Notes under the pieces: generated by a model
Database searches by the model: none
What the model was told of the DNA's origin: nothing
The model's input: the letters and a program-made list of their open reading frames with translations, nothing else
Made by a program: the position numbers and the translations under genes
Part shown: one piece after another, positions 1-33,256 of the stretch
Layout of the letters: each line of letters opens with the position of its first letter
How positions within the stretch are numbered: position 1 is the stretch's first letter
NCBI GenBank assembly: GCA_030629775.1
Contig: DAOVOJ010000005.1
Coordinates: 1 to 33,256, forward strand
Origin: Candidatus Moraniibacteriota bacterium
GTDB lineage: Bacteria; Patescibacteriota; Minisyncoccia; JAHIHE01; DAOVOJ01
Direction: 5' to 3'
Length of the DNA: 33,256 nucleotides

Positions 1-2
1 AG

Positions 3-3000
3 GGACCGGCTGATGTAATGCTGGTGATAGATCGTTCTGGTACCATGGGCGATGATTTAAAATTTAGCAGCGCGAAAACCGCCAGTGTGAATTTTGTGGA
101 TAAATTATTTTCAGCCGCGCCAACTACTAGTTTTTTGCTTAATTACCATCAGATAGGGCTAGTAGCTTTTAATCAAAATATAGATGCCAGACAATTAAAG
201 AAAGAAGAAGATAAAGATGAGATAAAAAGCAATATAAATGACGCGAATGGAATATTGGGAGAAAATAAGCCTTATCCGGGTTATCCCGTTGGTGGTCGCT
301 ATACCGATGTTGCGATTGGAAAAGCCAGATTGATGATGAAACTGGAGGAAGGAGGAAATCCTGACGCTACTAAAACAATGATTATTTTAACTGACGGAGT
401 GCCTAACGATTTAGACGATGCCAAGGCTCAGGCTGTTTTAGCTAAAAATAATGATATCAGGATTATTGTGGTGGGGTTAAAATTGGATAAAATCGCGGAT
501 GAAACAGATAGAGATAATGCTAAGGAATTTATAAAATATATCGCTTCTTCGCCCGCGGACTGTTTTTATGTTTATGATTCCGGCGAGGCGCTTGACAGTT
601 GCACTTCAATTGACGCCAGTGAATTGGAAACCAAATTGAACGGAGTTTATGACAGTATCACTGCCGCTGTTTGTGATGAAAGCGATCCTACTATATCAAT
701 TTCAAAAAAGCCGTCGGGAACTTTGTATAATGTTGATAATTTAAAAATTACATCAACCGCTATTGACGATGTTGGCTTTAAGGAGCACACGATAGTATGG
801 GATGGCAATAATGTAGAGTGCGCTGATCTTGCGGGGACGACCGTAGCTTGTGGCGCCGGAGAGTGTGTAAAAATAAGCTGTGACACAGGATATCTAGGTC
901 CGTTTAATGTTGGTCAAACTATAATTTATCGTTCCGCTGCGATAGACGCGAATGATAACTCGGTGAACATTGATCCGCCAAGAACTGTTACGGTTGCGAA
1001 TGTTGATTTAGATGTTCCGGTGCTATATAGAAATAAAAATAATACAATTATTGTTGATATTTCTAATTATGTCTACGCGACAGACAATGTTATTTCTATT
1101 AGTATTGACGCTAAAAGTATCGATCCTCTTGTTTTGGAAGGTATAGAAATTGATAAGGCAGTAATGACTTGTTCATCGTCCGGAGATTGCTCTTATATTT
1201 TTAATACTAAAAATTATGGAGACGGTTGTTTGGATTGGACGGATGGGATAACAAATGGCTCGGCTAATAATATAGATATTGATGTTTTTATTTACGCGTA
1301 TAATGATGATATGGGTACTCGCCAGATAGCTTCTTTGGAAAATCAGTTGCTTGTTTCGGGTTGTGAAGGTGTAGGTTGCGAGGAAGCAGGAACTTGTTCT
1401 GACGGATTAAATAATGACTGTGATTATGACGAATTTAACAATCCAATTATTGATTTGAACCCCGGTTTAGCTGAGGCGCTTTGCGATGTAACTGGTCCCA
1501 GTGTCGGAATTTTGCGTGTTCCAAGTGGAGATGTTTATGATTTAGAGAGTGATGGAGTTACTTCCATGACAGTAACGCTTGAATCTACCGCTACTGACAA
1601 CAACGGAATAAAACAGCACATTATTAAATATAAAAAAGAGGGAGATGTCAGTTGGACGACATTTGATTGTACGGATGGAGATCCAAGCGATGGAAAAATT
1701 ATATGCAACGGGGTAGAGATAACGCAAAGTATTGTTACTATTTCAACAGATGTCGGTCCGTTTAACGCGGGAGAAAAAATACATTATTATTCTGAGGCAT
1801 ATGATTATTCCGGGAATAATAATATCGGAAGCAGTTTAAATGAAGATTTTATTGTGAAAAGCAGGCAATGTTTTGAAGTCGGTGATACAGATCCACCGAG
1901 TGCGTGTTTAGTTAATACTTCAGGAAGATGTTGCGGCGGAGTTTGTAATGCCGCCATATCTTCCAGTTCTTATAACACGGATTTTTGCGCTAAAGAGATC
2001 TGTAGTGGAATTAATTGGGAATGGGGTTCAGCCAATGACGGTACTATATGCAGCGAAAGCGGAGAAGCTACCGAATGTTATTCTTACAACCCCGATCTTT
2101 TTGGTTCTCCTCCGGGCGATCCTAAATATTTTTATGACGGCGGATGTCAGGAAAGAGGATACGCGTGTTTGTCCGGATATTGCGAATATACTGTCACGGC
2201 GGATAGGCCAGATGCTTGCGGTTATGACGGCAATCCCTTGAAACTTAAAGATTACGAATGCAGCGCTGACGGACTTACTTGTGAACTTGATCCGGCTACT
2301 CCCGTAGAAAATACTATTTGTGATGTTGAATTAGACAGTCTTTCCATAAATGCCTATAACAATGAAGGTGATTTTATCTGCGGAGGTTCTGAAGCAACAG
2401 GCGAGGTGTTGAATGACAAAACAGCAGTTCCGAATAAAGTTTCTTTGACCGCCGCTGTTTCTGATTCAAATGGGATTGGAAGTTATAAAATATACTGGCA
2501 GGTAGATGGCGGGACATGGAATAATACTGGTACTGGTTGCGGGACATGCGCGGACGGAGCAACTTGCAGTTGCGTTGAAAAAATAGGGGCTTTTAGTCCG
2601 GGTCAGGTTGTGAAATTTTATGCCTGGGCAAAAGATAGCAGTCCTAATGAGACGGAAAGTCAAACTGCTACTTATTCCTTTACTGTTCGTGATCATGAAT
2701 GTTATTATATTAATTCTCAGGATGATAAAGGAAATATCGCCAATTTAACTCCTTGTAATTCTGGAAGCGGGATGTGTTGCGGCGGGACTTGCGATGGCGC
2801 TATTTCAGCAACTTCTTACGATGAAGGATGTTATGTTGATTCTTGCAGCGGAACGAACTGGGTGTCTGTCGCGGGAAATGAAACTGATCCTTGCGGGGTC
2901 AGCGATACTTGTTTTGATTATTATTCCCCTAATGTTGATTTTTACAGCGGTTGTATGAATGGCGGAAATGAATGCAAGTCTGGTTATTGTGTTCTTTCTT

Positions 3001-6000
3001 CAAGTGAAACTTTTCCTTCCTCTTGCAATGGAAATCTGCTTACTAGTTATGATTGCGATGATTATGAAACCGGGACTTGTAAAAAGAGAGACACTGGAAC
3101 TGATATTGATTGTTCTGTTGCCGGTAGTTATGACAGTGACACCGTAACTTGTAATTGTGATTGTAATAATTACGACATTGAAGAAAAAATTTATTCTTCG
3201 TTGAAGTTTGACGGGGTGAATGATTATGTGGATATGGGAGATGTTTTAGATCCTGGCAGTAACTCTTTTTCTGTAGGATTATGGTTTAAGTGGGACGGCA
3301 AAAGCGGGGAAAATATATTATATAATAAAGAAAGTTTATATGAGGCAAGAGTTTATAATGGTTATTTTCACTATGCATGGTATCCTAATTGGAGCTGGTA
3401 TGGTGGAAATAATTTCTCAGTAAATTCTGGAGAATGGTATTATGCAACAGTTGTTTATGACAAGGCAAAACAATATGTATATAAAAACGGTGAACTTGTT
3501 TATTCTAGAAATCATACTGGTGATATGGGGAGTAATAGCAATAAACTTTTATTTGGAGCTCGTGGCAATACAGTTCCTCGTAGTTTCTTTGATGGCTTAA
3601 TGGACGATGTTCGAATTTACAATCGCGCGCTTTATCCGGAAGAGGTAAAAGCTCATTATAACGGAATTTTTGCAGATGATACCGGATTGGTAGGGCATTG
3701 GGATTTTGATCCAATTAACACGGAGGAAGAGGATGGAATTGCGGGAGATCGTTCTGAAAATGAAAATGATGGAGTTTTGAGTAATGTTGACGGTATTTTA
3801 GGAGGTGGCTCTGCTACTTACAGACCATCGTGGGTTAGTGGTAAATATGGAAGTGGTTTAGATTTTGACGGAAGTAATGACTATGTGAAAATTCCAAGTG
3901 TAAATCCAACTAATGCTATAACTGTTGAAATGTGGGCTAAGAGCGACACTTCATTGTGGAATAACTATGGCTTTCTGGTGTCGAAAAGAAATGCGTATAT
4001 TATGCATCCAAAATCAAATACAAAAACAATGAATTTTTATCTTTATCTTCCGAGCGCGGGCGGCTGGAGGGCAACAACAACTAATATTGATGATATAACA
4101 ATTTGGAATCATTATATCGGAACTTATAATAGTTCAACTGGCAAACTTAAATTATATGTAAATGGTGATTTAAAAAAAGAAGAAACATATTCTGGAGCTA
4201 TAAATTCTGATACAGGGTCTATGTTTATTGGTAGAGATGATGGTTTGGCAAGATATTTTAATGGTTCAATGGACGAAATCCGTATCTATAATCGTGCGCT
4301 TTCGGAAACAGAAGCCGCGGAACATCATAAAGGTGTTTTTAGCGATAATTCTGGTCTTATTGGATATTGGGATTTTAATGAAAGTTCAGGGACGACTGCA
4401 GAAGACAGTTCCGGAAACGGTCCGCAGTGGATGAAACATTATCACGGAAGCGCTACTGGTGCTGGCGGAAATGTGCCGGAGAATTGGCAGGTTTGTACGG
4501 ATGGGAAAGATAATGATTGCGATGGAGATACCGCCGCTGAAAAAGACGAATATGATATTAGTCTTGGAGTTTCTGATTGCGATGGAGAGGTTTATGATAC
4601 TCTCACCGGACAATCAGTTTCTGTTACGGCAACGGCGAATAAAGCTTGTGTTAGTGACGCGGAAGATCCGTGCGCGGGACCTACTGATCTAACTGATTTA
4701 CTTGACGCGAGCGCTAATAATCATATCGAAATTTTTGACATTAACATCAAAAATGCCAGTAATGACTTTACATTGTCAGCCAATGCTCTTGACGACTTTT
4801 TGATTTATCAAACTAGAATTGAATGGACAGTGGATAATTGGGGCACTACGAATAGCAAAACTTGTAACGGTACGGGAGTTTGCGAAGTGTGTGTTGAAGG
4901 AGGGTCTTGCGGAGAAGATAATGACGATATTTTATCCTCGTCATTGTCGGCGGACAATGTTTTCAAATTCAAAGTTTGCGCGGTGGACAATAGTGTTAAT
5001 AATAATCAAAAATGCACTGATGAATATGCTATTGAAATACTAAGCTCCAACGCGGTTCCTGTGATAACTCCGCTTTCGGTTATTGAACCCAATTTTTGTT
5101 TGGAAGGATTGAAATATATTTTAAAATGGGAATTTAGCGATGACGGCGCTGACGCGCAGGCATCTTTCGAAATTCAAGTGGAAGATGTTGAAACAGGCAA
5201 TCTTGTAGTAAATAAAACATTTAGTGCTTCGGATTTATTTTATCAAATCAATTCCGATGATTTTGAAACAGGAGAGGAAATAGAATACGGAAGTAAAGCT
5301 TACAATTGGCGTGTTAAGGTGACGGATAATCGTGGTGGGGGATATGAACAGACGACGGATTGGGAAGCGGGTCCCGCATTTACCACACCGCCTCACGAAT
5401 ACCCCCAGTTTGATTTTGTGGCGGTTCCGGATTTTTCCGATAATTGCTTATATGAGATTGATGCCGTGGGAACTGACAGGTGTGATTATGGTGAGAATAT
5501 AACATTTTCTCCCCAAAATCTTACATTCATTGAGTGTGATAATAACAATGATAAACAATGCCTGACAATCACCACCGCCAAGTGTGATATCACTAATAAT
5601 ATTTGTGTATCTTGTGCAGGTGGTCCTAACGAATGTAATAATTTTAATTCAGGAGGTGTTATTTACGTTTGTGATACTGAAAATGGAGTTTGTAAAATTT
5701 CCGGATCTTGCGTAACTGATACTGAAATTGATTGTTGTTCTAGTGATGATGATTGTATGGCTGCCGATTTCGCGAGGTGTGATACCGGCACTGGATTATG
5801 CGCGATCTGTGATGATGATTCTCAGTGCGAAAAGTTCAATGAGGAAAATATTGATAAAGGATCATTGTGGAATGCTAGTTCGGGAGGTCCTGACACTCTT
5901 ACTGATAACAGTAAATTGTGGGTTATTGATGAATGGGTCGGAGGAACTGTTAAAATAATTTTCGGAACCGGATCAAACCAAGTTAGAACCATAATTTCCA

Positions 6001-6329
6001 ATACCAGTGAAGAAATCACCGTGGATTCTAATTGGACTTCTATTCCAAACAGTTCTTCGGATTATAAGATAATTAAATATATTTGCAACAACGAAGGAGT
6101 GTGCGAAGACAAGGAACATCGCAAGTGGTGGTTTTATGGCGATGACAGTTTAGATGTTGACAGCAGAGATCCTCATCCGATAAATAATTATATTGAGTCC
6201 GAGGTTAGTGATTATAATGTAATTTTGAAAATAAAAGATATTTTCGGCAATTCTTGTTCTCGGGTAAAAAAGATTATTTTAGGAATAAACAAATATCCGA
6301 AATGGAACGAAGTTTCGCCGTCTAATTAA
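3..6329 (+). CDS. Giant VWA/LamG surface protein, 5'-partial (candidate pilus-associated adhesin)
   Basis: The frame is open to the left edge (residues G-P-A-D-V precede the first ATG at 18), so the true start and any signal peptide lie outside. Numbering from that ATG, a von Willebrand A domain fills about 1-215: DRSGT at 5-9 is the DxSxS-type MIDAS motif and LTDGVPND near 124 is its second metal-binding loop. Four or more beta-sandwich modules with a DNxGI...IxW signature follow, interleaved with Cys-rich repeats (CCGGVCNAAIS near 638, CCGGTCDGAIS near 919) and MopE-like DGxNNDCD/DGKDNDCDGD motifs near 462 and 1493. Two LamG/concanavalin-like jellyrolls lie near 1062-1230 and 1276-1460. I see no C-terminal anchor. 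It lies directly upstream of pilC and four minor pilin genes, so by analogy with PilY1 it may be a tip adhesin; that role is inferred. The domains are clear, the function is not. Confidence 0.85.
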   Translation, partial: GPADVMLVIDRSGTMGDDLKFSSAKTASVNFVDKLFSAAPTTSFLLNYHQIGLVAFNQNIDARQLKKEEDKDEIKSNINDANGILGENKPYPGYPVGGRYTDVAIGKARLMMKLEEGGNPDATKTMIILTDGVPNDLDDAKAQAVLAKNNDIRIIVVGLKLDKIADETDRDNAKEFIKYIASSPADCFYVYDSGEALDSCTSIDASELETKLNGVYDSITAAVCDESDPTISISKKPSGTLYNVDNLKITSTAIDDVGFKEHTIVWDGNNVECADLAGTTVACGAGECVKISCDTGYLGPFNVGQTIIYRSAAIDANDNSVNIDPPRTVTVANVDLDVPVLYRNKNNTIIVDISNYVYATDNVISISIDAKSIDPLVLEGIEIDKAVMTCSSSGDCSYIFNTKNYGDGCLDWTDGITNGSANNIDIDVFIYAYNDDMGTRQIASLENQLLVSGCEGVGCEEAGTCSDGLNNDCDYDEFNNPIIDLNPGLAEALCDVTGPSVGILRVPSGDVYDLESDGVTSMTVTLESTATDNNGIKQHIIKYKKEGDVSWTTFDCTDGDPSDGKIICNGVEITQSIVTISTDVGPFNAGEKIHYYSEAYDYSGNNNIGSSLNEDFIVKSRQCFEVGDTDPPSACLVNTSGRCCGGVCNAAISSSSYNTDFCAKEICSGINWEWGSANDGTICSESGEATECYSYNPDLFGSPPGDPKYFYDGGCQERGYACLSGYCEYTVTADRPDACGYDGNPLKLKDYECSADGLTCELDPATPVENTICDVELDSLSINAYNNEGDFICGGSEATGEVLNDKTAVPNKVSLTAAVSDSNGIGSYKIYWQVDGGTWNNTGTGCGTCADGATCSCVEKIGAFSPGQVVKFYAWAKDSSPNETESQTATYSFTVRDHECYYINSQDDKGNIANLTPCNSGSGMCCGGTCDGAISATSYDEGCYVDSCSGTNWVSVAGNETDPCGVSDTCFDYYSPNVDFYSGCMNGGNECKSGYCVLSSSETFPSSCNGNLLTSYDCDDYETGTCKKRDTGTDIDCSVAGSYDSDTVTCNCDCNNYDIEEKIYSSLKFDGVNDYVDMGDVLDPGSNSFSVGLWFKWDGKSGENILYNKESLYEARVYNGYFHYAWYPNWSWYGGNNFSVNSGEWYYATVVYDKAKQYVYKNGELVYSRNHTGDMGSNSNKLLFGARGNTVPRSFFDGLMDDVRIYNRALYPEEVKAHYNGIFADDTGLVGHWDFDPINTEEEDGIAGDRSENENDGVLSNVDGILGGGSATYRPSWVSGKYGSGLDFDGSNDYVKIPSVNPTNAITVEMWAKSDTSLWNNYGFLVSKRNAYIMHPKSNTKTMNFYLYLPSAGGWRATTTNIDDITIWNHYIGTYNSSTGKLKLYVNGDLKKEETYSGAINSDTGSMFIGRDDGLARYFNGSMDEIRIYNRALSETEAAEHHKGVFSDNSGLIGYWDFNESSGTTAEDSSGNGPQWMKHYHGSATGAGGNVPENWQVCTDGKDNDCDGDTAAEKDEYDISLGVSDCDGEVYDTLTGQSVSVTATANKACVSDAEDPCAGPTDLTDLLDASANNHIEIFDINIKNASNDFTLSANALDDFLIYQTRIEWTVDNWGTTNSKTCNGTGVCEVCVEGGSCGEDNDDILSSSLSADNVFKFKVCAVDNSVNNNQKCTDEYAIEILSSNAVPVITPLSVIEPNFCLEGLKYILKWEFSDDGADAQASFEIQVEDVETGNLVVNKTFSASDLFYQINSDDFETGEEIEYGSKAYNWRVKVTDNRGGGYEQTTDWEAGPAFTTPPHEYPQFDFVAVPDFSDNCLYEIDAVGTDRCDYGENITFSPQNLTFIECDNNNDKQCLTITTAKCDITNNICVSCAGGPNECNNFNSGGVIYVCDTENGVCKISGSCVTDTEIDCCSSDDDCMAADFARCDTGTGLCAICDDDSQCEKFNEENIDKGSLWNASSGGPDTLTDNSKLWVIDEWVGGTVKIIFGTGSNQVRTIISNTSEEITVDSNWTSIPNSSSDYKIIKYICNNEGVCEDKEHRKWWFYGDDSLDVDSRDPHPINNYIESEVSDYNVILKIKDIFGNSCSRVKKIILGINKYPKWNEVSPSN

Positions 6330-6348
6330 GGGTTATTTTTACCGATTA

Positions 6349-6424
6349 TTCCCCTCTTAGGAGGGGCTAGGGGTGGGTCTTTTCGCTAATTTAACCCACC
6401 CCCAACCCCCTCCCAAGAGGGGAA
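6349..6424. repeat. Palindromic element, family A (copy 1)
   Basis: An imperfect inverted repeat: a left arm rich in CCCCTCTT...GGGGTGGGT (6349-6378) and a right arm AACCCACCCCC...AGAGGGGAA (6393-6424) around a short AT-rich loop. Each arm begins with its own small hairpin (CCCCTC/GAGGGG). Related copies lie at 9872-10022 and 18680-18766, with fragments at 12873, 13303 and 19502. It fills the spacer between the surface protein and pilC. It has no U-tract, so a terminator role is not evident. Confidence 0.8.
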
Positions 6425-6458
6425 TTATGAGAAGATTAGCAAAGTCTAATTAGAAAAT

Positions 6459-7664
6459 ATGAAATTTAAATATAAAGCAAGATCAATAAAAGGCGAGGAG
6501 CAAACAGGAAAAATTGAAGCGGACAGTAAAGACAGAGTGGCAGAATTACTTCAAAAGCATAAAATGGTGGTTACATCTATTGAGCCTGTTAAAGATTTTT
6601 TTTCTTTCTCTAAAATTTCTTTCCTTTTACACAGAGTCAGCAACAAGAAAATAGTAATGTTTTCCAAGGAGCTCTCTGTTTTGCTTTTGGCGGGAATACC
6701 TCTTGTAGAAGCCCTGAGAATACAACACGCGCAGGAGGAAAATCTTCATTTCAGAAAACAAATATCTGAAATCGCCAATATGATTGATGACGGTTCTTCT
6801 TTTTCAGCCGCCTTGTCTTGTTATCCAAAAACATTTTCAGATTTCTATGTCAACATTGTTAGATCCGGGGAAACATCCGGAAAAATGCAGGAGTCGCTTC
6901 TTCATCTGGCGGATTATATTGAAAAACAGTATCTTCTAAATAGCAAAGTTAAAAACGCTTTGATGTATCCCGCCGTTATTTTAGGGGGGTTTGGTTTAGT
7001 CGGCGCGGGAATGATGGCCTTCGTGGTGCCGCAATTAGTTGTTATGTTTGAAGAAAATGAGCAGGAACTTCCTCTTCCCACAAAAATTGTGATCGCTATC
7101 AGTGATTTTATGCAAAATAATTTCGTTTTATTTATTTTGTCGGTAGTCGCTTTTATCTATATTGTTAAAAAATATATCAGCACTCCCGGCGGAAAAGAAA
7201 AATTAGACAAATTTATTTTCAAAATCCCGCAATTTAATTCCTTATTTAAAAAGTTTTATGTGGCGCGTTTTGCGGAAAATCTCTCAATGCTTATTAACAG
7301 CGGAATTCCTATAATTGATTCTTTAAGAATATCCGGTGATGTTGTCGGCAATGAAGTTTATAAAAAAATAATTTATGACAGTGTTGAAGAGGTAAAAACG
7401 GGAGGTTCTATTGCCTACGCTTTTGAGAGGAGCGATGATCTGCCGCCGCTTGTGCCAAGAATGATAAAGGTTGGAGAAAAATCCGGAAAACTTGATATGG
7501 TTTTAAAAGATGTCGCTGATTTTTACACTAAAGAAGTTGACATAGCGGTTGACGGGCTGATGGCTCTCATAGAACCGATTTTAATATTTGTTCTTGGCGC
7601 CGGAGTTGGCATTCTTGTCGCCGCTATTTTATTGCCCATATATCAAATGACTTCAATGATTTAA
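6459..7664 (+). CDS. pilC: Type IV pilus / type II secretion inner-membrane platform protein (PilC/GspF family)
   Basis: The 401-residue product matches the normal length of PilC/GspF, the polytopic membrane platform that couples the PilB/PilT ATPases to pilin assembly. The N-terminus MKFKYKARSIKGEEQTGKIE is the family's typical opening. Two T2SSF repeats are visible: about 68-195, with FSKELSVLLLAGIPLVEAL and GETSGKMQESL, and about 270-395, with FAENLSMLINSGIPIIDSL and GEKSGKLDMVL. Hydrophobic segments lie near 168-190, 218-236 and 370-395. The start at 6459 gives the complete family N-terminus. No good Shine-Dalgarno site precedes it, which is common here. The assembly ATPases and the prepilin peptidase are not in the window. 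Four minor pilin genes follow on the same strand. Confidence 0.93.
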   Translation: MKFKYKARSIKGEEQTGKIEADSKDRVAELLQKHKMVVTSIEPVKDFFSFSKISFLLHRVSNKKIVMFSKELSVLLLAGIPLVEALRIQHAQEENLHFRKQISEIANMIDDGSSFSAALSCYPKTFSDFYVNIVRSGETSGKMQESLLHLADYIEKQYLLNSKVKNALMYPAVILGGFGLVGAGMMAFVVPQLVVMFEENEQELPLPTKIVIAISDFMQNNFVLFILSVVAFIYIVKKYISTPGGKEKLDKFIFKIPQFNSLFKKFYVARFAENLSMLINSGIPIIDSLRISGDVVGNEVYKKIIYDSVEEVKTGGSIAYAFERSDDLPPLVPRMIKVGEKSGKLDMVLKDVADFYTKEVDIAVDGLMALIEPILIFVLGAGVGILVAAILLPIYQMTSMI

Positions 7665-7665
7665 A

Positions 7666-7765
7666 CTTGGAACTTATAACTTATACATTTATAATGTAAA
7701 TTCCAAGCTCTATGTTCTAAATTCCAAGCTCTATGTTCCAAGCTCCAAGCTCCAAGTTCCAAGAC
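7666..7765. repeat. Tandem-word inverted repeat (ACTTATA / TTCCAAG words), overlapping the next gene's start
   Basis: The left part carries ACTTGGAACTTATAACTTAT. The right part has repeated TTCCAAGCTC and TCCAAGCTCCAAGTTCCAAG words complementary to the CTTGGAA of the left part. The same vocabulary recurs at 10799-10931 between two tRNA genes. The element starts directly after the pilC stop codon and runs 33 bases into the following coding region. Confidence 0.75.
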
Positions 7766-8296
7766 AAGGGTTTTACTCTTATTGAATTAATTTTAGTTAT
7801 GGCTATTGCGGGAATAATGTCTGTTGTGGTTGTTTCTCAATATAGCCAGCAACGCGATTACAAAGCGTTGCTTTTGGGCGAAGAGCAAATTGCGAATGAT
7901 ATAAGAATGGCGCAAAGTTATTCCTATAACATCTTGATGGATAACGGATCTTTTTCTGTCGGCGGATATGGAATTAATTTTTCAAGCGCTGCGGGTTCAA
8001 ATAATAAATATATTATTTTTGCTGATAAGGATGGTGATAAAGAATATGACAGCGGTGATGAAAAATTTGAAGAGATCGAGCTTCCTAGAAATACTAATAT
8101 TACATCTTTGAAAATAAATAATACGGAGGAGGCTGATAAAACTGTTGATTTGGTTTTTGTGCCGCCTTATGGAGAAGTGTTTATGGATAAGGAAAATAAA
8201 ATAAGTGGAAGCTTTATAAAACTGGAGATTAAAATTGAAAATTCTGATGGTCTTACTAAAATTATTGAAGCGAGCAGTTCTAGATTGATAAAATAA
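7733..8296 (+). CDS. Minor pseudopilin, GspH/FimU-like
   Basis: The 187-residue protein has a class III prepilin signal. A short leader ending in K12 precedes G13-FTLIELILVMAIAGIMSV, where the prepilin peptidase would cut after glycine and methylate the phenylalanine; Glu +5 is present. The hydrophobic helix spans about 14-37 and the rest is a beta-rich globular domain (GGYGINFSS, ADKDGDKEYDSGDE, FVPPYGEVF) resembling GspH/FimT/FimU pseudopilins. The upstream frame is closed by a stop at 7718-7720, so ATG 7733 is the only standard start. The leader MFQAPSSKFQD is encoded by the TTCCAAG repeat that fills the upstream spacer, which is odd. It is four bases upstream of the next pilin gene, so probably co-transcribed. 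The GspH-like subfamily call is tentative. Confidence 0.87.
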   Translation: MFQAPSSKFQDKGFTLIELILVMAIAGIMSVVVVSQYSQQRDYKALLLGEEQIANDIRMAQSYSYNILMDNGSFSVGGYGINFSSAAGSNNKYIIFADKDGDKEYDSGDEKFEEIELPRNTNITSLKINNTEEADKTVDLVFVPPYGEVFMDKENKISGSFIKLEIKIENSDGLTKIIEASSSRLIK

Positions 8297-8300
8297 TTTA

Positions 8301-8873
8301 ATGAAAATCTCATTTTTTGCGAAACAGAAAAGTTCAAAGAAAAACGGCTTTAGTTTAATAGAAGTTGTTTTTGCGATTGGAATCATTACTGTTGGTCTTA
8401 TTTCCATACTGTCGCTTTTTATTCATAATGTCAGAACTGAAATTAACAGTAAAAATAAACTGATTGCTATTTATCTTGCCAACGAATCAATTGAGATTAT
8501 CAGGCAAACAAGGGATAATAATTGGTTCAATAACAGAGATTGGATGTTTCAGGTTTCCGAAGGGGATGTCATAGTCGGTCTTGTTGATAAAACTGACATA
8601 AGAAAGGGATGGGAGATTGAAACCAGTAATGTAAATAGAAAAAAAGTTTATTTGTCTAATAGCTCTTATGTCCAATGCAAAACTTCTCCAGTGGCCGCGG
8701 ATGGTTGGGTCGAAACTAATTTTGAAAGATATTTAACGATAAATGAAAATTCCGGCGGCGCTATCACGGGGTGTCTTGGTGTTACGGATTGTATGGAAAT
8801 AACTTCCCACATTTCTTTAAATGGAACTCAGATTGTTGAAGTGACGGCATATTTGTATGATGGATGGTATTAA
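8301..8873 (+). CDS. Minor pilin, PilV/GspI-like
   Basis: The 190-residue protein begins with a 16-residue basic leader followed by the prepilin motif NGFSLIEVVFAIGIITVGLI; the cut would fall after G17 and Glu +5 is present. The sequence after the helix (NKLIAIYLANESIEIIRQTRDNNW) is typical of PilV/GspI-like minor pilins, in which this A-x-x-x-A-N-E segment is well conserved. Four cysteines in the second half could form disulfides. The gene starts four bases after the preceding stop, consistent with one transcript. After it, a ~325-bp repeat separates the next pilin gene. The family is clear; the exact position in the pilus tip is inferred from gene order. Confidence 0.87.
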   Translation: MKISFFAKQKSSKKNGFSLIEVVFAIGIITVGLISILSLFIHNVRTEINSKNKLIAIYLANESIEIIRQTRDNNWFNNRDWMFQVSEGDVIVGLVDKTDIRKGWEIETSNVNRKKVYLSNSSYVQCKTSPVAADGWVETNFERYLTINENSGGAITGCLGVTDCMEITSHISLNGTQIVEVTAYLYDGWY

Positions 8874-8880
8874 GGTGTAA

Positions 8881-9205
8881 TTTTGAATTACGAACCGTCA
8901 TTGCGAGGAGCCCGAACGAACGCAGTTCGCGAGAAGGCGACGTGGCAATCCCGTTGTTATACACCGTCATTGCGAGGCGATAGCCGTGGCAATCTCGTGA
9001 CAATATCTCGAAGTTTTATGATTCATGGCACGGGATTGCCGCGCTCCGTTCCGTCCCATTCCAAAATTTACAAGATTACTTATTGGTATATAATATTTTA
9101 ATTACTTTGTATCATTTATTATTGCCATACTGCATTATAAATTTTGGAACGGGACTCCACTTCGCTTGCAATGACGGTAAAATTTTGAGTTTTATAATTC
9201 AAAAA
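8881..9205. repeat. Palindromic element, family B (copy 1), with a nested inverted repeat
   Basis: This fills the 358-base spacer between two pilin genes. It opens with TTTTGAATTACGAAC and the CGTCATTGCGAGGAGC motif and closes with GCAATGACGG plus a degenerate copy of the opening. The middle has several direct and inverted copies of TGGCAATCCCG / CGGGATTGCC. This motif resembles a repeat known from many bacterial genomes. Inside it, 9055-9070 and 9138-9153 form a separate 16-bp inverted repeat with one mismatch (core TTCCAAAATTTA), so a second element appears to have inserted here. Copy 2 is at 11600-11856. No gene is supported inside. Confidence 0.85.
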
Positions 9206-9231
9206 ATTTAGTATTAGAATATTTATTTTTT

Positions 9232-9855
9232 ATGAGGAGCAATGATTTTAAAAATAATAATGGTCTTACGATAATTGAAGTGCTGGTTGCTCTTGGGATA
9301 TTTGCGTTGGTAATTTCTACGGCTGTGGGGGTTTTTGTAAGCGGCAGCGGATCGCAAAGAAAAACCATAGAACTTTATGAAGTTCAAAGGGAAGGAAGTT
9401 ATTTAATGGAAACCATTTCCAGAGAGTTGAGAATGGCAACTGAGACAAGTTCAACCGATGACGATAATCAAGATAGCGATGGTAATGATATCGGCCAGCA
9501 AAACAATAATAATTCCAGTATAGAATTTACAAATTATAATGGAGATTTAGTGAGGTATTGCAGATCTGACGCAAGTGGAGCTTGTAATGCCACTGGAAAT
9601 TTTTTGTCACGAGAAGTATGTATGACTGCCAATTCTACTCCTCCTCCGGATTTTATTTCTGTTGATTGTGATTCTGTGACATATGAAGAAAGGATAAATT
9701 CACCCAGTGTAATAATAGAGGATTTAGTGTTTTATACATCTGAAACTTTCAGCCAAACACAACCCATCATTACTGTAAGTATGAAAATAAAATCAACAAG
9801 CAGATATGGCACTGAGCTTATATTGCAAAACAGTATTGCTATGAGAATATATTAA
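9232..9855 (+). CDS. Minor pilin, PilW/GspJ-like
   Basis: The 207-residue protein has the prepilin motif NGLTIIEVLVALGIFALVIS, with cleavage after G11 and Glu +5, after a short leader. The helix spans about 12-34. The segment after it (ELYEVQREGSYLMETISRELRMA) is typical of PilW/GspJ proteins. The globular part is Asp/Asn-rich near 75-90 and holds four cysteines. The start at 9232 lies just upstream of the motif and needs no alternative; an ATGAGGAGCAATG overlap offers no better site. It sits between two palindromic spacers but keeps the order and strand of the pilin set (GspH-, PilV-, PilW-, PilX-like). Confidence 0.87.
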   Translation: MRSNDFKNNNGLTIIEVLVALGIFALVISTAVGVFVSGSGSQRKTIELYEVQREGSYLMETISRELRMATETSSTDDDNQDSDGNDIGQQNNNNSSIEFTNYNGDLVRYCRSDASGACNATGNFLSREVCMTANSTPPPDFISVDCDSVTYEERINSPSVIIEDLVFYTSETFSQTQPIITVSMKIKSTSRYGTELILQNSIAMRIY

Positions 9856-9871
9856 TAATTAAAACTTTTTA

Positions 9872-10022
9872 TTCCCCTCTTGGGAGGGGCTAGGGGTGGG
9901 TTTTATAAATAGATTATTTATTAACGAATTAACGAATTAACGAATTCAATCCGTTAATCCGTTAGTCCGTTAATTTTTCAATTTCTTAATAACCCACCCC
10001 CAACCCCCTCCCGAGAGGGGAG
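9872..10022. repeat. Family A palindrome (copy 2) with a tandem-word inverted repeat nested inside
   Basis: The outer arms (ATTCCCCTCTTGGGAGGGGC... from 9872 and AACCCACCCC...GAGAGGGG ending at 10022) match family A at 6349-6424. The loop is expanded by an inner element: three tandem TTAACGAA words (9920-9946) face about three CCGTTAAT words (9951-9974), which are close to their reverse complement. One palindromic element therefore lies inside another. No coding frame is supported. Confidence 0.8.
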
Positions 10023-10059
10023 TTATAAGAAAATGAGCAACCTCTAAATAATATAGTAT

Positions 10060-10467
10060 ATGATAAATAAAATTTCAAAAGGCATAGAGGATCAAAACGG
10101 GCAGGCCGCTTTGGCGATCGCGCTGATTGTAACGTCTTTGTTATTGTTTGTCGGTTTATCTTTAGTTAATACAACGCTGAAACAAACAAAAATAACAAGA
10201 AACGCGTATCGATCTATGCAGGCCTATTATTTAGCTGATGCTGGAACGGAAAGACTTTTATATGAAAACAGAGTGGCGGGCACAATAGATCCTACCGAGA
10301 ATCTTGCGAGTAATCCATTATTATTGGCTGATATGAATGTTGATTTTGACGGGGACGGTGACAGTGACGGGTCTTTCAACATTACCAGAATTGCGCCTTC
10401 TCCGTTGAATATAAGAATTATTGGCGTGTATAAAAATACTGCCAGGGCGGTAGAATTGTTATGGTAA
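10060..10467 (+). CDS. PilX-like minor pilin / pilus assembly protein
   Basis: The 135-residue protein has an N-terminal segment NGQAALAIALIVTSLLLFVG followed by LVNTTLKQTKITRNAYRSMQ and AYYLADAGTERLLYE. This is the pattern of PilX N-terminal-domain proteins: a hydrophobic helix after a Gly, then a conserved A-x-x-x-A-D-x-G-x-E segment. It lacks the canonical FTLIE motif, which is usual for this family. A DFDGDGDSDG stretch near residue 106 looks like a calcium-binding loop. As last gene of the cluster it completes a GspH/PilV/PilW/PilX-like set. The start at 10060 is the only ATG upstream of the helix. The convergent terminator at 10531-10558 ends the region. Confidence 0.8.
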   Translation: MINKISKGIEDQNGQAALAIALIVTSLLLFVGLSLVNTTLKQTKITRNAYRSMQAYYLADAGTERLLYENRVAGTIDPTENLASNPLLLADMNVDFDGDGDSDGSFNITRIAPSPLNIRIIGVYKNTARAVELLW

Positions 10468-10529
10468 TAATGTTTTTATGTTTTCATTTTATTTATTTGG
10501 AGAAGAGATTTTTAAAAATTTTAATTTAT

Positions 10530-10558
10530 AAAAAAACCGCTTCATAATAAGCGGTTTT
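10530..10558 (-). terminator. Intrinsic terminator for the tRNA cluster, probably bidirectional
   Basis: A perfect 10-bp stem, AAAACCGCTT (10533-10542) with AAGCGGTTTT (10549-10558), and a six-base loop. On the minus strand it ends in a run of seven T, so it best serves the tRNA genes read leftward. On the plus strand it has four T and may also stop the pilin transcript. Confidence 0.8.
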
Positions 10559-10563
10559 AAGAA

Positions 10564-10640
10564 TGGCGGGGACGACCGGACTCGGACCGGCGACCTTCTG
10601 CGTGACAAGCAGACGCTCTAACCAACTGAGCTACGCCCCC
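10564..10640 (-). tRNA. tRNA-Asp (GTC)
   Basis: The reverse complement folds into a full cloverleaf: acceptor GGGGGCG with CGTCCCC, D-stem GCTC/GAGC, anticodon stem TCTGC/GCAGA with loop TTGTCAC, and T-stem GCCGG/CCGGT. The discriminator is G and a CCA follows in the DNA, unlike the neighbouring tRNA genes. The T-loop reads TCCGAGT, so position 55 is C where U (pseudouridine) is nearly universal. Confidence 0.95.
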
Positions 10641-10645
10641 AAAAT

Positions 10646-10719
10646 CGTGTAACGCATAACGTGTAACGTGTAACGAAAACATGTCAAAATTTTGCGTTAT
10701 ACGCCATACGTTATACGTG
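10646..10719. repeat. Tandem-word inverted repeat (GTAACG words) between tRNA genes
   Basis: The left arm has four CGTGTAACG/CATAACG-type words (10646-10675). The right arm has CGTTATACG/CCATACG words (10694-10719) that are close to the reverse complement. It exactly fills the tRNA-Asp to tRNA-Met spacer. A near-identical element lies at 13095-13167 between tRNA-Arg and tRNA-Ala. Confidence 0.8.
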
Positions 10720-10793
10720 TAGCAGGGGCGGGGGTCGAACCCGCAACCTCGGGCTTATGAGTCCCGCGCTCTAACCAACTGAGCTACCCTGCC
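10720..10793 (-). tRNA. tRNA with CAT anticodon (elongator Met; Ile2 not excluded)
   Basis: The reverse complement forms a cloverleaf: acceptor GGCAGGG with CCCTGCT (G1·T72 wobble), D-stem GCTC/GAGC, anticodon loop CTCATAA, T-stem GCGGG/CCCGC, discriminator A, no encoded CCA. The anticodon stem CGGGA/GCCCG has four pairs and an A31·G39 mismatch. The paired 1-72 end separates it from the initiator at 10938. A CAT anticodon may also belong to a lysidine-modified tRNA-Ile. Confidence 0.9.
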
Positions 10794-10798
10794 TTTTC

Positions 10799-10931
10799 TT
10801 GGAACTTATAACTTATAACTCATAACTTGGAACTTATACATTTGTAATATAAATTTTAAGTTCCAATTTCCAAGCTTTAGGTTTTAAGTTCCAAGTTCCA
10901 AGTTCCAAGTTCCAAGCTTTAAGTTCTAAGA
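10799..10931. repeat. Tandem-word inverted repeat (ACTTATA / TTCCAAG words), copy 2
   Basis: The left half has CTTGGAACTTATAACTTATA-type words and the right half has four consecutive GTTCCAA words. It fills the spacer between the two CAT-anticodon tRNA genes and shares its vocabulary with the element at 7666-7765. No coding function is supported. Confidence 0.8.
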
Positions 10932-10937
10932 TATCTG

Positions 10938-11009
10938 TTGCGGGGGCAGGATTCGAACCTGCGTCCTCGAGGTTATGGGCCTCGCGAGCTGCCGCTGCTC
11001 TACCCCGCG
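10938..11009 (-). tRNA. Initiator tRNA-fMet (CAT)
   Basis: The reverse complement gives acceptor CGCGGGG with CCCCGCA, in which C1 faces A72. That unpaired 1-72 end is the bacterial initiator hallmark. The anticodon stem is CGAGG/CCTCG with loop CCCATAA, and the T-arm is GCAGG/CCTGC with loop TTCGAAT. The discriminator is A and no CCA is encoded. The three G-C pairs usual above the anticodon are here A-T, G-C, G-C. Confidence 0.95.
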
Positions 11010-11091
11010 ATGGGTTTGTGACTAAATTTATATTTCGTTTTTTATTCACTTTAATAGAGTAAATTATTTTAGCTTGTTTGTCAAACTGTGT

Positions 11092-11192
11092 CATATTAAC
11101 ATACTAACATCTTAACATTTTAACATCTTAACATATATAAATAAGAAAGGATTTTAAATATTATTTTGTTAGTATGTTAAAATGTTAAAATG
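11092..11192. repeat. Tandem-word inverted repeat (TTAACAT words) upstream of yraN
   Basis: The left arm has five AACAT-containing words (TTAACAT, CTAACATC, TTAACATT, TTAACATC, TTAACAT; 11092-11134). The right arm TGTTAGTATGTTAAAATGTT (11166 onward) is close to their reverse complement. It ends six bases before the yraN start codon, so the yraN mRNA leader or promoter must overlap it. Confidence 0.75.
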
Positions 11193-11197
11193 ATCTT

Positions 11198-11590
11198 ATG
11201 ATTACTTTTCGTCGGGAGTTAGGCAATTTGGGGGAAAGATTAGCCTGTGAATATTTAGAAAAACAAGGTTATGAAATTGTTGCTCGCAATTATCAAAAAA
11301 AATGCGGAGAAATTGATCTGATCGCCAAAAAAAATAAGATCATTATTTTTATTGAAGTTAAAACAAGAAGCAAAAATAAAAACTGGGAGTGCGGGCTGCC
11401 GGAGGAAGCGGTTAATTTTTCCAAACAAAGGAAAATAATTAGAACCGCCCGATCATATCTTTTTGAAAATCATTATTCCGGCAAAACGGACTGGCAGATC
11501 GATATCATTGCCATATGGCTGGATTGGGAAACCAGACGAGCGAGCCTCAATCATATTAAAAACGCGGTGGTTTATGACAGATGCTGGTAA
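11198..11590 (+). CDS. yraN: YraN family (UPF0102) endonuclease-like protein
   Basis: The 130-residue protein matches the family length. It opens with LGNLGERLACEYLEKQGYEI and carries the predicted nuclease signature G37-E-I-D40-LIA followed by E53-V-K55-TRS, the PD-(D/E)XK-like core of YraN proteins. Family members resemble Holliday-junction resolvases, but the physiological substrate is not settled. The ATG at 11198 is 15 codons before the first conserved motif, a normal position. It is a single-gene unit: a tandem-word inverted repeat lies immediately upstream and a large family B repeat downstream. Family assignment is firm; function is known only as predicted nuclease. Confidence 0.93.
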   Translation: MITFRRELGNLGERLACEYLEKQGYEIVARNYQKKCGEIDLIAKKNKIIIFIEVKTRSKNKNWECGLPEEAVNFSKQRKIIRTARSYLFENHYSGKTDWQIDIIAIWLDWETRRASLNHIKNAVVYDRCW

Positions 11591-11599
11591 AAGATGGGA

Positions 11600-11856
11600 T
11601 AATGAATTAAGAATCACGAATTAAGAATCATTTTGAATTACAAACTGTCATTGCGAGGAGCTCAAGCGAACGCAGTTCGCGAGAAAGCGACGCGGCAATC
11701 CCGTCATTTAATTCTTTGATTTATGGCACGGGATTGCCGCGCTTTGTTCCGCTATCGCTCCACTTCGCTCGCAATGACGGTAAAATTTAAGTTTCGTAAT
11801 CCAATGGAGTTAGGAATTTTCTATTCGTAATTCTTGATTCGTTATTCATAATTCTT
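11600..11856. repeat. Family B palindrome (copy 2) inside a tandem-word inverted repeat
   Basis: The spacer between yraN and porB is almost wholly repeat. The outer arms are AATTAAGAATCACGAATTAA words (11602-11630) and GTAATTCTTGATTCGTTATT-type words (11814-11856), mutual reverse complements. Inside lies a ~170-bp family B element (11631-11803) with TGTCATTGCGAGGAGC at the left, GGCAATCCCG and CGGGATTGCC in the middle, and GCAATGACGG at the right. It shares over 60 bases with the copy at 8881. No gene is supported here. Confidence 0.85.
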
Positions 11857-11865
11857 TCACACTTA

Positions 11866-11893
11866 TTGAAAAAAAGTGATAACATGCTATTAT
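11866..11893 (+). promoter_or_regulatory. Promoter of the porB-like gene
   Basis: TTGAAA at 11866-11871 and TATTAT at 11888-11893 are spaced by 16 bases, close to the sigma-70 consensus. Transcription would begin about 11900, giving a leader of roughly 30 bases before the ATG at 11929. No Shine-Dalgarno site is seen. It implies that the gene is transcribed alone. Confidence 0.6.
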
Positions 11894-11928
11894 GGTAAAG
11901 TAGCTAAAAAATAAATAAACTAATCATT

Positions 11929-12867
11929 ATGAATCTTAAAGAAATTGCCAAACAGCCGGAGAAAATTACTTCCGGACATCGGTTATGCGCCGGGTGCGCT
12001 GAGCCGATTATCGCTAAATTAGCTTTAGCTTCCATTAAAGATCCTGTTGTCGTTATCAACGCCACTAGCTGTTTGGAAGTGGCGACGACTATTTATCCTT
12101 ACACCGCCTGGAAAATTCCCTGGATGCATAACGCTTTTGAAAACGCGTCTGCTACCGCCAGCGGGATTATTGAGGCTTACAATATCATTTTAAAAAAGAA
12201 GCCGAGCGAGCGTCCCGAGTGGGCGAGAAAACTGCCCGAAAATATAAAATTTATTGTTTTCGGCGGCGACGGAGGAAGCTATGACATCGGACTGCAGAGT
12301 TTGTCCGGAGCTTTGGAACGAGGGCATAAATTTTTATACATCTGCTACGACAACGAGGCCTATATGAACACCGGCAATCAGCGTTCGGGAGCCACGCCTC
12401 TGGGATCCGCAACCACCACTTCGCCGGCGGGAAAAGTCAAGCAGGGCAAAGAAGAATGGCGGAAGGATCTAACCGCTATCGTTGAAGCTCATCACATTAA
12501 TTATGTTGCTCAAGCTTCCATTTCTCATTGGGCGGATCTATCCGGGAAAGTTCAACGGGCAATAGAGGTTGACGGACCTTCATTTATCAATATAATTAGT
12601 CCTTGTCAGCGGAGTTGGGGATTTGATTCTTCTCTGACAGTTCAAATAGCGAAACTGTCGGTGGAAACGAATTTCTGGCCGCTCTATGAAGTTGATAATG
12701 GAAAGTTTACTTTAAATTATGAACCGAAAGAAAGGACGCCTATTTTTGAATGGATAAAATCTCAAAAAAGATTTAAGCATTTATTAAAACCGGAAAACAA
12801 AAAAATCATAGATAAAATTCAGGAGCATATTGATGAAGAATTTAAAAGGATTAAGAATAGGGCTTAG
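11929..12867 (+). CDS. porB: 2-oxoacid (pyruvate) : ferredoxin oxidoreductase beta subunit
   Basis: The 312-residue protein is the thiamine-diphosphate and Fe-S-binding beta subunit of 2-oxoacid:ferredoxin oxidoreductases, which convert pyruvate (or another 2-oxoacid) and CoA to acyl-CoA, CO2 and reduced ferredoxin. The cluster-ligand motif is C20-AG-C23. GGDGGSYDIG near 111 and YDNEAYMNTGNQRSG near 137 form the ThDP/Mg-binding region, and SATTTSPAGK is the conserved loop after it. Length and motif order match PorB. The alpha, gamma and delta subunits that normally adjoin it are absent: a repeat lies upstream, and repeats and tRNA genes lie downstream. The partners must be elsewhere, or the protein works differently. 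Substrate specificity cannot be read from the sequence. Confidence 0.92.
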   Translation: MNLKEIAKQPEKITSGHRLCAGCAEPIIAKLALASIKDPVVVINATSCLEVATTIYPYTAWKIPWMHNAFENASATASGIIEAYNIILKKKPSERPEWARKLPENIKFIVFGGDGGSYDIGLQSLSGALERGHKFLYICYDNEAYMNTGNQRSGATPLGSATTTSPAGKVKQGKEEWRKDLTAIVEAHHINYVAQASISHWADLSGKVQRAIEVDGPSFINIISPCQRSWGFDSSLTVQIAKLSVETNFWPLYEVDNGKFTLNYEPKERTPIFEWIKSQKRFKHLLKPENKKIIDKIQEHIDEEFKRIKNRA

Positions 12868-12872
12868 AATAA

Positions 12873-13010
12873 ATCCCCTCCTTAGTAAGGAGGGGGCAGG
12901 GGGGAGGTTGTAGAAATAAAATTGTTATATTGTTATATTGTTGGGTGATAGAAGCAGTTCTTGGTAATACAGTAATTGAATGTTTAAATGTTAAAATGTT
13001 AAGATATTAA
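12873..13010. repeat. Half family A element plus decayed tandem-word repeats
   Basis: 12873-12908 is one arm of the family A palindrome (TCCCCTCCTTAGTAAGGAGG, then a G-rich stretch) with no partner nearby. It is followed by three TTGTTATAT words (12920-12943) and a degenerate region with AATACAGTAATTG and three TTAAATGTTAAAATGTTAAG words. The vocabulary matches the elements at 18047 and 11092. No gene is seen. Confidence 0.6.
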
Positions 13011-13017
13011 ATGACTT

Positions 13018-13089
13018 GCCCTGATAGCTCAACGGATAGAGCACCGCACTCCTAACGCGATGATGTAGGTTCGATTCCTACTCGGGGCA
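13018..13089 (+). tRNA. tRNA-Arg (CCT)
   Basis: Acceptor GCCCTGA with TCGGGGC, D-stem GCTC/GAGC, anticodon loop CTCCTAA, T-stem GTAGG/CCTAC with loop TTCGATT, discriminator A, no encoded CCA. The anticodon stem CCGCA/CGCGA has only three canonical pairs, with C27·A43 and A31·C39 mismatches. All other arms are intact, so it is probably functional. Confidence 0.88.
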
Positions 13090-13094
13090 CAATT

Positions 13095-13167
13095 CGTATA
13101 ACGTATAACGTATAACGTAAATTCCATCAATGTTTTGTGTTACACGTTATACGCTATACGTTACACG
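13095..13167. repeat. Tandem-word inverted repeat (CGTATAA words) between tRNA genes, copy 2
   Basis: Three exact CGTATAA words (13095-13118) face GTTACACGTTATACGCTATA-type words (13138-13167). It is the counterpart of 10646-10719 and again exactly fills a spacer between two tRNA genes, here Arg and Ala. Confidence 0.8.
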
Positions 13168-13171
13168 ACCC

Positions 13172-13244
13172 GGGCTCGTGGCGCAGTTGGTAGCGCGCCT
13201 CCATGGCATGGAGGAGGCCGGGGGTTCAAATCCCCCCGAGTCCA
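13172..13244 (+). tRNA. tRNA-Ala (GGC)
   Basis: Acceptor GGGCTCG with CGAGTCC has the G3·T70 wobble that identifies alanine tRNAs. The anticodon stem is CCTCC/GGAGG with loop ATGGCAT, and the T-stem GGGGG/CCCCC has loop TTCAAAT. Discriminator A, no encoded CCA. All stems are fully paired apart from that wobble. Downstream, 13245-13353 holds only a family A fragment (ATTCCCCTCCCG at 13301) before comF. Confidence 0.96.
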
Positions 13245-13353
13245 CCCCGTTATTGTTACATTTTACAATATTGTTTAGAGTCTGGTAATTTCTATCGATT
13301 ATTCCCCTCCCGAAAATGTAATAATTGGTCAAAATCACTAGGCTTTATTTATT

Positions 13354-14187
13354 ATGAAACTCATTACTTCTCTTAACAATTTCATCTTAGACATTCTTTT
13401 TCCTATCAAATGTCTTGGCTGCGGGAAAGAGTTTGAAGATAGGGAACCAAAGGAGAGGTGGGTTTGCGATGATTGTCTGAGTAAAATAATTATTAGAAAA
13501 GAACAGGTTTGTCCGGTTTGCGAGAAAGCTTCTGAAGGCGGGAAAACCTGCTGGTATTGCCGAAAGAAAACCGGATTGGATGGGCTGTGGGTCGCTTCGG
13601 AATACAGTGATAAACTTTTAGCTCAGACTATCCATAAATTCAAATTTAATTTTGTCAGGGACTTATCTTATCCTCTTGGCAAGATAATTTTAAAAAGTGT
13701 TTTAGAGCAGGAGGAATTTGGCGATTTTCAGGATTTTTTATTTACTCGTTCGGTCCAAAATTTAGAAGAGGATTTAGAAAACACAGATTCTTTCAAGAGC
13801 GCTAAATCTTTTCAGACAATTATTGTTCCGGTTCCGCTTCATCGACGAAGATTTAATTGGCGGGGATTCAATCAGTCGGAGTTGTTGGCCAAGCAAATCG
13901 CCGCGAAGTCCGGCTTGAAAGTTTATAATAATTTGTTAATTCGTTGGCGAAACACTACGCCGCAAACGAAAATCAGATCAATGGAAGAGAGGAGAAAAAA
14001 TATCAAAGGCGCTTTTAAAGTTGTAAGGATGGGTTTGAAACCCATCCCTACGGGATTATTAAAAAATAAAAACATCATCATAGTTGACGATGTTTGCACA
14101 ACGCTGGCGACTTTAAATGAATGCGCTTTAGCGGTCAAACGAGCCGGGGCGAAGAATGTTTGGGGAGTGGTGGTAGCGAGGAGGTGA
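13354..14187 (+). CDS. comF: ComF family phosphoribosyltransferase-like protein
   Basis: The 277-residue protein has the two ComF parts. An N-terminal double zinc finger (C20-LG-C23, CDDC near 40, CPVC near 52, CWYC near 67) is followed by a phosphoribosyltransferase fold with the PRPP loop IIIVDDVCTTLATL near 241-254. ComF proteins support natural DNA uptake in competent bacteria; whether this one does is inferred from family and from the type IV pilus locus 3 kb upstream. The insertion RMGLKPIPTG near 225-234, just before the PRPP-loop strand, is encoded by a 21-base palindrome (14027-14047) also present in the gene at 26394, and has no counterpart I know of in ComF. In the PRPP loop the usual TTGAT is TTLAT. 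Confidence 0.92.
   Translation: MKLITSLNNFILDILFPIKCLGCGKEFEDREPKERWVCDDCLSKIIIRKEQVCPVCEKASEGGKTCWYCRKKTGLDGLWVASEYSDKLLAQTIHKFKFNFVRDLSYPLGKIILKSVLEQEEFGDFQDFLFTRSVQNLEEDLENTDSFKSAKSFQTIIVPVPLHRRRFNWRGFNQSELLAKQIAAKSGLKVYNNLLIRWRNTTPQTKIRSMEERRKNIKGAFKVVRMGLKPIPTGLLKNKNIIIVDDVCTTLATLNECALAVKRAGAKNVWGVVVARR
14027..14047. repeat. In-frame palindrome, family D, inside comF
   Basis: GGATGGGTTT and AAACCCATCC form perfect 10-bp arms around one central G. The flanks (GTAA before, CCTACGGG after) resemble the extended copy at 27425-27449. It is read in frame as M-G-L-K-P-I-P without breaking the gene. Confidence 0.9.
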
Positions 14188-14260
14188 GTAAAATGAAAAG
14201 CAATGGATTATTTTGAAATATAAAACATAAATAAAACATAAAATGTTATACTTGTTAAAA

Positions 14261-14377
14261 AATTACAAATTCAAAATTCCAAACAAATCCAAAATCCAAA
14301 TATTCAAAATTCTAAACTGTTTTGAATTTTGAATTTCGGTCATTGTAATTTATTTGTAATTTGGAATTTTGAATTTA
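14261..14377. repeat. Tandem-word inverted repeat (AATTCAAAATTCC words)
   Basis: The left arm (14261-14312) repeats CAAATTCAAAATTCC, AAATCC and ATTCAAAATTC. The right arm (14324-14377) has GAATTTTGAATTTC and TTTGGAATTTTGAATTT, their reverse complements. It occupies most of the 269-base gap between the convergent comF and VanW genes. The paired arms could end transcription from both sides, but no classic U-tract terminator is visible. Confidence 0.8.
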
Positions 14378-14456
14378 GTGCTTAAAAACTGTTTTAGATT
14401 TAATGAATAATTTAATTGTCTTGTAATTTAAGAAATAAGATGATTGGCAATTAAAA

Positions 14457-16175
14457 TTAATGCGGAAACAGCAATGGCGATTGATAGCGGCTGTAAAAAG
14501 TATCTTTTCTCTCCAGTTCTCCGTCGCGGTAGATTTCCTGGTGGAGAGTCGCTTTCATAGAACCGTCGCTTTTTCTGTCGTAAATATAAGGACCGTCGAT
14601 CTTAACTTCCCGTCCGTCGTCGGAACCATAAAATTCAAAAGTTAAAACATTGCCTTTTATTTTGGTTTGAATAAGAAGGAAAGAAGGGGTGTCGTTGATA
14701 AAACGCAGATCCGGATGGGGAGGATAAATAGTGGCGTCGGTGCCTTGCGGATCGTAGTATCTGACGGGATAGGCGTGAGGCCGCCGCTCGGTGATCTTCA
14801 GGCCGCTGTTAAGGGCGGCGCGGAAAGTGGTGGTGGAAACCTGGCACAGTCCGCCGCCATATTCGGGGACGGTTTTATTTTTTTTGATAACCAGTTCCGG
14901 CAGATAACCGGCTTGCGGTCCGACTTTGCCCAGAATTTTATTGAAAGAAAATTCTTCGTCGGGTCCGACTAAAACTCCATTGAATTTGCTGGCGCCGACG
15001 GCAATATTATGCCGCCGGTTTTTTGGCGAGCCGTAAAAATTAGATTCTCCTATTCCAAGTAGAGCGGTAATGCCTAAATTGTCAATACTCTCTGTGGTAA
15101 TTTCCGGCTGAGTTTTATTAACCGCTAATTCAATTTCCACCTTTTCCAGATTTTTATCTTTGTCTAAATAATTTTGGTAGCTAAAAATTTCTCTTTCAAT
15201 TTCTTCAACGCTTTCGCCAATCGTTAAGGCGACCCCCTCCCGGCTGAGGGCGAAAATCTCCACTCGGCCGTTTTTGATGGTCAGTTCGGCGTTGATCGGT
15301 TCACTGTTTATTTGAGGAGCAAGGGAACTAAGATAATCTTTTATTTTTTCTTTGTCCGCCTGAATGCCCAGAACTTTATTGCCTGGATTATTAATGTCTT
15401 CAACCGGGACAAATTTTATCCAGGAAATCAACTCTTCTTTTCCCAGAGGCCAGCCTTCGCTGTTGTATTTTAAATTTATTTCCGTGCTGATTAAATTTTT
15501 AGCCTGGCGGCAAGCTTCATCAGTTTCAAAACTTTCCGCTTCCGGTTTTACCGTTTCAAGATTTAAAATAATGATCTCATTTTTAAGCTCGGAAATATTT
15601 TTTCTAAAATTATCCTTTAGTTTTTCTCGGTTGATTAAAATTCCTTCTTTTGAATCAGTGAGTTTAAAGTCGTCATCAATAAAATCAAAGCCGGCGTTAA
15701 TCGGTTGAATTTCTAATTCAGCTAAATTATTTTTAAGATAATTTTCCAATTTATTCTCGTCAAAAGAAAAAGAAAGAGGAATGTTTTTTTTATTGTTAAG
15801 CGTCAGCCATCTTTCTTTTATTCTTTCAAATAAATTTTCCTGATGGCCGATCAAAAAAGCTTTTTCAACGGAATTCTCCGTTTTAATTTCTATGCCCAGT
15901 TCGTCCAGTTTGGTTCGGTAAACTTTGTCCTGATAAGTTAACAGCGCGCCGTCGCCGTACTTGTTGTTGATTTCCGAATTAATTTTTTCCAGCGCCTGAT
16001 CTTTTGTCAGTCCGTTTAAATCCTGACCGCCGACGGAAACTCCCGCCCAGACCTTATTTTGATAATAAGAATCTAAAATTGCCCCGGCGGCCAAAATAAT
16101 TAAAACAGCGAGAACATTAAAAGCCGTTCGGAACGATATTTTTTTATTGAGCGATTTTGTTTTGAATTTTTTCAT
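14457..16175 (-). CDS. VanW family protein with peptidoglycan-binding-like repeats
   Basis: The 572-residue protein has a basic N-terminus and one transmembrane helix (about 20-36), placing the rest outside the membrane. Residues about 45-360 hold two YoaR/PG_binding_4-type modules: the first begins VGGQDLNGLTKDQALEKINS, the second around IKNGRVEIFALSREGVAL. The VanW domain occupies about 375-520, with GGGLCQVSTTTFRAALNSGL near 440 and ERRPHAYPVRYYDPQGTDAT after it. VanW occurs in some vancomycin-resistance clusters but its biochemical role is unknown, and these proteins are common in CPR bacteria, so this is not evidence of resistance. A consensus promoter lies so close to the ATG that the mRNA would be almost leaderless. 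It is monocistronic and convergent with comF. Confidence 0.92.
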   Translation of the reverse strand: MKKFKTKSLNKKISFRTAFNVLAVLIILAAGAILDSYYQNKVWAGVSVGGQDLNGLTKDQALEKINSEINNKYGDGALLTYQDKVYRTKLDELGIEIKTENSVEKAFLIGHQENLFERIKERWLTLNNKKNIPLSFSFDENKLENYLKNNLAELEIQPINAGFDFIDDDFKLTDSKEGILINREKLKDNFRKNISELKNEIIILNLETVKPEAESFETDEACRQAKNLISTEINLKYNSEGWPLGKEELISWIKFVPVEDINNPGNKVLGIQADKEKIKDYLSSLAPQINSEPINAELTIKNGRVEIFALSREGVALTIGESVEEIEREIFSYQNYLDKDKNLEKVEIELAVNKTQPEITTESIDNLGITALLGIGESNFYGSPKNRRHNIAVGASKFNGVLVGPDEEFSFNKILGKVGPQAGYLPELVIKKNKTVPEYGGGLCQVSTTTFRAALNSGLKITERRPHAYPVRYYDPQGTDATIYPPHPDLRFINDTPSFLLIQTKIKGNVLTFEFYGSDDGREVKIDGPYIYDRKSDGSMKATLHQEIYRDGELERKDTFYSRYQSPLLFPH

Positions 16176-16181
16176 AATCTC

Positions 16182-16210
16182 ATTATAACTTTTTTAAAAG
16201 CTTTAAGCAA
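16182..16210 (-). promoter_or_regulatory. Promoter of the VanW-family gene, predicted leaderless
   Basis: On the minus strand TTGCTT (16210-16205) and TATAAT (16187-16182) are separated by exactly 17 bases. The ATG begins at 16175, seven bases below the -10 box, where transcription itself should begin. There is no room for a ribosome-binding site. Confidence 0.7.
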
Positions 16211-16286
16211 AGAAAATATATTTCTGATTTGCGCTTTTCTTTTTGGTGATTATGAAGTATAATTAAAATAATAAGATTAAGATTTT

Positions 16287-16464
16287 CTCACTTTAACCTG
16301 TCATCCTGAGCGACGATAGGAGTCGAAGGATCTGTCAGCGGATAAAGTGTGTGTTTCAATTGTTTTTACTTAAAAACAAGTATCTTGTATTTACAGATTC
16401 CTCCACTCCGCTCTCCTTCGGCTATCGCCTCAGGGTCACTCCGGTCGGAATGACAAAAAGTGAG
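16287..16464. repeat. Palindromic element, family C (TGTCATCCTGAGCG type)
   Basis: The arms are CTCACTTTAACCTGTCATCC at the left and GGAATGACAAAAAGTGAG at the right. Inner segments GAAGGATCTGT and ACAGATTCCTCC are also paired, and an AT-rich loop lies between. The GTCATCCTGAGCG...GAAGGATCT motif resembles a repeat seen in many bacteria. It fills the 346-base gap between the divergent VanW and eRF1-like genes. The only other item in the gap is the VanW promoter. Confidence 0.8.
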
Positions 16465-16521
16465 GAAGTCCTAAAGATAAAGGAAAAAGATTTAATTATT
16501 ATAAAACTATAAACCAAAAAT

Positions 16522-17691
16522 ATGGCAAAAAACATTCCAATCAAAGCTTTAACAAAAAAAGATATTGAAGAGCTGTCTCAAGAAAAAAATGTGAAGAGCA
16601 CCGCTTTTAGCTTGTATCTCGGCATTAAAGCGAGACGCAATTTTGTAGCAGAGGCAAATTCCGTTATATCAAACGCTCTTAAGGAAATTGAAGAAGAAAA
16701 AGTCTATTCTAAAAAAGAAAAGAAAAGAATAAAAGAAATATCCAGTGAGATGAAAAATGAAATAAGATCTTTAAAACTGCCTGACAAAACCGGGAGCATT
16801 GTCTTATTTCGCGACACGCGAAGAATGAATAAGGCCTATCATGTTCCGGTTTATATCCCTTCAAGATTTATTGTTGAACCGGATCCATACATTCATCCTC
16901 TGGTAAGGGTATTGGAAAAGTACCCGCGGTATGTGGTTGTTGTTTTAGAGAGAGACAAGGCAAGATTTTTCAGCATTTTTCTTGGCGAGATTGAGGAAAT
17001 TTCGGAAATTTTGCTTGACGATGTTCCACAAAGAATCAACGCGGCTCGCGCTGAGTGGAAAGGTTTGAGAGAAACAAAGATCCAAGGGCATATCCGTGAT
17101 CATTTGCACAGGCATTTGAAAAGAGTGGCCGGGGAAACGGAAGATTATTTCAGATACAAAAAAAACGGATGCAGCCATTTGGTAATAGGGGCGCACAGGG
17201 AATTAGTGGAAAAATTCACAAAGATTTTGGGCGCAAAATCAAGAGAAAAACTAGTTGGTTCTTATCATATTGTGCCGGGTTATGATCTTAATCGCATAAA
17301 AGAGAAAAGCAAAAAGATCATAGATGAGTATGAGAAAAAAGTTGAAGCGGAAACAGTTGAAAATTTATTTAACAGATCGAACAAAGAGAAAAGGTCTGCT
17401 ACGATCGGAATTAATTCTGTCTTGGAAAATTTTTATCTTCACAATGTTGACGCGTTTATCGTAGGGAAGAATTATAAGGAGTCGGGGTACACTTGTCCGG
17501 AATGCCATTACATTTCTTCGTATATGAGATCCTGCCCAAAATGCAAAAGCAAAATGTTAAAAGCCGGCGATATAGTCGATGAGATCATTGAGGAAGCTAC
17601 CGCAAATAAAATAAAAATAAAACATCTGTTTTACGCTCATAAAGAATTTGACAAGTTTGGAATTGGCGCGTTTTTGAAATCCGTAATTTAG
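16522..17691 (+). CDS. Bacterial eRF1/Pelota-like protein (baeRF type)
   Basis: The 389-residue protein resembles the bacterial homologues of archaeal-eukaryotic release factor 1. After a coiled-coil, charged N-terminal part (about 1-100), the middle domain (VVVVLERDKARFFSIFLGEI near 138) matches the eRF1 domain 2 fold, and a Lys/Arg/His-rich helix follows (GHIRDHLHRHLKRVAGETED). Domain 3 includes HLVIGAHRELVEKFTKILG, YTCPECHYISSYMRSCPKCK near 323 (a zinc ribbon) and a C-terminal strand-helix end. I see no GGQ peptidyl-hydrolysis motif and no NIKS-type decoding motif, so it is unlikely to terminate translation by the standard route. Ribosome rescue or stress binding are family-level speculations. 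It stands alone upstream of the secE promoter. Family call fairly confident, role unknown. Confidence 0.72.
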   Translation: MAKNIPIKALTKKDIEELSQEKNVKSTAFSLYLGIKARRNFVAEANSVISNALKEIEEEKVYSKKEKKRIKEISSEMKNEIRSLKLPDKTGSIVLFRDTRRMNKAYHVPVYIPSRFIVEPDPYIHPLVRVLEKYPRYVVVVLERDKARFFSIFLGEIEEISEILLDDVPQRINAARAEWKGLRETKIQGHIRDHLHRHLKRVAGETEDYFRYKKNGCSHLVIGAHRELVEKFTKILGAKSREKLVGSYHIVPGYDLNRIKEKSKKIIDEYEKKVEAETVENLFNRSNKEKRSATIGINSVLENFYLHNVDAFIVGKNYKESGYTCPECHYISSYMRSCPKCKSKMLKAGDIVDEIIEEATANKIKIKHLFYAHKEFDKFGIGAFLKSVI

Positions 17692-17742
17692 AAAATTTAG
17701 TTCCGGGCATTGGTGTTGTCTCGCGCCGGTCAAGACCTGCTG

Positions 17743-17771
17743 TTGACATTTTTTAGAAGAGGATGTATCAT
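17743..17771 (+). promoter_or_regulatory. Promoter of secE-nusG-rplK
   Basis: A perfect TTGACA (17743-17748), a 17-base spacer and TATCAT (17766-17771) make this the best promoter in the window. Transcription from about 17778 leaves a ~75-base leader before secE. The leader holds a small AGCC/GGCT hairpin followed by TTTT near 17800-17816, which might modulate expression. Confidence 0.8.
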
Positions 17772-17851
17772 GAAGATACAATTAAAATCATCAAAATAGC
17801 CTGCGAGGGCTGTTTTAAAAACATTAAAAACAATAAAATTAAAAATCAAAT

Positions 17852-18046
17852 ATGAACATCATTAAAAAAATAATCCGGTTTTTATCGGAAGTAAAAGTAG
17901 AGTTAACCAAAGTAACCTGGCCCAGCCGGCAGCAGACAATCAAAGATTCTTTCATCGTTATTTTTATAAGCCTGGTTACGGCTGCTTTTCTCGGCGGAGT
18001 TGATTTTCTATTTTCTTTTCTAGTAAAAGAGTTTGTCAATAAATAA
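17852..18046 (+). CDS. secE: Preprotein translocase subunit SecE
   Basis: The 64-residue protein has the short single-helix architecture of bacterial SecE: an amphipathic N-terminal helix (IIRFLSEVKVELTKVTWPSR) containing the conserved V-x-W-P-S/T segment, then one transmembrane helix (about 34-58, SFIVIFISLVTAAFLGG). SecE clamps SecY in the SecYEG channel. Its place before nusG and rplK is the standard bacterial order. ATG 17852 is the only start giving the complete amphipathic helix. No Shine-Dalgarno is apparent. A tandem-word inverted repeat begins right at the stop codon. Confidence 0.95.
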   Translation: MNIIKKIIRFLSEVKVELTKVTWPSRQQTIKDSFIVIFISLVTAAFLGGVDFLFSFLVKEFVNK

Positions 18047-18120
18047 TGTTAAAATTGTTACATTGTTAAGAGTTTTTATTATTTGGCAATACAGCAATAT
18101 AACAATTTAGCAATTTAAAT
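18047..18120. repeat. Tandem-word inverted repeat (TTGTTA / CAATATAA words)
   Basis: The left arm has TGTTAAAATTGTTACATTGT words. The right arm has GCAATACAGCAATATAACAA and TTTAGCAATTT words, close to the reverse complement. It lies within the secE-nusG transcript. The same vocabulary appears, decayed, at 12920-12980. Confidence 0.75.
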
Positions 18121-18125
18121 AATTT

Positions 18126-18671
18126 ATGCCTAAACAAATAACTGATCTCAAAAAAAAGTGGTATGTCCTTCATACCTATTCGGGATACGAAGATAATGTT
18201 GCTCGGAACCTGAAACAGAGAATTGAATCCATGGGAATGGAGGACAAGATTTTTGACGTCCTGGTTCCCAAAGAAACCAAAATTAAAATTAAAAACGGAA
18301 AAAGAAAAACAGTTGAAGAAAGAATTTTTCCGGGATATGTTTTGGTGGAAATGATCGTTGCCGACGATTCATGGTATGTTGTCCGCAACACTCCTAATGT
18401 GACGGGCTTCATTGGCTCGGGAGTAACACCGACGTCGATCTCGGAAGAAGAAATTAATACTTTGAAAAAGAGGATGGGTGTTAAGGAGCCAAAATATAAA
18501 ATTGATGTGGCGGTGGGCGAGTCGGTTAAAATTATTGACGGACCGTTTAAAGATTTTGATGGCAAGATCAGCGCGATTGACGAAGAGAAAGGAAAAATAA
18601 AAGTTTTAGTTTCTATGTTCGGCCGCGAAACACCGGTGGAACTGGATTTCTTGCAGATTAAGAAAATTTAA
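18126..18671 (+). CDS. nusG: Transcription termination/antitermination protein NusG
   Basis: The 181-residue protein has the NGN domain (about 10-115: KKWYVLHTYSGYEDNVARNL, FPGYVLVEMIVADDSWYVVR, TPNVTGFIGSG) and a C-terminal KOW domain (about 128-181: VGESVKIIDGPFKDFDGKIS, VSMFGRETPVELDF). NusG binds RNA polymerase as a processivity factor and links it to Rho or the ribosome. The sequence is complete and of ordinary length. The start follows the SecE gene by 79 bases that hold a palindromic element. It is followed by a family A palindrome and then rplK. Confidence 0.97.
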   Translation: MPKQITDLKKKWYVLHTYSGYEDNVARNLKQRIESMGMEDKIFDVLVPKETKIKIKNGKRKTVEERIFPGYVLVEMIVADDSWYVVRNTPNVTGFIGSGVTPTSISEEEINTLKKRMGVKEPKYKIDVAVGESVKIIDGPFKDFDGKISAIDEEKGKIKVLVSMFGRETPVELDFLQIKKI

Positions 18672-18679
18672 ACACACAT

Positions 18680-18766
18680 TTCCCCTCCTTGCGAAGGAGG
18701 GGACTAAGGGGAGGTTGAATCTTTATTTATAAACCACCCCTACCCCCTCCTTGCTAAGGAGGGGAA
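18680..18766. repeat. Palindromic element, family A (copy 4)
   Basis: The left arm starts TCCCCTCCTTGCGAAGGAGG and the right arm ends CCCCCTCCTTGCTAAGGAGG, each a hairpin by itself, with GGGGAGGTT / AACCACCCC paired between them. It lies in the nusG-rplK spacer, inside what is normally one operon. Strong RNA structure there could change the relative expression of the two genes. Confidence 0.85.
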
Positions 18767-18818
18767 AATATCAAATTCGGATAAAATTTATAAAATTTTA
18801 GAATAATAAAATAAAATT

Positions 18819-19244
18819 ATGGCAAAGAAAATAACGACAACTATCAAACTTCAAATTCCGGCTGGAAAGGCCAATCCGGCGCCGCCGATAGGGCCGGCGT
18901 TAGGGCAGGCGGGAATTAACATTCAGGAATTTTGTACTCGGTTCAATAACGACACAAAAGACAAGGGCGGGGATATTATCCCGGTGGTCATTAGTGTTTA
19001 TGAAGACAAATCTTACGATTTTATTTTAAAGACCCCGCCGGCAGCCGAACTTATAAAAAAAGCGGCGGGAATTAAAAAAGGATCCAAAGAACCGCAGAAA
19101 GACAAAGTGGGAAAAATTACCAAAAAACAGCTTCAGGAAATCGCGGAAATTAAAATGCCGGATCTTAACGCGAATAATATTGAAGGGGCGATGAAAATTA
19201 TCGCCGGCACGGCACGGCAGATGGGAGTTGAGATAGAGTCGTAA
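18819..19244 (+). CDS. rplK: 50S ribosomal protein L11 (uL11)
   Basis: The 141-residue protein has the canonical uL11 N-terminal domain ([35 protein letters not shown]) with the proline pair contacted by thiostrepton, and the C-terminal rRNA-binding domain ([37 protein letters not shown]). It is part of the GTPase-associated centre. It is complete and of normal length. In most bacteria rplA (uL1) follows at once; here an inverted repeat, a promoter and a surface-protein gene follow instead. Confidence 0.97.
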
Positions 19245-19314
19245 AGTCCATAAAGTCCATAAAGTCGAAAGTTTGCAAAGTCTAAACTTTTAACTTTATG
19301 GACTTTTAACTTTT
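19242..19314. repeat. Tandem-word inverted repeat (ATAAAGTCC words)
   Basis: The left arm repeats AAAGTCCATAAAGTCCATAA and AAAGTC words directly from the rplK stop codon. The right arm has TAACTTTATGGACTTTTAAC, the reverse complement of the words. It occupies the place where rplA would normally begin. Confidence 0.8.
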
Positions 19315-19344
19315 GGCTAGACTTAGTTATCCACAGCCTTGCTC

Positions 19345-19372
19345 TTGACAAATTCTTTAGATATGCTATATT
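19345..19372 (+). promoter_or_regulatory. Promoter of the small RNA / leader at 19379
   Basis: A perfect TTGACA (19345-19350), a 16-base spacer and TATATT (19367-19372). Transcription would start near 19379, directly before the structured segment. A lone DnaA-box-like TTATCCACA lies at 19327-19335. Confidence 0.75.
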
Positions 19373-19378
19373 GATGGC

Positions 19379-19466
19379 GTTAAATAAAAAGGTCTCTGTA
19401 ACAAGGGTGATATTTGGAAGTTAACATAGAGATCGTTCTCTTTTTTGTGAAGAGGACGATTTTTAA
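19379..19466 (+). ncRNA. Candidate small RNA or attenuator leader (unknown family)
   Basis: The segment has its own promoter and terminator, giving a transcript of about 88 bases. The first hairpin pairs GGTCTCTGT (19391-19399) with ACATAGAGATC (19424-19434) with a two-base bulge; its ~24-base loop contains AAGGGTGATATTTGGAAG. The second hairpin is a terminator whose 5' arm shares three bases with the first stem, so the two partly exclude each other, as in an attenuator or riboswitch. I compared it by eye with SRP RNA, tmRNA and ribosomal-protein leaders and could not assign it. It could be a free small RNA or the leader of the downstream genes. Confidence 0.5.
19432..19464 (+). terminator. 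Intrinsic terminator / attenuator
   Basis: ATCGTTCTC (19432-19440) pairs with GAGGACGAT (19452-19460) through nine pairs including one T·G, with an 11-base loop and five T at the 3' side. Confidence 0.75.
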
Positions 19467-19501
19467 AAAGTTAATTTCTGAATTTCACCTTTTTTATTTT
19501 A

Positions 19502-19540
19502 TTTAACCCACCCCCTAGCCTTTCTCAAGAGGAGAATAAT
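19502..19540. repeat. Fragment of family A element
   Basis: TTAACCCACCCCCTAGCC and CTCAAGAGGAGAATAATT resemble the right arm of family A (compare 6391-6424), decayed and without a left arm. The remainder of 19466-19611 is AT-rich with no feature I can support. Confidence 0.5.
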
Positions 19541-19611
19541 TAAAGAAAAGGGGAACACAAAAAATAAAATTAAATAAAATAAAATTAAGGAGTAAACAAA
19601 TAATAGAGGGA

Positions 19612-19755
19612 ATGATAAATATAAAAAACAAAATAAAATTTTATAAAAAAGAAATGTTTTATTCGGACGCGGTTTTTGGCGCGGTTTTTTTATTGGCAAT
19701 CAATTTCGTTTCAATAATTTTAAATAATAATTTTAACAGACAAACAGTTTTATAA
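19612..19755 (+). CDS. Possible 47-residue single-pass membrane protein
   Basis: An ATG at 19612 opens 47 codons, ending TAA at 19753-19755. The product has a basic N-terminus (MINIKNKIKFYKKEMFYSD) and one hydrophobic helix (AVFGAVFLLAINFVSIIL, about 20-37), then a polar tail. This is a credible small membrane-protein layout rather than random translation. A purine-rich AAGGAG lies about 20 bases upstream and GAGGGA directly before the ATG, neither ideally spaced. An intrinsic terminator overlaps the stop codon. The unit promoter 19345 - attenuator - this frame - terminator would be a compact transcript upstream of the surface-protein gene. I recognise no family; the composition is very AT-rich, so chance is not excluded. 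Confidence 0.4.
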   Translation: MINIKNKIKFYKKEMFYSDAVFGAVFLLAINFVSIILNNNFNRQTVL

Positions 19756-19774
19756 ATTTTATAGAACTGTTTTT
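19744..19774 (+). terminator. Intrinsic terminator upstream of the surface-protein gene
   Basis: ACAGTTTTAT (19744-19753) pairs with ATAGAACTGT (19761-19770) through ten pairs with one T·G, followed by a run of T. It overlaps the stop codon of the possible small gene. A second small hairpin, TTTCGTGT/ACACGAAA, lies at 19780-19803 just before the next ribosome-binding site. Confidence 0.6.
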
Positions 19775-19821
19775 AATTATTTCGTGTTACATATTACACG
19801 AAACAAAGAAGGAAAACAAAA

Positions 19822-22800
19822 ATGAAAAATTTAAAAAGGAAAATCAAAAAAAGCGCTCAGAAAATAATGGCGTCTTTTTTAATGGTGACGATGATCATGT
19901 GGACGCTGGGCGCGTCATTGATGGTGTCTGTTCCGGTAACTCATGCTGCCGGAACTGTTCTGGTTGGATATGGACCGCCGAACGGACAGACTGATTTTCC
20001 AACAATGGCGCCGCTGGACTTTATGTTCAACGCCGCTTTAAATTCTACAGTAATTGATAATTTAAATACCGAGAGCAATCCTTTTAGCATCTCGCCGTCG
20101 GTAAGCGGGGAGTGGCATTATTTTGAAGAAACTTGGGGAACTAATACTATGTACCGTGTTTCGTTTATGGCTTTAGACGGATTAGCTTTGAGCACCGAGT
20201 ATACTATCTCTGTGGATCTTTCCGGTGTTACTGGCGCCGATAGCGGCGCGGCAACCATGACTCTTGAAGGAGAACAGAGTGCTTTAACTTTTACTGATCC
20301 GGTTTATTCATTTATTGTTACTACCGGCGATACGGAAATGCAGGGCGGGATTTATCCGCCAATGGCTTTTGCCGGTTATCCAACTGAGGGAATGCAGCAG
20401 GTCTCTCCGAGCATCACTTCCATCACGATTAATTTTGACCGCGACAATATGGACGCGACCACTTTTACTACTAGCAATATTTATTTAGAAAAAATTGGAA
20501 CTGGAGTAGTAAGCGGCACAACAGTCAGTCCGACTTCGGGGACTAGCGGGGTGGCGACTATTCAAGGTTTTGCTTTAGCCGCCAGCAGCCAGTATCGGGT
20601 TTATGTGACCAGAGATGTAAAAGATTCTAATGGACAGGCTTTGTCGGGAATGCCGTTGCCGGACGGTAGTGCCGGACCATATTCTTATGATTTTTATACG
20701 GCTGCTTCAGGGACAACTGTTACTGCCAATTATATCGGTTCAAATTTAGATCAATATTTAAGCGGTGGCAGCATTACCGGTGTTCCAACGGGAACGGTGA
20801 TCACAGCCACTTTTGATAATTCGCTTGATCCGACAACAGTTACGACGGATAATGTTCAATTAAATGCTGGCGCGGTAACTGGCAGCGTTAGTTACGACGC
20901 GCAGGGCAATATGATCCGTTTTATTCCAAACGCTATATTATCCGCCGCCACATCGCACACTTTTGCTATTTCAACCAGCGTGAAAAGCGTGACTGGGACA
21001 GCCATTACGGCGGTTAGTAAAACATTCACAACTGGCGCCGCGGATGAAACAAAACCGCAGGTGGTTTTTTCCGAGGGCGATAACTATGGTTTATTTGTTG
21101 AATTTAACGAACCGTTAAATTCAACCACGGCGGAAAATAAATCATATTATACTTTAAAAACAAGAAGCGATAGTGGCACGGCTTGGGGTGATGTGACGGC
21201 GGTAAGTTTGACGGGCGCCAACATCCGCTACCAACCGGATTATAATGAAGTGATGATAGACGGTTTGACTTTGACTCCCGGTCAGGAATTCCAAATAACC
21301 GTTTCAACAGGCGTTACCGATATTGCCGGTAATATTATGGATAATACCGCCAATGTCAGAACCGGCTATATTATGGACGCCAGTTTGTTTTTCGGCGGAG
21401 GGGGAATGTTTACGATGGATGATATGGGGATGGAAGATTTTGATATGTTTGATATGGGAATGAAACCGATTGGCGTTTGGCCGATGAGCAATATGGTCAG
21501 CGCTACCACTAAATATTTTATTGACATTCCAATCGCGACGGCTATTCCAGCCGATGGAATAATTGAATTGAAATTTCCCACTGGATTTAATGTAACTTCC
21601 GTGGTTAAAGACGCGCAAAGCCCGATGAACGATGATTTTAACGGCGGCAATACCGGCACGATAACTTTTGCCGGCACTGATCCGACTGGCACTACGAGTA
21701 ACGGCGTAAATAACGACGGCTTGGGCGTTATTGGCGAGCGAACGGTAGTTATTAAATTAAGCTCCGCTGTTCCCGCGAATGATTTTCTGGCTATTGATTT
21801 AGATAACATTCAAAATACCAGTGTTCCAAAAGGATTTGAAACGAATGGCTATCAAGTGGAAATAAAAACAAAAACTTCCGCCGGGATTTTACTGGAAGCG
21901 TTGTATTCAATGCCCTTCTTTATTACGGGCGGCGGCACTAATACTATTTCCGGTTCGGTTCATGGCGTGGCTTCCGGACATGATGGCACGATTCAAGTAT
22001 TTTTAGGTTCTCCGATGACCGGTCCGATGCAGCAAGATGTGGCAATTACCGGTACGGGCGACGCCACCGCGGACGGTACTTACAGTTTCGGCAATTTGCC
22101 GGACGGAGAATATTTCTTATTTACCGATCCGTCAATTGCAATCGGCGCCGGCTCCTATTTCGGTAATCCAATGCCGGAATCTATTTGGATAAGCGGCGGC
22201 GCTACGGAAACCAAAGATACCGCTCTAGTGGCGGAAAATTCCGGCAGTGTTTATACTTTAGCGGTAACATTGGTTGGTGATTTTACCACTGGCGTCGTAA
22301 ATGACAGTGTAGATATATTTGCCGGATCGCCGACCGGTTTTCGCGTAAAAACAGTAACGCCCGGCAATACAGCCGGTGTGACTTACAATTTATATTTGCC
22401 GGACGGCGACTGGATGGTTGGAGTTGGTCCGGCGATGCCGACCGGTCCGATGGCGGGTCCTCCGCCAATGCCGGACTGGATGCCGCCGATGCCGACCAAT
22501 GTTAAAATTTCCAGTGGCGGAACAGCGTCTTCTGTTGGCGCTACATTAACAATTAATTTAGGAACTCAAGCAAGCACGACCGTGGCGGGATATGTCAAAG
22601 ACGGTTCAAACAATGCTATTGCTAACGCCGAAGTATTCGCTTATCAACCGGTGGGCGGGTTTGGCGGCGCGCATACTAAAACCGCCAGCGACGGTTCGTT
22701 CACTTTGAAAGTTCCAGTTTTGGGAATATATAAAATCGGCGCTTTTATGCCGGGTCTTCCAAGTTCGCAGGAAATAGTTCAGGATGTTCAGAGCAATGTG

Positions 22801-25530
22801 ACGGGATTAATTATCGTGATGCAAAAACCGTCTTACACAATTTCCGGACAAGTGTCTAATGCCAGTTCTCAGGCGGTGCCTTACGCGCCGGTCTGGGCTT
22901 ACCAATCAGACGGCTGGGCGCATGCGGACACGATGACGGACGCTGCCGGAAATTATATTTTATATGTTGATAATGGCAATTGGACAGTGGAAGCGGACGC
23001 GCCGGGAGTCGGCTGGATGGAATACGGTTCAGCAATTGCGATCAGCGGCGCTTCGCAAGCGGGGATTAATCTCAGTCCTTCCGCGGATGTGACTTGGTAC
23101 ACAATTAAAGGAGAGGTAACAATCAATGGAAGCAAGCAAGCCTTTATGCCGATCAGAGCCGTGTCGTATGACGCTAATGGAAATTATTTAGGACGCGAAT
23201 ATAGTGGTATGACCGATTCTGTTGGCGTGTACACAATTTCCGCGCCGGCCGGAACTTATCGCGTGGATATTTGGACACCGGAATATGGCGAGGTTGAATT
23301 GCTTACAGACGGAGTGTCTGGCAGTCCCGCCAATCTTTCAGTATCTGGCAATGTGACGGGAGCGGATATTACGATAGCAGCGTTAGCTTTAAAAACAGCA
23401 ACCGTTCAATTTGATAATAAAGAGGATTATTCAAACAAAGAAGCGTTTATCAAAATTGACGAAGTTGCTATTAGCGGAGGCGTGGCTATTCCGACAGGCT
23501 ATCATCGGTCAATCAGGGTTAATGATATTTCTGGCAGCGATCAAGAAATAAAATTAGAAGATGGCGATTATTTCTTCTTTGTTGATGTGCCGGGAACGGG
23601 CAATTTTGTTCCGAAATCTACCAGCCCCGCTTTTGACGGAACAAAGGGATGCATTACTATTGATGGAACTGAGGATACTATTCAATTTGCTTTGCCTGAT
23701 TTGGATGACACTAGCGCGGCGATTACTATTTCCGGCGTTGTCAGCGGACCATCGTCCGGACAGCAAGATGCTTGGGTTTGGGTAGGAAATCCCGAAACAG
23801 GATTCCATACCGGCGAACAGGCCAACGCGACTACCGGCGCCTATTCTCTGACTGTTCCTATTTTATCGTCAGGCAACTATATGGTTGGCGCTGATAAACC
23901 GGAATACATTTCTGGCGAACCTGTATCTAATGCTGGAACTATTGACGCTACTATTAATTTTAGCTTAACAGCCCAGAGCAATACTATTTCCGGTAAGCTG
24001 TTCGTTGATACTAACGGCAACGGCGTCTATAATTCCGGAGAAGAAATTCAAAATGGCTGGGTTTACGCCGAGGATAGCAGCGGCGCTAAATCGCATGCTC
24101 CGGTTGACGGAACGGGCGCTTATTCACTTGGCGTAACGAGCGGCAATTGGAAAGTATACGGCGCGGCTAGCGGATATTTGGAACTTCAATATTCCGAGAA
24201 TGATATCCCGACAGTTATTGATTCAAGCAGCAATCCGACAGGCAAAAATATTAAATTAACGGTTGATTCCAACTGGACTAATAAAACCAAATCTTCGCCG
24301 ATGACGCCGGCCTCTGGCGGGGTAATTGACGATACGGCGCAAGACATTGTTACTGGCAAAGCGTCCGGCACGGGTTTGAAAATAACTGTGCCGCCAAACG
24401 CTTTAGGAAGTTCAAATTCCAGCGGTAATGTAAGCTCTGCGGAAACAGCCGCTGTTTCCGCGACTAATTCTCATAAACCTTTTGCCGGCAAGGGAAAGAA
24501 TGTTACCACCGCCGACAATTCAGGACAGCCGATAACTAATCTTGATAATTATGTGGACATGGAGATGGTATTGTATAAAGCTGATGTTGACGCAGAAGAG
24601 GTGGCTGGAGGAATTAAGGATTTCTCTAAACTGAAAACTATGAAGATGGGCTATTGGGACGACACTTTGAATGAGTGGGTAAGTCTGCCGACTACTAAAA
24701 CCGCCTATCATAAGAAAACGACTGATAAAGAATGGACAATGTATAATGGCACAACCACTCAAACCGGATTTGAAAAATTTATTGACGACGCTTTAGCCGT
24801 TCCGCTGACATTTACCGGCGGCGGCGTGGATTATGACGATTACAAATTAGTATTCAAGGCGTCCACAAATCACTTTTCCGTTTTTGCTCTTGGAACTTCT
24901 CCGGACGGCGTGAAGCCAAGCGCGCCGGCAAATGTGGCGCAAAGCGCGGGTAGTGGAACTTCGGTCGCTTTGACCTGGGACGCGGTAACTACAAACGCGG
25001 ACGCTACTCCTATTACGGATCTATTTGGCTACGCGGTTTATCGTTCCACGGACGGTACGACTTATTCTCAAATTAGCGCGTCCGCTATTACAGCCGGAAC
25101 TGAAACTTACACAGACTCTACAACTACCGCATTCACTTCTTATTATTATAAAGTAACCGCTGGCGACGATGATAATTTAGAATCAGCGTATTCATCCGCT
25201 TTACAGATATGTTCTACCTCGGCAGTTTCTAATGGAACAGTAGCCGCTGATTGTTCTATCACTTGCGACTCCGGTTATGCCGTAAGCGGCAACAGTTGCG
25301 CCGCTTCTGGCGGAGGAGGCGGAGGAGCGGTTTCTTCTGTCCCTTCATCTGCTACCGGACAAGTGGCGGCAACTCCTTCTATGGGAGGAATAGTTAGCAA
25401 AACCAATTCTGACGGCAGTAGCGCGAAAGTAGTATTGCCGGCAGGCGCTTTGTTAGAGAACGCCACTATAACAGTTTCTCCAAAAAACCAAAACTTCAAT
25501 CACCGCTTCTCGTCCGGTTTCATCCGGTAA
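19822..25530 (+). CDS. Very large secreted multi-domain surface protein, 5' part of a frameshifted gene
   Basis: The 1902 codons begin with a clear signal peptide: basic KNLKRKIKKSAQK, a hydrophobic core, and VTHAA near 40. AAGAAGGA about eight bases upstream is one of the few good ribosome-binding sites here. Three or four SbsA/Big_5-type Ig-like domains (about 45-520) are followed by a Met/Asp-rich stretch near 527-550, then at least five carboxypeptidase-regulatory-like beta-sandwich modules beginning TISGxV or similar (about 705-1470) with DGTYSF/DGSFTL turns. A module with YWDDTLNEWVSLP follows near 1610, then an FN3 domain (about 1693-1790), a short Cys-containing segment and a Gly-rich linker. 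The last 16 codons are out of frame: the A-run at 25482-25487 has one base too many relative to the frame that continues at 25488-26224. Probably an adhesin or cell-envelope protein of about 2130 residues. Confidence 0.88.
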   Translation: MKNLKRKIKKSAQKIMASFLMVTMIMWTLGASLMVSVPVTHAAGTVLVGYGPPNGQTDFPTMAPLDFMFNAALNSTVIDNLNTESNPFSISPSVSGEWHYFEETWGTNTMYRVSFMALDGLALSTEYTISVDLSGVTGADSGAATMTLEGEQSALTFTDPVYSFIVTTGDTEMQGGIYPPMAFAGYPTEGMQQVSPSITSITINFDRDNMDATTFTTSNIYLEKIGTGVVSGTTVSPTSGTSGVATIQGFALAASSQYRVYVTRDVKDSNGQALSGMPLPDGSAGPYSYDFYTAASGTTVTANYIGSNLDQYLSGGSITGVPTGTVITATFDNSLDPTTVTTDNVQLNAGAVTGSVSYDAQGNMIRFIPNAILSAATSHTFAISTSVKSVTGTAITAVSKTFTTGAADETKPQVVFSEGDNYGLFVEFNEPLNSTTAENKSYYTLKTRSDSGTAWGDVTAVSLTGANIRYQPDYNEVMIDGLTLTPGQEFQITVSTGVTDIAGNIMDNTANVRTGYIMDASLFFGGGGMFTMDDMGMEDFDMFDMGMKPIGVWPMSNMVSATTKYFIDIPIATAIPADGIIELKFPTGFNVTSVVKDAQSPMNDDFNGGNTGTITFAGTDPTGTTSNGVNNDGLGVIGERTVVIKLSSAVPANDFLAIDLDNIQNTSVPKGFETNGYQVEIKTKTSAGILLEALYSMPFFITGGGTNTISGSVHGVASGHDGTIQVFLGSPMTGPMQQDVAITGTGDATADGTYSFGNLPDGEYFLFTDPSIAIGAGSYFGNPMPESIWISGGATETKDTALVAENSGSVYTLAVTLVGDFTTGVVNDSVDIFAGSPTGFRVKTVTPGNTAGVTYNLYLPDGDWMVGVGPAMPTGPMAGPPPMPDWMPPMPTNVKISSGGTASSVGATLTINLGTQASTTVAGYVKDGSNNAIANAEVFAYQPVGGFGGAHTKTASDGSFTLKVPVLGIYKIGAFMPGLPSSQEIVQDVQSNVTGLIIVMQKPSYTISGQVSNASSQAVPYAPVWAYQSDGWAHADTMTDAAGNYILYVDNGNWTVEADAPGVGWMEYGSAIAISGASQAGINLSPSADVTWYTIKGEVTINGSKQAFMPIRAVSYDANGNYLGREYSGMTDSVGVYTISAPAGTYRVDIWTPEYGEVELLTDGVSGSPANLSVSGNVTGADITIAALALKTATVQFDNKEDYSNKEAFIKIDEVAISGGVAIPTGYHRSIRVNDISGSDQEIKLEDGDYFFFVDVPGTGNFVPKSTSPAFDGTKGCITIDGTEDTIQFALPDLDDTSAAITISGVVSGPSSGQQDAWVWVGNPETGFHTGEQANATTGAYSLTVPILSSGNYMVGADKPEYISGEPVSNAGTIDATINFSLTAQSNTISGKLFVDTNGNGVYNSGEEIQNGWVYAEDSSGAKSHAPVDGTGAYSLGVTSGNWKVYGAASGYLELQYSENDIPTVIDSSSNPTGKNIKLTVDSNWTNKTKSSPMTPASGGVIDDTAQDIVTGKASGTGLKITVPPNALGSSNSSGNVSSAETAAVSATNSHKPFAGKGKNVTTADNSGQPITNLDNYVDMEMVLYKADVDAEEVAGGIKDFSKLKTMKMGYWDDTLNEWVSLPTTKTAYHKKTTDKEWTMYNGTTTQTGFEKFIDDALAVPLTFTGGGVDYDDYKLVFKASTNHFSVFALGTSPDGVKPSAPANVAQSAGSGTSVALTWDAVTTNADATPITDLFGYAVYRSTDGTTYSQISASAITAGTETYTDSTTTAFTSYYYKVTAGDDDNLESAYSSALQICSTSAVSNGTVAADCSITCDSGYAVSGNSCAASGGGGGGAVSSVPSSATGQVAATPSMGGIVSKTNSDGSSAKVVLPAGALLENATITVSPKNQNFNHRFSSGFIR

Positions 25531-26224
25531 AAGCGTGGCAGGAAATTATGTCTACAGCTTTACCGCCGTTGCGGGGACGACGGCCGTAAGTTCATTTAGT
25601 AAAACGGTGACTGTTACTTTTAAATATGCTAATGAGCAAATAGCCGGATTAAACGAAGGATCGTTGCAGATTCACTATTGGGATGATACAACAAACGTGT
25701 GGGTTGCTTTGGCAGACAGCGCGGTTAATACCGCTACGAATACTGTTACCGCCACGACAACTCACTTCACTTATTTTGCAATCTTAGGAACGCAAACGAG
25801 TGAAGGCGAAGGCGGTGAAACCACCACCGAAGTCATAGACGGCGATATTATCCAATGCGAGACTTCAGATAATCCTTTCGCTGTTTACATCGTCAAAGTT
25901 GTCGGAGACACCAAATACATCCGACACATTGTTTCTCTTGAGATCTTCAACTACTACGAACATCTTGATTGGAATAATCTGAAACAGGTTGATTCTCTGA
26001 CCAACTATTCATTATCCGGCTGGGCAAGAGTAAACACCGGTCCAAACAACACTCCCGGACCAACCGACAAGGTTTATGAAATTAACGGCGACCAGTCCAA
26101 ACACTGGATCAATATGACCGCTGAACAATTCCTAACCCACGGAGGATCTGATTCTGCAATCTACACAGTCAATCAAGGAGAATTAAATCTTTACACGACT
26201 GGTCCTGATGTGATGAGTTTGTAG
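25488..26224 (+). CDS. 3' part of the frameshifted surface protein, with CPR-type C-terminal domain
   Basis: The reading frame continues the upstream protein after a one-base shift: removing one A from AAAAAA (25482-25487) joins ENATITVSPK to TKTSITASRPVSSGKSVAGN without loss. The first standard start in this frame is GTG at 25535, but it has no ribosome-binding site and lies inside a domain, so this is not an independent gene. It contains a YWDDTTNVWVAL module, a near copy of the YWDDTLNEWVSL module upstream. The C-terminal domain (DNPFAVYIVKVVGDTKYIRH, FNYYEHLDWNNLKQV, HWINMTAEQFLTHGG) I recall from the ends of many Parcubacteria surface proteins. Its role may be anchoring, but that is inference. 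Confidence 0.85.
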
Positions 26225-26249
26225 AGACGCCGATTCATCGCGTCTCTAC
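26221..26249. repeat. Short perfect inverted repeat GTAGAGACGC
   Basis: GTAGAGACGC (26221-26230) and GCGTCTCTAC (26240-26249) form a 10-bp stem with a nine-base loop, overlapping the surface protein's stop codon at 26222-26224. No T-run follows, so it looks like an inserted palindromic repeat rather than a terminator. Confidence 0.75.
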
Positions 26250-26261
26250 AATTGGAAACAA

Positions 26262-26295
26262 AAAAAGCGGTGTAGTAAAAACGCCGCTTTTTGAT
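26262..26295 (+). terminator. Intrinsic terminator of the surface-protein gene
   Basis: AAAAAGCGG (26262-26270) pairs with CCGCTTTTT (26284-26292), loop of 13 bases, with a T-rich tail on the plus strand and an A-run on the other side. It separates the surface-protein gene from the restriction island. Confidence 0.8.
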
Positions 26296-26393
26296 TTTTA
26301 TTTTTTGATCCAACCTTGATTTTTACGGCAAAAAAGAGTAAGCTGGAGGTAGGTTTTGAATAATTCTTTTAGGGTTTTAATAAAAAAATAATT

Positions 26394-29189
26394 ATGAACA
26401 AACACAAAGCCAAAGAAAACATTTCAGAATTGGTTAAAAAATATAATAGAATTGCCAAAGCTGGAAAAGTTAAATCTTATAACGAGGCTCAAACACGCAT
26501 TGAATTTATTGAGCCGCTTTTTGGTTTTCTCGGGTGGGATATGCGGAACGCGAATAATGATAATGAAGTTACGACTGAGGAAACAATTTCCAGGGGCAGA
26601 GTTGATCTGGCGTTTCGGATCAATGGAATTCCAAAGTTTTTTCTGGAAGCGAAATCATTGAAATCAGATTTGGATATTGAAAGCTACGCGCGGCAAGCGA
26701 TTAATTATTCATGGAACAAGGGAATAAATTGGGCGATGCTGACTGATTTTGAAGGCATTAAGGTTTTTAACGCCAATGCCAAATCAAAATCTTTGAGAGA
26801 TAAAATGGTGTTTGAAATTCCTTACGACGAATACACCAGCGACTTTGAACGGTTATGGCTTCTTTCCAGAGAAAGTTTTGAAAAAAACGCTCTTGATATT
26901 TACGCGGAAAAACATGGTAAAAAATCCAAAAGCCTTACTGTGAATGAAAAACTTTTTGGCGATTTAAAACAAGCTAGAGAAATTCTGACAAAAAGTTTTA
27001 ATAACTGGAAAGAATATTGGGATAAGAATAAAAATATTGACCAAGAGACGCTGGACGAAGGAGTGCAAAGAATTATAGACCGCCTTGTGTTTATCAGAGT
27101 TTTGGAAGATAAAAAATTAGAACCGCCGATCCTTAGACCGATTATTCGCGAGTGGGACAAAGACCGCAGCAATAACAAGCAATTATTTCAAATGCTTACG
27201 GAAAAATTCCGCGAATTGGACGACATTTATAATTCCAGCCTTTTTACCAAGCATGCCTGCGAGGATTGGGAGGAATATGATGACGCCACAAAAAAAGCGA
27301 TTGAGTTGCTTTATGGAAACGATGTCTACGAATACAATTTCAAAGAAATTCCGGCGGATATTTTGGGCGGAGTGTATGAAAGCTATCTCGGCTATATTGC
27401 TCAAAAGCCGATTAAAGCAGGCGTAGGGATGGGTTTGAAACCCATCCCTGCTAAAGATAAAAAGGCTTTAAAAATAAAATCTCGCAAGAAAAGGAAAGAG
27501 CAGGGGATTTATTACACGCCTAATTTTATCGTGGATTATATTATCAAAAACACTTTGGGAAAGAAACTGGAAGAAATTGAAAATATAAACGATCTGAAAC
27601 AAATTAAAATTCTAGACCCCGCCTGCGGTTCCGGGTCTTTTCTCATCAAAGCGCTGGAAACGGTCAATGAAAAATACAAAGACTTTAATAATCCCGGCGA
27701 CCAATACACCAAAAGTGGAATTCTCTTAGGAAATATTTACGGCGTTGACCTTGACCCGCAAGCGGTGGAGCTGGCGAAACTCAATTTGCTCATCGGCGCG
27801 CTGGATCAAAAAGCCAAACTTCCAAATTTAACCGACAATATCCGTGTGGGCAATTCCTTGATTTCCGGTTCGGAAAAAGAGCTTAAAAAATATTTCGGCA
27901 AAAACTGGCGCGACAAAAAACCGTTTAATTGGGAAGAGGAATTTCTCTTCTGTCATTCCCGTGAAAACGGGAATCCAGAAAGCGGGTTTGATGTGATTAT
28001 TGGGAACCCGCCGTATGTTAGAAATAGAGATTTAGATGAAAAAGATAAAAATTTATTTAATGAAAAGTATTATTCTGCTCATGGTCAATATGATATTTAC
28101 CAGTTGTTTTTTGAACAATCAATAAAACTTTTAAAGGAAAATGGTTTTTTGGGATTTATTACTTCCAATAAATATGCCATTGCTGATTATGGAAAAAAGC
28201 TAAGAGAATTTATTTTGGATAATTGCAAAATAGTTTCTATTATTGATGTTTCCAGTCTTCAAGTTTTCAAAGATGCTTCTACTTATCCGTATATTATTAT
28301 TTTACAGAAAACAAAAAACAATTCTGGAAATATTATAAAAGGATATAAAGCGAGCAATGAATTAGATTTTAGTGATAATAAAGTTTTGATAAATCAAGAC
28401 GATATTAAAAACAGTCAAACTAAAAACTTTGTGATTAAGAAAGAGTTAAAATTTTTGAAAGATGTTGAGAAGAGGTCTGTAAAACTAGGCGAGATTGCGA
28501 CAATTAAAGAGACAATCCATACAGGCAATATTAGGAATAAATTGATAGTTGATAAAAAGATTGATGAAACTTGTAAAAAATTATTGGCTGGTAAAGATTG
28601 CCATCGTTATATGTTTAAATGGAATGGCAAATATGTTCGGTATGATCAAGGTTTGATTGATAAGAGTAAGAAAGAATATGCTAATCTTTGTGGTAAAGAA
28701 TATTTTGAAAAACCGAAAATCTTATTGAGGGACATTTCAAAATATCCCGAAGCAGTTCTTGATAAAGAAAAATATTATAGTGTCAATACACTTTATTCCA
28801 TACAGTCAAAAGAAAAGGATTACAGTTTGTATTATTTGATGGCGCTTATAAATTCCAAACTAATATCTTTCTATTTTCACCAAAAATTTGAAAATGCTCA
28901 TATAAGCGGTGGATTTTTAAGATTCAAGAAAATATACACTTCTCAAATCCCAATTTACAAAATAGACTTTTCTGACAAAAAAGAAAAAGCCAAATATAAC
29001 AATTTGGCAAAATTAGCAGATAAAATGTTAAATCTCAACAAACAACTCCAATCAACCCCCGAAAATTCTGATAAGTGGAATGGGATTAAGAAGGAAATTG
29101 AGAAAGTTGATGGGGAGATTAATAAAAATGTTTTTGAGTTGTATGGGTTGGGAGAGGAAGAGATTGAGATAATTAAGGGAAAAAATTAA
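26394..29189 (+). CDS. Type IIG-like restriction enzyme: fused nuclease and N6-adenine methyltransferase
   Basis: The 931-residue protein has an N-terminal HsdR_N-like PD-(D/E)XK nuclease (about 22-90: RIEFIEPLFGFLGW, RGRVDLAF, FFLEAKS), a helical connector, then an Eco57I/TaqI-type methyltransferase. GIYYTPNFIVDYIIKNTLG and DPACGSGSFLIKALE (408 onward) are motif I with the SAM site; VDLDPQAVELAKLNLLIGAL follows; FDVIIGNPPYV (about 532-542) is motif IV with the catalytic NPPY. The C-terminal ~390 residues, ending SGGFLRFKKIYTSQIPIY, should hold target recognition. One such protein would both methylate and cleave at its site. Two palindromic repeats are read in frame: MGLKPIP near 346 and CHSRENGNPE near 520, the second just before motif IV. 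Base composition drops in G+C after about 28020, which suggests an exchanged recognition half. Confidence 0.9.
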   Translation: MNKHKAKENISELVKKYNRIAKAGKVKSYNEAQTRIEFIEPLFGFLGWDMRNANNDNEVTTEETISRGRVDLAFRINGIPKFFLEAKSLKSDLDIESYARQAINYSWNKGINWAMLTDFEGIKVFNANAKSKSLRDKMVFEIPYDEYTSDFERLWLLSRESFEKNALDIYAEKHGKKSKSLTVNEKLFGDLKQAREILTKSFNNWKEYWDKNKNIDQETLDEGVQRIIDRLVFIRVLEDKKLEPPILRPIIREWDKDRSNNKQLFQMLTEKFRELDDIYNSSLFTKHACEDWEEYDDATKKAIELLYGNDVYEYNFKEIPADILGGVYESYLGYIAQKPIKAGVGMGLKPIPAKDKKALKIKSRKKRKEQGIYYTPNFIVDYIIKNTLGKKLEEIENINDLKQIKILDPACGSGSFLIKALETVNEKYKDFNNPGDQYTKSGILLGNIYGVDLDPQAVELAKLNLLIGALDQKAKLPNLTDNIRVGNSLISGSEKELKKYFGKNWRDKKPFNWEEEFLFCHSRENGNPESGFDVIIGNPPYVRNRDLDEKDKNLFNEKYYSAHGQYDIYQLFFEQSIKLLKENGFLGFITSNKYAIADYGKKLREFILDNCKIVSIIDVSSLQVFKDASTYPYIIILQKTKNNSGNIIKGYKASNELDFSDNKVLINQDDIKNSQTKNFVIKKELKFLKDVEKRSVKLGEIATIKETIHTGNIRNKLIVDKKIDETCKKLLAGKDCHRYMFKWNGKYVRYDQGLIDKSKKEYANLCGKEYFEKPKILLRDISKYPEAVLDKEKYYSVNTLYSIQSKEKDYSLYYLMALINSKLISFYFHQKFENAHISGGFLRFKKIYTSQIPIYKIDFSDKKEKAKYNNLAKLADKMLNLNKQLQSTPENSDKWNGIKKEIEKVDGEINKNVFELYGLGEEEIEIIKGKN
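27425..27449. repeat. In-frame palindrome, family D, inside the type IIG-like gene
   Basis: AGGGATGGGTTT and AAACCCATCCCT are perfect 12-bp arms around one central G. It is the same palindrome as in comF (14027-14047), here two bases longer on each side, read as G-M-G-L-K-P-I-P. Confidence 0.92.
27948..27980. repeat. In-frame ATTCCC-N8-GGGAAT palindrome (dRS3-like)
   Basis: ATTCCCGTGAAAACGGGAAT (27955-27974) is flanked by TTCTG (27948-27952) and CAGAA (27976-27980), which extend the palindrome. The core fits ATTCCC-N8-GGGAAT, the form of the neisserial dRS3 repeat. It is read in frame as CHSRENGNPE between WEEEF and GFDVIIGNPPY. Confidence 0.88.
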
Positions 29190-29191
29190 AG

Positions 29192-29220
29192 TTGAGACTA
29201 TTTCTAAAAAATGTTATAAT
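29192..29220 (+). promoter_or_regulatory. Promoter of the methyltransferase-nuclease operon
   Basis: TTGAGA (29192-29197), a 17-base spacer and a perfect TATAAT (29215-29220) lie three bases after the previous stop codon. The leader would be about 25 bases, made almost only of A and T, with no Shine-Dalgarno site before ATG 29252. Confidence 0.75.
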
Positions 29221-29251
29221 AAAAATAAAATAAAATAATAAATTTGTTTTT

Positions 29252-31888
29252 ATGAATATTCAACAAATTATAAAAAGGCAAGGATGGGAAGAAAGTAAGC
29301 AAAATAGTGGTATTTACGAACTTGAAAAAGATGTTGATACGATAAAAATATATCTTGAAGATAGAAAAGACAATATTGAAGAGCTTAAAGATAAACTCTG
29401 GAATGCTTATTATTCTAGAGTTTTAATATACAAAAATTTTTCAAATGATTATATAATTTGGAGCAATAGTCAAAGTCCAAAAAGTGAAGGTGTAGATTTT
29501 AAAGAAAAGCCGTTTGATGAAAAAATTTCTCCAATTGAATATTGGGATGAATACATATCTAAAACTTCTAAAAATGCTGTTGATAAAAAATTAAAAGAAA
29601 GTATCTTAACTGTTTTTAGAAGATTAAATAAAGAACATCCAAAAAGAAAAGATGATTTAATATCTATTATATTGGCGTGTACTTTTGTTCGTTTCTTGGA
29701 AGACAGAAATTTAACTGATATCAAAACAGAACTTGTAAATGCTTTGGAGTCAAAAAAAGAGACCGTTGCTTTATTTAATGAATATGATGAATTGCACAAC
29801 GGAATTTTATTTAAAAATAATGTTTTATCTGTTCTTGATAATAACTCTTGTAAAATATTAAAATCTTTTTTAGAGGATGATTTATTTCCTCAAAAAAGTT
29901 TTTTCCGTTTTGATTTTAGATATATACCGATTGAATTGATAAGTAATATTTACGAAGAATTATTGACTGAAAAATTAGGTGCAGAGGAAAAGAAGGATCA
30001 GGGTATTGCATATACTCCTCCAAGGCTGGCTAATTATGTAACCAAGCAGGCGTTTAAACAATTAGATAAAAAATTTGATGGTCAAGATTTTTCAAATATA
30101 AAAATAGGAGATTTATCCGTTGGCTCTGGAATTTTTTTGGTTTTATCATTTAGGGAACTTCTAAAAAGATTAGACAGCAAAAAAAATAATAAAAAAACTT
30201 TCAAAGAAAAGAAAGATATTTTAGAAAATTCTTTTTATGGTATGGACTCAGATGAATCGGCGATTAAAATAACGAAATTTAGTTTATATGTTGAGTTATT
30301 AGGGAATAGAAAGAATAACAAAAGGCTAGCTTCTAAAAATAAATTTCCTATTTTGGAAAATATAAAAAAGGATGATACTCTTAGATATCGTCAAAAAGAT
30401 AATTTTTTTGATTTAGTCATCGGTAATCCTCCGTGGAAATCTAGCGCCAAGAGTCTTAAGAAAATAGAAAAAAGCAAATTTAGTAAAGATATTGGCAATA
30501 AAGAATTAGCTCAAATGTTTGTTCATATTGGTTTGAAAAAATTAAAAAACAATGGAGTATTGACTATGGTTTTACCAACTGCAACTTTTTACAATGAAAC
30601 TTCTTTCAATTTTAGAAATTCAATATTAACAAATTCTATCGTTAAAGAATTCATTGATTTTTCTTCGATTAGAAGCCATATTTTTAAAAATAGCGTTGAG
30701 ACAAGCGTTGTTGTTATTGAGAAAAAAAATAACAATGGTTCTTATATTATACCCATGAGAAGAGTTACAAATAAAGCTGATTATTTATATTTTAATCATA
30801 TTTCTGGAAATACTAATAATATTGATAGCAGTTTTTTGCAATCAAGAAATGATTCTTGGCAAATTGCTATAAGGGGCGGAAATATGGCAGCGTTGTTAAT
30901 TGAAAGATTAAATAGAGATTATTCAAATATCAAAAATGTTGTTGGATCTAAAAACATTACTACAGGATATCAAGGAACTATTGGAGAAACTATTAGTAAC
31001 AACAAAAATAATCTTTTTTCAACACCTTTAATTTATGATTTGGATAAAAAATATTATTGCGTAAAATCAAAAAAAGCAAGAAAAAGTCATAAATTATTAA
31101 ATCAATCTTTTATAGATAGCGAATGTTTAATCATTTCTAAAATATATAAATTTAAAAAGACGAATCGTTTGCCAGTTTTATTAAAGCCGAAAGATTTTGC
31201 GTTCTATGAATATTTTATAGGGATTAATCCAGAGAAAAAAGATTTGTTACATTTTTTATCTGCTTTGCTTGTGTCAAGAATGGCTATGTTTTTTATTAAT
31301 ATGATTTGCACAACTATGCCATTATTTGCGAGTGAACAGAAAAATGCAAAACTTTGCAAGTCAGATTTTGTAAAAATACCTTTTCCTGAAGAATACTCAG
31401 AATATAAAAATATTATAAATATGGGTCATAAATTAATTGATAGTAAGTTTGATAATTTACAGAAAATTCAGGACGACATCGATAAAGAAATTGAGAGAAT
31501 ATATAAAATTAGTAATTTAGAAAAGAAAGTTATAAAACAATGGGAGGTAATGACAGAAAGAAAAAAGTTAAGTAGTAATAATTTAAAAAATTATCAATTC
31601 GGTTTTGAATATATGTTAGATAGTTATGATTTGCCAAAACCTAAAAAATGGAATCCGAACTCACGAATTATAAATGGGGTAGAAATTATTTCTTTTTCAG
31701 AGAATAATATATTGCCAGAAATAAATAGCAAGGTTAAAGAAAAAATAAGTAATATAATAATTGCTAAAAAAGAAATGGATTATGAATTTACAACAAGTAG
31801 CCGATGTGTAATTATGCGCAGAGAAAAAAGCAATTATGGATTCTTAACGGGGTTGTTGGACGCCGAGTTAATATTAAGTTCTTTATAA
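29252..31888 (+). CDS. Stand-alone N6-adenine DNA methyltransferase with target-recognition region
   Basis: The 878-residue protein has a SAM-dependent amino-methyltransferase core. GIAYTPPRLANYVTKQAFKQ precedes motif I DLSVGSGIFLVLSFRELL (about 287-304; the usual PACGSG is SVGSG). YGMDSDESAIKITKFSLYVE is the acidic SAM-contact region, and FDLVIGNPPWKSS (about 386-398) is motif IV with NPPW. The N-terminal 280 residues are mostly helical (FVRFLEDRNL) and show no PD-(D/E)XK motif, unlike the preceding gene. The C-terminal half is probably target recognition. Four bases after its stop starts a small PD-(D/E)XK protein, so methylation and cleavage seem split over two genes. Base composition is very AT-rich, with many AAA/ATA/TTA codons, suggesting recent transfer. 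The recognition site is unknown. Confidence 0.87.
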   Translation: MNIQQIIKRQGWEESKQNSGIYELEKDVDTIKIYLEDRKDNIEELKDKLWNAYYSRVLIYKNFSNDYIIWSNSQSPKSEGVDFKEKPFDEKISPIEYWDEYISKTSKNAVDKKLKESILTVFRRLNKEHPKRKDDLISIILACTFVRFLEDRNLTDIKTELVNALESKKETVALFNEYDELHNGILFKNNVLSVLDNNSCKILKSFLEDDLFPQKSFFRFDFRYIPIELISNIYEELLTEKLGAEEKKDQGIAYTPPRLANYVTKQAFKQLDKKFDGQDFSNIKIGDLSVGSGIFLVLSFRELLKRLDSKKNNKKTFKEKKDILENSFYGMDSDESAIKITKFSLYVELLGNRKNNKRLASKNKFPILENIKKDDTLRYRQKDNFFDLVIGNPPWKSSAKSLKKIEKSKFSKDIGNKELAQMFVHIGLKKLKNNGVLTMVLPTATFYNETSFNFRNSILTNSIVKEFIDFSSIRSHIFKNSVETSVVVIEKKNNNGSYIIPMRRVTNKADYLYFNHISGNTNNIDSSFLQSRNDSWQIAIRGGNMAALLIERLNRDYSNIKNVVGSKNITTGYQGTIGETISNNKNNLFSTPLIYDLDKKYYCVKSKKARKSHKLLNQSFIDSECLIISKIYKFKKTNRLPVLLKPKDFAFYEYFIGINPEKKDLLHFLSALLVSRMAMFFINMICTTMPLFASEQKNAKLCKSDFVKIPFPEEYSEYKNIINMGHKLIDSKFDNLQKIQDDIDKEIERIYKISNLEKKVIKQWEVMTERKKLSSNNLKNYQFGFEYMLDSYDLPKPKKWNPNSRIINGVEIISFSENNILPEINSKVKEKISNIIIAKKEMDYEFTTSSRCVIMRREKSNYGFLTGLLDAELILSSL

Positions 31889-31892
31889 TTTT

Positions 31893-32492
31893 ATGATAAA
31901 ACAAGATTGGAAAAAATTCAGAAAAATCTTTTTTAGAAAGTGTTGTGAATTGATTTGCGAATTTAAACCCGTTAACAAACCTAAATATTTAACTGACAAA
32001 AAATATTCAAAACCAGAAGATTGGATAACTTGTGATTATGTGGAGGGGATTACAAAAATGGATATTAGAAGGGGAGTGAGAGTAGAAAGTGGAAAACAAA
32101 GGTGTGGAAATAATGTCACACTTCAGGAACCTGATATAACCTTTTCAACATTAGACAATAGAGTTAAGACTTTTTTTGAATGTAAAATACTTGGTGATAA
32201 TTCAAAATATACTGGTGAAGATGGTATGCAAAGATTTATTACTGAAAAATATAGGTTCGATAAAATGCCTTTTTATGGAATGCTTGGTTATGTTAAAGAT
32301 GATTCGGCAACAGAGAAACAAAAAAAATTACAAAAAAGCATAAAGAATAAAAAGAATGATTTAAATTTGACTAATCAAGAAACTTTAGAAAATTCTGACT
32401 CGCAAGTAATATTTAAAACAAAACACAAGACTATCAATAAAAGATGTAATGTGAACATAGAAATTACCCATATCTTACATTCTTGGGAGTAG
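31893..32492 (+). CDS. Putative PD-(D/E)XK restriction nuclease partner
   Basis: The 199-residue protein carries a plausible nuclease core: E79-P80-D81-ITFS, then FFE96-C97-K98, that is PD-x14-ExK on adjacent strands, as in restriction enzymes. Upstream, RRGVRVESGKQRCGNN looks like a conserved basic segment, and GEDGMQRFITEKYRFDKMPF with YGMLGYVKDD follows the catalytic strand. I recall similar uncharacterised proteins beside DNA methyltransferases but cannot check. The gene starts four bases after the methyltransferase stop and ends eight bases before the next small gene, so one operon. The C-terminal part is Lys/Asn-rich. Inferred role: the cleaving half of a two-gene restriction-modification system. 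Alternatives are a nicking enzyme or a methylation-dependent nuclease. Confidence 0.65.
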   Translation: MIKQDWKKFRKIFFRKCCELICEFKPVNKPKYLTDKKYSKPEDWITCDYVEGITKMDIRRGVRVESGKQRCGNNVTLQEPDITFSTLDNRVKTFFECKILGDNSKYTGEDGMQRFITEKYRFDKMPFYGMLGYVKDDSATEKQKKLQKSIKNKKNDLNLTNQETLENSDSQVIFKTKHKTINKRCNVNIEITHILHSWE

Positions 32493-32500
32493 ATTAAATT

Positions 32501-32731
32501 ATGTTTAAAATAAAAAGAAATTCACGCAGGGAAAGAATATTAGTACCTGTTAAATATTACGGTTTTGTGGCTATTATAAAGTTTAAAGTAAAAATAAAAA
32601 TTATTGTAAAAGAGATAGAAAGCGGACAGCCATTTTTTTGGAGCGTCATCCCTTTTTGGAAAACTAAAAAAGATTCTATTACCGAACAAACAAAAAAAGT
32701 CTTCCATGATGGAGACTTAGAAAAACAATAA
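32501..32731 (+). CDS. Small basic protein of unknown function in the restriction operon
   Basis: The 76-residue, Lys/Arg-rich protein follows the putative nuclease gene by eight bases on the same strand. An N-terminal basic region (FKIKRNSRRER) leads into alternating hydrophobic strands (VAIIKFKVKIKIIVKEI), then SGQPFFWSVIPFWKTKK and a short acidic tail. I do not recognise the family. The aromatic FFWSVIPFW segment and compact layout suggest a real folded protein. Being third in the operon, it may be an accessory or regulatory subunit. No helix-turn-helix or antitoxin motif is visible. Confidence 0.6.
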   Translation: MFKIKRNSRRERILVPVKYYGFVAIIKFKVKIKIIVKEIESGQPFFWSVIPFWKTKKDSITEQTKKVFHDGDLEKQ

Positions 32732-32950
32732 AACTTTTTTTGTAATGATATCTGTCTGCGGTTTTATGTATTTAACCGCGGGAGAGCCAAAGCCCTCACA
32801 AATACCATCAATGACATAATATCATAAAAATTATAAAACGCAAGAAGTAGTTATCCACAGACCAAAATATACGACAATATCCTGCAATCTGACTTTACAG
32901 TCCTGCGAGACCATGGAATCAACAGTTCAATATCCCAATAAACCAAATCC
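32732..32950. other. Intergenic region without a recognised gene
   Basis: The 219 bases hold a short inverted repeat (TGCGGTTTTATGTATTTAAC, pairing GCGGTT with AACCGC) near 32758-32779 that could weakly end the operon. A single TTATCCACA DnaA-box-like 9-mer lies at 32851-32859. Nothing else can be supported. Confidence 0.5.
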
Positions 32951-33256
32951 ATGGAAAAACGACTGATCGTTGGGTTGCATAAAAATTTTGAAGATTGCGC
33001 GCGTGAAAAAGACGGGGTGGAATTTTGGTATGCAAGAGAAGTGCAAGGACTTTTAGGATATGGAAAATGGGAGAATTTTGAAAATGTCATAAAGAAAGCA
33101 AAGATAGCCTGCGAAACCGCTAAACAAAAGGATTTTGATCATTTTGCCGGCGTCAAGAAGATGATCCCAATGCCCATAGAGGCAAGCGATAAATGTAAAA
33201 ATCAAATTCTAAAAAATAAAAAACACGCGTGTTGCGGTAGGGGTTCAAAATTTTGA
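32951..33256 (+). CDS. BRO-N / DinD-like protein, truncated
   Basis: Residues 1-86 match the BRO-N domain of DinD-type (DNA-damage-inducible protein D) proteins: GVEFWYAREVQGLLGYGKWE, NFENVIKKAKIACETAKQ, DHFAGVKKMIPMP. Family members usually continue with a segment ending in RYACYLIAQN and are near 280 residues long. Here the similarity stops after EAS (about 33186); the remaining ~15 codons are Lys/Asn-rich, then HACCGRGSKF, and a TGA comes at the very last base. Those last codons are encoded by one arm of a palindrome, so the gene was probably cut by an inserted repeat. The other two frames of the final 75 bases do not restore the family sequence. A role near the restriction genes in DNA-damage or phage response is only guilt by association. 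Confidence 0.7.
   Translation: MEKRLIVGLHKNFEDCAREKDGVEFWYAREVQGLLGYGKWENFENVIKKAKIACETAKQKDFDHFAGVKKMIPMPIEASDKCKNQILKNKKHACCGRGSKF
33222..33256. repeat. Left arm of a palindromic element cut by the window edge
   Basis: AACACGCGTGTT (33222-33233) is a perfect palindrome, followed by GCGGTAGGGG and the palindromic TCAAAATTTTGA (33245-33256). If the latter is the centre of symmetry, the other arm lies beyond the edge. The GTAGGG...TTCAAA arrangement resembles family D. Confidence 0.55.

Follow-up and report, generated by a model that had tools for sequence, protein, structure and literature searches.

A large adenine methyltransferase gene and a separate PD-(D/E)XK-type nuclease gene form a recurrent pair and a probable two-gene restriction-modification system

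The window analysed here is one entire contig of 33,256 nucleotides (DAOVOJ010000005.1) from a Candidatus Moraniibacteriota assembly of 829 kb in 73 contigs. On its forward strand it carries a gene for a large DNA methyltransferase (29252-31888, 878 aa), followed after 4 bp by a gene for a small PD-(D/E)XK-type protein (31893-32492, 199 aa) and after another 8 bp by a 76-aa ORF (32501-32731). An initial annotation made from the DNA letters had given these three ORFs, their coordinates, and both gaps, all of which we reproduced, and had read them as a split restriction system with an undescribed third component. That reading stands for the methyltransferase and the separate PD-(D/E)XK protein, whose recurrent pairing and conserved catalytic pattern strongly support their acting as one restriction unit, but not for the third gene. 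We think it probable that the two genes make up a restriction-modification system in which the nuclease is on a separate chain and would be brought to unmethylated sites by the methyltransferase in the manner of a type IIG enzyme.

The 878-aa product belongs to the gamma-class N6-adenine DNA methyltransferases of the Eco57I/MmeI type, scoring above the curated cut-offs for both Eco57I (E = 5.6e-20) and MmeI_Mtase (E = 1.1e-8) and carrying both diagnostic motifs. The SAM-binding motif I reads DLSVGSGIFL (residues 287-296, 30110-30139), with D287, G291, and G293 invariant in the methyltransferase alignment, and the catalytic motif IV is the NPPW already noticed in the initial annotation (residues 392-395, 30425-30436), with N392, P393, and P394 invariant. 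A low-confidence AlphaFold model, of which only the core was used, matches CamA, BrxX/PglX, M.BseCI, BsaXI, and DrdV. Two further regions of the protein may bear on how it works with a nuclease. The N-terminal region (residues 1-96, 29252-29539) aligns by hhalign in register with the nuclease domains of type IIG enzymes, without their catalytic pair. Since the score of 16.5 lies within the shuffle range (up to 18.5), we only infer that this region is probably the dead relic of a nuclease domain. The initial description of a methyltransferase with no visible nuclease domain therefore holds for active domains, with the reservation that such a relic may be present. The C-terminal region (residues 736-878, 31457-31885) is 76% identical to that of a related locus in a Nealsonbacteria MAG (L036), has profile matches, and ends throughout the family in approximately the pattern IKPxxxRxWxxxxAxxDA, making it a candidate docking site.

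Direct sequence searches with the 199-aa product gave nothing usable in Pfam, PADLOC, NCBIfam, PHROGs, or PDB. Its family nevertheless shows a clear conservation pattern: across an alignment of 19 divergent members, D81, E96, K98, Y106, G111, F115, and H193 are invariant, and E42, R114, and I189 are almost so (E42 in at least 90%). The PD-x14-ExK signature proposed initially corresponds to P80-D81...E96-C97-K98 (catalytic core at 32133-32186) and is more than a chance occurrence, because the catalytic D81, E96, and K98 are kept in all 19 divergent relatives. Together with the upstream acidic E42, this supplies the conserved D...ExK arrangement of a PD-(D/E)XK nuclease, the other conserved residues being specific to the family. 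Profile comparison, a check suggested along with the initial annotation, points the same way. Aligned by hhalign to the N-terminal nuclease domains (HSDR_N) of nine type IIG enzymes, the one encoded in the window among them, the nuclease profile scores 34-37 (E about 1e-4, probability 55-64%), above the maxima of 19.9 from 100 shuffles and 23.7 from 200 shuffles, and the catalytic residues fall in register, PD with RVD and ExK with the EAK of the type IIG domains. An AlphaFold model built from 5 sequences is too poor (mean pLDDT 43) to support the expected alpha-beta-beta-beta-alpha-beta fold, and its best Foldseek E-value of 0.069 carries no meaning. Scanning the 19 members with PADLOC returned two single borderline matches, to the PD_DExK model (E 0.0011) and to ShosT (E 0.0033). 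We accordingly speak of a predicted metal-dependent PD-(D/E)XK nuclease, in both fold and activity.

The evidence for a functional unit comes above all from gene neighbourhoods. In all 22 loci inspected (the window, L005, L026-L034, L036-L039, L047-L052, and L073), the nuclease gene lies directly behind a methyltransferase gene of the same family on the same strand, so that conservation of the neighbourhood, which had been proposed as a check, is borne out for this obligate pair. The hosts are Patescibacteria, Spirochaetes, proteobacterial plasmids, and one prophage. Fifteen of the loci were found by nuclease queries alone, and every one of the 15 has the methyltransferase partner. The two genes are separated by -44 to +8 bp in the 17 loci measured, and over 17 loci the distances among nucleases correlate with those among methyltransferase cores at r = 0.94, a value reached in 0 of 9999 permutations. 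The pair thus has the adjacent, co-inherited methyltransferase and nuclease genes of a two-gene type II system.

On plasmids, tblastn with the 199-aa protein gave one weak match, in Burkholderia glumae, behind an N-6 methylase (pairwise BLASTP E 5e-10). Plasmid relatives of the methyltransferase are followed by "hypothetical proteins" of 236-253 aa that form one family with the 199-aa protein, and nuclease queries brought in further plasmid copies from Agrobacterium, Allorhizobium, Pseudomonas, a Cereibacter-like host, and pRSB223. Searches with nuclease queries also found L036, where the nuclease is 58% identical over its full length, L037 in a same-order relative (on the same contig as L007 of genome G522), and L038 in a Spirochaete. 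The prophage copy (L039), lying between tail genes and an integrase, was found with a query from the plasmid subfamily; scans of Viral_contigs with nuclease queries centred on the window gave no match, nor did any phage genome in a separate collection match the family. Among 296 genomes of the Spirochaete phylum, the nuclease profile recovered seven loci: L038 and six new ones, the latter from four genomes. In each, the methyltransferase gene directly precedes the nuclease. These seven were recovered again, along with one broken remnant, by a profile of the methyltransferase C-terminal region, whose E-values at the seven are inflated because it contained members from them. When 380 genomes of the phylum to which the window belongs were sampled, the nuclease turned up in the window only, and within this phylum the pair, including L036 and L037, looks horizontally acquired. 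Three weak single-protein matches in the phylum (L002-L004) were discarded as noise, being other genes that the profile did not recover.

In four loci (L048 and, on plasmids, L005, L030, and L073), two consecutive ORFs, with break points that differ from locus to locus, make up the methyltransferase ahead of an intact nuclease gene; these may be either frameshifts or real subunit splits. Damage to one partner is seen in two loci, with the methyltransferase split in L048 and the nuclease broken in L052. In the latter, a stop codon interrupts the nuclease while the methyltransferase is intact, the order in which a restriction system would be expected to decay. The plasmid pairs lie near SIR2, TIR, AbiE, HNH, and restriction genes, neighbours with which a defence role would fit, and the window pair sits beside a type IIG gene.

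Comparison with L036 suggests how labour may be divided between the two proteins. The methyltransferases are 76% identical over residues 97-554 and again over 736-878, and only 36% identical over the intervening residues 555-735 (30914-31456). Such a drop between well-conserved flanks indicates that the target-recognition region has been replaced. The nuclease meanwhile remains 60% identical to that of L036, roughly what the divergence of the methyltransferase cores predicts from other pairs. This combination, for which the window and L036 as one clear close pair are the main basis, suggests that the methyltransferase sets the specificity and that the nuclease is a separable cutter. The same comparison bears on an orthodox type II arrangement, in which the 199-aa nuclease would recognise and cut the site by itself and the methyltransferase would do no more than protect the host. 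The genes are separate, 200-240 aa is a usual size for a specific type II nuclease, and residues 51-75 of the nuclease are just 36% identical to L036, so it could also carry a changing recognition part. However, when specific type II nucleases differ in their sites, their sequences have usually drifted too far apart for a relationship to be recognised. Here the nucleases that go with methyltransferases of very different recognition regions still form one recognisable family, and the replacement between the window and L036 left the nuclease no more diverged than the methyltransferase core would predict. We therefore hold an orthodox type II system to be rather unlikely, though it deserves serious consideration.

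A further alternative is that the 199-aa product is an accessory or regulatory protein with a nuclease fold, the methyltransferase serving in epigenetic control or in a non-cleaving, BREX-like defence. The methyltransferase model, at its low confidence, does resemble not only restriction enzymes but also CamA and BrxX/PglX, and cleavage by the pair is so far a prediction from sequence. Against this, the catalytic residues are invariant in 19 members, and no BREX-type PglZ, ATPase, or helicase is listed beside the pairs inspected. We judge this alternative improbable.

Under the reading we prefer, the 878-aa protein would use its target-recognition region to recognise a DNA site, in which it would methylate an adenine on host DNA. 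The 199-aa protein, translated just behind it, would be the cutting subunit, and by itself would most likely show scant sequence specificity or none. Binding of the methyltransferase would then bring the nuclease into a complex at unmethylated sites, perhaps through the N- or C-terminal region of the methyltransferase, and incoming phage or plasmid DNA would presumably be restricted. Recruited in this way, the nuclease would stand in for the nuclease domain of a type IIG enzyme, only on a chain of its own. A bolder version, to which we lean somewhat less than evenly, is that the pairs constitute a distinct and hitherto undescribed class of split type IIG systems spread over several bacterial phyla, with a dead nuclease relic in the methyltransferase and a non-specific PD-(D/E)XK subunit directed by it. 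If that subunit cuts where the methyltransferase directs, a change in the recognition region alone would reprogram methylation and cleavage together.

The pair shares features with several known systems. Fused type IIG enzymes (R, M, and S on one chain, as in Eco57I, MmeI, BpuSI, DrdV, and the product of the window's own gene at 26394-29189) likewise have a gamma adenine methyltransferase and a C-terminal recognition region subject to replacement, and their N-terminal PD-(D/E)XK domain is related to the pair's nuclease. They differ in that the nuclease and methyltransferase are active on one polypeptide, whereas in all 22 loci inspected the nuclease is a separate chain encoded downstream, and the paired methyltransferase has an N-terminus without catalytic residues and one more conserved region at its C-terminal end. 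Orthodox type II systems in which a REase accompanies a monomeric gamma methyltransferase also have separate R and M genes, and adenine methylation would be expected of both. Most of the paired methyltransferases, however, at 880-1000 aa, exceed the typical size of a stand-alone gamma methyltransferase, and the nuclease matches no REase model of PADLOC and is probably not independently specific. BREX PglX/BrxX and DISARM DrmMI belong to the same methyltransferase superfamily, and BrxX structures are among the best fold matches of the low-confidence model, but the pair lacks PglZ, ATPase, or helicase partners: neither PglZ/ATPase nor the DrmA helicase is annotated beside the plasmid pairs, and the methyltransferase scores far below the BREX cut-offs. 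The helicase-bearing R subunit and separate S subunit of type I systems have no counterpart here either, as no helicase was found in the window operon or with the pairs at L036-L038. Restriction activity is divided among polypeptides in the type IIB enzyme BsaXI and the type IIS enzyme BtsI as well; in BsaXI, however, it is the specificity subunit that has a chain to itself, and the two chains of BtsI are both nuclease subunits, whereas the separate chain of the pair is the nuclease alone.

We found no description of this pair in the literature searched. The portion of a 2013 review of type I relatives consulted here (PMC3874165) lists fused type IIG and separate-M+S forms and contains no such methyltransferase with a separate nuclease chain. 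Because REBASE lay outside our scope and its putative R genes may include members, we call the nuclease family undescribed in the sources searched. No Pfam model matches any member, and the records seen annotate them only as "hypothetical protein" and once as "Fis family transcriptional regulator". Such annotation probably lets the pairs on many plasmids and across several phyla pass for orphan methyltransferases, thereby distorting surveys of how restriction limits the transfer of plasmids and phages. Should the nuclease depend on the methyltransferase for targeting, the pair would be a naturally modular restriction enzyme, with a single recognition region governing methylation and cleavage alike.

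The 76-aa ORF had been taken for the third component, and its position 8 bp behind the nuclease gene on the same strand invites that view. Instead, it retains only the C-terminal part (~72 aa) of a protein from a family of the window's phylum whose members are ~160 aa long. The protein itself gave nothing beyond noise in Pfam, PADLOC, or NCBIfam, but it has matches in 27 of the 380 sampled phylum genomes (the window's own and 26 others; best identity 58%), and these are nearly always the C-terminal half of an open frame of ~160 aa. The missing front half was found neither in the window nor elsewhere in the assembly. Moreover, the loci fetched around other pairs contain no copy of the ORF, and at L036 an unrelated 283-aa gene occupies its place. 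When the three genes are held to the co-occurrence by which the initial annotation proposed to judge them, the methyltransferase and nuclease keep company and the small gene does not. We reject it as a third subunit, as a 5'-truncated copy of a family unlinked to the pair, and give the three-gene system almost no credence. The ORF was plausibly cut by insertion of the cassette. Its full-length family (examples at L063-L071) is widespread in the phylum, with Pfam LPD3 barely reached by the best of the full-length relatives.

Upstream of the pair, the gene at 26394-29189 is, as first annotated, a fused nuclease-methyltransferase, that is, a type IIG enzyme with matches to HSDR_N, N6_Mtase, Eco57I, and TaqI_C. 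The 62-bp gap between it and the methyltransferase gene holds the best sigma-70-like site of the region, TTGAGA-17-TATAAT with a TG before the -10 (an extended -10; 29192-29220, forward strand), which is a consensus match only. Such sites are no commoner in the region than in shuffled sequence, and we found no terminator between the two genes; the independent promotion ascribed to the operon is thus no more than plausible. Between ~28.2 kb and ~32.7 kb, GC is about 0.23-0.32, compared with 0.33-0.44 before that stretch.

The type IIG gene itself is chimeric. As far as residue ~540, its product is about 93% identical to that of L011, a same-order relative. Over most of the recognition half beyond, identity is about 20-40%, and GC drops there to 0.27 from about 0.38. 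Here, too, the recognition part seems to have been replaced. Within its coding region (27900-28000), an in-frame FCHSRENGNPESG just upstream of NPPY resembles an inserted palindromic repeat. At the other end of the window, a DinD-like gene (32951-33256; NCBIfam DinD E 9e-23; PADLOC PDC-S13) is cut by the contig end after 101 of ~288 residues, and its final 72 bases match two other contigs only in short, partial stretches. Upstream of the type IIG gene, the stretch 19822-26224 holds a gene for a very large secreted repeat protein of 1902 aa and, 4 bp behind it, a 229-aa frame of like character; the two are possibly one interrupted gene.
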